From Deferribacteraceae bacterium V6Fe1 (GTDB lineage Bacteria > Chrysiogenota > Deferribacteres > Deferribacterales > Deferrivibrionaceae), in NCBI GenBank assembly GCA_022813675.1, contig CP063375.1, forward strand, positions 1,934,001 to 1,998,000: 64,000 nucleotides of DNA. The letters run 5' to 3'. Below, in pieces: positions 1 through 64,000 of the stretch (within the stretch, counting starts at the first letter, position 1; each line of letters opens with the position of its first letter). Below the pieces are notes generated by a model that saw nothing but the letters and a program-made list of their open reading frames with translations, did not search any database and was not told the origin of the DNA. A program made the translations under genes and the position numbers.

Positions 1-121
1 GTTGAGCCTTTACCATCATAAAATGGCCGGGCTTTGCTTTGTTTACAAAATCCTCACTCTCTATTTCCATGAGATAATACTTATCATTTAACATCAAATT
101 ATTAACTACTTTCCCTTTCAT
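1..121 (-). CDS. pyrK: Dihydroorotate dehydrogenase electron-transfer subunit, N-terminal part (cut by window edge)
   Basis: Only the first 40 residues are in the window; the gene continues beyond base 1. The protein begins [20 protein letters not shown] and contains K-P-G-H-F-M-M-V, which fits the FAD-binding N-terminus of PyrK-type ferredoxin-reductase-like subunits (family usually PGQFV/M). PyrK passes electrons from dihydroorotate dehydrogenase (PyrD) to NAD through FAD and an Fe-S cluster. The ATG overlaps the carB stop codon as ATGA (118-121), so translation is probably coupled. The carB neighbour supports a pyrimidine role. A different ferredoxin-NADP reductase-type protein is possible from so short a fragment. 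Confidence 0.7.
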
Positions 122-3100
122 ATGGTACTGCTCTGTTTATAATATTCTTGTATTGGCTTCACAGTAATTCCTGATTCGATATACTGTTTAATACCGTTAG
201 CTGAAGCTTCTGCCGCTTCTATTGTAGTCACAAACGGAATATTGTAGTTTAGCATAGCTCTTCTCATCGAATCGGCATCAAGCCTTGACTTTTTGCCTTC
301 CGGCACATTTATTATAAAAGCAACTTCTCTATTTTTAATCATATCCACAATATTTGGACGCCCTTCTTGAACCTTTAATATACATTTACTCTCTATCTTA
401 TTTTCATTTAAGAATTTATGTGTACCCTTTGTGGCTATTATTTCAAATCCTATTTCATGAAGCTTTTTTGCAATTGGAACAATCTGCTCCTTGGCACTAT
501 CTTTCACACTTATAAAAACTTTTCCTTTGGTTGGCAGTTTATTTCCTGCTCCCATTTGAGCCTTGAAATAAGCTCTGCCAAATGTGGTATCAATCCCCAT
601 AACCTCTCCGGTTGATTTCATTTCAGGGCCTAATATCACATCAGTGTTAGGAAATTTTACAAATGGGAATACAGATTCTTTTACTGTATAATAAGTTAGA
701 GGCTTAGTATTTGTAAAGCCCATATCCTTAAGCTTATATCCAACCATTACTTTTGATGCCAATTTTGCCAAAGGTACACCTATACTTTTACTGACATACG
801 GAATGGTTCTTGATGCTCTTGGGTTAACTTCCAGTAGATAAACGTCTTCATTTTTAATTGCATATTGAATATTCATCAACCCAACTACATTTAGTTCCTT
901 TGCTATGGCAACGGTTTGTTCTTTCAATATGTTAATAATTTTTTCAGGAATTGATCTTGTAGGGATCGAACAGGCAGAATCACCGGAATGAATCCCGGCT
1001 TCTTCAATATGCTGCATTATTCCTGCAACTACAACAGTCTCACCGTCACTTATTGCATCCACATCCACTTCCATTGCGTGTTCCAAAAACTTATCAATGA
1101 GCACAGGATGCTCTTCGCTAGCTTCAACTGCATACTTCATATATTTTCTCAACGAATCTTCATCATAAACTATTTCCATTGCCCTTCCGCCTAATACATA
1201 TGACGGTCTAACAACTACTGGGTAACCAATTCTTTTAGCTATATCAAAAGCCTGGTCAGCATTTTTGGCAATACCGTTTGGCGGCTGTTTTAAATTAAGT
1301 TTTTCAATCAAGATTTTAAATCTTTCTCTATCTTCCGCAATATCAATACTATCCGGCGATGTACCTAAGATTTTTACCCCTTCCTTTTCAAGTGGAACTG
1401 CTAATTTCAAAGGTGTTTGCCCACCAAATTGAACTATAACGCCAATAGGTTTTTCTTTTTTAATAATATTAAGCACATGTTCTCTGGTTAGGGGTTCAAA
1501 GTATAGTCTGTCAGATGTATCATAATCCGTACTTACAGTTTCAGGGTTACAGTTAACCATAATCGTCTCATATCCGATTTCAGACAGTGCAAAACAAGCA
1601 TGAACACAGCAGTAGTCAAACTCTATCCCCTGCCCTATCCTGTTTGGACCACCACCGAGAATAACCACTTTTTTCTTATTTGTGACGTCTGCTTCACACT
1701 CATCTTCGTATGTAGAGTATAAATAAGGTGTATAGGATTCAAATTCAGCTGCACAAGTGTCAACCCTTTTATATACAGGGTTCACATTCATCTCTTTGCG
1801 TTTTTTTTCAATGTCTTTTTCGGTACATTTTAATAGTTTGGATAACCTTTTATCGGAAAACCCCATCTCCTTTGCCAATCTTAATGTATCCGCATCTATC
1901 TTATCTATACCAAGTCTTTTAATTACATCTTCATAACCAATTATCTCATAAATTTTATTTAAAAACCACTTATCAATTTTCGTATAATAATGCACTTCAT
2001 CAATACTAAAGCCTGCTCTAAATGCTTCACCGATATACCACATCCTTTTGTCAGTAGGCCTTTTTAGGTAATGAATTATCTCTTCTTTGACTTCAGGTTT
2101 ATTCAAGTCATCTCTGACAAATATCTCATCAAATCCTGACTTACCAATTTCAAGAGACACAAGCGATTTTTGGAGAGCTTCCTTAAATGTCCTACCTATT
2201 GACATCACCTCGCCAACTGATTTCATTTGAGTAGTCAAAGTATCATCTGTACCCGGAAATTTTTCAAAAGTAAAACGTGGAAATTTAACTACACAATAGT
2301 CAATCGTTGGCTCAAATGATGCCGGTGTTTTTTTGGTAATATCATTAGGGATTTCATCTAATGTATATCCAACAGCAAGTTTTGCCGCAATTTTAGCTAT
2401 AGGGAAACCTGTTGCTTTTGATGCAAGAGCCGAACTTCTGGAAACTCGGGGATTCATTTCAATAATAACTTGCCTTCCGTTTTCAGGATTAACAGCAAAT
2501 TGCACATTTGAACCACCCGTATCAACACCTATCTCACGCATTACTTTTATAGCTGAGTTCCTAAGTGCTTGATACTCTTTATCAGTCAGAGTTTGCGCCG
2601 GAGCTACCGTAATACTATCCCCTGTATGGACCCCCATTGGGTCAAAGTTTTCTATAGAACATATAATTACAACATTGTCTTTTAAGTCCCGCATAACTTC
2701 CAATTCATACTCTTTCCAACCGATAATGGATTCTTCCACAAGAATTTCACCCACAGGAGAAGCTTCCAATCCCCACTTAAGATATTCGACATATTCTTCC
2801 ATATTATATGCCACATTCCCGCCTGTCCCACCGAGTGTAAAGGAAGGTCTGATAATTACAGGAAATCCTATGGAATCAATCGCCGCCATCCCTTCTTCAA
2901 AACTACGTATGTACGCACTTTTGGGCATATCAAGGCCGATTTTTGACATTGCCTGTTTAAATAATTCTCTATCTTCAGCTTTTTTTATAGAATCCGCATT
3001 AGCGCCTATAAGCTCAACATTATATTTTTCAAGAATACCCCTTTTATGCAAGTCAAGGGCTGCATTAAGTGCGGTCTGACCGCCTACAGTAGGCAATATT

Positions 3101-3354
3101 GCGTCAGGTCTTTCATTTTTTATTATCGCTTCCAATACTTCCCAATGAATCGGTTCGATATATGTTGCATCGGCAAACTCAGGGTCTGTCATGATGGTAG
3201 CGGGATTTGAATTAACAAGTACTACCTCATATCCTTCTTCTTTTAACGCTTTCACAGCCTGAGTTCCGGAATAATCAAATTCACATGCTTGTCCGATAAC
3301 TATCGGGCCTGAACCTATTACTAAAATCTTCTTAATGTCTTCTCTTTTAGGCAC
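118..3354 (-). CDS. carB: Carbamoyl-phosphate synthase large subunit
   Basis: Makes carbamoyl phosphate from bicarbonate, ammonia (from CarA glutaminase) and two ATP, for pyrimidines and arginine. I choose the GTG at 3354 because GGAGG lies 6 bases upstream and the protein then starts [20 protein letters not shown], the usual CarB start; this gives 1078 residues, the family length. Two homologous halves are visible: the first ATP-grasp domain (about 1-400, with GGTGGN) and the second (about 550-935, starting near [14 protein letters not shown], with NPRASRT). A C-terminal MGS-like allosteric domain follows. A longer open frame to 3414 exists but adds a non-conserved leader. A TTGACA lies at 3422-3427 but I see no convincing -10 box. 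Confidence 0.97.
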
Positions 3355-3458
3355 AATATCCTCCAAACAAAAAGCAAATTGTAAGCTTTTAACAAATGTT
3401 AATTGAAATAACAAGCGAAAATGTCAACATATACTTCATAATTGTATGGCAACTACAT

Positions 3459-3489
3459 AAAAAAAGAAGCAGATTTCTCTGCTTCTTTT
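3459..3489 (-). terminator. Intrinsic terminator after the SWIM-domain gene
   Basis: A 12-bp perfect stem (AAAAGAAGCAGA with its complement, 4-base loop) ends in a run of T on the minus strand. It starts just past the stop codon at 3492 and separates this gene from carB. Confidence 0.85.
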
Positions 3490-3491
3490 AA

Positions 3492-4037
3492 CTATTTTGA
3501 ATTTACCCCTTTTTCTATCAGATATAAACACGCTAACTTCAATGGAGCTGTTAGCGTATGAAATTTCCCGCTCGAATCATCCTTAACAATTGCAGATATC
3601 TGCTGGACTGAGATACCTGTAATCTCAGAAAGTTGTGCAACACCAAGACAACATTTTTTTAAGTCTTCCAAAAGAGTTTTAAGCTGTGTAGTTCTTAAAT
3701 AAAATTGAAGTTCTTCTGGGCTGTTTATATTTTCTCTTTTAATTTTTTTATTACTTTCAAAAACCCAAGGTGTATAAATATAAGTCAAACCCAACGCTGC
3801 AGCATGCTTACAAAACATCTCCTTTGATGTTTCGCATTGACATTCATAAGACAAGGGGTCAGTGTCTATTTTTAATTTGACGTCATAGACGCCATGGTTA
3901 CCTCTGATTTTCCCTTTCAAAACATTATCTTCAATCTTGCAATCAAAAAATTTTCCCACGTAATTCTCAGCCCTTTGGATGGTTATGCCTGTTGAAATAT
4001 TTCTGAGCTGTTCTTCGGTGAGTTTTAGTAACTGCAT
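3492..4037 (-). CDS. SWIM zinc-finger protein, function unknown
   Basis: A 181-residue protein with one recognisable feature, a SWIM-type zinc-binding motif: C66-x-C68, seven residues, then C76-x-H78, preceded by a beta-rich stretch (about 30-60). SWIM domains bind DNA or protein partners in helicases, MuDR transposases and bacterial proteins of unknown role. The C-terminal half (about 95-181) is helical, with a region near 135-160 that could form a helix-turn-helix; that is only a sequence impression. The ATG at 4037 is preceded by AAGGAGGAG. The gene has its own promoter (4064-4092) and its own terminator, so it is probably monocistronic. Confidence 0.7.
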   Translation of the reverse strand: MQLLKLTEEQLRNISTGITIQRAENYVGKFFDCKIEDNVLKGKIRGNHGVYDVKLKIDTDPLSYECQCETSKEMFCKHAAALGLTYIYTPWVFESNKKIKRENINSPEELQFYLRTTQLKTLLEDLKKCCLGVAQLSEITGISVQQISAIVKDDSSGKFHTLTAPLKLACLYLIEKGVNSK

Positions 4038-4063
4038 CGGCTCCTCCTTAGTTTAGTTAACAA

Positions 4064-4092
4064 ATTATAATACATCAAAAAAGATATATCAA
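4064..4092 (-). promoter_or_regulatory. Sigma-70-type promoter of the SWIM-domain gene
   Basis: Minus strand TTGATA (4087-4092), 17-base spacer, TATAAT (4064-4069), 27 bases upstream of the ATG at 4037. It lies just beyond the recG stop codon. Confidence 0.75.
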
Positions 4093-4097
4093 TTAAT

Positions 4098-6392
4098 TTA
4101 TCCGATTTGTATTAAATCTATCTCTTTTTTCCATTTTTCTGTGAGCACTTGTCTTAAAATATTATTTTCAGGTTTTTCAAGGTAAGGGTCATTTTGAATG
4201 ATTTCCAAGGCTTCTTTTCTCGCTTCTATCAGTATCTTAGCATCCCTTATAATATTTGAAAATTTAAAGGAAGGTAATCCAGACTGTCTGACCCCGTAAA
4301 AATCCCCTGGGCCTCGCATCTCAAGGTCAATTTCAGCAAGCCTAAAACCATCACTATATCTTTCCATCGCCCGGATACGCTTCAAACCTTCCTCACTAAC
4401 TTTTTCGCCATAAATAAGAAAACAATAAGACTGTTTGTCACTTCGCCCTATCCTCCCTCTTAGCTGATGAAGTTGTGCAATACCAAACCTTTCCGCATTC
4501 TCAATTACCATAATCGTTGCATCCGGCACGTCCACCCCGACCTCAATAACCGTAGTAGAAATAAGGACTTTGATTTCCTTATTCTTAAATTTCTCCATAA
4601 CTTCTTTTTTTTCCAAACTCTTCATTTTCCCGTGTAAAAGACCTACGTTTTTACTACCAAAGATCTTTGAAAAGTTTTCGTATCCCATGACGGCAGCCTT
4701 TAAATCCATCGCTTCACTTTCATCAATTAAAGGGTAAACCACATAAGCTTGATTACCTATATCCAGCTCTTTTTTGATCGCATCTACAGCAACCGCTATT
4801 CTCCGCTCACTTAACGCTTTTGTTATTATAGTTTTTCTACCTGGAGGAAGTTGGTCAATAATCGAAATATCCAGATCACCATAAAGGGTAAGAGCTAATG
4901 TCCTTGGAATCGGTGTGGCACTCATTAAAAGGATATCGGGGTTAAAACCCTTATCCGACAAAGCCTTTCTTTGAAGCACTCCAAATCTATGTTGCTCATC
5001 AATTATGGCAAGACCAAGCTTATTAAAAACAACATCTTCTTGAATAATAGCATGCGTCCCAAAAATAAAATCAATCTCATGATTTTTAATATGATTTTTA
5101 ATATTTTCCTTTTCTGACTTTTTAACTGCACTCGTCAGCAATGCACTTGTAAAATTGTTATTAATTAATTTATTAAAATTGTTAAAGTGCTGCTCCGCAA
5201 GAATTTCAGTAGGAGCGATAACTGCTACTTGGTAACCATTTAATATAGCAACAAGAGCCGCTATAAATGAAACAATAGTCTTCCCACTACCAACATCGCC
5301 CTGAATTAATCTGTTCATTTGACTTTGACTTTTCATATCATTAAAAATATCACGTAATACATTTCTCTGGGCATTTGTAAGCTTAAACGGGACAAACGGC
5401 TTTATTCTTTCCAAAAAACTTCTTTCAATATTAAATTCTATCCCTTTATTTTTTTGGTAATTGTGCTTTTTGACTGCAAAACCCAGTTGAAGATAAAAAA
5501 GCTCTTCAAAAATAAACCTTTTATGATAAATAGATTGAAACAAATTAAGTTCATTGACATTTTCCGGCTCAGCTGGAAAATGTATCCCTTTCAATGCCTG
5601 CTTTATCTCAGGAAAACCATACTTCTTTAAAATGTATTCTGGAAGACTTTCATACAAATATTCAAAATAACTCTCATATGTATTCTTAACTAAATTACAA
5701 AATATTTTATTTTTTATTTTAGTCCCTACAGGATATTTAACTCTTATTTTATCTATTTCAGTTGTATCAATAAATTCCGGATGAACAATACTTTCTAATC
5801 CTCTAAAATTTTTTACCTCGCCATAAAGAGACAGCTTATTACTACTTTGTAAAAAAGGAAGAGGATATTTTTTACTGTAATTAAACCATACTCCTGAAAA
5901 ATGTTCACCATTTTCACCTTGGAAGATGACTAAAAGGTAATTTTTACCAAATTTTGTTTTTACGTACTCGTGTGAAACATATTTTCCCGTAAGTATTTTT
6001 TTACCAAAATTATTAGAAGACACATATTCGTATTTATTCGGAAAAAATAAAAGCAAGTCGTTTACGGTCTTTATATTTATACTGTGCAGATTAGCCTTTA
6101 ACTTTTCACCTACCCCTTTTATCTTATCAACAGGAAAATTCAATACGGACAAGTCAGATTTATTATCTTGAGAAACAAGACTGATATATAAATCGGAAAT
6201 CAGTTCATCAAGTATTACTGTTTTGAAATTGTTGGATTTTAATATTTGCAATATCTTATCAGCAAGATGTTTATCAATATTATTTACTACCAAAAGAAGC
6301 GAATTTAGTGTATTTATAGTATCGCTATACAGTGGCGCGGGATTTTTCTTTAATAGCAGTATCCTTTTTTTCAGTTCACTAATATAGTCCAT
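4098..6392 (-). CDS. recG: ATP-dependent DNA helicase RecG
   Basis: Remodels stalled replication forks and branched recombination intermediates. The 764 residues hold a wedge/OB-fold region (about 90-260, beginning with a helix-hairpin-helix-like GVGEKLKANL). A superfamily-2 helicase core follows, with Walker A GDVGSGKT (about 365), DEQHRFG box (about 463) and SATPIPRT, and then the C-terminal helicase lobe ending in QLHQLRGRIGRS. There are roughly 80 extra N-terminal residues compared with E. coli RecG, as in Thermotoga-type RecG. Three bases separate its ATG from the cheW stop codon, so it is probably co-transcribed with cheW. Confidence 0.97.
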   Translation of the reverse strand: MDYISELKKRILLLKKNPAPLYSDTINTLNSLLLVVNNIDKHLADKILQILKSNNFKTVILDELISDLYISLVSQDNKSDLSVLNFPVDKIKGVGEKLKANLHSINIKTVNDLLLFFPNKYEYVSSNNFGKKILTGKYVSHEYVKTKFGKNYLLVIFQGENGEHFSGVWFNYSKKYPLPFLQSSNKLSLYGEVKNFRGLESIVHPEFIDTTEIDKIRVKYPVGTKIKNKIFCNLVKNTYESYFEYLYESLPEYILKKYGFPEIKQALKGIHFPAEPENVNELNLFQSIYHKRFIFEELFYLQLGFAVKKHNYQKNKGIEFNIERSFLERIKPFVPFKLTNAQRNVLRDIFNDMKSQSQMNRLIQGDVGSGKTIVSFIAALVAILNGYQVAVIAPTEILAEQHFNNFNKLINNNFTSALLTSAVKKSEKENIKNHIKNHEIDFIFGTHAIIQEDVVFNKLGLAIIDEQHRFGVLQRKALSDKGFNPDILLMSATPIPRTLALTLYGDLDISIIDQLPPGRKTIITKALSERRIAVAVDAIKKELDIGNQAYVVYPLIDESEAMDLKAAVMGYENFSKIFGSKNVGLLHGKMKSLEKKEVMEKFKNKEIKVLISTTVIEVGVDVPDATIMVIENAERFGIAQLHQLRGRIGRSDKQSYCFLIYGEKVSEEGLKRIRAMERYSDGFRLAEIDLEMRGPGDFYGVRQSGLPSFKFSNIIRDAKILIEARKEALEIIQNDPYLEKPENNILRQVLTEKWKKEIDLIQIG

Positions 6393-6395
6393 TTA

Positions 6396-6848
6396 TTAAA
6401 TAGAATTAAATTGCCTCTGCTCATACGGTGAAAATACTTTAGTAATATCCAAAAGTATAATCATGCCTTTTTCAGTCTTAGCCACACCATTTATATAGTT
6501 GGAATCAATATTTACTGCAAGAGCAGGCGCATCTTCGATTAAATTTTTCTCTATTCGTAAAACCTCTTCAACTTCATCTACAAGAAAACCAATTTTTTTA
6601 TTATTAATGTTTGTTATAATAATTCTGCTTGTCTGGGAATCGTTTACTATACCTAATTTCAACTTTTTCTTTAAATCGACAACAGGAATAACTCGACCTC
6701 TAATATTTACAATTCCTTCGATAAAATCCGGAGCTTTAGGAACAGGGGTAATTTCTGTCTTTCTTAAAATTTCTTCAATTACCATTATATCTATAGCATA
6801 TTTTTCAGAGCCTAACTTAAAACCAACAAATTGACTGATGTCTGCCAT
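6396..6848 (-). CDS. cheW: Chemotaxis coupling protein CheW
   Basis: A single CheW domain of 150 residues that couples chemoreceptors to the CheA kinase at the cytoplasmic face. Recognisable parts are the opening FVGFKLGSEKYAIDI, the NIRGRVIPVVDLKKKL segment and the closing MIILLDITKVF. No CheA or other che gene is in the window, but an MCP is present at 37365-39083. The ATG is preceded by GGAGGG, and a strong promoter lies at 6873-6901. A CheW-like domain acting in another signalling array cannot be excluded. Confidence 0.92.
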   Translation of the reverse strand: MADISQFVGFKLGSEKYAIDIMVIEEILRKTEITPVPKAPDFIEGIVNIRGRVIPVVDLKKKLKLGIVNDSQTSRIIITNINNKKIGFLVDEVEEVLRIEKNLIEDAPALAVNIDSNYINGVAKTEKGMIILLDITKVFSPYEQRQFNSI

Positions 6849-6872
6849 GTTCTAACCCTCCGATTTTTAAAA

Positions 6873-6901
6873 ATTATAAAATAGAAATTTAAATTTGTAA
6901 A
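6873..6901 (-). promoter_or_regulatory. Sigma-70-type promoter of cheW-recG
   Basis: Minus strand TTTACA (6896-6901), 17-base spacer, TATAAT (6873-6878), about 25 bases before the cheW ATG. Confidence 0.75.
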
Positions 6902-6941
6902 TGCATTATCAAAATAAAACGAAAAACGTTAGGTATACAAA

Positions 6942-6971
6942 GGGGGACAATTATCAGTGATAATTATCCCC
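6942..6971 (-). terminator. Hairpin after panD, possible terminator
   Basis: Long inverted repeat GGGGACAATTATCA / TGATAATTATCCCC with one mismatch, downstream of the panD stop. The T-tract on the minus strand is short and broken (CCCCCTTTGTAT), so termination may be partial or need another factor. Confidence 0.5.
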
Positions 6972-6989
6972 TTATATAAAAAAACTTTA

Positions 6990-7358
6990 TTATGCTAATA
7001 TTCTGTCTTTATTTATAGGTCTATTTTTTTCATCAACCTGAATAACTATAGGTTTGTAATTTTCCAGCTCTTCTTCATCATAAAGTCCATAAGAAACAAT
7101 AATTACCATATCCCCAGGCTGTACCATTCTGGCAGCAGCACCATTCAAACAAATTTCACCGCCGCCTCTTTTACCGTCAATAGTGTAAGTTGAAAATCTT
7201 GCACCATTTGTTATGTTATAAATATCCACTTTTTCGTAAGTCTTAATATTTGCTAAGTCCATCAAATCCTTATCAATTGTAATACTCCCCTCATAATGAA
7301 GGTCTGCATCTGTAACTGTAGCTCTGTGAATCTTTGATTTAAACATCTCTCTTTTCAT
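6990..7358 (-). CDS. panD: Aspartate 1-decarboxylase (pyruvoyl enzyme)
   Basis: Makes beta-alanine from aspartate for pantothenate and coenzyme A. The 122-residue proenzyme has the self-cleavage site at the expected place: Y22-E23-G24-S25, where S25 becomes the pyruvoyl group after cleavage. Active-site features K9 and Y58/T57 in the [10 protein letters not shown] region are present as in the family. It lies 9 bases after panC in a panB-panC-panD operon that covers the whole pantothenate branch apart from ketopantoate reductase (panE/ilvC), which is not in the window. Confidence 0.97.
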
Positions 7359-7367
7359 AGATCACTC

Positions 7368-8216
7368 CTAATTTATTTTAAACACATTATTATCTATAAG
7401 TCTTGCCTTTCCTACAAAAACTGCCAATGCCATCAAAAAATTACCATTTATCTCTTTTATATCTTCAAGTGTTTCAGGGTCAACAATTTCAATATAGTCA
7501 ATCTTAGTAAAAGGAAATCCTTCAATATAATTAGCTACCTCTCCCTTTATTTTATTTGAATCTTTGACACCCTTTGAAAGTAACTCTTCTACAAGTGCAA
7601 ATGATTTATTTAGAGAAAGTGCGGACATCCTCTGCTCTTCAGTCAAATAAACATTTCTGGAACTCATGGCAAGCCCGTCCTCTTCTCTTACAATCGGACA
7701 GCCAACAATATTTGTGTCTATATTTAAATCATCAACAACCCTTTTAATAACAAGGAGTTGCTGATAATCCTTTAACCCAAAATATGCATTATCAGGTGCT
7801 ACAATATTTAACAACTTTGTCACTACAGTGGCAACACCGTCAAAATGACCCGGACGACTTTTGCCGCAAAGTTTATCTGTAAGAATACTTAAAGAGACTT
7901 TTGTAAAAAATCCATTGGGATACATTTCTTGAACGCTTGGATAAAAAATGATATCACAGTCCTCTTTTTCTAAAAGAGATTTATCCCTCTCAAAATCACG
8001 TGGATATTTATCCAAATCCTCATTAGGCCCAAATTGGGTAGGGTTTACAAATATACTGCAAACAACGATATTATTTTCAGACTTTGCCTTCTTAATTAGG
8101 CTCAAATGCCCTTCGTGCAGATAACCCATTGTGGGGACAAAACCGATTTTCTTCCCCTCTGATTTAGCTTTTTTTATTGTCTTCCTTAAATCTTCAATTT
8201 TATTTATTACAATCAT
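7368..8216 (-). CDS. panC: Pantothenate synthetase
   Basis: Condenses pantoate and beta-alanine with ATP through a pantoyl-adenylate intermediate, in the cytoplasm. The 282 residues include the nucleotidyltransferase motif PTMGYLHEGH (H34 and H37 of the HIGH-like box), the FGLKDYQQL segment, and the KMSKS-equivalent MSSRN in the usual place. Length and motif order match the family. It sits 4 bases after the panB stop and 9 bases before panD. Confidence 0.97.
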   Translation of the reverse strand: MIVINKIEDLRKTIKKAKSEGKKIGFVPTMGYLHEGHLSLIKKAKSENNIVVCSIFVNPTQFGPNEDLDKYPRDFERDKSLLEKEDCDIIFYPSVQEMYPNGFFTKVSLSILTDKLCGKSRPGHFDGVATVVTKLLNIVAPDNAYFGLKDYQQLLVIKRVVDDLNIDTNIVGCPIVREEDGLAMSSRNVYLTEEQRMSALSLNKSFALVEELLSKGVKDSNKIKGEVANYIEGFPFTKIDYIEIVDPETLEDIKEINGNFLMALAVFVGKARLIDNNVFKIN

Positions 8217-8220
8217 ATTG

Positions 8221-9033
8221 TTACCTCAAAAATGAGTGCTTTTCTTCAGGAAAAATCGAACCCTTTACTTCAGACATATAGTTCTTTGTAGCCTCTCTTA
8301 TAACATTACCAACACTTGCATACTGTTTTACAAATTTCGGTGTGAAATCATCGAAAATTCCAAATATATCCTGAAAGACCAAAATCTGACCGTCACAATT
8401 GACACCGGCTCCGATACCGATTGTCGGAATCTTTATGTTTTCAGTTATTTTTTTACTCACATCCGCAATAACACCTTCAAGGACAATAGAAAAAGCTCCT
8501 GCCTCTTCAATGGCAATTGCGTCTTCCAAAAGTTTTTCATCATTATCCCTGCCTTGAATCTTATACCCACCTTGAGCTAAAACCTGCTGAGGCATAAGCC
8601 CAATATGTCCCATTACATTTATTCCCATACTAACGAGCTTTTTCACTAACGGAGCAATCTCTTTCCCACCTTCAAGCTTTATAGCTTCCGCTCCACTTTC
8701 TTTAATTACCCTTACGGCATTGTTTATTGCCTGCTCATCGGAAACCTGATAACTACCAAAAGGCATATCCGCCACAAGAAATGCCCTGCTAATGGCTCTT
8801 TTTACCGATTTAGTGTGATATATAATCTCATCAACCGTAACAGGGATGGTGCTTTCATATCCGTTCATTACCATACCAAGCGAATCGCCAACTAAAATCA
8901 AATCAATACCGCTTTCGTCGAGAAGTTTTGCAGAAGAATAGTCATATGCCGTAAGGCATGCTATCTTCTCATTATTCTTCATCCTCTTAATATGGTTAAC
9001 AGTTATTTTTTTTATTTCAACATGTTTACTCAA
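8221..9033 (-). CDS. panB: 3-methyl-2-oxobutanoate hydroxymethyltransferase
   Basis: Adds a hydroxymethyl group from 5,10-methylenetetrahydrofolate to ketoisovalerate, the committed step to pantoate. The 270-residue TIM barrel contains LTAYDYSSAKLLDESGID, VGDSLGMVMNGYESTIPV (metal-binding Asp) and GIGAGVNCDGQILVFQD, all diagnostic. The start is a TTG at 9031-9033, chosen because GGAGG lies 6 bases upstream and the next ATG is 17 codons in. The gene follows a structured leader with an intrinsic terminator, so expression is probably controlled by premature termination. Confidence 0.96.
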   Translation of the reverse strand: MSKHVEIKKITVNHIKRMKNNEKIACLTAYDYSSAKLLDESGIDLILVGDSLGMVMNGYESTIPVTVDEIIYHTKSVKRAISRAFLVADMPFGSYQVSDEQAINNAVRVIKESGAEAIKLEGGKEIAPLVKKLVSMGINVMGHIGLMPQQVLAQGGYKIQGRDNDEKLLEDAIAIEEAGAFSIVLEGVIADVSKKITENIKIPTIGIGAGVNCDGQILVFQDIFGIFDDFTPKFVKQYASVGNVIREATKNYMSEVKGSIFPEEKHSFLR

Positions 9034-9048
9034 ATTAAACCTCCATAC

Positions 9049-9079
9049 AAAAAAAGCCTTCCGGCATAACCGGAAGGCT
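9049..9079 (-). terminator. Attenuator-type terminator in the panB leader
   Basis: On the minus strand AGCCTTCCGG, a 5-base loop and CCGGAAGGCT are followed by seven T. It lies upstream of, and very near, the panB ribosome-binding site (GGAGG, 9040-9044), so it terminates before the gene rather than after one. GGCTG in the loop of the second leader hairpin (9117-9121) can pair with CAGCC (9076-9080) at the base of this stem, a possible antiterminator contact. Confidence 0.85.
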
Positions 9080-9109
9080 GTAATTTATCATATATAACAG
9101 TCTTCATGT

Positions 9110-9184
9110 CTCGGTCCAGCCGGATCCAAGCATACTTTAATTACTTTAAAAACTTAAAAGGTATGCACCGCTGTTGCATCCAAG
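9110..9184 (-). promoter_or_regulatory. Tandem hairpin leader of panBCD, resembling the pan RNA motif
   Basis: Two hairpins each start CTTGGAT on the minus strand. Copy 1 (9153-9184) pairs GGATGCA with TGCAT-A-CC around the loop ACAGCGG, leaving a bulged A. Copy 2 (9110-9130) pairs CTTGG-A-TCC with GGA-CCGAG around GGCT, again with a bulged A. GCATAC (9161-9166) in copy 1 could instead pair with GTATGC (9130-9135) before copy 2, so the folds are partly exclusive. As I recall it, the published pan motif upstream of pantothenate genes is a tandem hairpin with bulged adenosines. The assignment is by resemblance, position and gene context only. Confidence 0.6.
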
Positions 9185-9187
9185 GGG

Positions 9188-9216
9188 TTAATATATATAT
9201 TTACTCAATTTGTCAA
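9188..9216 (-). promoter_or_regulatory. Promoter of the panBCD leader
   Basis: Minus strand TTGACA (9211-9216) with TATTAA at 17 bases (9188-9193); a TATATT register at 15 bases is the alternative. Transcription would start a few bases before the first leader hairpin, giving a leader of about 150 bases. Confidence 0.75.
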
Positions 9217-9247
9217 TCTCTAAATGCAATTTTTTAAGTAAACTTAA

Positions 9248-9784
9248 TTAAAAGCTTGGTGGCGTACCAACCCAAAATGCTCTTAATTTTTCGTCAGTCT
9301 TGTTTTTAAGTTTATGGGGCAAATTTGAACTAAAATAAATTGATTCCCCCTCTTTTAACACATACTCATCATTTCCGATAACAACAGTTAAAACACCTTT
9401 TATAACGTAACCAAACTCTTCGCCAGTATGCCTGTAATAATCTGAACCGGTTTCAGAATGAGGGTCTATCTCAACTATCATTGGCTCTAACTTTCTATTG
9501 ACAAGTTTTGTTGCCAAAAAGGCCATTGAAAGACTTTTATTTTTCAAAATCTTATAGTCGCTCTCAGTAAATTTATGCACAATATTTCTCTCGTCTTCAA
9601 AGAGTTCACTTATAGTGGTACCAAGAGCGTAGCAAATCTTTTTTAGTGATGATATAGACGGGGAGTTCTTACCGTTCTCAATCTGACTAATAAAACTCTT
9701 TGTAAACCCAGTTTTTTGAGAAATATCCTCAAGGGTCATGCCTAACTTTTTTCTAATATCTTTTAATTTAGCTCCATAACTCAT
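9248..9784 (-). CDS. XRE-family regulator with C-terminal cupin domain
   Basis: A 178-residue transcription regulator. An N-terminal helix-turn-helix (about 5-60: LGMTLEDISQKTGFTKSFIS followed by QIENGKNSPS) is joined to a cupin (about 105-175, with HTGEEFGYVIKG and FSSNLPHKL supplying His/Glu ligands). Proteins of this form sense small metabolites and often control amino-acid, polyamine or sulfur metabolism; the ligand here is unknown. I choose the ATG at 9784 over one five codons earlier because AAGGAG sits 5 bases upstream of it. It is divergent from the kinase at 9831 with only 46 bases between, so it may control that operon. Confidence 0.88.
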   Translation of the reverse strand: MSYGAKLKDIRKKLGMTLEDISQKTGFTKSFISQIENGKNSPSISSLKKICYALGTTISELFEDERNIVHKFTESDYKILKNKSLSMAFLATKLVNRKLEPMIVEIDPHSETGSDYYRHTGEEFGYVIKGVLTVVIGNDEYVLKEGESIYFSSNLPHKLKNKTDEKLRAFWVGTPPSF

Positions 9785-9830
9785 TTTAACTCCTTGCATT
9801 TTATTTATATTTAAATTATATATTAAAATT

Positions 9831-10892
9831 ATGAGAAATAGTCAAGGACTTAAGTTAAATTTAGTAAATTTCCTTATTGTTGTATTTCTGGCAGTTTTAA
9901 ACATTTTCTTCATACTGTATTTAATTTATAATCAATTCTACTTATTATTATCCAGTGCAATTATTTTTGAGTCTATTATTATTGGAATATTTGCTCTTTA
10001 CGCACTCAATAAATACAAAACAGTAAAAAATGAATTGAGTCACTGTATTGTTGAGTTGGAAAATTTAAAGCAAGAGCATGAAAAAATGTTAGCTCTTAAT
10101 AAAGAAGCCATGAGTGAGCTCGAAACATCAAATGCAGAATTAAAAGCCTTAAACTTGCAGCTGATAAAATCAAGAAAAGAGCTGCAGGAAATTTCCGATT
10201 ACAGAGGAAAATTTTTAGTTAACGTATCTCATGAGTTACGCACCCCACTCAATGCAATTATCGGGTTTACAACCATAATGACTGCCGATGATTATGACAC
10301 TAATTCAGGTGACTTTAAAGAGATGTTAAAAGTTATACACGAATCAAGCAAAAGACTGCTTAATTTGATAAATAATATCTTAAATATTGCAAAACTTGAA
10401 ACCGATATAACTGAAATCAAACCGGAGCCGGTATCTTTTGATAACATATACCATTCTATTGTTTCTGTTGGCAAAGGACTTCTTGCTGATAACAATAAAG
10501 TGATTTTCATTTATGAATCGGATGATAATTTACCCAAAGTAATTGCAGATGAAAAAAATTTATTGAGAGCACTAACTCAATTTATAGATAATGCGGTAAA
10601 ATATACGGATAAAGGTGAAATACTTTTTAAGGCAACAAATCTGCTTGATTGTGTTGAAATAATTATAAAAGATACAGGTGCAGGTATCCCTGAATCAAAA
10701 CTAAAAGAGCTCACAGAGCCATTTTTGTCACAATTTAACGAGGAAGGTAAATTGGAAAAATTAGACACAGAAAAGTTGGGCTTTAGTTTTGCAGTTGCTA
10801 AATACCTGATAGAGAAAATGGGCGGAGAATTTTTTATCGACTCTAAAGAAAATGTAGGGACAGTAATTAAAGTAAGATTGAAAAAGGCATAA
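9831..10892 (+). CDS. Membrane-bound histidine kinase without a linked response regulator
   Basis: A 353-residue sensor kinase. Two membrane segments (about 10-32 and 37-58) are separated by only a few residues, so there is almost no periplasmic sensor. A predicted coiled coil (about 65-122) leads to the HisKA box with phosphorylated H134 in NVSHELRTPL. The HATPase domain (about 235-350) has an N box (FIDNAVKYT) and DTGAGIP. No receiver-domain gene adjoins it. The signal may be membrane-borne or cytoplasmic. The ATG has no good ribosome-binding site. Two bases separate it from the next gene, so they are probably co-transcribed. Confidence 0.88.
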   Translation: MRNSQGLKLNLVNFLIVVFLAVLNIFFILYLIYNQFYLLLSSAIIFESIIIGIFALYALNKYKTVKNELSHCIVELENLKQEHEKMLALNKEAMSELETSNAELKALNLQLIKSRKELQEISDYRGKFLVNVSHELRTPLNAIIGFTTIMTADDYDTNSGDFKEMLKVIHESSKRLLNLINNILNIAKLETDITEIKPEPVSFDNIYHSIVSVGKGLLADNNKVIFIYESDDNLPKVIADEKNLLRALTQFIDNAVKYTDKGEILFKATNLLDCVEIIIKDTGAGIPESKLKELTEPFLSQFNEEGKLEKLDTEKLGFSFAVAKYLIEKMGGEFFIDSKENVGTVIKVRLKKA

Positions 10893-10893
10893 T

Positions 10894-11418
10894 ATGGAAA
10901 ATGTTGAAAAAAGACTCAAATTAAAACCAAAAATAGGAAACAATGCTTTTATAGCAAAAAACGCTATAATCCTTGGAGATGTCACAATAGGAGATAATGT
11001 AAGTATTTGGTATAACGTAGTAATACGAGGGGATGTAAATTATATCAAAATAGGCAAAGACTCAAATATCCAAGATGGAGCCATAATACATGTTACCAAA
11101 GACAAATTTCCTACAGAAATAGGTGAAAGGGTCACTATCGCTCACAGTGTAACCTTACACGGATGTAAAATAGAAGATGACTGCCTAATCGGAATTGGTG
11201 CCATAATTATGGATAATTCAGTTATTGCAAAAAATTCACTTGTAGCAGCCGGCGCTGTAGTTCCCCCCAATAAAAATTATCCAGAAAACAGTTTAATCGT
11301 GGGCAATCCTGCAAAAGTAGCAAGAGAGCTTACAGAAAAGGATTTAGAAATGATTAGGAGCAACGCGGATAGATATTTACACTATAAAGATATCTATCTT
11401 AAACTTAACATAGATTAG
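10894..11418 (+). CDS. Gamma-carbonic-anhydrase-like left-handed beta-helix protein
   Basis: A 174-residue hexapeptide-repeat protein of the YrdA/PaaY/Cam-like family. Repeats run from about residue 18 to 135, and the three histidines expected to bind a metal are present in AIIHVT, TIAHSVTLHGC. A C-terminal helix caps the barrel. Members bind zinc or iron as trimers, but many show little carbonic anhydrase activity, so the reaction is uncertain. AAAGG lies 6 bases before the ATG. It ends convergently with the 11415-11990 gene, overlapping it by 4 bases. Confidence 0.85.
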   Translation: MENVEKRLKLKPKIGNNAFIAKNAIILGDVTIGDNVSIWYNVVIRGDVNYIKIGKDSNIQDGAIIHVTKDKFPTEIGERVTIAHSVTLHGCKIEDDCLIGIGAIIMDNSVIAKNSLVAAGAVVPPNKNYPENSLIVGNPAKVARELTEKDLEMIRSNADRYLHYKDIYLKLNID

Positions 11419-11990
11419 CTTTTAAACTGTATATTCTTAACCCTGACAGACAAAACCTTTGAATCATCATTAATCAAACTTTCAGCATAATGAGGGATTT
11501 TAGAATTGAAAGCTATACTGTCCCCCTCTTTTAATTCAACGGTATTGTTATTCAAATACATTCTGATATTTCCGCTTAATAAAAACATAAACTCATAACC
11601 TTCATGACTAAACAACTTCTTTTCGCCGGAACTTGGCTTGATAGAAACGATGAAGGTTTCAAACAGGTCATTATTTTTAATAGATGCCAATTCTTCGTAA
11701 AGATAGCCATGCTTAGCACCTTCTCTAAAAACAAATTTCCTTTTATCTGACGGAACAAGATAGTAATCTTTATAATTTATTTCCTCTTCAAAAAAATAAG
11801 TCATCTTAACGTTCAGCACCTTCGCAATTTTGGCAAGGGTATTTATCGGAGGAGTTACCACATTATTTTCAATCTGAGAAATTAAAGCTTTAGAAAAGCC
11901 GGTCATATTGGCAACATCCTGTAAAGTCAACTCCCTTTCATTCCTCAACTTTTTTACTCTCTCACCAATATTTATCTCAAAATTATTCAT
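11415..11990 (-). CDS. Second XRE-family regulator with cupin domain
   Basis: A 191-residue protein built like the one at 9248-9784: helix-turn-helix (about 9-62, LTLQDVANMTGFSKALISQI) and C-terminal cupin (about 118-185, with FSHEGYEFMFLLSG and FNSKIPHYAES). The two share the plan but differ clearly in sequence, so they are old paralogues, not a recent duplication. They bracket the kinase and beta-helix genes. A TTGACA occurs at 12051-12056 upstream, but no strong -10 is seen. The ligand is unknown. Confidence 0.86.
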   Translation of the reverse strand: MNNFEINIGERVKKLRNERELTLQDVANMTGFSKALISQIENNVVTPPINTLAKIAKVLNVKMTYFFEEEINYKDYYLVPSDKRKFVFREGAKHGYLYEELASIKNNDLFETFIVSIKPSSGEKKLFSHEGYEFMFLLSGNIRMYLNNNTVELKEGDSIAFNSKIPHYAESLINDDSKVLSVRVKNIQFKS

Positions 11991-12073
11991 AACTCACTTC
12001 CTGTTTGACTATAATTATCTTTTTTAAGTTTAAATAAATTAGAGCTCATTTGTCAAGTAAATTATTAATTTTT

Positions 12074-12679
12074 TTAAATATCACTTAACTGTCTTGAAAC
12101 TAAATTTAAGATTACTTCTTCAGGGATGTAATGAGGTTGGTCAATTTCCATAAACTTAGAATTTTTAAAACTATTAAGAAAATTCAATATACTCTTTCTC
12201 TTAATTAACTGATCAGCACACCCGTATACGACAAGAATATTCTTAGCAGTCGAACCTTCATTTATTTTTGAAGATTTGAGATAATTTAACCCTTCAATAA
12301 GATTATTTAAATATTTCTCTGAGGGCTGAGCAATCGGTATAACACCTGCTTTAGCCTGAAAGTACTTAACTGTTTTAGCAAAATCTTTATTAAGCCCCTT
12401 AATGATAATATCTATATTCTCTTCAGAAAAAGATTCAACAAAATGCATATATGGTGCAATTAGTATAATTTTTTCCCACTTATCACCAAATGTATCAATA
12501 TATTTTGAAATAATATGTGCTCCGGCTGACCATCCGATTAGAGTCTCTCCACCATTATCGACTTCACCCAACACATAGTCTATATTGTCAACAAAAGGTT
12601 CAAAAAAAGTAAATTTTTTAGAAATGGCAGGAAAATATTCTTTTGTAAACGACCAATCAGAAATAAAAATATTTTTCAT
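12074..12679 (-). CDS. BioH/BioG-like alpha/beta hydrolase
   Basis: A 201-residue alpha/beta hydrolase with a full predicted triad: nucleophile S51 in the elbow G49-W-S-A-G53, D156 (GCADQL) and H183 (DQPHYIPEE). Size and layout recall carboxylesterases that hydrolyse pimeloyl-ACP methyl ester in biotin synthesis, but no bio gene is nearby and substrate cannot be read from sequence. I start at the ATG at 12679 (AAGAAGG 8 bases upstream); a longer open frame runs into the tRNA-Arg gene and is an artefact. The tRNA lies 29 bases upstream with no separate promoter visible, so the two may share a transcript. Confidence 0.7.
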   Translation of the reverse strand: MKNIFISDWSFTKEYFPAISKKFTFFEPFVDNIDYVLGEVDNGGETLIGWSAGAHIISKYIDTFGDKWEKIILIAPYMHFVESFSEENIDIIIKGLNKDFAKTVKYFQAKAGVIPIAQPSEKYLNNLIEGLNYLKSSKINEGSTAKNILVVYGCADQLIKRKSILNFLNSFKNSKFMEIDQPHYIPEEVILNLVSRQLSDI

Positions 12680-12708
12680 TATTTTTGCCTTCTTGTTTAG
12701 AATAAAAA

Positions 12709-12782
12709 CGCGCCCTGGAGGAGTCGAACCCCCAACCTTTTGATCCGTAGTCAAACGCTCTATCCAATTGAGCTAAGGGCGC
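12709..12782 (-). tRNA. tRNA-Arg (anticodon ACG)
   Basis: A full cloverleaf reads from 12782 down: acceptor GCGCCCT pairs with AGGGCGC, D arm GCTC/GAGC, anticodon stem TTTGA/TCAAA around loop CTACGGA (anticodon ACG), and T arm GGGGG-TTCGACT-CCTCC. The discriminator is G and CCA is not encoded; a T-rich stretch follows. The ACG anticodon requires deamination to inosine by TadA, and tadA is at 35366-35848. Confidence 0.95.
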
Positions 12783-12798
12783 TAATTAGTGAGGCTTG

Positions 12799-12827
12799 TT
12801 TATATTAATTTTTAATTGGCTTGTCAA
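12799..12827 (-). promoter_or_regulatory. Promoter of tRNA-Arg
   Basis: Minus strand TTGACA (12822-12827), 17-base spacer, TATAAA (12799-12804), about 17 bases before the tRNA. The -35 box ends 3 bases from the target duplication of the neighbouring insertion sequence and remains intact. Confidence 0.85.
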
Positions 12828-12830
12828 TTG

Positions 12831-12838
12831 TTTTTTGG
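12831..12838. repeat. Target-site duplication, left of the first IS
   Basis: TTTTTTGG directly abuts the left terminal repeat; the same eight bases abut the right one at 14305-14312. Confidence 0.75.
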
Positions 12839-12857
12839 CTGCCATCACCCCATTTTT
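12839..12857 (+). repeat. Left terminal inverted repeat, first IS
   Basis: CTGCCATCACCCCATTTTT; it matches the complement of 14286-14304 at 18 of 19 positions. Confidence 0.9.
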
Positions 12858-12864
12858 TGCACCT

Positions 12865-14177
12865 TTAAGCTACAAGTAAACTTTTCTTTCTTTTCATTTT
12901 TCCTAACTCATTAATCCGATGTCTTTTTTCCTTAATCTTAAAATAATAATCCAATTTAAAATAACACACTTTATCTGATTCATAAATCTTTTCCCTAAAC
13001 CTAAAAAGTCGTTCTTTAGATGATAATAACAAGTTCATTAACCCATCTGAAATTCGATAATAAATAAATTTACATACAACCTTACCCTTACTATTAAATT
13101 TCTCCCTTTTTGCCATATTCTCTAAAAGTTTTGAAACAATTGTATCTTTCTCTATTTGGCTTAATACATTCCAACAAAAGGATACTAACGATAATATAGT
13201 CTTTAAAGATTCAAACTTCCTCACAAGACACTTTTCCAGCCCAAATTGCTGTTTCATAAATCTATAGCTTTCTTCTATTTTCCATCTCTTAAAATAAGAT
13301 TTAATCCTAAAGTAAGCCTCCTTACTGCTACTTATGTGGCCTTCACATAAAAAATAAAGTTTATTCTTATTACCATGAAAGCTCACACTAATAACTGTAA
13401 CTGCTCGATTGTTGTAGTAACATTTTGCATAACCATAAGAAATACCACCCTTCTTGTAACGCCTGTTTATTATACCATTGCAAATTTTATATACTGACAT
13501 CTTCTCGCCCTTATATTCTAAATGCCTCTTACCTGTGCTCCTAATAACAAAATTTAAATCTTCTCGAAGAAGATATCTTAAAATTACTCCCTGTCATAAC
13601 CCCTATCAAATACAAATAAACCCTTATTTCGAAACTTATCTTTTAATTTATCCAGCATATTTAAGGTCTCTGTATTCTCACTTTTAAAGTCTTGAGATTT
13701 AGAACTATAAGCATCTAAATATAATGAAAATAAACGTTTGCTACTGGGGCTATAACACACTGCATGATTTAAATGGAAGCCATTAGCAATACGACCACTA
13801 CTACCATCGTGGACTTTACCAATAAGCTCAAAGTTTCTACCATAATTGTGAACCAAATCTCCACCATCAATTGATATTATTAACCTGGAATCTGATTCTG
13901 TTTCTTTAAGTGCGTAATCAATATTATATGCATTTGAAATAGCAAGTAGATGTGAATAATTAAATGTATTTCTTTGCAACCGCTTTAATGTGTGTTTAAT
14001 TCCACACTTCTCATTTAAATAACCAGATATGGCAGTAAGATTTAAACTGCGAGTAGCAAAACAACCTGAAATAATCTCAAGAATATACTTTTGTTGCGGC
14101 TTTGTGAGATAATCATGAAGGTTTCTTGTAGTGTTTAACATTTTTCCCTTCACATTTTTAGTAATTTCACCTATCAT
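12865..14177 (-). pseudogene. IS4-family transposase, broken by a one-base deletion
   Basis: The N-terminal part starts at the ATG at 14177 (GGAGG upstream) and stops at 13584 just after the DDE aspartate motif DRGYD. The C-terminal part resumes one frame over, and its frame is open well before the ATG at 13500. The site reads GACAGGGAGTAA; adding one G to the GGG run near 13587-13592 restores a protein of about 436 residues. Catalytic residues remain on both sides: first Asp in SIDGGDLVH, second in DRGYD, and Glu within YFKRWKIEESYRFMK, which fits Y-x2-R-x3-E-x6-K exactly. A sequencing indel in the G run is possible; programmed frameshifting is less likely because IS4-type transposases are usually one frame. 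Confidence 0.88.
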
Positions 14178-14285
14178 AAACTGCCTCCATTTTGTTGTTA
14201 TTGTTGCTTTTTTCGTTAAAATCATAATACAACATCTTGGAGGCATTATCAATTATAAATACCTGTCAAATAACATTTCTTATGT

Positions 14286-14304
14286 AAAAATGGGGTGATG
14301 CCAG
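14286..14304 (-). repeat. Right terminal inverted repeat, first IS
   Basis: Complement reads CTGGCATCACCCCATTTTT, one mismatch from the left repeat. Confidence 0.9.
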
Positions 14305-14312
14305 TTTTTTGG
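14305..14312. repeat. Target-site duplication, right of the first IS
   Basis: TTTTTTGG, identical to 12831-12838. Confidence 0.75.
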
Positions 14313-14417
14313 GTATTATTCAGGTATTTTAGGGTTGTTTATTGGACTTGGCTTTATCGGTTATTGTTTTATAGTTACCCATAATATTAAATAAATTATC
14401 TTAAAACAAAAAAATAC

Positions 14418-14445
14418 TTGCATTAAAAATTAATTAGTATATACT
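14418..14445 (+). promoter_or_regulatory. Promoter of the cold-shock gene
   Basis: TTGCAT (14418-14423), 16-base spacer, TATACT (14440-14445). The start would fall near 14452, giving a leader of about 100 bases, long for a 66-codon gene but typical for cold-shock mRNAs. Confidence 0.65.
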
Positions 14446-14487
14446 TCACATTAGAGTTGGTAGTACAGCAGTTTAAAAAAACTAGTA

Positions 14488-14516
14488 AGCCGTGCGTCCA
14501 GCACGGCTCTTTTTTT
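14488..14516 (+). terminator. Intrinsic terminator inside the cold-shock gene leader
   Basis: AGCCGTGC, a 5-base loop and GCACGGCT are followed by C and seven T, ending 36 bases before the csp ATG. It either stops transcription early, making a short RNA of about 65 bases, or acts as a conditional attenuator. No open reading frame ends here that it could serve. Confidence 0.8.
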
Positions 14517-14552
14517 ATACTGCAAAAATATTTTATAATTAGCGAGGTAGAA

Positions 14553-14753
14553 ATGCTCAAAGGGACAGTTAAGTGGTTTAACGACACAAAAGGTTTTGGA
14601 TTTATCACACAGGAAAATGGTGAGGATGTATTTGTTCATCACACTTCAATTCAGAAAGAAGGTTTTAGAACTTTGGCTGAAGGTGAAAGAGTTCAGTTTG
14701 AAATTGAAAAAACCGGTAAGGGACCTGCAGCAGTTAATGTTGTAAGTCTTTAA
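14553..14753 (+). CDS. Cold-shock protein (CspA family)
   Basis: A 66-residue single cold-shock domain, cytoplasmic, that binds single-stranded RNA and DNA. Both RNP motifs are present: KGFGFI (RNP1) and DVFVHH (RNP2), with the standard opening [15 protein letters not shown] start at the ATG at 14553 (GAGGT upstream); the frame is open 32 codons further but runs through the leader terminator. The gene has its own promoter, a terminator hairpin in the leader and another after the stop, so it is monocistronic. Which csp paralogue it is cannot be told. Confidence 0.96.
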
Positions 14754-14766
14754 TCTTAAAGATTTT

Positions 14767-14791
14767 AAGCGGGCTTAATGCCCGCTTTTTT
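14767..14791 (+). terminator. Intrinsic terminator after the cold-shock gene
   Basis: AAGCGGGC, loop TTAAT, GCCCGCTT, then a T run; starts 14 bases after the stop codon. Confidence 0.9.
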
Positions 14792-14832
14792 ATTGTCTTA
14801 TTTATATTTCCCCCAAGCTCTTTCAAAATTAG

Positions 14833-14860
14833 TTGATTTTAAATTTATTTTTTGTATTCT
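14833..14860 (+). promoter_or_regulatory. Possible promoter of the gph-purB run
   Basis: TTGATT (14833-14838), 16-base spacer, TATTCT (14855-14860), 33 bases before the gph ATG. The region is AT-rich, so a chance match is possible. Confidence 0.45.
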
Positions 14861-14892
14861 CTAAAAGTTACTAATATCTTAGAAGGTGAAAA

Positions 14893-15528
14893 ATGTTTAA
14901 CTTGTTTATATTTGACCTTGATGGCACAATTCTTGATACCATTGAAGATATTCATGATTCACTCATAGAAACGTTAAGGTATTTTAATTTAAAAACTTTC
15001 GATATTGAAACTACAAAAAGTTATGTAGGTGATGGGTTTAAAATGCTTGTTAAAAGAGCAATAGGAAACAGCTCTTTTAAAGATGAATATGAAAAAAAAT
15101 TTAGAGAAATTTATCAAGAAAAACAAATTAACAAAACAAAACCTTTTGAAAATATTTTTAAAGTATTTGAATACTTAAAATCCCAAAACAAAATAATGGT
15201 AATATTATCAAATAAAGCATTTAAAAATACTGATTATCTTGTCAAACACTACCAATTAGATAATTATTTTGATAACTGGTATGGAGCTGACTCATTTCCT
15301 GAGAAAAAACCATCCCCTAAACCTATTATCTCTATATTAAATCAATACAACTTTTCTTCAAGTGAAGCTATTATAATAGGTGATAATTACACTGATATAG
15401 AAGCCGGAAAAAATGCTAATATTAAAACTTGTTTTTGCGAATATGGTTATGGTAAGCTAAGCGGTGTAATGCCAGATTTTAGAGCAAAAGATATTGCTGA
15501 ATTAATTAATATATGCAAACAAAGGTAG
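14893..15528 (+). CDS. HAD-family hydrolase, phosphoglycolate phosphatase-like
   Basis: A 211-residue haloacid-dehalogenase phosphatase. Motif I is D8-L-D10-G-T near the start, motif II is the VILSNKAF segment, and motifs III/IV are KPSPKP and IGDNYTDIEAG. The helical cap inserted after motif I (about 17-80) matches Gph/PGP-type enzymes. Typical substrates are 2-phosphoglycolate or other small phosphoesters; the true substrate is not readable. It begins a + strand run in which genes are 1-14 bases apart. AAGG precedes the ATG. Confidence 0.85.
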   Translation: MFNLFIFDLDGTILDTIEDIHDSLIETLRYFNLKTFDIETTKSYVGDGFKMLVKRAIGNSSFKDEYEKKFREIYQEKQINKTKPFENIFKVFEYLKSQNKIMVILSNKAFKNTDYLVKHYQLDNYFDNWYGADSFPEKKPSPKPIISILNQYNFSSSEAIIIGDNYTDIEAGKNANIKTCFCEYGYGKLSGVMPDFRAKDIAELINICKQR

Positions 15529-15532
15529 AATT

Positions 15533-16816
15533 ATGAAAAAATTAGCTATTAAAGCCAAATATATTTATTATAACAATAAAATTCACACGGACAAATTCCT
15601 TTTAATTAATAATAATCTTATTGAAGGTATTAGTAATCAACTAACTGATGGTGAATATGAAGTATTGGATAAAGGGAATTCAGGGATATTTCCTGCTTTT
15701 ATAAATACCCATACTCACCTTCCGATGTCATATTTCAGAGGTCTTGCTGATGACTTACCTTTAAAGTCATGGCTTGAAGAGCATATTTGGCCAGCAGAGA
15801 GCAAAATGCTAAATGAAGAGTTTGTTTATGACGCGACTACATTAGCAGCAGCTGAAATGATAAGATCTGGAACAATATGTGCTAATGATATGTATTTCTT
15901 TTCCAAATACATAGGAAAAGCCTTAAAAGATGTTGGATTAAGGGGTGTTGTTGGTGGTGGTGTGCTAGATTTCCCAACAAAATTTGCAAAAAATTCTGAT
16001 GAATATCTTAGAAGAATCGAAGAATTAATCGAAGAATTTGAAAATGATGAATTAATAAATATTTCCATTTGCCCACACGCAGCCTACACAGTAAACCCTG
16101 ATAATTATAAAAAATGTATAGATTTTGCAAATAAATACAACATACAAATACATACACATCTAGCTGAAACAGAGTGGGAAGTAAATGAAATAAGTAATAG
16201 ATACGGAAAAACACCTGTAAGATTATTTGATGAAATCGGGTTGTTTGATACAAATACAATTTTTGCACATGTCATTTGGGTTGATGATGAAGAAATAGAG
16301 ATTTTAGGAAGAAAAAAAGCAAATATTGCTGCTTGTGTAAAAAGTAATCTAAAACTTGCAAGCGGATTTATAAAAGCTCAAAAGCTACAAGAAGCTGGAG
16401 CAAATATTACCATTGCAACTGACGGTAATGCAAGCAACAATAGTCTTAACATGTTTGAAGAAATGTCTACCTTCGCAAAAACACAAAAAGGTCTAAACTT
16501 AAACCCCACCATAATGAATGCAGAAAATGTTTTTAATATGTCCACAAAAAATGCGGCAAAAGCACTAAATTTAAGTAAATGTGGGGAGTTAAAAAAAGGT
16601 AATTTTGCAGATTTTATGATTGTTTCTTTTGACGATATAAATATGTTGCCTGTTTACAATCCAATATCACACTTAGTTTATACTGCTGAGCCTTCTAATG
16701 TAACTGATGTTTTTGTGAATGGACAATGTCTATTAAAAGATAGAAAGTTTACTACGATTGATATTGAACAAGTTAAAGAAAAAGCAAAATATTGGAGTAA
16801 AAAGATAAGGAGCTGA
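15533..16816 (+). CDS. Amidohydrolase: MTA/SAH deaminase or aminodeoxyfutalosine deaminase
   Basis: A 427-residue metal-dependent deaminase of the COG0402 type. Metal ligands are H60 and H62 (NTHTH), a His in [12 protein letters not shown], and the Asp of [13 protein letters not shown]; the [20 protein letters not shown] stretch is typical of 5-methylthioadenosine/S-adenosylhomocysteine deaminases. Some members of this group instead deaminate 6-aminodeoxyfutalosine in the futalosine menaquinone route. Because mqnD is at 22577-23371, that role is a real alternative. It lies between gph and purB, one base before purB. Confidence is high for family, low for substrate. Confidence 0.85.
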
Positions 16817-16817
16817 A

Positions 16818-18254
16818 ATGAAAAACTATTCGGTTTACCAAAACCCATTAACTGAAAGATACACAAGCAAGGAGATGCTTGAGCTTTTTTCAGCACAAAA
16901 GAAATTCTCAACATGGAGAAAGCTTTGGATTGCTTTGGCTGAGTCTGAAAAAGAGCTTGGACTTAACATAACTCAAGAGCAAATTGATGAGATGAAAGAA
17001 AATATCAATAATATTGATTTTGAGTATGCAGCGGAAATGGAAAAAAAGTTTAGACATGATGTTATGGCTCATGTTCATACTTTTGGAAAAGTCTGTCCCA
17101 AAGCTATGCCAATAATTCATCTTGGTGCAACAAGTGCATACGTTGGTGATAATACAGATCTAATTGTAATGAAAGAAGGGCTTGAAATAGTAGTTAAAAA
17201 GTTAGTTAATGTCATCAATAATATTAAGCAATTTGCCTTGAAATATAAAGACTTGCCTACATTAGGATTTACTCACTATCAACCTGCTCAATTAACTACG
17301 GTAGGCAAAAGAGCTTGTTTGTGGCTTCAAGATTTTGTATTGGACTTTGAAGAGCTTGAGTTTGTAAAAGAAAACTTAAAATTTAGAGGGGTTAAAGGGA
17401 CTACCGGGACACAGGCATCATTTTTAAATCTATTTGAAGGAAATCATGAAAAGGTAAAAAAGCTTGACGAGCTGGTATCTAAAAAGATGGGATTTGAAAA
17501 GGTATTAAAGATTGCCGGTCAAACATATACAAGAAAACAAGATACTAAGGTATTAAAAGCACTTGCAGGGATAGCTGAATCAGCTCATAAAATGGCAACT
17601 GATTTGAGATTACTGCAAAACCTCAAAGAGATTGAAGAGCCTTTTGAAAAAAGTCAGATTGGTTCAAGTGCGATGGCTTACAAAAGAAACCCTATGAGGA
17701 GTGAAAGAATTTGCTCACTCTCAAGGCATGTAATTACTCTGACTATCAACCCATATTTTACGCATGCTACTCAATGGTTTGAGCGCTCTCTTGATGACTC
17801 AGCCAATAGAAGAATCACTATTCCTGAAGCTTTTATGACAATTGATGCTATTCTTGAGCTTCTTTACAATGTTACAAACGGACTGGTTGTTTATGAAAAT
17901 ATGATTTTAAAGCATATTATGGAAGAGTTACCATTTATGGCAACAGAAAATATTATTATGGCTTCAGTTAAAAAAGGTGCCAGCAGACAGGATATGCATG
18001 AAATAATCAGAAAACATTCCATGGAAGCAGGTAAAGTCGTCAAAGTTGAAGGAAAGCCTAATGATTTGATACAAAGGCTGATTAATGATAAAGAAATCCC
18101 TCTTAGTAAAGAGGAGATTGAAAATATGCTTAATCCTAAGGATTTTATAGGTAGAGCTTCTGAGCAAGTTGAAGATTTTATTGAAGCTGAAGTAAATCCT
18201 ATTATCGGTAAATATAAAAATTGCCTTGGACTTAATGTTGAAATAAAGGTTTAA
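16818..18254 (+). CDS. purB: Adenylosuccinate lyase
   Basis: Removes fumarate from SAICAR and from adenylosuccinate in purine synthesis. The 478 residues show the fumarase/aspartase superfamily order: start [15 protein letters not shown], a conserved [14 protein letters not shown] block (about 95-115), the FTHYQPAQ His region and the signature [11 protein letters not shown] (about 280). The length matches the longer clade related to eukaryotic and Bacteroidetes-type ADSL rather than the roughly 430-residue Bacillus type. It starts one base after the deaminase gene, which could produce hypoxanthine-type products from adenine nucleosides. Confidence 0.96.
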
Positions 18255-18268
18255 AAGGAGGATTATCT

Positions 18269-19261
18269 ATGAAAGCAGTACTTTTAAAAGGTTTTGGGGG
18301 ACTTGATGTTTTAACTGTAGGTGAGGCAGAAAAGCCCACACCTAATGATGACCAGGTATTAATTAAAGTAGCAGCAACATCTATCAACAGACCTGATTTA
18401 GTTCAAAGAGAAGGTAAATATCCACCCCCTCCTGGGGACTCAGAAATACTTGGCCTTGAGGTAGCAGGAGTTATTGAAGAAGTTGGCAAAAACGTTACAG
18501 GATGGAAGAAAGGTGACAGAGTGGTAAGTCTTGTTGGCGGTGGCGGATATGCAGAATATGCTGTAGCCTACGGAAATCATCTTATTCCAATCCCTGAAAA
18601 TATGACATTTGAAGAGGCTGCTTGTATATGTGAATCATATATAACCGCTTTTTTAAATATTTTTATATTAGGCGAGTTTAAAGATGGACAAACTGCTATT
18701 TTACACGGCGGTGGCGGCGGAGTTAATACTGCGGGGATTCAGCTTTGCAAAGCCCTTACCCCTAACTCAAAATTAATCGTTACCGCACACCCTTCAAAAA
18801 TTGAAAATGTAAAAAAGCTTGGTGTAGACCTTGTAATTGATTACACATCAACAGATGATTTTTCCACTATTGTTAAGGAATTTACCAATAAAAAAGGTGT
18901 TGATCTTATTTTAGACCATGTAGGAGCAAAGTATTTGGCACCAAACATGAATTCTTTAGCTTACAAGGGGAAGCTTGTTATAATAGGGGTAATTAGCGGT
19001 ATTAAAGCTGAGCTTAATCTTGCACTTATGATGGTAAAAAGACAGCATATTATAGGTTCCGTTTTGAGGTCAAGACCAGTAAGTGAAAAAGGTGAAATAG
19101 TATCAGAGTTTATAAGGGTAGCTTTGCCAAAATTTGCTGATGGCAGCATAAAACCTATAATTTCAAAAGTATTTACAATAGATGAAGTTGTTGAGGCTCA
19201 CAGAATGATGGAAGAAGATAAACATTTTGGTAAGATAGTTTTAAAAATTCAGGATATCTAA
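18269..19261 (+). CDS. NAD(P)H:quinone oxidoreductase, zinc-independent MDR family
   Basis: A 330-residue medium-chain reductase of the PIG3/QOR group. The N-terminal GroES-like domain (about 1-125) contains INRPDLVQREGKYPPPPG, characteristic of PIG3-like enzymes. The Rossmann domain (about 125-265) has a glycine-rich nucleotide loop (LHGGGGGVNTAG). The cysteines that hold structural or catalytic zinc in alcohol dehydrogenases are absent. It probably reduces quinones or enones; substrate unknown. AAGGAGG precedes the ATG. It is the last gene of the + strand run. Confidence 0.88.
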   Translation: MKAVLLKGFGGLDVLTVGEAEKPTPNDDQVLIKVAATSINRPDLVQREGKYPPPPGDSEILGLEVAGVIEEVGKNVTGWKKGDRVVSLVGGGGYAEYAVAYGNHLIPIPENMTFEEAACICESYITAFLNIFILGEFKDGQTAILHGGGGGVNTAGIQLCKALTPNSKLIVTAHPSKIENVKKLGVDLVIDYTSTDDFSTIVKEFTNKKGVDLILDHVGAKYLAPNMNSLAYKGKLVIIGVISGIKAELNLALMMVKRQHIIGSVLRSRPVSEKGEIVSEFIRVALPKFADGSIKPIISKVFTIDEVVEAHRMMEEDKHFGKIVLKIQDI

Positions 19262-19289
19262 CAAATTATAAGTCAATTTAAATATTTCG

Positions 19290-19320
19290 TTAAGGTAGCT
19301 CTAATATGGGGCTGCCTTAA
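19290..19320. terminator. Hairpin between convergent genes, weak terminator
   Basis: TTAAGGTAGC and GCTGCCTTAA form a 10-bp stem with one G-U pair between the oxidoreductase and the convergent YejM-like gene, whose stop codon lies inside it. Neither strand has a strong T-tract. Confidence 0.45.
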
Positions 19321-21134
19321 TGTTTATAAAAATAGCTAAACTCTTTTATTAATGAATACAGTCTTTGCTTCTTTTTATTAATAAAATCCCTATCAGTCAC
19401 TTCATTATAGTTTTGGTCATAAAGAGTCATATTTAGTGATTTATGCGTTTCATAAGAAAAATATAATACAGACTCGTTGTCAATTATTCCGCAATTACTC
19501 CAGTTGCAACTAATTACATATTCCCTTAGAGGCATATCAAACATATTTGCACCAAAGGAGTAATCTTTGTGAGGATTGCTTACCCCTACCAAATCTAATA
19601 CTGTCGGTACAAAATCATAATGTGAAGTCATTGTATTAATGTTTTTAGGCTCTTTTTTGGGGAAGTAAACTATAAATGGCACCTTAGTTTGGTATTTACC
19701 AAAACTGTTGTTATGCCCAAAATGCCCTTCTTCATAAAATTCTTCACCATGATCCCCAGTAATCACTACAATTGTATTTTCTAAGTCCCCCTTCTCTTTT
19801 AAATAATTAAAAATATCTCCTACAAGGTAATCGTCATAGTACACTGAATTTAAATAAGCATTTTTTACTGCTGTGATATTTTTTTTACCTATTATAAGAT
19901 AATTTGCTTCCTTTCCATTTGTATGAAATTTTTCAAACTCTTTAGGATACTCCCTTGCATGAGGTGCATCAAAAAAAATAAAAGAAAAATACGGTTTGTC
20001 AGATGTATAATTATCTCTAAATTTTTTAAATCTATCCACTAATATTTTTTCTCTCAATGGCTTGTCATTAGTATCAAAAGTATCTTCAACAGATTCAGGT
20101 ATATCAATAAAAACAGTCTTTCTAAACTCAGGAAAAGTTAAAAGTGTCGCGGATAATATTTTAAAATTATAGCCCAAATCTTTTAATACATTAAAAATTA
20201 CCGGTCCCTGTCTATTATTAAGAAAATCATGCCAATAATAACCGTATAACCCGTAAAAAAGAGAAAATATGCCAAATCGAGTTGAATTACCCCCTGAATA
20301 GTGATTTTGAAAATTTTGTGATATTTTACTTATTTTATAGATATTTGGCGTAACTTCATCATTAATCATATCAAATCTCAAACTGTCAATTACTACAACT
20401 AAAATATTTTTAGGACTATCCACCTTATTTTTAATAGTAATTTTACTCTTTGGGTAATCAAGATTGGTTTTTGTAATTTCAAGCCCTTTTTCCTTATTGA
20501 TATCAATCTTCAATACTTTTTTGGCAAACCCTCTGACCGTCAAGGGCTGGTATAATGGATAAACTTTTGTATACCTTGTTACATTTTGAATATTATATAT
20601 ATCACAAACAGCATAGCCAACCTTTTCAATAGCAGTCAAAAGAATTAAACTTAAATAGAATAATAAGATAGATTTGGGTTTCAAGTTTATTTTTGGACCG
20701 TACTTTACTATTATAATTTCAAAAATAATTATTAATAAAACTAAAAAGATAGACGTTATAGTCGTAGACATACCCAATTGTACGGAATCCCAAAATCCCG
20801 GCGTTGTAATCATTCCAATAACCATTGCATTGAAGTGAAACCCGTAAATTCTATAAATACCCAAATCTACAAGTAAAAATATTAATATTATTGTATTTGA
20901 TATAAAAATAACTGATTTTTGAAACCTTCTTGTCAACAATATAAAAGGTAAGTTTATAACAATTAATACAAAAATAAACATAAATGTATTTGAAAGTGCC
21001 GACAATACAATAAATATTTTTGAATACAATGCATTACTTTTTATTGAGAATAAATAAAATAGCAGATGTAAACATAAGATAAGAAAAAAATTAACTAATT
21101 GAGTCTTAAAAAGCACATATAACCTTTCTTTCAC
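19317..21134 (-). CDS. YejM/PbgA(LapC)-like inner-membrane sulfatase-fold protein
   Basis: A 605-residue protein with five predicted membrane helices in the first 190 residues, then a periplasmic alkaline-phosphatase/sulfatase-fold domain (about 240-540). Visible motifs are VVVIDSLRFDM, SGGNSTRFGIFSLFYG (Ser/Thr at the usual nucleophile position) and GDHGEEFYEEGHFGHN. This plan matches E. coli YejM/PbgA/LapC, which controls lipopolysaccharide synthesis through LpxC turnover, more than free sulfatases. Phosphoethanolamine or glycerol-phosphate transfer is an alternative. It is the last gene of an envelope-rich operon, one base after the lipid kinase gene. Confidence 0.8.
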   Translation of the reverse strand: MKERLYVLFKTQLVNFFLILCLHLLFYLFSIKSNALYSKIFIVLSALSNTFMFIFVLIVINLPFILLTRRFQKSVIFISNTIILIFLLVDLGIYRIYGFHFNAMVIGMITTPGFWDSVQLGMSTTITSIFLVLLIIIFEIIIVKYGPKINLKPKSILLFYLSLILLTAIEKVGYAVCDIYNIQNVTRYTKVYPLYQPLTVRGFAKKVLKIDINKEKGLEITKTNLDYPKSKITIKNKVDSPKNILVVVIDSLRFDMINDEVTPNIYKISKISQNFQNHYSGGNSTRFGIFSLFYGLYGYYWHDFLNNRQGPVIFNVLKDLGYNFKILSATLLTFPEFRKTVFIDIPESVEDTFDTNDKPLREKILVDRFKKFRDNYTSDKPYFSFIFFDAPHAREYPKEFEKFHTNGKEANYLIIGKKNITAVKNAYLNSVYYDDYLVGDIFNYLKEKGDLENTIVVITGDHGEEFYEEGHFGHNNSFGKYQTKVPFIVYFPKKEPKNINTMTSHYDFVPTVLDLVGVSNPHKDYSFGANMFDMPLREYVISCNWSNCGIIDNESVLYFSYETHKSLNMTLYDQNYNEVTDRDFINKKKQRLYSLIKEFSYFYKH

Positions 21135-21135
21135 A

Positions 21136-21984
21136 TTATCCTCTTGGTTTATATATAGTCAAATCTGACGTTATCAATCTTATCAGTAAGTCCTTTCCTT
21201 TAAAATTCACATAATCACCATCAATTTGGGCATCCGTAACATTTTCAACCTTAATGACATTGGTGAGAAATATAGGTAAACATTTATAAAATGTAAATAT
21301 ATGAATTAGGTATTTTAAAATTTCCGTAAAATTATTTTTCTCTACCATCAATACCTTAAAATAATTGGATTTTTTATTATAAATCTTAAAAGAGCCTGCA
21401 TATAGATTTCCGATATTTACAATCATATGGCATGGTTTATAAGATTTCTTATCAAAAAAAACGTTAATTGGACTATATTTCATAAGTATGCTTTTTATAC
21501 CTGAAACAACATATGCGTATCTGCCTATATATTTTTTTAAATTTAAGCTGACATTTTTCACAGTAATAGCATCAAGCCCAAACCCCAACATCTGTATAAA
21601 AACCTTATCACCTGCTATTCCAATTTTCATCGGCAAAACACCGGAACTAATATCAAACCTTTGCAAGGCAGACTTGTAGTCAGAACCAATTGAAAGCTCA
21701 CGACATAAAACATTAACCGTGCCAAGCGGAATAAAATATACCTTAGTCTTAACTTTGTTATAATATAGCCCTTCAACAACATCCCTTATAAATCCGTCTC
21801 CGCCGATTATAAGCACAAACTCAAATCTTCCAGACTTGAAAAAATCTTTGGCAAAACCCTGATATTCAGATTTTACCGGAATAAAATTTATTGAATAGTT
21901 ATCTCTAAAGTATTTTATAATATAATCTATCTTATCATTATCAAAACTGCCGCTGGCTGGGTTATAGATTGCATAAAAACTCAT
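21136..21984 (-). CDS. Diacylglycerol/sphingosine kinase-family lipid kinase
   Basis: A 282-residue lipid kinase of the DagK/YegS family. The N-terminal catalytic domain begins FYAIYNPASGS, has the ATP-site GGDG at 61-64, and PLGTVNVLCREL as the second nucleotide loop; a beta-sandwich C-terminal domain follows. The canonical Thr after GGDG is Phe here (GGDGF), which may affect activity. It probably phosphorylates diacylglycerol or a related membrane lipid at the inner-membrane surface. It overlaps the methyltransferase gene upstream by 4 bases (ATGA). Confidence 0.82.
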   Translation of the reverse strand: MSFYAIYNPASGSFDNDKIDYIIKYFRDNYSINFIPVKSEYQGFAKDFFKSGRFEFVLIIGGDGFIRDVVEGLYYNKVKTKVYFIPLGTVNVLCRELSIGSDYKSALQRFDISSGVLPMKIGIAGDKVFIQMLGFGLDAITVKNVSLNLKKYIGRYAYVVSGIKSILMKYSPINVFFDKKSYKPCHMIVNIGNLYAGSFKIYNKKSNYFKVLMVEKNNFTEILKYLIHIFTFYKCLPIFLTNVIKVENVTDAQIDGDYVNFKGKDLLIRLITSDLTIYKPRG

Positions 21985-22580
21985 TTTTTTAACTTCACCT
22001 TTGGAAAAAGCATAGGCACGTTTTTTTTATACTTTTTATAAGTATCACCAAAAATATTTATCAATTTTCTTTCCTCATTTATTGCCCCTAAAATAAAATA
22101 TATGGTAAGAATAACGTTTGTTATCAAATCCTTAAAATAAAGTGGCCTTCCCCATAAAAGTAAAATACCAGCAAGATAATAAGGATGCCTTACAATACTT
22201 AAAATCCCTTTATCAGTTATTAGGTCAGCAGATTCAAAATAATATTTCTCTTTATTTTTGTAATACATCTTAATCTGCTTTAATCCCAAAAAAGAGTCAT
22301 TATCATAAGATTTAGAAGCTACATACCCCACTATAAGACCAACAGCACCAATTAAGTATAAAAAGAGGCTATACGGAAAAGGCGGATAAAAAAAAGCCTC
22401 TTTTGGCAAACTTATGTAAATGGCAAATAAAGGAATTAGTAAAACGGTGGACAAAACAACATAGAAAAACCTGTACCACCACAATCTGTATATTTTCCCC
22501 ATTAGTTTGTAGTCAGCCAACAAACTGTGTAACAGACAGTAAATAATGAGGAAAATTGAGTATAAATAATACAATTTCAT
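21981..22580 (-). CDS. ICMT/NnrU-like integral membrane methyltransferase
   Basis: A 199-residue protein with about five hydrophobic segments. The C-terminal signature is that of isoprenylcysteine carboxyl methyltransferase-like and phospholipid methyltransferase-like proteins: RHPYYLAGILL (SAM-binding region) followed by NEERKLINIFGDTYKKYKK. Known relatives methylate lipids, isoprenyl groups or small thiols (MddA); no substrate can be assigned. It overlaps the lipid kinase gene and mqnD by 4 bases on each side, which suggests tightly coupled translation and perhaps a shared membrane-lipid or quinone theme. Confidence 0.78.
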   Translation of the reverse strand: MKLYYLYSIFLIIYCLLHSLLADYKLMGKIYRLWWYRFFYVVLSTVLLIPLFAIYISLPKEAFFYPPFPYSLFLYLIGAVGLIVGYVASKSYDNDSFLGLKQIKMYYKNKEKYYFESADLITDKGILSIVRHPYYLAGILLLWGRPLYFKDLITNVILTIYFILGAINEERKLINIFGDTYKKYKKNVPMLFPKVKLKK

Positions 22581-23371
22581 CCTACAAAAATCGACTTATC
22601 CGCATCAACAAATTTAGCCAATTCGTCAATATACTTCCCAACATCAAGGGAAAAATCATTAACAAAAAGCTCAATATGCTTTTTTATGATTTCGTTATTC
22701 AGCTCTTGGGCATATTTTTTTATAAAGGGATATATTTTCATATAATTTTCTGAAGAAAAATTAATTGAGTTTCTGATTAGATTGCAAAAATCACCGGCAA
22801 TATTTACCATATTTTTATTAATCAATATACACCCTAATGGGATTGGTAAATTATATTTACTCTCCCACAAATCTCCCAAATCAACAATCTTTGTCAAACC
22901 GTAATCTTTATATACAAATCTGCCTTCGTGAATAACAAGCCCTGCATCTATCTCACCATTTACAACAGCAGGCATAATTTTATCAAATCGCATCTCAATA
23001 AAATCATTTTCAAAATCCGAAAAAAAATGTCTGTAAATCTTAAAAGCTGAAGTATTAAACCCGGGAATACCTATTTTTGCTTTCTTTAGATTATCCTGAT
23101 ATCTGATTTTTTTTGACACCAAAATCGGGCCGCATCCAAAACCCAAGGCACCACCTGCTGTTAGCACCATATAATTTTCTTTGACTTTGTCAACTACACC
23201 GTAAGATACCTTTATAATGTCAAGTTTGTTTTTAATTGCCAAGTTATTCAAAACTTCAACATCATCAAGCACTACTTTTATGTCGTAGCGGTGTTCGATA
23301 AATCTATTAATAATTGGCCCGAATATGAAAGTATCATTCGGGCAAGTGGAGATGCCAAGTCTTAGTATCAT
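22577..23371 (-). CDS. mqnD: 1,4-dihydroxy-6-naphthoate synthase, futalosine menaquinone pathway
   Basis: Converts cyclic de-hypoxanthine futalosine to 1,4-dihydroxy-6-naphthoate. The 264-residue periplasmic-binding-protein fold opens with LRLGISTCPNDTFIFGP, the MqnD hallmark, with KVSYGVVDKV and GGALGFGCGPILVSK following. MqnA is related but lacks the CPNDTF opening. The organism should therefore make menaquinone by the futalosine route; other mqn genes are outside the window, apart from a possible aminofutalosine deaminase at 15533. It sits 8 bases after mlaD. Confidence 0.93.
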   Translation of the reverse strand: MILRLGISTCPNDTFIFGPIINRFIEHRYDIKVVLDDVEVLNNLAIKNKLDIIKVSYGVVDKVKENYMVLTAGGALGFGCGPILVSKKIRYQDNLKKAKIGIPGFNTSAFKIYRHFFSDFENDFIEMRFDKIMPAVVNGEIDAGLVIHEGRFVYKDYGLTKIVDLGDLWESKYNLPIPLGCILINKNMVNIAGDFCNLIRNSINFSSENYMKIYPFIKKYAQELNNEIIKKHIELFVNDFSLDVGKYIDELAKFVDADKSIFVG

Positions 23372-23379
23372 TTCATATC

Positions 23380-24960
23380 CTAATTGGTTGGTAACGGTAT
23401 TTTTCCAAAAAGATATTTAAGATCATCATCGAGAAATATAAGCCCGGCTCCGACAAATCCGCTTCTGGTATCATCGTTTAGAAAGTCATCATAACCTACA
23501 TTTAAATATAAGTTTTTAGTAAAGTTATAATACAGGCTTGTCTTCATATGCGGTTTTCTGTCTGAACTACTGTCGGAAAAGTCATAAGCATCCAGAGAAA
23601 GTTGGAGTTTTTCATCATCAAATGGAAAATAATCCGCTCCGAGGCCAAACTCCGACTCCATAAGTCCTATTCTCAAATCCACTTTATCATAAAATCTTTG
23701 CACATATTGAGCTATAAAGGTTAATGAATTTTCCTTTCTTTTGGTTTCTTTTACAGAATAGGAGGTGCTTGTGGAGCTTGAAGGCCCTTCAATATAGTAA
23801 GGCACATCTCCGCTGTAATTATAAGTGGTGTTTGTTACGTATGCTTTCCCTTTGGTACTGGTAGCAAGACCCAAAAGATAATATTTATCTTTTCGAGGCT
23901 GGACTTTAAGCTTAAAATACCCTTTTGACTCTCCGGTATCCCACATCTTCTCACCACTGAAAGAGAGATAAAATTTAAACTTATCAAATTGAGTTACCAT
24001 ATTTTTCAACCCTTTTACAGTTTCCTTAACATCTTTGGCCGTCTCATTATCATTTAAAAGAGTCCCGATAGTGCCGTCCCCTTTGTTAATCTTATCTGTA
24101 ATTTCGTTAATATTATCAACAGACTTCTCAAGCTTCGCAGTGACAGTCTTCATATTTTTAACCGTATCGGACAAATCGTCTTTAGAGCCTGCAACAAGAT
24201 TGTCAATATTGCCAGTGATATTATTGACTTTTTGAGCAATCTCAGGAGTCTGAGACTTTAAAACTTTCGAAACCTCGGTCAAGTTTGCAATTAATTCATT
24301 TATGTTGGCTTGGTTAGCCAAGGTCATTTTATTGATGGTATTTGTTATTTGCTCCACATTATTAACAATTGAATTTATCTTCTTCTGATTTTCTTCTAAA
24401 ATATACTTCAAACTCTCTGTTGAATATCTGACATTTTCAAGGGTCTTAGAGAGGTTTTCCTTCCCTTGCTGAGAGGAAAACACTTCATTTAAAGACTTAA
24501 CAAGGGTACTTACTTCATCTGATATTTCGCCTAACTTGGCACTTAGCTGGTCAAAATCAACACTCTCTTTGGAATTCGTAATTACATCACCATTTTTTAA
24601 AGACGCGCTTGCTGAGTCTTCCCCTACCTGCTCAAGCTCAAGAAATTTTTCTCCCAAAAAACCGCTTGAACGAACAGCAACTCGTAAATTTGACGGCAAA
24701 ATAACCCCTTCTTTGATTATCAAATCAAGTGCCACCTTTGAGTCTTCAAGCTGTATATCTTTAATAAAACCTACATCAACCCCCTTGAATTTTACAATGG
24801 CATCCTTTTCAAGCCCTGAAGCGTTATTAAGATACGCCTTTATAACGTTACCTTTTTGTTTACCAAAGCTTATATCTCCAACCTTTGTGGTCATATAACC
24901 AATTAATATTAAAGAAAGAACAACAAAGACACCTACTTTAGCTTCAAGTCCAAACTTCAT
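23380..24960 (-). CDS. mlaD: Long MlaD-like MCE protein with coiled coil and predicted C-terminal beta-barrel
   Basis: A 526-residue MCE protein, roughly three times longer than E. coli MlaD (183). One N-terminal membrane helix (about 8-25) precedes one MCE domain (about 38-118, with KGVDVGFIKDIQ and GFLGEKFLEL). A long helical stretch (about 135-330) is rich in N, K and E with few prolines. The last 190 residues are strand-rich, with alternating hydrophobic positions and many aromatics, as in outer-membrane barrels. A similar MlaD in Veillonella has been described as an envelope-spanning bridge; this protein appears to have the same plan. The C-terminus (PLPTN) lacks the usual terminal aromatic. 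Adjacent mlaF and mlaE complete the transporter core. Confidence 0.88.
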   Translation of the reverse strand: MKFGLEAKVGVFVVLSLILIGYMTTKVGDISFGKQKGNVIKAYLNNASGLEKDAIVKFKGVDVGFIKDIQLEDSKVALDLIIKEGVILPSNLRVAVRSSGFLGEKFLELEQVGEDSASASLKNGDVITNSKESVDFDQLSAKLGEISDEVSTLVKSLNEVFSSQQGKENLSKTLENVRYSTESLKYILEENQKKINSIVNNVEQITNTINKMTLANQANINELIANLTEVSKVLKSQTPEIAQKVNNITGNIDNLVAGSKDDLSDTVKNMKTVTAKLEKSVDNINEITDKINKGDGTIGTLLNDNETAKDVKETVKGLKNMVTQFDKFKFYLSFSGEKMWDTGESKGYFKLKVQPRKDKYYLLGLATSTKGKAYVTNTTYNYSGDVPYYIEGPSSSTSTSYSVKETKRKENSLTFIAQYVQRFYDKVDLRIGLMESEFGLGADYFPFDDEKLQLSLDAYDFSDSSSDRKPHMKTSLYYNFTKNLYLNVGYDDFLNDDTRSGFVGAGLIFLDDDLKYLFGKIPLPTN

Positions 24961-24974
24961 AACCCAATACCCCT

Positions 24975-25742
24975 TTAAAAAATTTTAATAGGTCCATCCA
25001 TAGAGCCGCTTAAAAATTGCTGGACATAAGGATTATCGGTAGTCCTTAAATCCTCAACAGTCCCGTTTATAACAGTTTTCCCGTCATAAATCATTGCCAC
25101 ATAATCAGCAATCTTAATAGTGCTGTCAATATCATGAGAAATGACAACGGAAGTAATATTGAGCTCTTTTTGAGTGTTGTAAATAAGATTGTCTACTACA
25201 TCTTTCATAATCGGATCAAGCCCCGTTGTTGGCTCATCATACAAAATTATATCCGGCTCAAGGGCAATGGCTCTAGCAAGACCAACCCTTTTTCGCATAC
25301 CTCCTGACAGTTCAGACGGCATTTTTTCTTCCACATTTTTAAGACCGACAACCCTCAATTTTTCTATCACAATATCTCTAATCTCTTTCTCTTTCAATTT
25401 AGTGTGCTCTCTAAGTGGGAAAGCCACATTTTCATAAACACTCATGGAATCAAAAAGAGCAGCATTTTGAAATAACATCCCAAACTTTTTTCTCACTTTA
25501 ATCAAATCATTCTTATCTAATTTAGTAATATCAACTCCATCAACCAATATTTCACCCTTGTCAGGCTTGATTAGACCCATAATTTGCTTTAACAATACAC
25601 TTTTTCCCGTCCCTGACGGACCAAGTATAACAGTAATAGCACCTCTTGGAATTAAAAGGTCTATCCCTTTATGAACCTCAAAATTACCAAAGCTCTTATA
25701 AAGCCCTTTTACTTCAATCTGAATATCAACATTTTCAATCAT
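24975..25742 (-). CDS. mlaF: MlaF-type ABC transporter ATPase
   Basis: A 255-residue ATPase energising phospholipid movement through MlaE/MlaD at the inner membrane. It has Walker A GPSGTGKS (41-48), signature LSGGMRKRVGLARA (about 145), Walker B IILYDEPTTGLDP and a switch His in VISHD. The GGMRKR form is typical of MlaF/Mkl proteins. mlaE is 8 bases upstream and mlaD 14 bases downstream. No mlaB (STAS) or mlaC gene is present, so this is a minimal EFD set. Confidence 0.95.
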   Translation of the reverse strand: MIENVDIQIEVKGLYKSFGNFEVHKGIDLLIPRGAITVILGPSGTGKSVLLKQIMGLIKPDKGEILVDGVDITKLDKNDLIKVRKKFGMLFQNAALFDSMSVYENVAFPLREHTKLKEKEIRDIVIEKLRVVGLKNVEEKMPSELSGGMRKRVGLARAIALEPDIILYDEPTTGLDPIMKDVVDNLIYNTQKELNITSVVISHDIDSTIKIADYVAMIYDGKTVINGTVEDLRTTDNPYVQQFLSGSMDGPIKIF

Positions 25743-25750
25743 CTTTTATC

Positions 25751-26530
25751 CTAAAACATAAATGCTGTTAAAATATAGTCAAAAACAAGTATAAGCACAC
25801 AAGATAAAACAACAGATTCAGTAGTAGCTTGCCCTACACCAGCTGCCCCACCCTTTGTATAAAATCCCTTATACGACCCGACAAGTGTGAGTATAAGACC
25901 AAAAACAAGCGCTTTAATCATACCGTTGTAAAAATCTTCAATACCCACATACCTATACATATTTTGCAAATACAATGTCTTATTTATGCCCAAGATATTT
26001 ACCCCTACAAAATATCCGCCTATAGTGCCACAGAATACTGCCACTGCATTTAATATCGGCATAACAATTATTCCGGCAATAACTCTTGGTAATATCAGAT
26101 ATTGCACAGGCTCAACAGCCAGAGAATACAGTGCGTCAATCTGCTCAGTGACCCTCATAGTACCTATTTCAGCGGTGATAGCAGAGCCTGCCCTTGCAGC
26201 CACCATAATTGCACTTAACACAGGTCCCAACTCTCTTGCCATTCCAAGGGCGACAACAGTCCCTACCATATATTCGGCACCAAACTTGTTAAACCCAATA
26301 TAACTTTGAAAAGCGAAGACCATACCGGTAAAAGTCCCAGTTAGTATAACTACCGACAATGAATTTATCCCGATAAATTCTATTTGCTTTAATAACAGCT
26401 TAAACCTGAAAGGCGGCTTAAAAGCCCATTTTATTGTCTCAATAAACAGCAAAAACATTCTGCCAGCGCCATAAATAAGGTTTGCAAAAGGGGTCCCGAT
26501 TATATTTAAAAATCTAATTATTATTTCCAT
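25751..26530 (-). CDS. mlaE: MlaE-type ABC transporter permease
   Basis: A 259-residue permease with five or six membrane segments. The conserved MlaE core is seen in GREL-like positions: ALGMARELGPVLSAIMVAAR, AGSAITAEIGTMRVTEQIDAL and LVGSYKGFYTKGGAAGVG. With MlaF it should form the inner-membrane channel for phospholipids. I choose the ATG at 26530; a GTG at 26536 is a weaker alternative. The start lies inside the end of alr (17-base overlap), so translation is probably coupled. Confidence 0.94.
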   Translation of the reverse strand: MEIIIRFLNIIGTPFANLIYGAGRMFLLFIETIKWAFKPPFRFKLLLKQIEFIGINSLSVVILTGTFTGMVFAFQSYIGFNKFGAEYMVGTVVALGMARELGPVLSAIMVAARAGSAITAEIGTMRVTEQIDALYSLAVEPVQYLILPRVIAGIIVMPILNAVAVFCGTIGGYFVGVNILGINKTLYLQNMYRYVGIEDFYNGMIKALVFGLILTLVGSYKGFYTKGGAAGVGQATTESVVLSCVLILVFDYILTAFMF

Positions 26531-27614
26531 TTTCACTCACATATATTCTCGGTATTCTATCTGATATTTTACATAAAAGCTCATAAATAATTGTTTCAGC
26601 CCACTTCCCCCATTCATAGCCAGATACATTATCCCCTAATAACTCAACTTCGTCACTATAAAACCTTTCAGGCACATTTGTCAAATCTATCATTATCATA
26701 TCCATGCATACAGCCCCAACCACTTGGCATATAAATTCATTTATTCTGACATAAGCCCTGTTGGTAAAAAGTCTCGGATAACCATCAGCATACCCGATAG
26801 GCAACACACCGACTTTCATATCTTTGTCAGCAATAAATCTTCTATTATAGCTGATTGAATCACCTTTCTTGATATTTTTTATATGAACAATATTTGAATA
26901 AATACTCATAACAGGTTTGAGGTTGCTATCGTTAACTCCATATGCATACCCAAAAGAAGCGATGCCAGGGCGAATGTATCTGTATCTGTTTTCATATTTT
27001 AAAATTGCCGAAGAATTTAGCACCGATGTATTATCAATTGAATATTTCTTAACATAATCGTCAAATTCACTTAACTGTCTTTTTGTAAAATTATCATCGC
27101 TATCAGGACTAGAAAGATGCGTCATAGTCAAAAATATATCAAAATTTTTATATTTTTCCTTAAACATATTTAAGTCAAGATCAGTATCAAATCCAAGTCT
27201 GTTCATTCCTGTGTCTATCTTTAAAGCTACAGGCATTTTTATACTATGTTTTGTCAGGTGTGAGTGATACTTATCAGCAATGTCAAAATCATAAATTGTC
27301 ATAATTAGATTATTATTTACCACATCGTTAAAATAAAGACTGTCAACGTATCCCAAGATTAAAATTCTAGGCTCTTTCCCGAGGTTGTCTCTTAGTGTTA
27401 CACCTTCTGAAATAGTCGCAACACTAAAAAAATCACAAGTATTATTTTGCAATAAATACTTCCCAAGCGGCACAGCGCCATGCCCGTAAGCATTTGCTTT
27501 TAATGTAGCTATAGCAGCACTGTTTCCTATAGTTTTGAGATAATTAATATTATTACTATATCGTGTTAAGTCTATTTTAGCGTATGTTGATCTTAATTTT
27601 TTGCTATACACCAT
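26514..27614 (-). CDS. alr: Alanine racemase
   Basis: Interconverts L- and D-alanine for peptidoglycan, using PLP. The 366 residues comprise an N-terminal TIM barrel with PLP lysine K39 in ATLKANAYGHG and a C-terminal beta domain with the catalytic tyrosine in ASFGYAYG-type and VGAVCMDMIMIDL segments. I choose the ATG at 27614, which lies inside the last codons of prfB (11-base overlap), over a TTG at 27632 that adds six unconserved residues. It is followed by mlaE, also overlapping. Confidence 0.95.
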   Translation of the reverse strand: MVYSKKLRSTYAKIDLTRYSNNINYLKTIGNSAAIATLKANAYGHGAVPLGKYLLQNNTCDFFSVATISEGVTLRDNLGKEPRILILGYVDSLYFNDVVNNNLIMTIYDFDIADKYHSHLTKHSIKMPVALKIDTGMNRLGFDTDLDLNMFKEKYKNFDIFLTMTHLSSPDSDDNFTKRQLSEFDDYVKKYSIDNTSVLNSSAILKYENRYRYIRPGIASFGYAYGVNDSNLKPVMSIYSNIVHIKNIKKGDSISYNRRFIADKDMKVGVLPIGYADGYPRLFTNRAYVRINEFICQVVGAVCMDMIMIDLTNVPERFYSDEVELLGDNVSGYEWGKWAETIIYELLCKISDRIPRIYVSENGNNN

Positions 27615-28719
27615 CAGATTTAATTCCAGCAACGAAGAATAAATAGGATTTTATAAAATCATCTAAGTTACCATCCATAACCGCATCAACATTTCCTGTT
27701 TCATATCTCGTTCTCAAATCTTTTACCATTTTATATGGATGCATAACATAAGACCTTATCTGATTCCCCCAACCTATTTCAGACTTATTGCTTTCTATCT
27801 CATTTTTTTCCTTATTACGTTTTTCAATTTCGAGTTCATATAATTTTGCTTTTAATATCTTCATAGCATGGGCTTTATTTTTATGCTGACTTCGCTCATT
27901 TTGACAACTGACAACTATTCCTGTAGGTAAATGAGTGATTCTGACAGCTGAATCGGTTGTGTTGACATGCTGCCCTCCGGCACCACTTGCCCTGAATGTG
28001 TCAATTTTCAAATCCGACTCAACTACATTAACCTCAATATCATCATCAATTTCTGGCAGCACAAATACTGAAGCAAAAGAAGTGTGCCTTTTATTATTTG
28101 CGTCAAAGGGTGAAAGTCTCACAAGCCTATGAATACCTGTTTCCCCTTTCATATAGCCGTAAGCATAGTCACCAACTATATTAAAAGTGACAGATTTAAT
28201 TCCTACTTCATCCCCAGGAATCAAATCAAGCACTTCATATTTAAAATTCTTTTTTTCAACCCACATGGTGTACATTCTAAAAAGCATATTTGCCCAATCG
28301 TTAGCCTCAGTCCCACCAGCGCCTGAATGAATGGTAACAATCGCATTATTGCTGTCGTTTTCACCATTTAGTATAAGTCTCAATTCAAAGTCAGTGACCC
28401 TTTTTTCAAGCTCCTCCAAGATAGCACTTAATTCACTTTCGGCATCTTCTTCACCAGCTTCAATTAGCTCAATCATTACTTTACAATCTTCAACTAACTG
28501 TCTTATACTTCTAAATTCTTCTAAAAATTTTTTCTTAATAGATTGCTCTTTTAATAGTGTTTTAGACTCTCTTTTATTCCAAAAATCAGGGTCTTCAACG
28601 GATAACTTGTCAACCTTTTCTATCTCCTCTGTCAGCTTATCTTCTTTCACTACAGGGATAAAGAGTTTAAACTTTTCATCCAATTTATTAAATCTACCGA
28701 TTATTTCTTCAACAATCAT
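27604..28719 (-). CDS. prfB: Peptide chain release factor 2 (no internal frameshift)
   Basis: Recognises UGA and UAA stop codons and releases the peptide. The 371 residues contain the RF2 stop-recognition tripeptide SPF (LVRLSPFDANNKRHTSF) and the catalytic GGQ (SGAGGQHVNTTDSAVRI). Many bacteria make RF2 through a programmed +1 frameshift near codon 25 at a CTT-TGA site. Here the equivalent region (FKLFIPVVKEDK) is read through in one frame with no TGA, so that autoregulation is absent. GGAG lies 9 bases before the ATG. It overlaps alr and follows a GNAT gene by 14 bases. Confidence 0.96.
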   Translation of the reverse strand: MIVEEIIGRFNKLDEKFKLFIPVVKEDKLTEEIEKVDKLSVEDPDFWNKRESKTLLKEQSIKKKFLEEFRSIRQLVEDCKVMIELIEAGEEDAESELSAILEELEKRVTDFELRLILNGENDSNNAIVTIHSGAGGTEANDWANMLFRMYTMWVEKKNFKYEVLDLIPGDEVGIKSVTFNIVGDYAYGYMKGETGIHRLVRLSPFDANNKRHTSFASVFVLPEIDDDIEVNVVESDLKIDTFRASGAGGQHVNTTDSAVRITHLPTGIVVSCQNERSQHKNKAHAMKILKAKLYELEIEKRNKEKNEIESNKSEIGWGNQIRSYVMHPYKMVKDLRTRYETGNVDAVMDGNLDDFIKSYLFFVAGIKSDGV

Positions 28720-28733
28720 TCCTGTTTACTCCA

Positions 28734-29183
28734 CTACAATTCAATCATTACAGCAATTTCGTCACAATCAGGGAATAACGGGCACTTCAGACAATCTGAC
28801 CATATCTTTCTCGGAAGACTATCCTTTGAGACCTCGTAAAATCCAAGTTTTTTAAAAAATTCAAGTTTGTAGGTAAGTGCAAATACCCTTTTAATACCCA
28901 AATCTTTTGCCCTTTTTAACGCATTTTCCACTAACTTTTTGCCAATACCTTTACCGATGAAATCTTCTTTTACGGCCAAAGACCTAATCTCAGCCAAATC
29001 TTCCCAAGAAGGATGAAGTGCACAACACCCTAATATTTGAGAATTTTCCTCATACACATCAAACTCAAATATCCTCTCGTAAATTTCACTTAAGCTCAAA
29101 GTTAGCATTTCACCTTTTTTGGCATGAAAATTTACGAGATTTTGTATCTCTTTGACATCAGGTATTTTAGCACTTCTAATCAT
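28734..29183 (-). CDS. GNAT acetyltransferase, short ArgA-like (N-acetylglutamate synthase type)
   Basis: A 149-residue GNAT-fold acetyltransferase. The acetyl-CoA loop is seen in IGKGIGKKLVENAL, and the C-terminal tail (RKIWSDCLKCPLFPDCDEIAV) is the hallmark of the short COG1246 proteins that serve as N-acetylglutamate synthases in several phyla. If so, it makes N-acetylglutamate to start arginine synthesis. The tail cysteines (C-x2-C, then C) are unusual and could bind a metal. No arg genes adjoin it, though carB is in the window. One base separates its start from the lipoprotein stop. Confidence 0.8.
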   Translation of the reverse strand: MIRSAKIPDVKEIQNLVNFHAKKGEMLTLSLSEIYERIFEFDVYEENSQILGCCALHPSWEDLAEIRSLAVKEDFIGKGIGKKLVENALKRAKDLGIKRVFALTYKLEFFKKLGFYEVSKDSLPRKIWSDCLKCPLFPDCDEIAVMIEL

Positions 29184-29585
29184 CTATTTAAGTCCTCTTG
29201 ATAGCTCGGTATATATTTCTATAGCAGTTTCTTTGTCAGGAAGAAGATTGTAACCTTTTCTTGCTCTGATAGTAAATTTAACTGCACCCTTAGTCACATT
29301 ATCAACAGTTAAAAATAGTTTTACTTTGCCTATTTCCGCTTTCACATCACCATCTGTAATACTCGCAAAAAGGATAACACCACCTCTTTTCTTGACAATG
29401 CTTATAAACTTTTCAATCACTACCTCTTTAGGAGCGTCAACTGCATCGCTAACTGAATCAGCCGTCAAAGAATAAGTAGCCCCTGCACCCGCAGCAGCTC
29501 CCACTATAACCGGAGCCACACAACCGGTCAAATTGTAAACGGAAAATACAAATAGTATTGAAATTATTACAAGTCTTGATTTCAT
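29184..29585 (-). CDS. DUF3568-like lipoprotein
   Basis: A 133-residue predicted lipoprotein: positively charged start, hydrophobic stretch and lipobox L-T-G-C22. A glycine/alanine-rich segment (VIVGAAAGAGATYS) follows, then a small alpha/beta domain ending in KETAIEIYTELSRGLK. The pattern resembles the DUF3568 family of unknown function, often found next to envelope genes. It is the first gene of the long operon that includes mlaEFD; promoter at 29612-29640, GAGGAGG before the ATG. An envelope role is inference from position. Confidence 0.75.
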   Translation of the reverse strand: MKSRLVIISILFVFSVYNLTGCVAPVIVGAAAGAGATYSLTADSVSDAVDAPKEVVIEKFISIVKKRGGVILFASITDGDVKAEIGKVKLFLTVDNVTKGAVKFTIRARKGYNLLPDKETAIEIYTELSRGLK

Positions 29586-29611
29586 GATTCCTCCTCGTCT
29601 AATTTTTTGAG

Positions 29612-29640
29612 ATTGTATATTATACTTAAGTTTTTATCAA
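29612..29640 (-). promoter_or_regulatory. Promoter of the lipoprotein-prfB-alr-mla operon
   Basis: Minus strand TTGATA (29635-29640), 17-base spacer, TACAAT (29612-29617). The -35 box ends one base from the target duplication of the second IS. Confidence 0.75.
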
Positions 29641-29641
29641 C

Positions 29642-29653
29642 AAATATTTAATT
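29642..29653. repeat. Target-site duplication, left of the second IS
   Basis: AAATATTTAATT, repeated at 31071-31082. The exact duplication is 10 to 12 bases depending on where the terminal repeats are cut. Confidence 0.8.
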
Positions 29654-29674
29654 CTGTAGTCTCCCCGTTTTTTT
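29654..29674 (+). repeat. Left terminal inverted repeat, second IS
   Basis: Starts CTGTAGTCTCCCCG and ends in seven T; matches the complement of 31052-31072 except at positions 1 and 4. Confidence 0.85.
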
Positions 29675-30738
29675 CATACTATATGGCATAGTGAACTTTT
29701 TGGGAACAAGAAATCTTCTATTGTCAGTTGTTTTAGTTTATTTTTCTTTCGTCGCCTGTGAAGATATAATGTCTTAACTCCAGCAAAAATATTTCTTACA
29801 CCCCTTAAAAGTGTATAATAAATAAACTGAGGTCGTTTCTTCTTTTCGGGTTTTGAGGCAAGAACTACTTCTTCTCGTAATATTTCATCTTCATTAATAT
29901 CAACCAGTACAGACCAAGCAAGCATTACTGCACCAAGCATTGACCTTATTGAATTAAAATTTCTTATTATTGATTTCTCTATGCCAAAGCCTTGCTTTTC
30001 AAATCTATAACTTTCTTCTACTCCCCAACGTCTATAATAGCCACGTATTCTCCTCTTAATTTCTTCTGATTTACTTAAATGTCCATTGGTTAAAAATATA
30101 TGGGATTCTTTATTAAATTCTCCTTTATGTGATATTAGGGTGACAGGATATAATTTTGATTTAATTTCTATAAAGCATTTCAAATATCCATATCTAAAAT
30201 GTTTTCCGTTTTTATATCTTCTATTTATAGATTTATTTAACTCTTCAATATTTACGCTTTTCCCTTTATAAATTAAATGACGGTTGGTCTTCATTCTCAC
30301 AATAAAACTTAAACATTCTTTTAGGAAATAGCCAAGATAAGCTCCATTATCATAGCCCCTATCCATTACCCATAAGCCTTTTTTACCAACATTAGTTACA
30401 AAACTTTCTACACTTTTTAAGCCTTCTGTATTAGCACTCTTAAAATCTTTACTCTCTGTGCTGTACATCCCAAGATAAGCAGGATAAGTTTGATTACTTT
30501 TGTCATCAAATAAACTTATCTGATTCAAATAATAACCCTCGAGATATTTACCTGTGCTACCATCTCTCACTTTACAGGACTGCTCAAAATTATTAGCAAA
30601 TAAATGGCTTATATCTCCATCATCAAGGGCTATTATTGTACTATCATCTACTTTAGTAGATGCTTGTGATAATAAATAATCATTAGCTAATTCAAGTAAA
30701 TTAGTCTTACCCTCAAGATGATTAAACAAACGTTTCAT
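29674..30738 (-). CDS. IS4-family transposase, catalytic part
   Basis: 354 residues holding the whole catalytic core: first Asp in IALDDGDISH, second Asp in VMDRGYDNGAY, and YYRRWGVEESYRFEK, an exact match to Y-x2-R-x3-E-x6-K of IS4-type enzymes. It aligns end to end with the later part of the broken transposase at 12865-14177. Compared with that copy, the first 62 residues are encoded by a separate frame (30735-30923). Its ATG overlaps that frame's stop (ATGA), so it could be translated by coupling, or the element may be inactive. Confidence 0.88.
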   Translation of the reverse strand: MKRLFNHLEGKTNLLELANDYLLSQASTKVDDSTIIALDDGDISHLFANNFEQSCKVRDGSTGKYLEGYYLNQISLFDDKSNQTYPAYLGMYSTESKDFKSANTEGLKSVESFVTNVGKKGLWVMDRGYDNGAYLGYFLKECLSFIVRMKTNRHLIYKGKSVNIEELNKSINRRYKNGKHFRYGYLKCFIEIKSKLYPVTLISHKGEFNKESHIFLTNGHLSKSEEIKRRIRGYYRRWGVEESYRFEKQGFGIEKSIIRNFNSIRSMLGAVMLAWSVLVDINEDEILREEVVLASKPEKKKRPQFIYYTLLRGVRNIFAGVKTLYLHRRRKKNKLKQLTIEDFLFPKSSLCHIV

Positions 30739-30923
30739 AGTGTTTTAAGTTTTATTTTCTCATTCAGGCTTCTTGATATTTCAGTAATGTTACAATTTCC
30801 TGTTATTAATACCCCTGATACTAGTTCCAGAATGAATTTACCATATGGTAGACTTACCTTACCTTCAAAGTTATGGACCATTACTCTAATTTTTCCCTTC
30901 ACTTTTTTTAATAATTCAGTCAT
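30735..30923 (-). CDS. IS4-family transposase, N-terminal part in a separate frame
   Basis: 62 residues matching the N-terminus of the other copy (shared KxVKGK, then the IL-LxSG pattern and NITEISRSLNEK versus NLTAISGYLNEK). The complete relative reads T-L-K-R-L through the junction; here ACACTATGAAACG has two extra bases relative to that reading, ending the frame at TGA. AGAGG precedes the ATG. This is either a frameshift mutation or a two-frame arrangement with ATGA coupling. Confidence 0.75.
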   Translation of the reverse strand: MTELLKKVKGKIRVMVHNFEGKVSLPYGKFILELVSGVLITGNCNITEISRSLNEKIKLKTL

Positions 30924-31051
30924 AATTAAACACCTCTTTTTGTTTGGTTGTTAGTTGTTTATGCAAATTCAACTATACCAGCGAAAAGAGGTACTTACAA
31001 CTATTTTATTACAATTTCTTACATAAAACCAATCAGTTACATAATTCCATT

Positions 31052-31072
31052 AAAAAAACGGGGAGACTGCAA
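31052..31072 (-). repeat. Right terminal inverted repeat, second IS
   Basis: Complement reads TTGCAGTCTCCCCG followed by seven T. Confidence 0.85.
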
Positions 31073-31082
31073 ATATTTAATT
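31071..31082. repeat. Target-site duplication, right of the second IS
   Basis: AAATATTTAATT, identical to 29642-29653. Confidence 0.8.
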
Positions 31083-31103
31083 TGAAAACAGCGAAAAAAA
31101 TCA

Positions 31104-33293
31104 CTAATCAATTGCTTCAAAATGAAGATAAAAAATTGTTCCTTCACCTCTTTTTGAGTTAAAATTTATGCTGCCACCTATCTCTTCAACAAAGATTTTA
31201 GTAGCATAAAGTCCAAGCCCTGTGCCAAAACTCCCTTTGGTAGTGAAAAATTTACCAAAAATTTTATCTTTCACATCATCAGAAATACCTTCGCCATTAT
31301 CCTCTACTTCTATGCACAATCTATTTCCTAATAAGGACTTTCTAATAATAATTTGCCCAAAGTCTTTGACAGCATCTCTACTATTTATTATTAAATTAAG
31401 AATTATTTGAAACAGCTTTTGCTCATTAGCAAACAATTTCCCACCTTTAGAAATGATATCAACTTTCAACTCAACCCTTGGTCCGAGTATTTTTTTGAAA
31501 AAACTATATTTACTCTGTAAAAACTCATCAATATCTATAAATCTTTTTTCATCAGAAGTTTTAGAAATATTATTTAAAGACTTTAAAAATTGTGCACATT
31601 GCTCGGCTACCTCTATTATTTTAATAGTACTCGACTCATCATAAATTTTTTTCAAATTAAGAATCGATGCATAATTAATTATTATCCCCAATAGATTATT
31701 CACATCATGCACTACACTGCTAATCACATTGGTCAAGGCTTCATCTTTTTGGACTATTTCAATCAGCTTTTGATGTTGGTATTTTTCCGTAAAATCTATT
31801 AGTACAATCAGATAGTATATTTTATCTTCTATTTTCAGCCTCACAAAGTTAGCATCAACTATTTTATTATCAACCAGATAGTCCACTTCAGTATATATCT
31901 TGCTTTTCTCCCCTGACCTCTTAAACATATCCAAAATTTCTTTTATGGTTATTGGCATTTCGCTTAAACTTATATATTTATCCTTATAAGAAAACCACTC
32001 TTGAGAGGTTTTATTCAAATATACCTTTTCATCTTCAACCAACATTACACCATTTGGGGAATTTTCTATAATCGTGTAATACATATTTTCATAGAGCAAA
32101 CTTGAGCTGAGAGCTTCAATAGTCTCAGTAATATCTAGCCCAAAAAGTATATAGTCAGCATCTTTAAATTTAACATTAAATATGCTAGTATAAAAATTTT
32201 TTTCTTTATTTTTAGTTTTTATATTTACTGTAGTATTGCCAGGTTTTGTAAGCTTATTAAAATCTTTTTTGTCTAATAGAAATTCATTTACATTAGATAT
32301 TTCATTCTCTTTAAACCCTATCAACTTTTCAGCACCTTTATTCCAAAAAATAATTTTACCTTTAAAATCAAATGCTATTATTGCCATAAGGGGTAAATCT
32401 ATTGATGACTCCAAAAAGGCATTATAAGATTTCAATCTTGAGTTTTTTATTTTTAGAACAAGTGATATTACAATAAAAAATAAGCCTACTAAAAGAGATG
32501 ATGTCAGAATAACTGTATTTATTAAGTATTCTTTAATTGTTATCGGTTTGGTAACATAAAACCATTTATGAATTAAGTTATCCATTTCACCATTTTTCTG
32601 TAGCTTTTCAATAAAACTGTCAATTTTCCCCAACAGTTTGTTTTGAGAAAATGGTATATAAAAAGCTATCTCTGAATTCTCTATAAACAATGGTTTATTG
32701 TTAAGTGTAAGAATCTTAAATTCACCTCGAAAATAACTGTATATCATATCTAAACTATTATAATAATCATTTATTACCCAGTTTACTTCGCCATTTTGAA
32801 GAACTATAAAAGAATCGTAGGTTGATTTATAAGCTTTAACTGACAGATGCTTGTTAACTAAAGCCATCTTATACGCCAAAGCATTACCCGTAGAATTTAA
32901 TTTGACTCCAACCACTTTATCCGTAAGATTTTTATACGAACCATCAAACTCATTCTTTACCACAGCCACCAGTCCTGAACTAAGATAAGGTTTCGTAAAT
33001 AAACCTAATTCTTTTCTTTTATCAGTAACATATATTGAACCGACAGCGACATCACATTGATTTTTCTCTACACTTTTTAACAATTGAGTAAAACTTTGAC
33101 CAATAAAACTGCAATCAAATTTATTTTGGCGACAAAAATCACTTATCAAGTCAATATCAAAACCCTTTAAATTATCTAAATTATCCTTGTATACAAATGG
33201 CTTATACTCAGAGTAGCAAATATTTAAACTTTCTGAAAACCCTTGAGAAAAAAAGAGCAAAGTACCAAAGAAAATCCAGATAAATATTTTCAT
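31104..33293 (-). CDS. Hybrid sensor: periplasmic solute-binding domain, PAS domains and histidine kinase
   Basis: 729 residues. A signal peptide (1-20) precedes a family-3 solute-binding domain (about 22-245, starting LNICYSEYKPFVYKD), like amino-acid binding proteins and BvgS/EvgS sensors. One membrane helix (about 257-280) leads to two PAS-like regions (about 295-400 and 405-505). The kinase has H-box VVHDVNNLLG (about 520) and an HATPase domain with GTGLGLYATKIF. The H-box is unlike HELRTPL and resembles the HD-N group. It probably binds a small organic ligand in the periplasm. No response regulator adjoins; a GGDEF gene lies upstream in the same operon. Confidence 0.9.
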   Translation of the reverse strand: MKIFIWIFFGTLLFFSQGFSESLNICYSEYKPFVYKDNLDNLKGFDIDLISDFCRQNKFDCSFIGQSFTQLLKSVEKNQCDVAVGSIYVTDKRKELGLFTKPYLSSGLVAVVKNEFDGSYKNLTDKVVGVKLNSTGNALAYKMALVNKHLSVKAYKSTYDSFIVLQNGEVNWVINDYYNSLDMIYSYFRGEFKILTLNNKPLFIENSEIAFYIPFSQNKLLGKIDSFIEKLQKNGEMDNLIHKWFYVTKPITIKEYLINTVILTSSLLVGLFFIVISLVLKIKNSRLKSYNAFLESSIDLPLMAIIAFDFKGKIIFWNKGAEKLIGFKENEISNVNEFLLDKKDFNKLTKPGNTTVNIKTKNKEKNFYTSIFNVKFKDADYILFGLDITETIEALSSSLLYENMYYTIIENSPNGVMLVEDEKVYLNKTSQEWFSYKDKYISLSEMPITIKEILDMFKRSGEKSKIYTEVDYLVDNKIVDANFVRLKIEDKIYYLIVLIDFTEKYQHQKLIEIVQKDEALTNVISSVVHDVNNLLGIIINYASILNLKKIYDESSTIKIIEVAEQCAQFLKSLNNISKTSDEKRFIDIDEFLQSKYSFFKKILGPRVELKVDIISKGGKLFANEQKLFQIILNLIINSRDAVKDFGQIIIRKSLLGNRLCIEVEDNGEGISDDVKDKIFGKFFTTKGSFGTGLGLYATKIFVEEIGGSINFNSKRGEGTIFYLHFEAID

Positions 33294-33330
33294 ACTAAAA
33301 TATTATGCTAATAAATTGATTTGGCAAGTT

Positions 33331-35349
33331 TTATTCCCACTCGACCCTATTTCGTCCTATATTTTTGGCTTTATAAAGCATATCATCGGCGCGCTTTACT
33401 ATAGAATCAACCGTATCACCATTTTTATATTCAGTTACTCCAAAACTTACGGTCACTTTTCTATTATCCAATATTAGAGTATCTTCTATCATTTTTCTCA
33501 AATTCTCAGCCAAATTTACGGCATTATTTAGCTTTGTTTCAGGTAAAATTATTATAAACTCTTCCCCTCCCCATCTAGCGAATATATCTACCTTCCTCAA
33601 TCTGTTTTTTACGAGGTCAGTAATTCTCTTTAAAACAGTGTCCCCAACATTATGACCGGACATATCATTAATCTGTTTGAAATAATCTATATCAAAAATA
33701 ACTAAAGAAAATGTGCGATTTGCCCTTTTGGCAAGCTCAAGCTCACTTTCGAGCCTTTCGGTAAAATAGCGTCTATTATAAATCTTGGTTAGAAAGTCTT
33801 TAATTGACATTTCCCTAAAATAATCTTCAGACTCTTTTTGCTCGGTAATGTCTATCATATAATGAATAAACTCATTTTCACTAATAGGAATCCACCAAGC
33901 TTTATAAAACTTTCCATTGTAGCTGTCTTCAACCTCAATACTAAACTCTGTCTTTTGACCCAATGCTTCCGAAGCCAAACAAAAATTACATTTGATATCT
34001 TTAAAACTCATATCAATTGGGTTAACATATTTTTGTTGCTCAGATATAAATTGCCCGCAAAAAATACTTTCATAACACTTTTCGCCTAACTTGCTGCCAA
34101 ATCTTTCTGCTGAATTTTTATTTTGTTTGCGAATAATCATATCTTTATCGATAAGCCATAAAAAACCCGGAAGAAGATCAAAAAGTAACTCTATCAATCT
34201 GTTTTCTTTTTTTATCTCATCTATCAATCTTTTTTCGGAAGTAATATCTCTTGCCGTCCCAATTGCCTCAACAGGCTCATTGTTATCACTTCGGACTATT
34301 TCAGCCTTCTCATTTACCCATTTTATCGTATTACCTACAATTATCCTATGCTCTATATCGTAACCCTTACCATCAAGTGCATTTTTCCATGCCTGTGCCA
34401 CAAATTCCCTATCATCAGGATGGATGCGCTCAAAAAAAGTTTCCAGATTTACCTTTGTTTCCTTTGATAACCCAAAAATTTTATATGTTTCGTCTGACCA
34501 CCATAATATGTTTTTTTTAATATTCAAGTGCCAGCTGCCGGTTTTCGAAACAGATTGCGCAGTGTTTAAATATTTTAGATATTGCTTCAACTTAAATTCC
34601 AACTCTTTCCTTGGAGTGATATTTATATTACTCCCCCTGACACCTACGCACTCCTTCTTACCGTTCAAAACAGGTTTACAAACATGCAGAAACCATAATT
34701 CATTATTATCTTTACTTATAACCTTAATCTCGATAGGTGACACATGATAACTGTCAGAGCACACTTCACCCATATGGTTTTTGAAAATTTCTTTAAAGTC
34801 TTTATGTGCGATATCTAATAATAGTTCATGAGAGTTTTTGTATTCATCAGGTCTTTTTTTAGAAATTTCATAAAAATTATCGGAAAAGTAAAATTTATTT
34901 TCAATCTTATCTTCAAAAAACTCATAACTATATGAGTTTTTAACAAAAAGGTTTAACTTTTCATTTAATTGATTTATCTTTTCAAATGCATAGTATTCAC
35001 CAGAAACATCATCTATTGCCACATAATAATAATCTTTATTTTTTACTTTAATTTTACTGCCATACACTTTAACGTATTTTATCGTCCCATCTTTAAGGTA
35101 ATGTTTTAAAAATTTTACCTCACCTTTTGTTGTAATAAAATCAACGCGTTTTTTTTGTTCATCAAGTGGAACTTTTGTAATATCTAAAGCATTAAGCTTT
35201 AAAAGCTCATCATAAGTGTATCCGTAAAATTCAACAGCAGCACTATTTACTTCTATTATTCTAAAATCTTGAGGGTCAACTAAAGCCATAGGGTAAGGGC
35301 TTTTATAAAAGATTTCATCAAAGTTAATTTGGGTCAATATATTTTTCAT
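33331..35349 (-). CDS. Multi-PAS diguanylate cyclase
   Basis: 672 residues, cytoplasmic, with no membrane segment. Four PAS/PAC-like regions precede a GGDEF domain (about 505-672), whose active site is G-G-E-E-F in RWGGEEFIIILP. A product-inhibition R-x2-D is not obvious. The fourth PAS has an inserted cysteine cluster (C-Y-E-S-I-F-C, then KCNFC), as in the kinase at 46125. It should make cyclic di-GMP in response to an internal signal. I start at the ATG at 35349 (AAGG 7 bases upstream), not the TTG two codons earlier. Confidence 0.92.
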   Translation of the reverse strand: MKNILTQINFDEIFYKSPYPMALVDPQDFRIIEVNSAAVEFYGYTYDELLKLNALDITKVPLDEQKKRVDFITTKGEVKFLKHYLKDGTIKYVKVYGSKIKVKNKDYYYVAIDDVSGEYYAFEKINQLNEKLNLFVKNSYSYEFFEDKIENKFYFSDNFYEISKKRPDEYKNSHELLLDIAHKDFKEIFKNHMGEVCSDSYHVSPIEIKVISKDNNELWFLHVCKPVLNGKKECVGVRGSNINITPRKELEFKLKQYLKYLNTAQSVSKTGSWHLNIKKNILWWSDETYKIFGLSKETKVNLETFFERIHPDDREFVAQAWKNALDGKGYDIEHRIIVGNTIKWVNEKAEIVRSDNNEPVEAIGTARDITSEKRLIDEIKKENRLIELLFDLLPGFLWLIDKDMIIRKQNKNSAERFGSKLGEKCYESIFCGQFISEQQKYVNPIDMSFKDIKCNFCLASEALGQKTEFSIEVEDSYNGKFYKAWWIPISENEFIHYMIDITEQKESEDYFREMSIKDFLTKIYNRRYFTERLESELELAKRANRTFSLVIFDIDYFKQINDMSGHNVGDTVLKRITDLVKNRLRKVDIFARWGGEEFIIILPETKLNNAVNLAENLRKMIEDTLILDNRKVTVSFGVTEYKNGDTVDSIVKRADDMLYKAKNIGRNRVEWE

Positions 35350-35365
35350 TATCAAGCCTTATAGG

Positions 35366-35848
35366 TTATTTATTATTAATACTTCTTCTTTGTTTAAAAA
35401 ACAACCGCATAATGCTTTTTATTTCTTCTTCATAAATACCGTAGGCATAATCTATTTTATGATTTAGCGTATTTATATCAAATAGATTAGCTTTTGTTAT
35501 TACCCCGCCAAACTTTGGCTCTTGTACTCCAAAAACAACTCTATTTATTCTAAAATGCAAAATAGCACCGGCACACATAATGCAAGGCTCTAATGTCGAA
35601 TATAAAGTGCAATCATTTAATCTCCAGTCCCCCACACAATTTGCGGCCTCTCTCATTGCCACAATTTCAGCATGCATAGTTGGGTCTTTTGTCTTCTCTT
35701 TTATATTAAACCCATTCCCTATGATTTTTCCACTTTTTACAACTATAGCTCCTACCGGCACATCTCCATTCTCAAAAGCTCTCTTCGCGTAATTAAGTGC
35801 AATTTGCATATACTCTTTATCATATAAATTAAAATAAAAGCTTCTCAA
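35366..35848 (-). CDS. tadA: tRNA(adenine-34) deaminase
   Basis: Converts A34 to inosine in tRNA-Arg(ACG), whose gene lies at 12709-12782. About 160 residues with the zinc-deaminase motif HAEIVA (catalytic Glu) and PCIMCAG (two Cys ligands). The start is probably TTG at 35848 with GGAG five bases upstream; GTG at 35854 and ATG at 35809 are alternatives, but the latter would cut into the conserved EYM-ALxxAKxAF helix. It overlaps the end of rsmE by about 20 bases. Confidence 0.93.
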   Translation of the reverse strand: MRSFYFNLYDKEYMQIALNYAKRAFENGDVPVGAIVVKSGKIIGNGFNIKEKTKDPTMHAEIVAMREAANCVGDWRLNDCTLYSTLEPCIMCAGAILHFRINRVVFGVQEPKFGGVITKANLFDINTLNHKIDYAYGIYEEEIKSIMRLFFKQRRSINNK

Positions 35849-36527
35849 TTTCACTCCTCAAAAGCCCTGCAAATACAATTGCAGCAGTTTCACCCTTTAA
35901 TATAGATTTAAAAGGTGAACATACCTGAAAACCAACTCTGTTTAAATAATTAACTTCATCCACAGATAGCCCCCCTTCAGGGCCGACGAAAAAAGCTACG
36001 TCAGAAGATGAAACATTAGGAAATTGCTTGCCAGCTCTTTCGTAAAATAATATTTTTTCACAGTCGTTAAATATCAAATCTTTCAACTCTCTTGCTGGCA
36101 TTACTTTTGTAATGAAATTATTTTCAGCCTGTAATGAGCCAAATATTGCTTTTTTTTGATATCTCAATAATGTTTCACCATTTAGCTGCTTTAAACTTCT
36201 TTCGGTTAATACGGGAACAACCTCAGTTACTCCCAATTCAGCTAATTTTTCTATTGTATTATCCATATATTCCCTTTTCATCAAAGAGATACAAGCGATT
36301 AGCCTATAATTTGGTTTTGATGAGTTTTTAATACTTATTTGTCTTAATAATATATTTCTTTTGCTAATAGCTTCTATTTCATACAAACCAATATTAAACT
36401 CATTTTGCAGAACAACCCTGTCTTGTATTTCAAGCCTTAATACTTTTATGTGATTTAATATTTCCCCTTTTACTTCTATTTGCTTGTCAAAGTCATTATC
36501 CCAATAAAATCTCTTCAATCCATCCAT
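35829..36527 (-). CDS. rsmE: 16S rRNA (uracil-1498-N3)-methyltransferase
   Basis: Methylates U1498 in the decoding region of 16S rRNA. The 232 residues have an N-terminal PUA-like domain (about 1-70, HIKVLRLEIQDRV) and a C-terminal SPOUT knot with FFVGPEGGLSVDEV and LKGETAAIVFAGLL, both diagnostic. I choose the ATG at 36527, five bases after the prmA stop; the frame is open 16 codons further but inside prmA. It is the second gene of a prmA-rsmE-tadA set of translation modifiers. Confidence 0.94.
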   Translation of the reverse strand: MDGLKRFYWDNDFDKQIEVKGEILNHIKVLRLEIQDRVVLQNEFNIGLYEIEAISKRNILLRQISIKNSSKPNYRLIACISLMKREYMDNTIEKLAELGVTEVVPVLTERSLKQLNGETLLRYQKKAIFGSLQAENNFITKVMPARELKDLIFNDCEKILFYERAGKQFPNVSSSDVAFFVGPEGGLSVDEVNYLNRVGFQVCSPFKSILKGETAAIVFAGLLRSEIEKLLF

Positions 36528-36531
36528 ACGC

Positions 36532-37320
36532 TTAAAATTTTTCCCTTTTAAAAACAGCCCCAAACCAGTTATCAATCTCTTTCTGTTTAACTACATTAAA
36601 CTTATTATTCCAGAATTTTTCAAGAAAATTGTCTTTCTCATCCGTCAATATACCTGAAACAACAAGATATTTACCGGCATGGTTAAACAGCTCATCTTTA
36701 ATGCTTAACAGTACACTTGAAATAATATTGGCACAAACAACATCAAATAAAATATTTTGTTTAATACTTTCAATTCCACCCGCCCAAACATAAATATTGT
36801 CTCGATTATTCAAAGCTATATTTTCCGCAGTATTACTAAGGGCTATTTTATCCACATCAAAACCATAAACTGCAACCGAGCCGGTAATACTTGCAAGTAT
36901 AGAAAGTATACCGCTTCCGCAACCTACATCAAGGACATTATTTCCGTAAGCAAGCTCTTCAAGAAACATTGCGGCGATTTTAGTTGTAGGGTGATTGCCG
37001 GTCCCAAAGGCAAGTGACGGATTTATGAAAATACTCTTTTTACCGTCTATTTTATCCTTTTCGTCAAATATATATTTTACATTCTCAGTCAGCAGCCCAG
37101 GCTTTAAATATTCCTTCCATTTATCCTGCCAACCCAATGTATCAACGCTACTCTCAATAAAATCTATATTCATAGATTGTAGCATATCCGATAATTTGTT
37201 ATCAGAATACAATATGTATTCTTTTTCAGAGTAAATTTCCTCTTCAACAATATCAATATTTAACAGTTTTAATGCAGCTTCAAGTTCATTTGTAATAACT
37301 TTAAGTCTGTATTCGTACAT
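36532..37320 (-). CDS. prmA: Ribosomal protein L11 methyltransferase
   Basis: Methylates ribosomal protein L11 using S-adenosylmethionine. About 262 residues: N-terminal substrate-recognition part (1-100) and a Rossmann methyltransferase domain with LDVGCGSGILSI (SAM loop) and NPSLAFGTGNHPTT before it, both typical of PrmA. I use the ATG at 37320, next to GGGTGA; a TTG at 37332 is possible. It begins just after the MCP gene terminator, so it relies on read-through or on a promoter I could not identify. Confidence 0.93.
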   Translation of the reverse strand: MYEYRLKVITNELEAALKLLNIDIVEEEIYSEKEYILYSDNKLSDMLQSMNIDFIESSVDTLGWQDKWKEYLKPGLLTENVKYIFDEKDKIDGKKSIFINPSLAFGTGNHPTTKIAAMFLEELAYGNNVLDVGCGSGILSILASITGSVAVYGFDVDKIALSNTAENIALNNRDNIYVWAGGIESIKQNILFDVVCANIISSVLLSIKDELFNHAGKYLVVSGILTDEKDNFLEKFWNNKFNVVKQKEIDNWFGAVFKREKF

Positions 37321-37334
37321 ATTTTCACCCAATT

Positions 37335-37358
37335 AAAAAAGCCCTCATACGAGGGCTT
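37335..37358 (-). terminator. Intrinsic terminator after the MCP gene
   Basis: Minus strand AAAGCCCTC, 4-base loop, GAGGGCTTT followed by a T run. It ends about 15 bases before the prmA start codon. Confidence 0.88.
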
Positions 37359-37364
37359 TATCAT

Positions 37365-39083
37365 TTATTTGATTTTAAATCTACTAATTTGTGTTTGCAA
37401 TTCACTTGCAAGTTTAGAAAGCATCTCTACAGCTTGTGCAGACTCTGCAGCGGCTAAAGAATTTTCTGAACTCACCTTTGAAATACTTTCAACGGCACTT
37501 GCCATCATTTCGGTTGCCTTTGCCTGTTCATCGGTAGCCCTTGCAATATTTTCAACCTCAAAAGATACATTTTCCACATTAACTTTTATAGTATCAAGGG
37601 CGACTTTGGCCTCCTCAGCCTTCTCTTTTCCTGCCTCTACCTGTTCAACGCCTTCAGACATACTTGCCACTGCTCCACCTGTATCAGCCTGTATCATCTG
37701 CACCATTTCTGCAATCTCTTTTGTAGCTTTGACAGTTTTTTCAGCCAATTTCCTTACCTCATCAGCCACAACAGCAAATCCGCGACCGTGTTCCCCTGCC
37801 CTAGCCGCCTCTATAGCAGCATTAAGTGCTAATAAATTAGTCTGATCGGCTATTTCATCAATCACCTGTATTATTTGACCTATTTGCTCACTTGATTCCC
37901 CGAGTGTCCTCACAGTCTCAGCTGTCTGTTGAACTGTCCTTGCAATACTTTCCATCATATCTTTTGTTTCCTCTACAATCAAGTGACCTTTTTCAACCGA
38001 CTCCTTAGCCTCATTTGCACTTCTTGCAACATTTGCGGCATTTTGTGCCACTTCATTCACAGTAGCATTTACTTCTTCCACGGCACTTGCAGTTGTAGCC
38101 GTCTGCTCTGACTGCTCCTGTGCACCAGCTGCAATCATTTCGGCATTGCTTGAAAGCTCAGCGGAAGTTGAGGCAAGGGAATCAACCGATTCAGCTACAA
38201 CCTTTAATACATCTTTAATATCTTCCACCATTTTATTTACCGAAGCGGCAACCGTACCAACCTCGTCAGTATAATTTTTATCTTCAACCACCTTACTGAA
38301 ATCACCCTTTGCAATCTCACCAAGGGCAAGATTTACCGCATTTAACCTTTGGAAGATAAGCTTATCATTTAAGTAAAAAATCAAAAATGTAACCAATAAC
38401 ACTACTATGATAAGAACTATAAAATCCTTCAGCAGATTCTTATTAATGGCAGCATAGATTGGTTTTAGAGGAATCATTATTTCAAAGGCACCGTGTATCT
38501 CACCGGCTTTCCACCCCTCCATTTGAACCCCAGTAGGGTCAATACCTTTATCATTACCCCAATATTTTATCGAATCGACAGGGTCTCCGTGGCACCATTC
38601 GCACTCTTTTGTCAATCTTACAGCTTTAAAATATCTGATAAAACCGTTTTTGTCATCAACCAAAACTTTTTCAGGTGTCTGACCGCTACCTGAATCTTTC
38701 GATTTTAACTCTTCCAAAATATTAATTTCCGTTTCATCAGGTGTGTTATCTTTATTCCTGGGAGAAATCTTAGGGACTTTAAATCCAACCCCAAGCTCTT
38801 CCGATTTATTTTTTAAAATTTTAATAGAGCTGACAACTGGAACAGCGTATAAAAACTTATTAACATCCTTTTTTAACTCATCAAAGTCATAAATACCTGC
38901 ATTCCACTTTTCACTCATAAACTCTCTTACACCCTCAGCTGTGACAACAATATTCCTTGCTCTCTCAACTTGAGAGTTTATTGCATTCTTTTTGGAAAGA
39001 GATGCGGTAATCGCAAATAAAATACCAAAACAAACAAATATTACGACGCTTATAACTATGGAAATCTTCAGCTTTAAATTCAT
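37365..39083 (-). CDS. Methyl-accepting chemotaxis protein with a periplasmic c-type heme motif
   Basis: 572 residues. Membrane helix 1 (about 7-29), a periplasmic DUF3365/Tll0287-like sensor domain (about 35-210), helix 2 (about 217-238), HAMP (about 240-290) and the MCP signalling domain (about 300-570, tip [20 protein letters not shown]). The sensor domain contains C161-E-W-C164-H165, a CxxCH heme c attachment site, so it probably senses redox state, oxygen, nitric oxide or a similar ligand. AAGGAGGAG precedes the ATG. It is monocistronic, with a FliA-like promoter at 39141-39167 and a terminator at 37335. Confidence 0.93.
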
Positions 39084-39140
39084 ATCTCCTCCTTAATCGT
39101 GATAAATAATGTCTTAGCATAAATTACCATATCTCTTTAT

Positions 39141-39167
39141 ATATCGTAAATAAAAAAATAATATTTA
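39141..39167 (-). promoter_or_regulatory. Sigma-28 (FliA)-like promoter of the MCP gene
   Basis: Minus strand TAAA (39164-39167), 15-base spacer, TACGATAT (39141-39148), compared with the consensus TAAA-N15-GCCGATAA. It lies 57 bases before the ATG and fits control of a chemoreceptor by the flagellar sigma factor. Confidence 0.65.
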
Positions 39168-39221
39168 GTATTTTTTTAATATCTTAAATTTTAATATACT
39201 TTTATATAAACAAAACACTTT

Positions 39222-39241
39222 GTATTGCAAATATGCAATAC
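39222..39241. promoter_or_regulatory. Palindrome, likely upstream activator site 1 of dctPQM
   Basis: Perfect inverted repeat GTATTGCA, four bases, TGCAATAC, centred about 160 bases before the sigma-54 promoter. It shares the core ATTGCA-N4-TGCAAT with 39320-39335. The DctD-like activator at 44783-46138 is the likely ligand. Confidence 0.7.
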
Positions 39242-39319
39242 ATTCTAATAACATAATTAATTTATAAATATACACTAATTGTACAATATTAAAGTGACAT
39301 ACAATAAAAACTACTCACA

Positions 39320-39335
39320 ATTGCAATTTTGCAAT
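39320..39335. promoter_or_regulatory. Palindrome, likely upstream activator site 2 of dctPQM
   Basis: Perfect inverted repeat ATTGCA, ATTT, TGCAAT, centred 96 bases from site 1 and about 65 bases before the sigma-54 promoter. Confidence 0.7.
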
Positions 39336-39388
39336 AAAATTTAAATTATTTAAATAAAAAAGCGTTGTAAAATAAAGAATATTTATTA

Positions 39389-39404
39389 TGGCACAAAAAA
39401 TGCT
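39389..39404 (+). promoter_or_regulatory. Sigma-54 promoter of dctPQM
   Basis: TGGCAC, five A, ATGCT: the -24 GG (39390-39391) and -12 GC (39402-39403) have the required 10 bases between them. Start predicted near 39415, 25 bases before the dctP ATG. Confidence 0.85.
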
Positions 39405-39439
39405 TAAACAATAACAGAATAATCACAGGAGGATAGTGT

Positions 39440-40429
39440 ATGAAATTTTTAAAGTTATCAGTTTTGGTAGCTGTAGCTACATTACTAATGATTCAACCAC
39501 TTTTTGCGGCAAAACCTATTAAGGTAAAATTCAGTCACGTTGTTGCAGTGGAAACACCAAAGGGGAAAGCTGCCGAATATTTAAAAAAACTTCTTGAAGA
39601 AAAATCAAACGGCAGATTTCAGGTAGAGGTTTATCCTAATGCATCTCTTTACGATGACAGAGAGGCAGTTGAAGCACTTAAAATGGGTGCTATACAGCTT
39701 GCTTGTCCAAGTTTTTCAAAATTTACCGGGTTTGTTCCACAGCTTCAGCTTTTTGATTTACCTTTCCTTTTCTTGTCAGACAAACAGCTTCACAACTTTA
39801 TGGATGGTGAATGGGGACAAAAAATATTGGCTCAGATGGAGCAAAAAGGGCTTGTAGGTCTTGCTTTCTGGGACAATGGATTTAAGGTTATATCAAATAA
39901 TGTCAGACCAATTATCAAGCCTGAAGATATGAAAGGTATTAAATTTAGAATTATGTCTTCTAAGGTTTTGGAAGAGCAGTTTGCTGTTGCAGGTGGTATA
40001 CCTCATGTTTTACCATTTTCGGAAGTATATTCGGCTCTTCAGCAAGGAGTTGTAGATGGAGCAGAAAACCCTTGGTCTAACTTTTATACACAAAAATTTT
40101 ATGAAGTACAAAAATATGTAACTGTTAGCTATCACGGATATTTGGGTTATATGCTTGTTACAAGTAAATTATTCATGAAACAACTTCCTGATGATTTAAA
40201 AAAGATATTCCTTGATTCTGTCAAAGAAGCAACAGAGTACGAAAGAAAATTGGCAAAAGAGCTTGATGAATACTACTACAATAAAGTTAAAGAGTTGAAT
40301 AAGCTTGAAATATATGAACTTTCAGAAGCAGAGAAAAAAGTATGGCAGGAAACCATGAAAAAGATTTATCCTGAGTTTTACGAAGTGGTTGGCAAAGAAT
40401 ATATTGACGCTGCCCTTTCAACTAAATAA
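39440..40429 (+). CDS. dctP: TRAP transporter solute-binding protein, C4-dicarboxylate type
   Basis: Periplasmic receptor of 329 residues with a signal peptide (1-23, cleavage near LFAA). The DctP signatures are present: FSHVVAVETPKGKAAEYLKKLLEEKS, YPNASLYDDREAVEAL, and GIKFRIMSS with the arginine that usually pairs with the ligand carboxylate, then GAENPWSNFY. It probably binds a C4-dicarboxylate or another carboxylate. AGGAGG lies 7 bases before the ATG. It is the first gene of a sigma-54 operon. A hairpin after it probably raises its level over dctQM. Confidence 0.94.
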   Translation: MKFLKLSVLVAVATLLMIQPLFAAKPIKVKFSHVVAVETPKGKAAEYLKKLLEEKSNGRFQVEVYPNASLYDDREAVEALKMGAIQLACPSFSKFTGFVPQLQLFDLPFLFLSDKQLHNFMDGEWGQKILAQMEQKGLVGLAFWDNGFKVISNNVRPIIKPEDMKGIKFRIMSSKVLEEQFAVAGGIPHVLPFSEVYSALQQGVVDGAENPWSNFYTQKFYEVQKYVTVSYHGYLGYMLVTSKLFMKQLPDDLKKIFLDSVKEATEYERKLAKELDEYYYNKVKELNKLEIYELSEAEKKVWQETMKKIYPEFYEVVGKEYIDAALSTK

Positions 40430-40454
40430 TTACTATAACAATTTAACTTAAAAT

Positions 40455-40475
40455 AGTCCGCCATATAGGCGGACT
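40455..40475 (+). terminator. Hairpin between dctP and dctQ
   Basis: AGTCCGCC, five bases, GGCGGACT, followed by TTATTT. The T-tract is weak, so it is more likely a partial terminator or mRNA stabiliser that gives excess binding protein than a full stop. Confidence 0.6.
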
Positions 40476-40500
40476 TTATTTATGAAATTTGGAGATAGCA

Positions 40501-41025
40501 ATGAAAGATTTATTTGAAAAGTTAGACAGTTATCTTGACTATATAAATATGACTATAATGACAGTAATGATGGCTGTCGCTACCCTTTTAGCTTTTATCA
40601 ATGTAGTTTTAAGATATGTTTTCGGTACTTCTCTCACATGGGCTGGAGAGCTTACTTCTTATCTTTTTATATGGTCGGCACTGTTTGGCTCAGCTTACGG
40701 TTTTAAAATAGGCCTTCATATTGGAGTTACGGCTATTATTCAGGCAATCAAACCAAAGATTGCAAAATACATACTATCTTTTTCACTTATAGTAATTTTT
40801 ATATACCTTTGCCTTATTGTAAAATGGGGTTATGACTTTGTTATTTTTAATTATGAACTTGAACAGGTATCAATCGACTTACAGATGCCATTTTGGATTA
40901 TATATCTTTCTGTACCGATAAGTATGTCAATTGCCGCGTATCAGGTACTGCTTAAAATTATTAAAACAATAATGATACCATCGGAACAATTTAGCTACGA
41001 TATGGTAATGAAGGAGCAACATTAA
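40501..41025 (+). CDS. dctQ: TRAP transporter small membrane subunit
   Basis: 174 residues with four predicted membrane helices, as in DctQ. The conserved central part is VLRYVFGTSLTWAGELTSYLFIWSALFGSAYGFKIGLHIGV. It joins DctM to form the sodium-driven transporter. I start at the ATG at 40501 (GGAG 6 bases upstream); a TTG four codons earlier is less likely. Its stop overlaps the dctM start by one base (TAATG). Confidence 0.94.
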   Translation: MKDLFEKLDSYLDYINMTIMTVMMAVATLLAFINVVLRYVFGTSLTWAGELTSYLFIWSALFGSAYGFKIGLHIGVTAIIQAIKPKIAKYILSFSLIVIFIYLCLIVKWGYDFVIFNYELEQVSIDLQMPFWIIYLSVPISMSIAAYQVLLKIIKTIMIPSEQFSYDMVMKEQH

Positions 41026-42308
41026 TGATTACTTCTATATTATTTATATTACTTTTTGTTTCTCTTTTGTTAGGTATTCCTATTGCCGTTTCACTTGGCC
41101 TTGCCACATCAATTACAATGCTTGCATTTACAGATATACCGGCTCTTGTTATCGCGCAAAAAATGTTTACATCAATAGATAAATTTGCTCTTATGGCAAT
41201 TCCACTTTTTGTACTTGCAGGCAACTTTTTATCTCAAGGTGGTGCAGCAGAAAGAATCATTAGATTTGCCAAAGCATTGGTTGGACATTTGCCAGGTGGC
41301 CTACCTATGAGTGCAATCTTTGCATGTATAATTTTTGCTGCTGTCAGCGGCTCTTCCCCTGCAACAGTTGCCGCAATAGGCTCTATCATGATTGGAGCAA
41401 TTCAGGAAGCTGGCTACAGTCCAAAGTTTTCCGTAGGCTCAATCGTAACAGCGGGCTCACTTGGTATTCTTATCCCGCCATCAATAGTACTTATTGTTTA
41501 CGGTGTAACTGTTGATCAGTCAATCGGTAAACTTTTTATGGCTGGATTTATACCTGGAATATTTCTTGGAACAATGCTTATGGTTGTCACATATATTTCA
41601 GCCAGAAGAGCCGGTTTTAAAAAAGAAAAAAGAGCTTCAAACAAAGAAATTTATACTGCCTTCAAAGAGTCAGTATGGGCACTTCTTGTAATATTTATTG
41701 TTATCGGTGGAATTTACGGCGGAATATTTACTCCTACTGAGGCTGCCGCAGTATCTGCTGTTTACGGATTTGTAGTAGTAAAATTTATATACAGGGATTT
41801 GAAATGGGCTGACGTACCTAAAATAATTATGCACTCTGCGGCTACTTCGGCTATGATCCTTTTTATCATAGCAAACGCAATGCTCTTTGCTTATTTTTTA
41901 ACGGTGCAACAGATTCCACAAGCTCTTGCTCAGTGGATTATTGAAATGAATTTCAGTAAAGTAGTCTTCCTGATTTTCGTCAATATTCTTCTTCTCATCG
42001 GTGGAAACTTTATGGAGCCTTCAAGTCTTATTATGATATTGGCACCACTTATCTTCCCTGCAGCCATGAAGCTCGGTATTGACCCAATTCATTTGGGAAT
42101 AATCATTACTGTTAACATGGAAATCGGTATGCTTACACCGCCTGTAGGGTTAAACCTTTTTGTTGCAAGCGGAATATCAGGAATGAGTCTGCAAGAGGTG
42201 ATAAGGGCTTCAATGCCATGGTTTTTTGCTTTATTGGCAGGGCTCTTAATAATAACCTATATACCTCAAATATCACTATTCTTACCAAATTTGATATACA
42301 AGTTTTAA
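41025..42308 (+). CDS. dctM: TRAP transporter large membrane subunit
   Basis: 427 residues with about 11-12 membrane segments; moves the substrate together with sodium. Family signatures are intact: PLFVLAGNFLSQGGAAERI, VGHLPGGLPMSAIFACIIFA, AAVSGSSPATVAAIGSIM and LGILIPPSIVLIVYG. These serve as the reference for the diverged paralogue at 42335-43537. It is the last gene of dctPQM and ends at a bidirectional terminator. Confidence 0.96.
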   Translation: MITSILFILLFVSLLLGIPIAVSLGLATSITMLAFTDIPALVIAQKMFTSIDKFALMAIPLFVLAGNFLSQGGAAERIIRFAKALVGHLPGGLPMSAIFACIIFAAVSGSSPATVAAIGSIMIGAIQEAGYSPKFSVGSIVTAGSLGILIPPSIVLIVYGVTVDQSIGKLFMAGFIPGIFLGTMLMVVTYISARRAGFKKEKRASNKEIYTAFKESVWALLVIFIVIGGIYGGIFTPTEAAAVSAVYGFVVVKFIYRDLKWADVPKIIMHSAATSAMILFIIANAMLFAYFLTVQQIPQALAQWIIEMNFSKVVFLIFVNILLLIGGNFMEPSSLIMILAPLIFPAAMKLGIDPIHLGIIITVNMEIGMLTPPVGLNLFVASGISGMSLQEVIRASMPWFFALLAGLLIITYIPQISLFLPNLIYKF

Positions 42309-42336
42309 AAAAGGGGGAAATTCCCCCCTTTTTTTT
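42307..42336. terminator. Bidirectional terminator between the two TRAP operons
   Basis: AAAAAAGGGGG, AAATT, CCCCCC and a T run. It overlaps the stop codons of both convergent genes and has T-tracts on both strands. Confidence 0.92.
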
Positions 42337-43537
42337 ATAAAATAAAGTAGATCCCAAAAGAAATTGCAGACAAAACAAGAAAGTCTACCAATACAATATC
42401 ATTTATCTCAAAGGTGCTTAAATTAAGTTTCTCTCTTATAATATTACCTGGCAATTCTTTAATATTTCCAATTAATGCCATAGATACAAACCCCAAAAAT
42501 GAAATAAGAAATGCATATTTATTTAAGCCATACGCATTGATAATATTACTGTAAATAGGGAAAAGAAGTAGAATTATACCCAACGGGTCAATCAAATCCA
42601 TCAGGAAAAAAGCCATTACATAAACTAAAACTAACATAAAACCGCTTTCTGAAAATAAGATAGCAATATTGCTTATTAAATTTTCAGTTGAGTTAGTGTA
42701 TATGCTATAAAAATTAAAAATATTAATAAAGTATATAACAGACACAATAATACCTGTACGAATAAAGGCACTTTTAGCCGATATTTCAATCAAATATACC
42801 TTAAAATTTTTCGTAACTATTACTAAAAACAATGTGTAAAGAAAGAGTATCTGCGAAATCACATCAATAGGAAGGGATATTACATAAATCAGGAAATACA
42901 GCGCAATAAAATATATTGCCACTGGCAATATTTGTAAAATACTTGTACCATCCTTTTTCGGCATAAAATTTTTATTAAAAAGCAAGAAATAATATATAAC
43001 TAATAAAATCAACGCATAACTAAACGAAATTAAAATTGTTTTTTTTAACGAAACCTCTAAAATAGAAGCAATAATGATTAGCGGTATTGAAATAGGAGCC
43101 ACATAACTAATTGCAGATAAAAAGAAATAACTTCTAACAAAGCTTCTTTTATTTCCAAATTCTTCTTTTGAAAAATCGTTTCTCAAAACTTTACTGAAAA
43201 TTACACTTGAAGAAATAGTAGTGCAAATCCCAAGAAAGTAAATTATATAGCCCAATAAATTGTTACCGTAATTACTAAATACGGCATTTTTAAACCTCCT
43301 GGTAAAGCCTGCATTAAGAAGCAGCTCCGAAGAAAGAAGAAAAAAAGGGACGGAAACTACTTCAGGCTTTGTTACCAAATTGACAAAGTTTTCATTTAAA
43401 ATGAATAAAATCTGGTCAAAGCTCAGGCCCAAATATAAAGAAATCGTTAAAATGGCCACAAAAAAAATAGAGCTCAATGAAAAAGAGAAAAAACTCAACA
43501 GTATAAAACTAATAAATAGTATAATATAGCTAATCAT
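42335..43537 (-). CDS. Diverged DctM-like membrane protein without the transport signature
   Basis: 400 residues, 11 or more hydrophobic segments. It aligns with DctM: VPFFLLSSELLLNAGFTRRFKNAV matches IPLFVLAGNFLSQGGAAERIIRFA, and YVAPISIPLIIIASILEVSLKKTI matches LGILIPPSIVLIVYGVTVDQSIGK. The glycine/serine-rich SGSSPATVAAIGS loop of true DctM is replaced by TTISSSVIFSKVLRND, and most conserved glycines are lost. Transport is therefore doubtful; a sensory or accessory role with the adjacent kinase is inference. It overlaps the small membrane gene by 4 bases (ATGA). Confidence 0.75.
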   Translation of the reverse strand: MISYIILFISFILLSFFSFSLSSIFFVAILTISLYLGLSFDQILFILNENFVNLVTKPEVVSVPFFLLSSELLLNAGFTRRFKNAVFSNYGNNLLGYIIYFLGICTTISSSVIFSKVLRNDFSKEEFGNKRSFVRSYFFLSAISYVAPISIPLIIIASILEVSLKKTILISFSYALILLVIYYFLLFNKNFMPKKDGTSILQILPVAIYFIALYFLIYVISLPIDVISQILFLYTLFLVIVTKNFKVYLIEISAKSAFIRTGIIVSVIYFINIFNFYSIYTNSTENLISNIAILFSESGFMLVLVYVMAFFLMDLIDPLGIILLLFPIYSNIINAYGLNKYAFLISFLGFVSMALIGNIKELPGNIIREKLNLSTFEINDIVLVDFLVLSAISFGIYFIL

Positions 43538-43806
43538 ATTCTTACCAATACGCTTATTACAAGCATAAACAAGAATAAGATATATACTAATTTGCTTACT
43601 ATTTCCAAATTATACCTGCTCTCAAAACCTAATCTGTAAAATTTATTGAACTTCAAAGGAAAAATAAGAAAGATAAAAAACATTAACAATAATAAATAAT
43701 CTTTTATCTTAACCAAATAAACATCTGAACCTGAAAAATCGTGATATATGCCATAAAAGCTCACCAATATCGTTAATAGAAAAAGGGGAATAAACTTTAT
43801 TTTCAT
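43534..43806 (-). CDS. Small membrane protein in the DctQ position
   Basis: 90 residues with three hydrophobic segments (about 5-21, 34-51, 69-88). It occupies the dctQ slot between a binding protein and a DctM-like protein, but it is half the length of DctQ and has none of its conserved residues. It is either an extremely shortened DctQ or an unrelated small protein. ATGA overlaps on both sides (43534-43537 and 43803-43806) indicate coupled translation of all three genes. Confidence 0.65.
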   Translation of the reverse strand: MKIKFIPLFLLTILVSFYGIYHDFSGSDVYLVKIKDYLLLLMFFIFLIFPLKFNKFYRLGFESRYNLEIVSKLVYILFLFMLVISVLVRI

Positions 43807-44783
43807 AAATTATCCAATTCTTTTAAAATTTCTTGGGATATAACATTTTTAAACTTCTCTTGATACTTTTTATAAAATCCGACCCACAAAGCCATATCAT
43901 CATCATTGATATAATGTATTTTCAAATCTTTCGATTCCAACTTAATCATCTCAAAACTACGCTCATTGTCTTCAATGGCAAGTTTATATTCATAGTGTGT
44001 AGAAACTTCCAATGCTTCTAAAATAATATCTTGCAACTCTTTATTAATGCTATCCCAAAATTTCAATGATGTAATAACCGCATAGCCCAAATATCCATGT
44101 TTTGAAACAGTCATATACTTTTGAGCTTCATACATTTTTTGATAATATATATTGCTAAATGTATTTTCCTGACCGTCAATTACCCCCTCTTCCAATAAAC
44201 TTTTCAAATTTGAAAAAGATTTAGTATATGGTTTTGCCCCGGCTAAACTAAACTGATAATTTAAAATATCACTGCCCATTGTTCTAAACTTAAGCCCTTT
44301 CATATCATTTGGCAGCTTAATCACCTTTGAGTTGTTAGTTATATGTTTAAAGCCATTATCCCAAAAAGCCAAAACTTTAATCCCATTATCTTCCGACTTT
44401 TTTTTCAACATTTCCCCTATATCCCCGGAATAAACCCTATGGATAGAGTAAATATTCTTAAATAAAAAAGGGATATCAAACAGTTGAAAATCTTTTACAT
44501 AAAAACTTAGTTTTGAAAAACTCGGAGCGGCCATTTGGACGATATTATTCTTAAGCGCTTCAACTACAGTAATATCATCAAAAAGTATTCCTCGAGGAAA
44601 AATCTGAACGCTGATTCTTCCCTCACTCTTTTTTTCAACAAGATTTTTAAAATATATTACTGCCTTACCTTTGGGGCTATCTTCACTTACAACATGGCTA
44701 AACTTAATTATGATTTCAGTTTCGGCAAAAGAGGTCATACTAAATGCCAGTAAAAAGGTAACAAGTAGTTTTTGTATACACAT
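43803..44783 (-). CDS. Second DctP-like periplasmic binding protein
   Basis: 326 residues with a signal peptide (1-20). It is clearly a paralogue of the protein at 39440: FSHVVSEDSPKGKAVIYFKNLVEKKS, PSFSKLSFYVKDFQLFDIPFLF, AFWDNGFKHITNN. The ligand-binding arginine is kept in GLKFRTMGS, and ENTFSNIY replaces ENPWSNFY. It should bind a similar carboxylate. It starts within the stop codon of the DctD-like regulator (TAATG, one-base overlap), so it is made with the two-component pair rather than with dctPQM. A co-receptor role for the kinase is inference. Confidence 0.88.
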   Translation of the reverse strand: MCIQKLLVTFLLAFSMTSFAETEIIIKFSHVVSEDSPKGKAVIYFKNLVEKKSEGRISVQIFPRGILFDDITVVEALKNNIVQMAAPSFSKLSFYVKDFQLFDIPFLFKNIYSIHRVYSGDIGEMLKKKSEDNGIKVLAFWDNGFKHITNNSKVIKLPNDMKGLKFRTMGSDILNYQFSLAGAKPYTKSFSNLKSLLEEGVIDGQENTFSNIYYQKMYEAQKYMTVSKHGYLGYAVITSLKFWDSINKELQDIILEALEVSTHYEYKLAIEDNERSFEMIKLESKDLKIHYINDDDMALWVGFYKKYQEKFKNVISQEILKELDNL

Positions 44784-46138
44784 TATTTAAGATATTTATT
44801 TATTTTTCTATGCAAAGTTGCCGGATTTAAGTTTGCGTATTTGCTTGCTTTTAAAACATTACCGTCACAAAAATCCAAGATTTTCTTAAGATATTGTTTT
44901 TCAAAAATTTTCCTGGCTTTTTCGTATTCAAAAATTATTTTTGATTCATCATTATCTGATGGTAAATTATTCTCCAAAATAATATTACTTGAAGTAAGAG
45001 TATCATTGTCCGATAGAGCTACTGCACGCTCAATAATATTTTCAAGTTCCCTGATATTTCCAGGCCAATTGTAGTCATACATCTTCTTGTATATGTCAGG
45101 CTCTATCTTAACTATATTTTTTTTAAATTCATTTGAATACTTTTTTACGAAGAATTCAACCAAGTAAGGGATATCTTCTTTCCTCTCCCTAAGAGGTGGG
45201 ATGTAAAGACCTATAACATTTATTCGGTAATATAAATCTTGTCTAAACAAATTTTGCTCTATGAGCTTATCAAGCTGCTTATTTGTCGCACAAATTAATC
45301 TTACATCAAAATCTATTGAGTCAACCGAGCCTAATTTCTTGACCTTCTTCTCCTGTATCGCCCTTAAAAGCTTAGCTTGCAAATTTAAAGATGTTTCACC
45401 AATCTCATCTAAAAACAGAGTCCCTTTATGGGCTTCTTCAAAATATCCTTTTTTAGAGGTATCTGCCCCTGTAAATGCTCCTTTAACATACCCGAAAAAT
45501 AAGCTTTCCTGCAAAGTTTCAGGGATGGCGGCACAGTTTATTTCAAGAAACCTTTCATTTTTCCTATCACTTAGGCTGTGTATAGCTTTAGCAATCAGCT
45601 CTTTACCCGTACCTGACTCACCTGTAATTAAAACCGTGCTATTAATAGCTGCTATCTTTTTAATGGTTTGTATTATCTCCTTCATTTTTTTACTTTTTGC
45701 AACGATATTGGGTAGTCCGTAAATTTCGCTTATATTTTCCTGTAAAACTTTAACTTTTGCTTTGAGTCTGTAATTTTCTATTCCCCTTTTTACTCTGTTT
45801 AAAATATCCTCAATATTGTCAAATGGTTTTGTTATGTAATCGAATGCTCCCAATTTTATGGCTTCTACAGCCTTTTCTATTGTGCCATAGCCAGTTATCA
45901 TAATAAAAGGGACATCAGGAAGATTCTTTTTTAAGATTTGTAACACTTCAAATCCATTCATCTCCGGCATCAAATGATCGCAAATTACAAGGTCAGGCAT
46001 TATCTCGGGAATTTTATTAAGTGCCTCATTAGCTGATAAAAACTTAAATATATCTATATTTTCCGCAGCAAATAATGCATCAAAAAATTCAAGACTAAAT
46101 CTTTCGTCATCAATAACTATAACTCTATATTTTTTCAT
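44783..46138 (-). CDS. DctD/NtrC-family sigma-54 response regulator
   Basis: 451 residues: receiver (1-120, phosphorylated D54 in LVICDHLMPEMNG), AAA+ sigma-54 activator domain (about 145-375, Walker A GESGTGKE, sigma-54 loop GAFTGA, Walker B LFLDEIGE) and a C-terminal Fis-type helix-turn-helix (about 410-450). It should activate the sigma-54 promoter at 39389, probably through the palindromes at 39222 and 39320. It overlaps the kinase gene by 14 bases. Calling it DctD rests on the TRAP genes on both sides, not on sequence alone. Confidence 0.92.
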   Translation of the reverse strand: MKKYRVIVIDDERFSLEFFDALFAAENIDIFKFLSANEALNKIPEIMPDLVICDHLMPEMNGFEVLQILKKNLPDVPFIMITGYGTIEKAVEAIKLGAFDYITKPFDNIEDILNRVKRGIENYRLKAKVKVLQENISEIYGLPNIVAKSKKMKEIIQTIKKIAAINSTVLITGESGTGKELIAKAIHSLSDRKNERFLEINCAAIPETLQESLFFGYVKGAFTGADTSKKGYFEEAHKGTLFLDEIGETSLNLQAKLLRAIQEKKVKKLGSVDSIDFDVRLICATNKQLDKLIEQNLFRQDLYYRINVIGLYIPPLRERKEDIPYLVEFFVKKYSNEFKKNIVKIEPDIYKKMYDYNWPGNIRELENIIERAVALSDNDTLTSSNIILENNLPSDNDESKIIFEYEKARKIFEKQYLKKILDFCDGNVLKASKYANLNPATLHRKINKYLK

Positions 46139-48317
46139 TAATCATTATCCTAAATAACGTAAATTCCCCTTTTTCAGATTCCACTTCTATTTCCCAACCA
46201 TGTTCTTTAATTATTCCTAAAGTAATTGACAAACCAAGCCCTGTTCCGCACCCCGGAGGTTTGGTAGTAAAAAAAGGGTCAAATATCTTATCTAAAAAAG
46301 TCTTATCAATCCCTTCGCCGTCATCCCTTATTTCAATAATATATCTACCCTCTTCAATCAAGCTTTTTATATGAATATTCCCACCTGACGTAGTCGCATC
46401 AACTGCATTTCCAATCAAATTTAAAAATATTTGGTGAACTTTACCTTTATTCCCTCTGACTTTTAGATTTGAATCTACATTTTTATGAATATTTATTTTT
46501 GAGTTTCTTATTTTACTGCCTAAAATTTTAATTGCAAAATCAATACTTTCTAATATATAAAATTCTTCATCTTTATTAATATTTTGTCTGGCATAAGAAA
46601 GCAAGTTTTCCACAATTTTTTTAGTCTCAATGCCGGCATCAATTATTACATCCACTATCTTCTTAGAGCTATTATCTTTCAGGTTTTTGGACAACACTTG
46701 AGCCATATTTAAAATCCCAACCAGAGGGTTATTTATTTCATGGGCTACCCCACCGGCCAAAAGTCCCAATGCAGAAAGTTTTTCAGATTGGATTACCTGT
46801 GCCTCAAGCTCTTTTATTTTGCTCATATCCTTGATAACACAGATATACTCATCACTTAACTCATCAGTTAATTTAGATACTGAAACCTGAGCAGGTAAAT
46901 AGTTTTGCTCTCCAAGAGATAAGTGGCAGTCAAAGTTTCTTATATTTTGCTTTTCACTTATTTTTGAAAGCAAATTGTTGTCGAATATATTTTTAAGATT
47001 ATCAGGTTTTGTTTCCAATTTTAATATAGTTAACGCCTCATTATTAATAGTTTTTACATTAAAGTCTTTATCAAATGTCAAAATTGCTTCAGGAGAGTTG
47101 TATATAATACTTTTCAAATATGTTTCACTCTTAATAATTTCATTTTGAATCCTAACCGAATCTGTAATATCTTTTATAACTGATACAAAGGCTATTATTT
47201 CATTCTCTTCGTTTTTTATAGGGGACCATACAATTTCAAAATGACCGATTGAATCTTTTAAAAAATTTTCTATCTGAATACTTTCTGTAACACCTTTTTG
47301 TGAAACATTATCAAGAAGGCAGAAATCGCACTTTGAATCTTTCCCATGAAGAATTTCAAAACACTTCCCCTGATGAAAGCCACCTAACATTTCATTTAAA
47401 TATTTATTATACCAAACAATATTGTAATCCTTATCTATCAAACAAACACCTTCTGTAATAGATTCTACAATTTTTTCAAATTTTTCATGCTCAAGTTGAA
47501 ACAGTTTTTCATATTTCTCCTTTTCTGCCAAATATCTGCTTAAAAAAGACTTAATAAAAAATAAAACCACAACAAATACAAAACCGAATATAAAAGAAGT
47601 AAATGTAAATTTATCCCCTTTTTTAGCAATTGCAGTCATATAATTACTTTTTGGAGAATATACAAAAAGATAATAATCTGAGCCATGAAACCTTTTGGTA
47701 GAAAAAACATTTTCTTTACTTTGAAAGATTGTTATCTCATCCAGATTGTTAATAGAATAAGCTTTTTCAAATATTTTAGAATCAATATATTCTTCTGTGA
47801 TTATTTTATTATTATATTTATCATAAATGCCTATCTTTTCCCCATATATTGAAAAGGATTTGTCATTTAAATTCAACTCTTTGAAAATAACAACATTATA
47901 GCCATTCATTAGGGTTGCAACGCCAAAAATATTTTTATCATCTATATTTGCAAAAAAACTCCCTTTATTTTCAAGCTGTTTTAACGACGATAAAAAATGA
48001 TTACTATCATAGCCGATATTCGAACTAAAAATAGAGCCGTCTTTAAAGATGATAAATTTTATATTTGCATCATATTCAAGCAAATAAGGTAAATTTTCGA
48101 AGTCTTTGGATATATTTTTAAAATAAATTATTTGTGAATCAAAATCGGAAGTAACAGTATTTAATATTCTTTCATGTATCGTATAAATAAACAGCTCTAT
48201 TTTTTTATTGCTTTTTGTATCGATAAAAACCGCAAAAGAGGCAGTAAAAATTAGCAAAAGAAAAAGAAATACTACAAACTCATAATAATTAAACTTTTTA
48301 ATAACTTTGTTTAACAT
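46125..48317 (-). CDS. DctB/NtrB-like sensor histidine kinase with periplasmic and PAS domains
   Basis: 730 residues. Helix 1 (about 13-32), a periplasmic domain of about 200 residues (33-235), helix 2 (about 238-258), two PAS regions (about 275-385 and 395-500), then HisKA with H in LLAGGVAHEINNPLVG (about 525) and HATPase with GTGLGLSITLGI. The first PAS has a cysteine cluster (KCFEILHGKDSKCDFC), which could bind a metal or respond to redox. It is the partner of the regulator downstream. It overlaps trmL by 20 bases, so it belongs to the proB-trmL transcription unit. Confidence 0.92.
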   Translation of the reverse strand: MLNKVIKKFNYYEFVVFLFLLLIFTASFAVFIDTKSNKKIELFIYTIHERILNTVTSDFDSQIIYFKNISKDFENLPYLLEYDANIKFIIFKDGSIFSSNIGYDSNHFLSSLKQLENKGSFFANIDDKNIFGVATLMNGYNVVIFKELNLNDKSFSIYGEKIGIYDKYNNKIITEEYIDSKIFEKAYSINNLDEITIFQSKENVFSTKRFHGSDYYLFVYSPKSNYMTAIAKKGDKFTFTSFIFGFVFVVVLFFIKSFLSRYLAEKEKYEKLFQLEHEKFEKIVESITEGVCLIDKDYNIVWYNKYLNEMLGGFHQGKCFEILHGKDSKCDFCLLDNVSQKGVTESIQIENFLKDSIGHFEIVWSPIKNEENEIIAFVSVIKDITDSVRIQNEIIKSETYLKSIIYNSPEAILTFDKDFNVKTINNEALTILKLETKPDNLKNIFDNNLLSKISEKQNIRNFDCHLSLGEQNYLPAQVSVSKLTDELSDEYICVIKDMSKIKELEAQVIQSEKLSALGLLAGGVAHEINNPLVGILNMAQVLSKNLKDNSSKKIVDVIIDAGIETKKIVENLLSYARQNINKDEEFYILESIDFAIKILGSKIRNSKINIHKNVDSNLKVRGNKGKVHQIFLNLIGNAVDATTSGGNIHIKSLIEEGRYIIEIRDDGEGIDKTFLDKIFDPFFTTKPPGCGTGLGLSITLGIIKEHGWEIEVESEKGEFTLFRIMINEKI

Positions 48318-48798
48318 CTATATCTCTGAAATTATCTTGCCTCAAATAGTCATAAACTACCAAAGCAGCAGAATTGGAAAGATTTAAGCTTCTAATGTGC
48401 AAGCTATTCATAGGAATATAAAACTTTTGATTTGCAAAGTCTTCATGAAATACGCTTGGTAAGCCTTCTGTCTCGTTACCAAAAACAAACATCGGCATTT
48501 TATTGCATCTTTTAACTTCAGAAAATATATTGTCATACCTTTTGTTACCAAATTTTGTTATGAGAGCATAATAATAATCTTCAGGTGAATATTTTTGCCT
48601 AAAAAGGTCTATCAAATCGATATATTCCAAATCAACATAATCCCAATAATCAAGCCCTGCTCTTTTTAAATATTTGTCATCTAAACTAAAACCTAATTCA
48701 CCAACCAAAATAAGCTTTGCATTAATTCCTGCAGCAAGTCTTGCGATATTACCCGTATTTTGTGGTATTTTTGGATTTATCAGGGCAATATATAACAT
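48298..48798 (-). CDS. trmL: tRNA (cytidine/uridine-34 2'-O)-methyltransferase
   Basis: 166 residues of a SPOUT methyltransferase; 2'-O-methylates the wobble base of tRNA-Leu. The start LYIALINPKIPQNTGNIARLAAG, the FGNETEGLP loop and IPMNSLHIRSLNLSNSAA tail give the TrmL trefoil-knot signature. It lies two bases after rsfS. Confidence 0.93.
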   Translation of the reverse strand: MLYIALINPKIPQNTGNIARLAAGINAKLILVGELGFSLDDKYLKRAGLDYWDYVDLEYIDLIDLFRQKYSPEDYYYALITKFGNKRYDNIFSEVKRCNKMPMFVFGNETEGLPSVFHEDFANQKFYIPMNSLHIRSLNLSNSAALVVYDYLRQDNFRDIDVKQSY

Positions 48799-48800
48799 AT

Positions 48801-49157
48801 CTAAGCATTTACATCATCTAATTTAATTTTTTTACAACCGCCCCAAATACTTTCAAGACTATAATAATCCCTTTCATTAAAACCCATAATATTTATCAAT
48901 ATCTGACCGTAATCTATACAGACCCATTTCGATAACCCATACCCATCAATTTTAAGTGGGGTAATGCCGTAATCCTTTTTCAAAGTCTCAAGCACATGAT
49001 CACAAAGTGCCTTTATATGAACATCCGAATTTCCAGAACAAATCATAATAAAATCAGCTAAAGATGATACCTTTGAAATATCAAATGCAACAATATCTTC
49101 CCCTTTTTTATCATCTAACAAATTAAAAACTACTTTCACTAACTCTTTACTTTCCAT
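48801..49157 (-). CDS. rsfS: Ribosomal silencing factor RsfS
   Basis: 118 residues of the Iojap/RsfS family, which binds ribosomal protein L14 (uL14) and blocks joining of the subunits when nutrients are short. Signatures: DIVAFDISKVSSLADFIMICSGNSDVHIKAL and WVCIDYGQILINIMGFNERDYYSLESIWG. It follows nadD by five bases, the usual nadD-rsfS linkage. Confidence 0.95.
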   Translation of the reverse strand: MESKELVKVVFNLLDDKKGEDIVAFDISKVSSLADFIMICSGNSDVHIKALCDHVLETLKKDYGITPLKIDGYGLSKWVCIDYGQILINIMGFNERDYYSLESIWGGCKKIKLDDVNA

Positions 49158-49162
49158 TAAAT

Positions 49163-49801
49163 TTACACCTCTTTATAAAGATTATTTTTTTCTATATATT
49201 CAACTACCGGATTTGGCAAGAATGATGACATTTTACCGGTCTTAAACATATTTCTTATCTTAGTGCTTGAAATATCGATTTCATTTGCCTTACATAGTAC
49301 TACCCTACCATAAAGGGTATTTTCAAAAGTTTCAAGGTTTCTTAATATTTTTAATACTTTTTTAGGCAACATGGAGATAAGCTCTACAAAACTCAGCTCT
49401 TTTCTATTTATCACAATAAAATTAGCTAATTCAAAAAGCCGCTCCCAATTATTCCATGTCTGAATCGTAGCAAAAATATCCGTACCCGTAATAAAAAATA
49501 ACTGATCATCTGGATGATTTTGGCGATAATGTTTTAAAGTAAGGTAAGTATAAGATACACCTTTTTTCTTTATTTCATAATCGGATACAATATAATTACC
49601 CTTCATATTTTTAACGGCAGCCTTAACCATTTCGAATCTATCTTTTGCGGGGGTCAGCCACAAATTTTTGTGGGGGGGGATTTTTGAAGGGATAAAATGC
49701 AACTCATCAAGATTAAAAGTCTCGTAAACAGTTTTTGCTATATTTAAGTGGCCAATATGTATAGGATTAAAAGTACCTCCAAACAGCCCTATTTTTTTCA
49801 A
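49163..49801 (-). CDS. nadD: Nicotinate-nucleotide adenylyltransferase
   Basis: Makes deamido-NAD from nicotinate mononucleotide and ATP. 212 residues with the nucleotidyltransferase motif GLFGGTFNPIHIGHLNIA (HxGH box), the IPSKIPPHK loop and C-terminal ISSTKIR. The PPHK codons contain a run of eight C on the coding strand (49672-49679 on + as G). It lies between proA and rsfS. Confidence 0.96.
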   Translation of the reverse strand: MKKIGLFGGTFNPIHIGHLNIAKTVYETFNLDELHFIPSKIPPHKNLWLTPAKDRFEMVKAAVKNMKGNYIVSDYEIKKKGVSYTYLTLKHYRQNHPDDQLFFITGTDIFATIQTWNNWERLFELANFIVINRKELSFVELISMLPKKVLKILRNLETFENTLYGRVVLCKANEIDISSTKIRNMFKTGKMSSFLPNPVVEYIEKNNLYKEV

Positions 49802-49812
49802 ACTGTCCCCTT

Positions 49813-51048
49813 TTAGGCTCTTATTTGCCCGTTGCCGTAGATAATATATTTTGTCGTAGTCAGATCAAAAGCTCCCATAGGGCCACGGCAATGAAGCTTT
49901 TGAGTACTGATACCTATTTCAGCTCCCAGCCCAAACTCGGCACCATCCGTAAATCTTGTAGATGCATTTACATATACAGCGGCTGCATCAACTTTGTTAA
50001 GAAATTCTTGGGCATTTGTATAATTTTCAGTCACTATTGACTCTGAATGGGAAGAACCGTATTTATTTATATGATTTATCGCTTCAGCTAACGAATCAAC
50101 CACCTTTATGGATATTTTTAATGATAAATACTCAGTATTCCAATCTTCTTCAGTAGCTTTTAATACGCCATACTCATCAGCAACTATATTACATCCGACT
50201 ATCTCAACACCTGCATTTTGATACATCGGGATAAGCTTATCCAGCATATTTTTATAAATATTTTTATGAACAAGAAGTGTTTCTATTGCATTGCAAACAC
50301 CCGGTCTTTGCACTTTTGCGTTAAAAGCAATACTTATCCCTTTATTAACATCTGCAAATTCATCGATATAAACATGACAAAGTCCTTTATCATGCTTTAC
50401 AAGCGGAATTAACGATTCCTCTGTACAATATTTTATTAACCCTTCGCCACCTCGCGGAACAATAATATCAATAAAATCTTTAGCTTTAAGCATTTGATTC
50501 ATAAGGCTTCTGTCAGGGTCGTTTAAAACCACACAAACATTTTCATCAATCCCTTCACTTATAAGAGCCCGTTTTATAATCTGCCCTAAAGCGGTATTTG
50601 AGTAAGATGCCTCTTTACCGCCTCGTAAAATTGAAACATTCCCTGATTTTATACAAAGGGCGGCAGCATCAACAGTAACATTAGGTCTGGACTCATATAT
50701 TATTCCCACAACCCCAAGAGGAACTCTGACCTTATAAATATTTAGCCCGTTTGGCCTTTTATATCCTGATACTATTGAACCAATCGGGTCTTCTTGCGCA
50801 ATTATTTCATTGACACCATTAATCATAGAGTCAATTCTCTTATCATCAAGTTTAAGCCTGTCTAAAAGTGCTTCATTTAAATTGTTTTTAATCCCGTTTT
50901 CCAAATCTTTAAGGTTTTCGGAAATTATATATTCTCTCTCGCTGTTAAGAAGTTCAGCTATTTTCCTAAGTACTTTATTTTTTTTATCTGTAGATTCTAT
51001 CATAAATGAGTATGAAGCTATCTTTGCTTTTTCAAATACATTACTCAC
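49813..51048 (-). CDS. proA: Glutamate-5-semialdehyde dehydrogenase
   Basis: Second step of proline synthesis: reduces glutamyl-5-phosphate with NADPH. 411 residues of the aldehyde-dehydrogenase fold, with GVVGIIYESRPNVTVDAAALC, IVPRGGEGLI and the catalytic cysteine in KVQRPGVCNAIETLL. It starts one base after the proB stop, so the two are translated together. Confidence 0.97.
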   Translation of the reverse strand: MSNVFEKAKIASYSFMIESTDKKNKVLRKIAELLNSEREYIISENLKDLENGIKNNLNEALLDRLKLDDKRIDSMINGVNEIIAQEDPIGSIVSGYKRPNGLNIYKVRVPLGVVGIIYESRPNVTVDAAALCIKSGNVSILRGGKEASYSNTALGQIIKRALISEGIDENVCVVLNDPDRSLMNQMLKAKDFIDIIVPRGGEGLIKYCTEESLIPLVKHDKGLCHVYIDEFADVNKGISIAFNAKVQRPGVCNAIETLLVHKNIYKNMLDKLIPMYQNAGVEIVGCNIVADEYGVLKATEEDWNTEYLSLKISIKVVDSLAEAINHINKYGSSHSESIVTENYTNAQEFLNKVDAAAVYVNASTRFTDGAEFGLGAEIGISTQKLHCRGPMGAFDLTTTKYIIYGNGQIRA

Positions 51049-51049
51049 G

Positions 51050-52183
51050 TCAACCTCCCTTTGTAATTACCATATCATCTATATGTATCACTTCGTCTGC
51101 AAACTTATACCCCAAAATATCATATATTTGAGAGGTTTTTTTCCCTTTTATCTTTTTAAGATCTGAAGCGGAATACCTCACCTTACCTCTTGCAACCTCA
51201 ACACCTTCAAGGTTAACAATTTTTACAATATCTCCTATATTAAAACCACCTGATATATCAACAATACCTGAAGGTAAAAGGGATTTATTACTCATTAGGG
51301 CATGAACGGCACCATTATCTACAAATATTTCACCTTTTGAAATGGTTGCATAGGCTAACCAATGCTCTTTTTTACTCTTACGGTCATTGATAAGTCCAAA
51401 AAAGGTCCCAACTTCCTGATTATTTAAAAACTTCTCAATATTTTCCGGATCTTTTCCTGAAATAATACCGACAAGGCAGCCGGCATCGAGTGCTTTTTTA
51501 GCCGCCAAAAGCTTGGACTTCATCCCTCCTGTCCCAACTCCGCTTACCGAGTCGCCACCAAGATTTAGCAATTCATCATTAAAATACTTAACTTCACTGA
51601 TTAATTTGGCAGATTCACATTGTGACGGATTCTTATCATAAAGCCCTTCCACATCGGATAAAATCAGAAGCAAATCAGCTGACAAAAGCCCCGCCACAAG
51701 AGCAGACAAATTGTCATTATCCCCAAAAGTTTCATAATATTTCAACTCATCTATGACAACGGAATCGTTTTCATTAATGATAGGGATAACCCCAAACTCC
51801 AAAAGTCTTCTGATTGTATATCTGGCATTCAAATACCTTCTTCTATTTGAAAAATCATCTTTGGTAATTAAGACTTGGCCTACATTTATACCAAATTTTA
51901 AAAAAGCGTTTTCATAACATTGAATAAGCTTGGATTGACCGACAGCAGCACAAGCCTGCTTATCGATAATTTCTTTTGGTTTTTTTACAAACCCTAAAGT
52001 CTTAAACCCGCAGGCAACTGCACCGGATGAAACAATTACGACATTTTTTACTTCTTGCTTTATACGGCTTATAACTTCAGATAAACTACTTATAAATTTT
52101 AGATTTACTTCCCCATCAACATCTGTGAGGATACTGCTGCCAATTTTGATTATTAGAGTGTCAATTTTAGGTAGATTTCTCAT
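51050..52183 (-). CDS. proB: Glutamate 5-kinase
   Basis: First step of proline synthesis: phosphorylates glutamate. 377 residues: amino-acid-kinase domain (1-260, with IKIGSSILTD, VSSGAVACG and GVGTGGMKSKLLAAKKAL) and a C-terminal PUA domain (about 280-365, SLLPSGIVDISGGF). The full-length form with PUA is the proline-feedback-inhibited type in E. coli. Its ATG lies 15 bases after the 3' end of tRNA-Gln with no promoter or good ribosome-binding site between, so the tRNA and proB are probably on one transcript. Confidence 0.96.
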   Translation of the reverse strand: MRNLPKIDTLIIKIGSSILTDVDGEVNLKFISSLSEVISRIKQEVKNVVIVSSGAVACGFKTLGFVKKPKEIIDKQACAAVGQSKLIQCYENAFLKFGINVGQVLITKDDFSNRRRYLNARYTIRRLLEFGVIPIINENDSVVIDELKYYETFGDNDNLSALVAGLLSADLLLILSDVEGLYDKNPSQCESAKLISEVKYFNDELLNLGGDSVSGVGTGGMKSKLLAAKKALDAGCLVGIISGKDPENIEKFLNNQEVGTFFGLINDRKSKKEHWLAYATISKGEIFVDNGAVHALMSNKSLLPSGIVDISGGFNIGDIVKIVNLEGVEVARGKVRYSASDLKKIKGKKTSQIYDILGYKFADEVIHIDDMVITKGG

Positions 52184-52198
52184 ATAATAATTTCAAAA

Positions 52199-52274
52199 TG
52201 GCAGGGGCGGCAGGACTCGAACCTACGAATGGCGGTACCAAAAACCGCTGCCTTACCAACTTGGCTACGCCCCT
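52199..52274 (-). tRNA. tRNA-Gln (anticodon TTG)
   Basis: Acceptor AGGGGCG pairs with CGCCCCT, anticodon stem GCGGT/ACCGC around loop TTTTGGT (anticodon TTG), T arm with TTCGAGT. The discriminator is G and CCA is encoded (52199-52201), unlike tRNA-Arg in this window. Strong promoter at 52288-52316. Confidence 0.95.
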
Positions 52275-52287
52275 GCAAGGGAGCATC

Positions 52288-52316
52288 TATATACTCAAAA
52301 AAGTTTACCATGTCAA
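52288..52316 (-). promoter_or_regulatory. Promoter of tRNA-Gln and probably the proB operon
   Basis: Minus strand TTGACA (52311-52316), 17-base spacer, TATATA (52288-52293), about 14 bases before the tRNA. Confidence 0.82.
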
Positions 52317-52336
52317 GCATTTTTAAACAAAAAAAT

Positions 52337-53029
52337 TTAATTATCAAGTTTGTAAATGGAAGTAATTCTCCCTTCCATCTCCATAACATTAGTTACATTG
52401 TATTCCAGAGCCTTTAGTTCGTCTATGGACTTATTTATATTATTTTTGTCTCCGCTTATTCTAATCACTATATCCCTTTTACTTTCATCTTTATCCTTTG
52501 TAAAAAAAGTCGCTAAACTTATGATATTTAATTCATATTTTTTAAGTACCGCAGCAATCTCCGCAATAGCTCCCGCTTTATCGTCGACTGTTATATGCAC
52601 TCTTGCACCTGGTTTTCTCATACCCATCGCTTCTACAAATACATCAAAAACATCTACCGCTGTTATGATTCCAACCAAATCACCGTTTTTTTCAATTACA
52701 GGCAATCCGCCAAACCTCATATCTCTTAAAATCAGCGCTGCCCTTTCAATTGGATCATCGGGGAATACGGTTATAACATCTTTCGTCATCGCTTCTTTAA
52801 CTTCCGTTTTTGCCAAAACGTTATGCATTTCATATATGTCAAGAGTACTTGCTTTTGACGGTGAAAATTCTTTTATATCTTTTTCCGTAATAATCCCCAC
52901 TAATTTTCCCCTTCTAAGCACAGGAAGTCTTCTGATTTTATGCTCTCGCATTAAGTGGAGAGCATCCAACACGGTATCATCATATTCAACAGTAATTAAA
53001 TCCTTTTTCATCCAGTCTTTAATAAACAT
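52337..53029 (-). CDS. AcuB-like protein: two CBS domains and an ACT domain
   Basis: 230 residues, cytoplasmic. CBS 1 (about 7-60, DALHLMREHKIRRLPVLRRGKLVGIITEKDI) and CBS 2 (about 80-135, IERAALILRDMRFGGLPVI) form an adenosine-nucleotide-binding Bateman module. An ACT domain (about 142-215, VHITVDDKAGAIAEIAAVLKKYELNI) probably binds an amino acid. This is the AcuB plan. It is the last gene of the LIV-type operon, three bases after the PaaK-like gene, so it may sense a branched-chain amino acid or acyl-CoA energy state; that is inference. Confidence 0.88.
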   Translation of the reverse strand: MFIKDWMKKDLITVEYDDTVLDALHLMREHKIRRLPVLRRGKLVGIITEKDIKEFSPSKASTLDIYEMHNVLAKTEVKEAMTKDVITVFPDDPIERAALILRDMRFGGLPVIEKNGDLVGIITAVDVFDVFVEAMGMRKPGARVHITVDDKAGAIAEIAAVLKKYELNIISLATFFTKDKDESKRDIVIRISGDKNNINKSIDELKALEYNVTNVMEMEGRITSIYKLDN

Positions 53030-53032
53030 ACT

Positions 53033-54181
53033 TTACCTCTTTTTTAAATAAGTCCGATTTTCTATAATTTCAGTTTTATTAATATCCTTGTTAACATTAA
53101 TATTATTAACACGCAATTTAAATTTTTCTCTGAAAGCCAAATCAAGCCCCTCTATATCTTTATTTATGTGCAATGATAAAATATCGTTATTATTTTCATC
53201 GTTACTGATTTCAAGCTTTATAAATACGCCGTAACTATCGGCAAATTCAATCAGACTCCAGTCATGAATAAATACCCCTTTTACCTTCACTGACGAATCC
53301 ACACGACCAAAAACACCAAGAATCCGCATATCTTCCCTGTCACAAGAGCATTTTTCCAATGTATAACTCACTAAATCCCCTGTTGCATATCGTATTAACG
53401 GGTAATTTTTGTTCAAAATCGTGACATAAGCTTCTCCAACTTCATTTTCGCCAATAAAATCTCCATTTTCAGGATTTAAAATCTCCACAAAAATCTCGTC
53501 ATCCACATGCATACCTGTTTTATACTGACACTCAGTAGCAATAAGGCCTGCTTCCGCCGTTCCATACCCCTGATATATCTCTATGTCATACTTATTACTT
53601 AAATAATTTCTCTCATCATCGGTAATTTTTTCGGCGATAAGATAAGACTTGAGAAGACTATTTTTTTCCCCTAACTCTTCCAAAACTTTCTTCAAAAAAG
53701 TCTTTGTGCCTATAAATGCCGTGGCACCAGTATTTTTTATAACTTCGGCACATTTTGAGGAGGAAGAAGGCCCCAAAGGAATTACAGACGCACCAATCTT
53801 CCTTACAGCTTCATCAAACATTTCTCCGGCAGGTGTTAAATGGTATGAAAAAGTATTTACAACTATATCACAATGTCCAAAACTTGAATATTCCAACCCC
53901 TTATAAAACCTGTATTGGTAGTAACTCTCAAATAACAGGTTGTAAATAGGACCTGGAGATTCAAAAATTTTAATAGGGCACGAATCAAAAAAATCTGCAA
54001 ATATTTTTATATCCTTCGTAAGCTCAGCCAAATCTTTTCTTGTTATAGGTCTGATGTTTTTAAAATCATCATAAGTGCAGATATCATCTATTTTCAAATT
54101 TGAACTATTTAGCCTATATTGGATAAATTTACTGTCTTTATTTTGTTTTAAAAAGCTTGTAACTTTATCAATATTTGTCAT
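53033..54181 (-). CDS. PaaK-like AMP-binding protein with an altered P-loop
   Basis: About 382 residues, somewhat shorter than phenylacetate-CoA ligase (about 430). Adenylate-forming motifs include YQGYGTAEAGLIATEC (motif A5), PLIRYATGDLV (A7) and VFGRVDSSVKVKGVFIHDWSLIEF (A8/A10 region). The phosphate loop normally reading SSGTTGxP is FESPGPIYNLL here, so ATP use may be altered. Proteins of this type recur beside LIV transporters. I start at the ATG at 54181, which overlaps the livF stop as ATGA and has AGGTGG upstream. Confidence 0.75.
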   Translation of the reverse strand: MTNIDKVTSFLKQNKDSKFIQYRLNSSNLKIDDICTYDDFKNIRPITRKDLAELTKDIKIFADFFDSCPIKIFESPGPIYNLLFESYYQYRFYKGLEYSSFGHCDIVVNTFSYHLTPAGEMFDEAVRKIGASVIPLGPSSSSKCAEVIKNTGATAFIGTKTFLKKVLEELGEKNSLLKSYLIAEKITDDERNYLSNKYDIEIYQGYGTAEAGLIATECQYKTGMHVDDEIFVEILNPENGDFIGENEVGEAYVTILNKNYPLIRYATGDLVSYTLEKCSCDREDMRILGVFGRVDSSVKVKGVFIHDWSLIEFADSYGVFIKLEISNDENNNDILSLHINKDIEGLDLAFREKFKLRVNNINVNKDINKTEIIENRTYLKKR

Positions 54182-54963
54182 GAAAGCCACCTTTTTCTTC
54201 TGCGGTAGTGCTTTACGTCCCTGTAAGACTTATTACCTGAGCTAACTCCAAGATAAAATTCTTTAACATCTTCGTTTTCTATAAGCTCTGAACACTTCCC
54301 TTCCATGACAACTCTTCCGTTTTCCATTATGTATCCGTAATCAGAAACAGAAAGTGCCATATTAGCATTTTGCTCAACCAAAAGTATCGTAGTATTTTCT
54401 TCTTTGTTAAGCTTTCTTATAATCCTAAAAATTTCTTTTACCAAAAGGGGGCTAAGCCCAAGTGAAGGCTCATCCATTAAAATCATCTTTGGGTTTGCCA
54501 TCAATGCCCTACCAATAGCAAGCATCTGCTGCTCTCCACCACTCATATAACCGGCAAGCTGCCCTCTTCTTTCTTTGAGCCTGGGGAAATAAGAATATAC
54601 TTTCTCAAGAGATAATTTAATATTAGCATTTGTAGATGTGTAAGCGCCGGCTATCAGATTTTCTTCTACTGTCAAATCTTTAAAAACTCTCCTACCTTCC
54701 ATTACCTGAAAAATTCCGCATTTGACAATTTCAGAAGCATCTTTTTTATCTATTTTTTCCCCTTCGAAAAATATATCACCATCGGTAATCTCACCATTAT
54801 CAGGCCTTAATAGTCCGGATATAGCCTTTAGTGTGGTAGTTTTCCCAGCACCATTTGAACCAAGAAGAGATACTATACTATTTTTTTGAACCTCAAGGGA
54901 TAAACCCTTGAGGACAAGTATCACATCATTGTAAACAACTTCAATATTGTTAATCTTTAACAT
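54178..54963 (-). CDS. livF: LIV-type ABC transporter ATPase LivF
   Basis: 261 residues. Walker A GSNGAGKT, signature YMSGGEQQMLAIGRAL, Walker B MILMDEPSLGLSP; the MSGGEQQML form and FQVMEGRRVFKDLTVEENL are LivF-specific. Pairs with LivG to drive LivHM. The last 25 residues are basic (RDVKHYRRRKR), beyond the usual LivF end. Overlaps the binding-protein gene by one base. Confidence 0.93.
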   Translation of the reverse strand: MLKINNIEVVYNDVILVLKGLSLEVQKNSIVSLLGSNGAGKTTTLKAISGLLRPDNGEITDGDIFFEGEKIDKKDASEIVKCGIFQVMEGRRVFKDLTVEENLIAGAYTSTNANIKLSLEKVYSYFPRLKERRGQLAGYMSGGEQQMLAIGRALMANPKMILMDEPSLGLSPLLVKEIFRIIRKLNKEENTTILLVEQNANMALSVSDYGYIMENGRVVMEGKCSELIENEDVKEFYLGVSSGNKSYRDVKHYRRRKRWLS

Positions 54964-56102
54964 TAGTCCGCCGTAATATAATCGGTTACCGGTATCATGT
55001 TAGAGTTTTTAATTTGATATATTTTAAGTGCTTTTACCCCTTTATGACTTTCTTTGGTAAAAGTCACAGGCGCTGTAAGCCCCATTGTGCTAAAATTTTT
55101 AAACGACTCGAGAGTTTTCTTAATATTCTCACCGGTAAGCTCACCTTGTGTCATTTTTAAAGCCGACAACAAGACATACATTGAAGAAAAACCTTGGATA
55201 TAATTTACTTCTCTATAAGTCACGTCAGGGTGATATTTTTTATTTAGCTCATGTAAAAATTTTATCCCTTCCACATCAGACTGACCCCAAAAAGCAAAAG
55301 AGCTTGTCCCGTAATAACCTTCAGCCGCATCTTTTGCCAAATCGATAAGAGTTTTGCCAAAAGTCCAGTTAAGCCCTATAAATTTTGTATCTATACCAAG
55401 TTTTTTAGCATCTTTCAAAATTGTAGAAGCAGCCATGTATGTTTCCTGCACGAGAGCATACTCGGCCCCTGCTTTAGAAAGGTTTAATAATTGACTTGTA
55501 GCATCAAGTGCTTTCAAATCCACAACCTGTTTATCAACAAGCTGTACCCCTATTTTTTGGGCGTACTCTTCGCCATCGGGAAAAAATGGTGATCTTCCAA
55601 ATCCAGTATCATTGTAAATAAATGCAACAGTTTTTTTCTCACCTTTATCCTTTATGAATTTGAGAGCAATTCTTGCTTGATCGGAATAAGTAGCCCCTAC
55701 TAAAAAATTATAAGGATTGTTTATCGGATTGGTAATATGTTCTGAATATGAAGCAGAAAAATATGGAATTTTGTCCTTAGTTATAAATTTTGACAAGGCT
55801 TCCGTATCACCGGTCCCCCAACCGTGAATGGCAACAACCTTTTTTCTAAGAAAATCTTTATACGCTGCAATTGCCTGAGGAATTTTGTATTGATAATCAA
55901 CCATCAAGAGTTCGATCTCATTCCCATTTATTCCGCCATTTTCATTGAAATATCTGACACAATCCCTGACCCCTTCTGCATATGGTTTACCGACATCACC
56001 GGTGGGTCCTGTCAAATCAACCAAGGCTCCCACCTTAACTTTTCCGGCATAAGCCATGGATACTAAAAAAACAGATATCAACAAAACCAAAAGCTTTTTC
56101 AT
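54963..56102 (-). CDS. LIV-type ABC transporter substrate-binding protein
   Basis: 379 residues, signal peptide 1-19 (cleavage near AYAG). Type-I periplasmic binding fold: VGALVDLTGPTGDVGKPYAEGVRDCVRYFNENGGINGNEIELLMVDYQYK is the family opening, seen as two adjacent blocks. LivK-type proteins take branched-chain amino acids, but relatives next to acyl-CoA ligases often take aromatic or aliphatic acids. The two ligase genes in this operon make an organic acid substrate plausible. Placing the binding protein within the operon, between livM and livF, is usual for this group. Confidence 0.9.
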   Translation of the reverse strand: MKKLLVLLISVFLVSMAYAGKVKVGALVDLTGPTGDVGKPYAEGVRDCVRYFNENGGINGNEIELLMVDYQYKIPQAIAAYKDFLRKKVVAIHGWGTGDTEALSKFITKDKIPYFSASYSEHITNPINNPYNFLVGATYSDQARIALKFIKDKGEKKTVAFIYNDTGFGRSPFFPDGEEYAQKIGVQLVDKQVVDLKALDATSQLLNLSKAGAEYALVQETYMAASTILKDAKKLGIDTKFIGLNWTFGKTLIDLAKDAAEGYYGTSSFAFWGQSDVEGIKFLHELNKKYHPDVTYREVNYIQGFSSMYVLLSALKMTQGELTGENIKKTLESFKNFSTMGLTAPVTFTKESHKGVKALKIYQIKNSNMIPVTDYITAD

Positions 56103-56123
56103 ACGACATCCTCCAAATTTTAT

Positions 56124-57176
56124 TTAATATGAAAAAGGCCAAAGTTTAAAATAGGCCTTTATCAGATTCCATCTTCGCACGAGCCCCTCAGGCTCAAAAA
56201 GTAAAAATATAATTATAACTATACCAAATGCAGCTTCTCTTATCGATGCAAATGCCTGGGTTAAAAAAGGGTAGCTTGAAGTAAAATAATCTGTAATAAA
56301 TCTTAATACTTCGGGTAAAAGGGTAATAAAAATCGCCCCGAAAATACTGCCTAATATTTTACCCAAACCACCGATAATTATAATCGACAGATATTGAATC
56401 GACACACCTATCGTAAAATGTTCGGGGGTTATGATAGTAACATAGTATGCCCACATTGCCCCTGCGACACCGGCATAAAATGAGCTTATCCCAAAAGACA
56501 GTATTTTATATTTAAAAATATTAATCCCCATCGCTTCTGCTGCGATATAATTATCCCTTACACTTAAAAAAGCTCTCCCTATCTTTGTCCTTACAATATT
56601 CTTGGCTGCCGTTACCATTAAAATTGTCATAGAAAGACCAAAAAAGTAAAATTTAAAATCATTATCAAGAGAGATATTAAAAAATTTAGCATAATCAAGA
56701 GAAAGTCCAGTAACACCACCAGTAATGGATTCTGCACGTATAAAGATAAATTCCAATATAAATTGTGCTGCAAGGGTCGCTATTGAAAGATACAAACCTT
56801 TTAACCTCAAAGAAGGTATCCCGAATATCATACCGACAATAGCTGTAATAAGACCTGCAAAGGGGATAGCAATAATGAAATTTAAGCCATATTGATTTGC
56901 CAAATATCCTGCGGCATATGCACCCACTCCTATGAAAGCACCTTGCCCCAAAGATATGAGACCGGTGATCCCTGTCAGTATATTAAGTCCAACCGCACCA
57001 ATTACAGCAATAAATATGATGTTAAAAAGATACAAAAAATAATCATCGATAAAAAATGGAATTACAAAAAGAGAAATCAGAAATCCGTATATACATATTT
57101 TTGAAAACAATGATTTAAAAATTGCCGCATCTTTTTCATAACTTGTTTGAAATTCACCACAATTTGTATAGTTCAT
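56124..57176 (-). CDS. livM: LIV-type ABC transporter permease LivM
   Basis: 350 residues, about nine or ten membrane segments, with a 25-residue hydrophilic N-terminus. Signatures: NILTGITGLISLGQGAFIGVGAYAAGY and the cytoplasmic loop VRDNYIAAEAMGINIFKYKILSFGISSFYAG. Its ATG overlaps the livH stop by 4 bases. Confidence 0.93.
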   Translation of the reverse strand: MNYTNCGEFQTSYEKDAAIFKSLFSKICIYGFLISLFVIPFFIDDYFLYLFNIIFIAVIGAVGLNILTGITGLISLGQGAFIGVGAYAAGYLANQYGLNFIIAIPFAGLITAIVGMIFGIPSLRLKGLYLSIATLAAQFILEFIFIRAESITGGVTGLSLDYAKFFNISLDNDFKFYFFGLSMTILMVTAAKNIVRTKIGRAFLSVRDNYIAAEAMGINIFKYKILSFGISSFYAGVAGAMWAYYVTIITPEHFTIGVSIQYLSIIIIGGLGKILGSIFGAIFITLLPEVLRFITDYFTSSYPFLTQAFASIREAAFGIVIIIFLLFEPEGLVRRWNLIKAYFKLWPFSY

Positions 57177-58057
57177 ACCTTTTCTACCTCAACCGTTCCA
57201 AATAATCCGTAAGGCTTTATCATTAAGATAATTATCATAAAAATAAACGGGAAAACTTCCTTGGCACCCCCACCAATTAACGGGTCGATATAACCGCCTG
57301 CCAAATTTTCCAATATCCCTATTATAAGTCCACCGACAATAGCCCCCAATATACTGTCAAGCCCTCCCAATATTACCACAGGGAAAACTTTTAGACCAAA
57401 TTGGGATAAACTTGTATTAATACCGTTTATATTACCTATCAAAATCCCTCCGACACTTGACACAACAGCAGCTATTGCCCAAGACAGTGCAAATATCCTT
57501 TTGACATCAATCCCCATAGAAAGGGCAGCCTGCTGATCACTTGCCACCGCCCTCATGGCAATACCAACTTTAGACTTCTTGAAAAATACAGTAAAAAGAG
57601 CCAAAAAAATTGATACGGAAATAATTGAAAAAATATAAACATAACTTACACTTATGCCACCAACAATTAACGGCTCTTCAGGAAAAATTTGTGGAAACGT
57701 TTTAGTGTTTGTCCCCCAAATAAGCTGTACCACTGATTTAAAAACAGACGATAAACCTATGGTAAGCATAATTATTGATATGATTGGCTCACCAATCATT
57801 TTTCTAAGAAAAATCTTTTCTATAAAAAATCCAAAGAAAAACATAAAAAGTATGGTAATTATGAATGAAGCCACAAAATTAAGCCTGTATTCAACTGTTA
57901 AATGCAAGCAAATATACGCTCCAACCAATAACAATTCACCTTGAGCGAAATTAACAACTCCGGTTGATTTATAAATTAATGTAAATCCAAGAGCGACAAT
58001 TGCATAAATACTTCCCATAACTATCCCTGCTACAATTAGCTGAAGGAAAAATTCCAT
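57173..58057 (-). CDS. livH: LIV-type ABC transporter permease LivH
   Basis: 294 residues, eight predicted membrane segments. Signatures: GSIYAIVALGFTLIYKSTGVVNFAQGELLLVGAY, the coupling loop VGIAMRAVASDQQAALSMGIDVKRIFALSW and VVILGGLDSILGAIVGGLIIG. Two bases after the acyl-CoA ligase gene. Confidence 0.94.
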   Translation of the reverse strand: MEFFLQLIVAGIVMGSIYAIVALGFTLIYKSTGVVNFAQGELLLVGAYICLHLTVEYRLNFVASFIITILFMFFFGFFIEKIFLRKMIGEPIISIIMLTIGLSSVFKSVVQLIWGTNTKTFPQIFPEEPLIVGGISVSYVYIFSIISVSIFLALFTVFFKKSKVGIAMRAVASDQQAALSMGIDVKRIFALSWAIAAVVSSVGGILIGNINGINTSLSQFGLKVFPVVILGGLDSILGAIVGGLIIGILENLAGGYIDPLIGGGAKEVFPFIFMIIILMIKPYGLFGTVEVEKV

Positions 58058-58059
58058 AT

Positions 58060-59952
58060 CTACTCCATAAAATATATTTTCATGACGGTATTTATAGTTT
58101 TCTCTCTCCCATCTTGCAGTTTGATGGTAGCAGTAATCTGTTTTTCCCTGACATCTTCATAAAGTGCATCCACTAACCCTTTATACTTTTCAGAAATAAA
58201 CCCTCGCCTCACCTTCCTTGTCCTAGTAAGCTCACCATCATCAGGGTCAAGTTCCTTATACAAGAGCAAAAACTTCTTTACCACATGCTCTTTTTTAAGG
58301 TCAGCATTCACTTTTCTTACTTCTCCGGCAACAAGTTCATAAACTTCATCTTTCGATGACAAATCTGTAAATGTAGAATAAGTTATTTTATTTTCTTCCG
58401 CCCATTTGCCAACTATCCCCATATCTATGTTTAAGATTGCAGTAATATAATCCCTTTTATCTCCAATTATAACTGCCTCTTTCACAAACGGACTAAATTT
58501 TAATTTATTCTCAATAAATTGAGGCGAAAACATTGAACCGTCAGACAAATACATTAAGTCCTTCTTCCTATCGATTACTACAAGTTTGCCATTTTCATCA
58601 AAATATCCCGCATCCCCAGAGTATAACCAACCATCCTTAAGGGTAGCCTTCGTAGCCTCTTCATCCTTGTAATAACCAAGAAAAACAGCATCACTTTTTG
58701 AAATAATCTCATTTTCTTCAGTAATTTTAATTTCAGTCCCCTCTATTGGTAATCCTACGGAAGTAAAATCAACATCATCCACTCTATGGATACAAGAAAT
58801 ACCAGAAATCTCTGTTTGCCCATATATCTGTTTAAGATTAATCCCTAAAGCATGGAAAAATTTGAATGTGTCAGGGCCTAAAGCCGCACCACCGGTAATC
58901 GCACTTCTTACATTGGTAAATCCAAGTCTTTCCTTTAATTTTCTAAATACGGCATAATATGCTATTTTGTATTTCAATTTCTCAAAAAATGTTAAATTAC
59001 TTTTATTGAATTTACTGTCGGCATAATTATAACCAATAGGTAGACATTTATTGTAAACCCATTTTTTAAGCCTTGAGGAATCCATTATATTCATCTGAAC
59101 GGTTGCCGCCAAATTTTCCCAAACTCTTGGAGGAGAAAAAATCAAATTAGGACCAATCTCTTTCATATCGTTTTGGACAGTATCATGATTTTCAGGAAAA
59201 TTTACCTTAAATCCATACATCAGGGCACTTGCAATACACATCATTTGCTCCCCTATCCATGGCAAAGGTAAAAAAGAGACAAATTCATCCTTTTCAAATT
59301 TAGGGTCAGCTTTTCCAAGGCTTCTTGACATGAAGGAGAGATTTTTGTGGCTCAACATAGCAATTTTAGGGAACCCGGTTGTACCCGATGTCGTGCACAT
59401 AACTGCAACGTCATCTAATGTAATAAATTTAAGTTTTTCCTTATAATATTTATCTAAGTCACTATCATAATTATTTTTTATAATCTCATCAAAATATACC
59501 AATCTGTCGTCATCATACTGGTACATCCCTTTTTTGTCATAATATATAATTTTTAAAATAGACGGGACATTATCTATAATCTCAAGAATTTTATCCACTT
59601 GCTCTTGATCTTCCGCCACTACTATCTTAGCATTCGTTTTTTTTAAAATATACTCCACTTCACTAACTATAGAATCTTGATAAATTCCTACTGGATAGGC
59701 TCTAAGAAGTTGTGAAGCAAGTTCTGAAATAACCCACTCAGGTTTGTTATCACCTACTATTGCAACGGTATCACCGTTTTTAAGTCCGCATTCTTCAAAA
59801 TAATAGGCAACTTTAGAAATGAGGCTCAAGTAATCATGCCATGTATATTCATTCCAAATACCATAATCTTTTTCTCTAAAAGCAACACCTTGAGGATTTT
59901 TAAGATAATTGTCCAATAAATAAGAAGGTAATGGCTTCAAAACTATATCCAT
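58060..59952 (-). CDS. Long-chain-type acyl-CoA ligase (AMP-forming)
   Basis: 630 residues of the FadD15/ACSBG-like group. Motifs: P-loop TTSGTTGFPK, YGQTEISGISCIH (A5), GWLYSGDAGYFDENGKLVVIDRKKD (A7/A8) and a C-terminal TRTRKVRRG with the catalytic lysine region (A10). It should activate a carboxylic acid to its CoA thioester. Being between livG and livH, it probably acts on the imported acid. Its ATG overlaps the livG stop by 10 bases. Confidence 0.9.
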   Translation of the reverse strand: MDIVLKPLPSYLLDNYLKNPQGVAFREKDYGIWNEYTWHDYLSLISKVAYYFEECGLKNGDTVAIVGDNKPEWVISELASQLLRAYPVGIYQDSIVSEVEYILKKTNAKIVVAEDQEQVDKILEIIDNVPSILKIIYYDKKGMYQYDDDRLVYFDEIIKNNYDSDLDKYYKEKLKFITLDDVAVMCTTSGTTGFPKIAMLSHKNLSFMSRSLGKADPKFEKDEFVSFLPLPWIGEQMMCIASALMYGFKVNFPENHDTVQNDMKEIGPNLIFSPPRVWENLAATVQMNIMDSSRLKKWVYNKCLPIGYNYADSKFNKSNLTFFEKLKYKIAYYAVFRKLKERLGFTNVRSAITGGAALGPDTFKFFHALGINLKQIYGQTEISGISCIHRVDDVDFTSVGLPIEGTEIKITEENEIISKSDAVFLGYYKDEEATKATLKDGWLYSGDAGYFDENGKLVVIDRKKDLMYLSDGSMFSPQFIENKLKFSPFVKEAVIIGDKRDYITAILNIDMGIVGKWAEENKITYSTFTDLSSKDEVYELVAGEVRKVNADLKKEHVVKKFLLLYKELDPDDGELTRTRKVRRGFISEKYKGLVDALYEDVREKQITATIKLQDGREKTINTVMKIYFME

Positions 59953-60728
59953 TTTTCTTCTCCGAGATACGCGGAAATAACCCTTTTATCCTTAGCCACA
60001 TCTTCAGGCAAGCCTTCACAGATTTTTTCACCGAAATCCAGAGCCATCACTCTGTTTGACAAATCCATTACCACACTCATATCATGCTCAATCAGCACAA
60101 CAGTAATACCCATCTCCTCATTTATATCAATAATATATCTAGCCATATCTTCTGTTTCTTCACTATTCATCCCAGCCATGGGCTCATCAAGCAAGATAAG
60201 CTCCGGCTCAAGGCAAAGTGCTCTTGCAAGCTCAACCCTCTTTTGAATGCCGTAAGATAACTCATAAACGTGTTTTTTTCTGTATCCGGAAAGATTAAGA
60301 AAATCTATAACCTCTTCCACCCTCTTTCTGTGGGCTACTTCCTCTTTTAAAGTTTTACCAAAATAAAAAATAGATGACAGAAGACCATAATTTAAAAAAT
60401 TGTGTCTTGATAACATCAAGTTATCAAGCACTGTCATCCCTTTAAAAAGTTCTAAATTTTGGAAAGTGCGTACCAAACCATAAGAAGGTCTTTTATGGAC
60501 AGGCATTTTAGTAATATCCAAACCTTTATACGTTATCTTCCCTTTGTTAGGAAAGTAAATACCAGTAATAGTATTTAAAATACTCGTTTTTCCGGCACCA
60601 TTCGGGCCGATTATTGAAAATATCTCCCCTTTGAAGACTTTGAATGATACACCGGCAATAGCCAAAATCCCACCAAAACTAAGATAGACTTTATTTAAAT
60701 CAAGTATAACTTCACTATCTGATGTCAT
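59943..60728 (-). CDS. livG: LIV-type ABC transporter ATPase LivG
   Basis: 261 residues. Walker A GPNGAGKT, signature LSYGIQKRVELARALC, Walker B LILLDEPMAGMNSEE, all LivG-type. I start at the ATG at 60728 with AAGGGG upstream. It is the first gene of a seven-gene operon (livG, ligase, livH, livM, binding protein, livF, PaaK-like) plus the CBS-ACT gene. Confidence 0.94.
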   Translation of the reverse strand: MTSDSEVILDLNKVYLSFGGILAIAGVSFKVFKGEIFSIIGPNGAGKTSILNTITGIYFPNKGKITYKGLDITKMPVHKRPSYGLVRTFQNLELFKGMTVLDNLMLSRHNFLNYGLLSSIFYFGKTLKEEVAHRKRVEEVIDFLNLSGYRKKHVYELSYGIQKRVELARALCLEPELILLDEPMAGMNSEETEDMARYIIDINEEMGITVVLIEHDMSVVMDLSNRVMALDFGEKICEGLPEDVAKDKRVISAYLGEEKWI

Positions 60729-60811
60729 CAATACCCCTTAATACTGAAACTTATGCTTGAATAATTTTATCACATATTTCACCTAATATGATGATAAACT
60801 ATTGATTAAAA

Positions 60812-60840
60812 TATATAAATAAAAATGCTAAGGTAGTCAA
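60812..60840 (-). promoter_or_regulatory. Promoter of the LIV-type operon
   Basis: Minus strand TTGACT (60835-60840), 17-base spacer, TATATA (60812-60817); leader of about 75 bases before livG. Confidence 0.75.
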
Positions 60841-60884
60841 CAGAAAATTAAGTATAATCAAATTTTGTTAAACTTCACTTAATC

Positions 60885-63281
60885 CTATTTTAAATTTTTT
60901 AACTTTTGCTGATAGATAGACAGTTTTCTCACCTGCTCAGGAAAGAGTGTAAATGCTTTATTTATAACTTTATCAGCCAAATCAGGTTTTTTTAACTTAA
61001 TAGCCGCATCAATATACGCAAAATAAAGCTCATGGTCATTAAAATCATCTAACTTTATATCTTTTAATATCTTAAAACCTTCAACATGGTCATTCGATTT
61101 GATAAGTGCCAATGCATAGTAAGCTTTTATCTCATCATCATATTGGAAATTTTCATATGCTTTTTTGAATGCATCAACAGCATCATATAGTTTACCCATA
61201 TTCAGATATACTTTTCCGCTACTTAAATACTGTTCGGCTGCAAATATCTTTTTTGCATCTATTCTTGATTCAGAATTGGAATTTGAATTGGACTCATCCA
61301 CAAGTGTATCGTAGGCAAATTTGATTGTTTCAAACAGCTCATTTGCAATTTTCTTTGCTTCGTCATTTTGAAACAAATCAGGATGATATTTCTTGGAAAA
61401 CTTAAGATATTTTTGTTTCAGGTCTTCCAAATTCATATTTTCTTTATTGATACCAAACAGCTCTTGAGGGGTTAGGTCTTTTATCTCCTTTAAAAAATTT
61501 CTCAACTGTTCTGCACTGAGCTCCTCATTCTCCAACTCTCTGATATAACCAAGCTTAAACAAAATATTTAGTAATGTTAAAAAACCTGTGTCTAACCCTT
61601 TCAATTTTTTAGAAGGAAAGATATTCTCATTAAATTCGTCTAACAGCAATTTTACACAACTTATATTTCCAAACTCTTCCAGAAGTTTTTTGGAGTCTTT
61701 AACAAGCTCGTAATTTTTCGAAAAATCTATCTCGTTCTCAAAATAAACCTCATCATTGTACACAGCAAAAGCGGTCATATACAATAAGTTAAAATTCAAT
61801 GAAATATCGTAAGGGAAGGTCTTGCCGTGAATAAAGATGGCAGAAATCGGCTTATGCTTTAAAACCTCATAAAAAATCATGCTGGAATATACTTCAAAAA
61901 TACCATTCAGCTCATCACTAAGCATATTCTTTTCATCTATAAGATATTGAATGATATCACCTATATCTCTGTAGCCTGAGGCAAATTCCACATTAAACTT
62001 CCCTGACTCAATAAGATAATTGCCCAAAGAAAACTTGTCGGTTGTAGAATATATAAACTTTAGCTTACCACCGGAAAAATATGCTTTGACAGATATTGCA
62101 GCAGTAATTATCTCCATCTCCCCTGTAAGTTCTCTTGAATAAATATTTAGAATGGAGTTTATTACATTCAATGTAAACAATTCGGTCTTATTCTCTTCTC
62201 TCTCTTTCAGTAACAAAAGACCATACTTATTTAGTTTATCAACAATCAGATACAGCTCATGCCTCTCAACATTCACAACCTTTTCCAACTGAACTATACA
62301 GGGATATTCATCTATTCTTGAAAGGACAAAACCTTCCGTAGGGGTGATATATATCTTTTCATCCAAAAACTTTAATCTGTTCAAAGCAAAACAAGAATTA
62401 TCACCACCAAACTTTTTATAAAAATATCTTGTTATAAATATCTTAAGATTATCATAAAATTTTAATACCTGATCCCCTCTGTAACCCCTTGAAATAATTG
62501 TCTTAACTTTTTTATAAGACTCATAAATTTTACCTTTATTAAAAAGCTCAAGTGCCACCAAAAAATCTAAAATCGGATCATTGATACTCGACGTATCAGC
62601 GCTTTCCTTTTCTCCTACTATTTTGTATATTTTACTTTTCAGACCCTCATATATCAGTTTGTAAGTTACAAAATCGTCCCCGCCTTTCAAAAACAACACC
62701 TCTTTGACAGATTTTTCTCCATCAAAAAGGCCAATCTTATCATTTTCAGCATCAACTACTTCAATTATGGAATTATCATTGAAATACTTGAGCATATTTT
62801 TCATTTCGTCACTTCTTCTAAGCCCTTCCATCAAAAGATTTTCTACTGACACTTCCGTTGCAGTGTTTACATCAATATCCCTTTCGTTAAAATTAAAATA
62901 TCCATTCTTCCAAGTTAAAAGGTAATAAGCGATTTCTTCTATCTGATATAGTATCGCTTTTTCCAATTGTTTTTTATCTATAAACTTATTTTCTATAAAT
63001 ATCTGACCTAATGGTTTTCTACTCTTTTTTTGTACACTTAAAGCTTTTATTAAGTGAGCTTTAGTTATCATTCGGTATTTTAATAATATTTGTCCCAGTA
63101 AAAATTTAGGATTGTTAGAGCTGGCATAAACTATTTTCCCTTTTTTAAATATAAAACTGGCTTCTTCGCTTTCATGCTGAATAAATAACTCTCCTGACTT
63201 ATTTGCCATAGCAATCCATTGAAAAACATCAGAAAGGGGCATTGACAATAAATCACCAACCAGACCTTTTTTAGATACCAC
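60885..63281 (-). CDS. DUF4388-like, J-domain and TPR protein
   Basis: 798 residues, no membrane segment. The N-terminal region (about 1-80, GDLLSMPLSDVFQWIAMANKSGELFIQ and FKKGKIVYASSN) matches DUF4388/PatA-N domains found in signalling proteins. A second, partly related stretch follows (about 75-165), ending ILYQIEEIAYYLLTWKNGYF. Near residue 620-680 is a J domain with the HPD triad (KKYHPDLF), expected to stimulate a DnaK/Hsp70. TPR-like helices finish the protein. I start at the GTG at 63281, six bases after GAGG. It overlaps the suhB-like gene by 11 bases. Function unknown. Confidence 0.8.
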   Translation of the reverse strand: MVSKKGLVGDLLSMPLSDVFQWIAMANKSGELFIQHESEEASFIFKKGKIVYASSNNPKFLLGQILLKYRMITKAHLIKALSVQKKSRKPLGQIFIENKFIDKKQLEKAILYQIEEIAYYLLTWKNGYFNFNERDIDVNTATEVSVENLLMEGLRRSDEMKNMLKYFNDNSIIEVVDAENDKIGLFDGEKSVKEVLFLKGGDDFVTYKLIYEGLKSKIYKIVGEKESADTSSINDPILDFLVALELFNKGKIYESYKKVKTIISRGYRGDQVLKFYDNLKIFITRYFYKKFGGDNSCFALNRLKFLDEKIYITPTEGFVLSRIDEYPCIVQLEKVVNVERHELYLIVDKLNKYGLLLLKEREENKTELFTLNVINSILNIYSRELTGEMEIITAAISVKAYFSGGKLKFIYSTTDKFSLGNYLIESGKFNVEFASGYRDIGDIIQYLIDEKNMLSDELNGIFEVYSSMIFYEVLKHKPISAIFIHGKTFPYDISLNFNLLYMTAFAVYNDEVYFENEIDFSKNYELVKDSKKLLEEFGNISCVKLLLDEFNENIFPSKKLKGLDTGFLTLLNILFKLGYIRELENEELSAEQLRNFLKEIKDLTPQELFGINKENMNLEDLKQKYLKFSKKYHPDLFQNDEAKKIANELFETIKFAYDTLVDESNSNSNSESRIDAKKIFAAEQYLSSGKVYLNMGKLYDAVDAFKKAYENFQYDDEIKAYYALALIKSNDHVEGFKILKDIKLDDFNDHELYFAYIDAAIKLKKPDLADKVINKAFTLFPEQVRKLSIYQQKLKNLK

Positions 63282-64000
63282 ATAGCACCTCAATTAATTC
63301 ATTGTGTATTGTTTTATTTGATGCAACTATATATTCGTCTTCAAATGAAAAATTATCACCTTTTATATTTGATATTTTACCACCAGCTTCATTAACAATC
63401 AACACCCCTGCAGCCACATCCCAAGGTTTGAGTCCGCCTTCATAATATCCGTCAAAAACTCCTTGCGCCACATAGCACAAATCCAAAGAGGCAGCACCAG
63501 CCCTTCTAATCCCTCTTGAACTACTAAGGATTCTATCAAGTTTTGTTAGAATATCTTTTTTATTCTTTTCAACAAAACCATAAGGGAACCCTGTTGCCAG
63601 CAATGAATTTTCAATTTTGCTTTGCGCAGACACAAAAATACGATTACCGTTTAAAAAAGCTCCCTTACCTCTCTCCGCATAATAAAGTTCATCTAATATA
63701 GGGTTGTATACTGTAGCTGCTACAGGGTTCAAGTTTTCATAGACCCCAACAGATATGCCAACAAAAGGGAATCTATGGACAAAATTCGTGGTGCCATCTA
63801 TTGGATCGACTATCAAACACTTGTCTTTAAAATTTAAATTCTGATTTGTTTCTTCCCCCACAAATCTATAATCGGACAAATGTCTATAAAAATAATCTTT
63901 TAGAAACTCCTCAATCTTTAAGTCCGTTTCCGTCACTAAATCGGCTACCCCTTTGTTTGTTACAGTCTTAGACTTATAAAAGTCCTCTTTTAAAAATTTC
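63271..64000 (-). CDS. Inositol-monophosphatase family protein, N-terminus beyond the window
   Basis: At least 243 residues are in the window; the frame stays open to base 64000 (starting KFLKEDFYKSKTVTNKG), so the start lies outside. Metal-binding motifs of the IMPase family are all present: GVADLVTETD, GEETN, DPIDGTTNFVH and PWDVAAGVLIV. Such enzymes (SuhB) hydrolyse inositol-1-phosphate or related sugar phosphates, and some act in rRNA processing. The 3' end overlaps the J-domain gene. Confidence 0.92.
   Translation of the reverse strand, partial: KFLKEDFYKSKTVTNKGVADLVTETDLKIEEFLKDYFYRHLSDYRFVGEETNQNLNFKDKCLIVDPIDGTTNFVHRFPFVGISVGVYENLNPVAATVYNPILDELYYAERGKGAFLNGNRIFVSAQSKIENSLLATGFPYGFVEKNKKDILTKLDRILSSSRGIRRAGAASLDLCYVAQGVFDGYYEGGLKPWDVAAGVLIVNEAGGKISNIKGDNFSFEDEYIVASNKTIHNELIEVLCGI

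What the first reader, a model, noticed from the sequence alone, without database searches (positions are those of the whole stretch)
9049..9216. panBCD leader: tandem bulged-A hairpins plus a terminator, a candidate pan-motif RNA switch
A good promoter, two hairpins starting CTTGGAT with a bulged A each, an alternative GCATAC/GTATGC pairing, and a strong intrinsic terminator directly before the ribosome-binding site together look like a transcription-attenuating riboswitch. The known pan motif lies upstream of the same genes and, as I remember, is tandem with bulged adenosines. If the host is outside the phyla where the motif was described, this widens its range and shows a terminator-coupled version. 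GGCTG in hairpin 2 can pair with CAGCC of the terminator.
Basis: partly seen in the sequence, partly recalled or inferred. Interest (0 to 1): 0.65.

Follow-up and report, generated by a model that had tools for sequence, protein, structure and literature searches.

The report
pan RNA attenuator before panBCD genes
The stretch is a genuine "pan" RNA, a known regulatory RNA without a known ligand that sits in front of the vitamin B5 genes, here in a bacterial phylum not named in its original description; comparison with relatives suggests it switches the genes off by freeing a transcription stop signal.

Summary
Window 9102-9182 (minus) matches Rfam pan (RF01749) at 49.0 bits (cut-off 36.2). It lies before panB-panC-panD and is followed by a strong intrinsic terminator. 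Each hairpin has two bulged adenosines, not one. The host belongs to Deferribacterota; the 2010 description names Chloroflexi, Firmicutes and delta-Proteobacteria. A pan-shaped hairpin, mostly single, precedes panB in 28 of 41 panB leaders of the phylum (7 of 10 pairs with two-sided compensatory change); the tandem Rfam model passes only 3 of 51 genomes. A model built from these single hairpins found 10 genomes outside the phylum, all upstream of panB. Inside and outside the phylum, the 3' strand of pan plus its flank pairs with the terminator (or with sequence before the ribosome-binding site) more than shuffled or swapped partners do; the 5' strand does not. Best reading: a three-state attenuator in which pan is the anti-antiterminator, so whatever binds pan turns panBCD off. 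The binder is unknown. Known kind, new member; the switching rule and the single-hairpin form are the useful additions.

The parts
9211..9216 (-). TTGACA -35 box; candidate -10 TATATT at 9190-9195 (15-nt spacer)
   Evidence: sequence; TTGACA-like box in most leaders of relatives; not listed by the consensus scan
9160..9182 (-). pan hairpin 1: GG-AUGCA-[A9174]-C-AGCG-G-UGCAU-[A9162]-CC
   Evidence: Rfam alignment; kept in both congeners G012 and G013
9105..9134 (-). pan hairpin 2: UAUG-CUUGG-[A9125]-UCC-GGCU-GGA-CCGAG-[A9109]-CAUG
   Evidence: Rfam alignment; covariation over 24 distinct relatives; own model R1 hits genome 1943105-1943134 = window 9105-9134
9097..9105 (-). antiterminator 5' arm GAAG-A-CUGU, directly 3' of hairpin 2 (G9105 shared)
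   Evidence: duplex -8.0 kcal/mol, 0 of 300 linker shuffles as good; pairing probability 0.93-0.98 in the transcript cut before the terminator 3' arm
9073..9081 (-). antiterminator 3' arm ACAG-C-CUUC, overlapping the terminator 5' arm
9055..9079 (-). intrinsic terminator hairpin, U-run 9049-9055
   Evidence: terminators at the same place in 12 pan leaders of the phylum
9040..9044 (-). ribosome-binding site GGAGG, 6 nt before the TTG start at 9033
   Evidence: sequence
8221..9033 (-). panB, ketopantoate hydroxymethyltransferase
   Evidence: Pfam PF02548, E 2e-113
7368..8216 (-). panC, pantoate-beta-alanine ligase
   Evidence: Pfam PF02569, E 1.2e-111
6990..7358 (-). panD, aspartate decarboxylase
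   Evidence: Pfam PF02261, E 1.4e-52

Best explanation
A tandem pan RNA at the 5' end of the panBCD transcript works as a transcription attenuator with three competing structures: (a) the pan hairpin; (b) an antiterminator, in which the 3' strand of pan and the bases just after it pair with the 5' arm (or loop) of the terminator; (c) the terminator. When a binder, unknown, holds the pan hairpin closed, the antiterminator is disfavoured, the terminator folds and panBCD is off. When pan is free the antiterminator can win and the genes are read. In relatives without a terminator the same strand pairs with sequence before the ribosome-binding site, which suggests the same logic at translation. Shown: family membership, pan structure by covariation, terminator, pairing of the 3' strand beyond chance. 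Inferred: that binding stabilises pan, the direction OFF, and feedback by an end product of the pathway or by a protein that reports it.
For: Rfam hit above cut-off. Shape descriptor found in 28 of 41 panB leaders against 4.3 expected and 6 on the other strand. Seven of ten pairs with two-sided changes, 98.8% of cells paired, at most 47.1% when slid. Model R1 finds one site per genome in 25 of 51 phylum genomes, and 10 sites outside the phylum, all upstream of panB. Pan 3' strand plus 10 nt pairs downstream: Fisher p 2e-7 in the phylum and 1.5e-10 outside it; the 5' strand as control gives 0.98 and 0.64. Own partners beat swapped partners in all 20000 permutations. Folding of growing transcripts: pan opens when the terminator 5' arm appears and closes again with the full terminator in 14 of 16 leaders, against 100 of 240 swapped.
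Against: In the window itself the antiterminator shares only one base (G9105) with hairpin 2, so competition there is weak: predicted pan probability falls only to 0.34 for hairpin 2 alone and 0.49 with hairpin 1 included. G006, G009, G016, G038 and L081 do not show clean three-state behaviour (L084 was cut too early to judge). With only the 10-nt flank the cognate signal is weaker, 211 of 20000 permutations. Equilibrium folding ignores kinetics. 100 of 240 swapped pairs also behave as three-state, because the terminators resemble each other. The leaders are related, so the p values are optimistic.
Confidence: 0.72

Rival explanations
1. About the binder (compatible with the attenuator above): pan is a protein-binding site; a regulator, or an enzyme of the pathway, binds the bulged-A hairpin and so controls the terminator. 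The RNA itself senses no small molecule.
For: The authors of the motif suggested a dimeric protein-binding element from its simple tandem form (PMC2864571). The hairpin is only about 30 nt and mostly single in this phylum. An XRE-cupin ortholog occurs in 24 of the 28 pan genomes of the phylum and in none of the 13 panB genomes without pan.
Against: The XRE-cupin protein is of a DNA-binding type, is missing in f10 and G049 which have pan-shaped hairpins, and is not always adjacent; the co-occurrence may be common descent only. No protein was tested.
Confidence: 0.5
2. About the binder (compatible with the attenuator above): pan is a minimal metabolite riboswitch for CoA or a pathway intermediate.
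For: Found only before panB in every genome examined here, with strict bulged As and a platform of the kind riboswitches use. No natural CoA riboswitch is known (PMC9971707).
Against: Very small; the 2010 paper rates riboswitch status as '?'. In f10 three of the five pairs between the bulges differ (CUGAC/GUCAG), so mainly the bulged As and the geometry are fixed.
Confidence: 0.3
3. The terminator belongs to the upstream XRE-cupin gene, and the hairpins are incidental.
For: The XRE-cupin gene ends at 9248, co-oriented and close by.
Against: A TTGACA box lies between that gene and the hairpins. The terminator sits directly before the panB ribosome-binding site. Pan plus terminator also occurs where the upstream gene differs, for example L054 and L070. 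The hairpins covary.
Confidence: 0.04

Closest known systems
pan motif, Rfam RF01749 (Weinberg et al. 2010, PMC2864571)
   Same: Above the gathering score; two bulged As per hairpin; tandem; upstream of panB-panC-panD.
   Different: Host in Deferribacterota, not among the three taxa listed in 2010. Most relatives in the phylum carry one hairpin, not two, and fall below the Rfam cut-off. A switching strand is described here; the 2010 main text section on pan mentions no expression platform.
PyrR-binding attenuators (RF00515), compared for mechanism only
   Same: A small hairpin acts as anti-antiterminator upstream of an intrinsic terminator (from general knowledge).
   Different: 24.2 bits against a cut-off of 54: not a member. 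Different genes.

Membership tests
pan motif RF01749 | covariance-model score at or above the gathering score (36.2 bits) | tested here: met
   49.0 bits, full model 1-92
[quoted passage not shown]
   A9174/A9162 and A9125/A9109; both A columns invariant in 24 relatives
pan motif RF01749 | mostly tandem | tested here: met
   two units in the window and both congeners; one unit found in the rest of the phylum
pan motif RF01749 | upstream of panB, panC or aspartate decarboxylase operons | tested here: met
   Pfam hits for all three genes
pan motif RF01749 | compensatory changes supporting the stem | tested here: met
   7 of 10 pairs with two-sided changes, 0 of 500 shuffles reach the covariation score
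riboswitch (functional class) | direct binding of a metabolite to the RNA | not testable with these tools
   needs probing or calorimetry
riboswitch (functional class) | expression platform exclusive with the aptamer | tested here: inconclusive
   strong across leaders, weak overlap in the window itself
PyrR binding site RF00515 | covariance-model score at or above the gathering score (54 bits) | tested here: not met
   24.2 bits, E 0.54

The most novel reading that the evidence does not exclude
pan is a roughly 30-nt single-hairpin sensor of CoA or a precursor, with its 3' strand as the general switching strand, and would fill the missing CoA riboswitch class; the tandem form of this genus would then be two such sensors in series.
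Probability: 0.25. Interest if true: 0.85.

Novelty: new member of a known kind. Interest (0 to 1): 0.45.

Why it matters
pan is an orphan RNA: no ligand or binder was found in the papers searched. A rule for which strand switches, and in which direction, makes it testable: bound pan should lower panB expression. Single-hairpin versions give a minimal construct for binding assays. No natural CoA riboswitch is known (PMC9971707), and pan is an obvious candidate that can be tested in a compact form. The tandem Rfam model misses most single-hairpin copies, so the range of pan is understated.

Tried and rejected
GGCTG (hairpin 2 loop) with CAGCC (terminator): the loop is GGCA in G012 and GACA in G013, and G013 lacks CAGCC, so not conserved. 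GCATAC/GTATGC between H1 and H2: kept in G012, but G013 has AUACGC, so not conserved; it does appear in one predicted fold of the cut transcript. PyrR, L10 leader, sX2 and other sub-threshold Rfam hits: all below their cut-offs, taken as chance. Testing the antiterminator leader by leader with linker shuffles gave mostly non-significant single p values; only the combined and swapped-partner tests are strong. Paper searches for experiments on pan found only annotations in transcriptomes (PMC4634765, PMC4342826). The host's exact species could not be named; a guess at Deferrivibrio was not confirmed.

Full report
Observation. On the minus strand the window carries, in order, a TTGACA box, two hairpins, a linker, a strong terminator with seven Ts, GGAGG and a TTG start of panB, then panC and panD. 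RF01749 (pan) matches 9102-9182 at 49.0 bits, cut-off 36.2. In the Rfam alignment both hairpins have the full pan form: outer stem, bulged A on the 3' side, five pairs, bulged A on the 5' side, inner stem. The fold is 3.3 sd more stable than shuffles.

Host. panB relatives at 67-81% identity are in MAGs titled Deferribacteraceae or Deferribacterales; the closest, L007, lies on a contig of the same length (50735) as the contig of congener G013. The 2010 description lists Chloroflexi, Firmicutes and delta-Proteobacteria. Whether Rfam's own full set already holds Deferribacterota sequences could not be checked.

Spread in the phylum. RF01749 passes its cut-off only in the three genomes of the window's genus and scores just below it in three others, of 51. 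panB is present in 41. A descriptor of the pan shape, with only the two As fixed in sequence, finds one copy in 28 of the 41 leaders, against 4.3 expected from shuffles and 6 on the opposite strand. Outside the window's genus only a single hairpin was found. The alignment of 24 distinct units shows 7 of 10 pairs with changes on both sides, 98.8% of cells paired, and at most 47.1% in slid controls. In f10, the most distant family, the helix between the bulges is CUGAC/GUCAG (or CUGGC/GUCAG) in place of CUUGG/CCGAG, with both As kept. Thirteen panB leaders, of f6, g13, g15 and G050, have no pan hairpin.

Outside the phylum. R1, built only from these units, finds one site per genome in 25 of 51 phylum genomes, all in panB leaders; the presence is partly circular, the absence of other sites is not. 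Among the other genomes sampled it finds 10 sites, and RF01749 finds 9; together 14 genomes, all directly upstream of panB. Six of these are missed by RF01749. This is an independent test of the model, and it shows that single-hairpin pan is under-reported by the tandem Rfam model.

Switching strand. In terminator leaders of the phylum the bases directly after GAGAC pair with the base of the terminator: GAAG.CUGU/ACAG.CUUC here, GAAGG/CCUUC in G013, GGCUAU/AUAGCC in f3, GGCUU/GAGCC in G014 and G016. In f5, which has no terminator, the same strand pairs downstream, for example GAGaCUUAAC/GUUAAGcCUC in g6 next to CUCCC, which can pair with the GGGAG ribosome-binding site (the last step read by eye). 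In G049 the outer stem abuts the ribosome-binding site (by eye). Tested against shuffled downstream sequence, the combined p is 2e-7 in 15 phylum leaders, with 0.98 for the 5' strand. The hypothesis was formed on the phylum; in 13 leaders outside it the combined p is 1.5e-10, control 0.64. Own partners beat swapped ones in all 20000 permutations over 27 leaders.

Dynamics. Equilibrium folding of growing transcripts shows pan closed, then opened as the terminator 5' arm appears, then closed again with the complete terminator, in 14 of 16 leaders compared with 100 of 240 swapped combinations. The swapped rate is high because terminators resemble each other, so this is support, not proof. In the window hairpin 2 falls to 0.34 and returns to 1.00.

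Mechanism. Since pan and the antiterminator compete for the same strand, anything that holds pan closed should favour termination: OFF on binding. This fits feedback control of pantothenate synthesis. The binder is not known; protein and metabolite both remain open. No step of this has been tested at the bench here.

Verdict. A real pan RNA, of a known kind, in a phylum beyond the original list, coupled to a terminator; the common single-hairpin form and the switching rule are the parts worth following up.

Noticed in passing
window 9248-9784 (-): XRE-HTH plus cupin regulator gene ending 65 nt upstream of the pan hairpins; orthologs (62-100% identity) in 24 of 28 pan-bearing genomes of the phylum and in none of the 13 panB genomes without pan; often adjacent to panB. 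A possible regulator, or shared descent.
   Followed up: partly
window 11415-11990 (-): A second XRE-cupin protein, a paralogue at about 34% identity, 2 kb away.
   Followed up: no
L010, L011, L012 (f10 genomes G002, G003, G001): Diverged pan-shaped hairpin GG-CUGAC-A-CC ... GG-GUCAG-A-CC right before panB, next to an AGAAAGG or TGAAAGG stretch; possibly translational control.
   Followed up: partly
L018 (G049): pan hairpin whose outer stem runs into the panB ribosome-binding site GAGG, with no terminator.
   Followed up: partly
L058 (G113): Two pan hairpins set well apart before panB in a genome outside the phylum.
   Followed up: no
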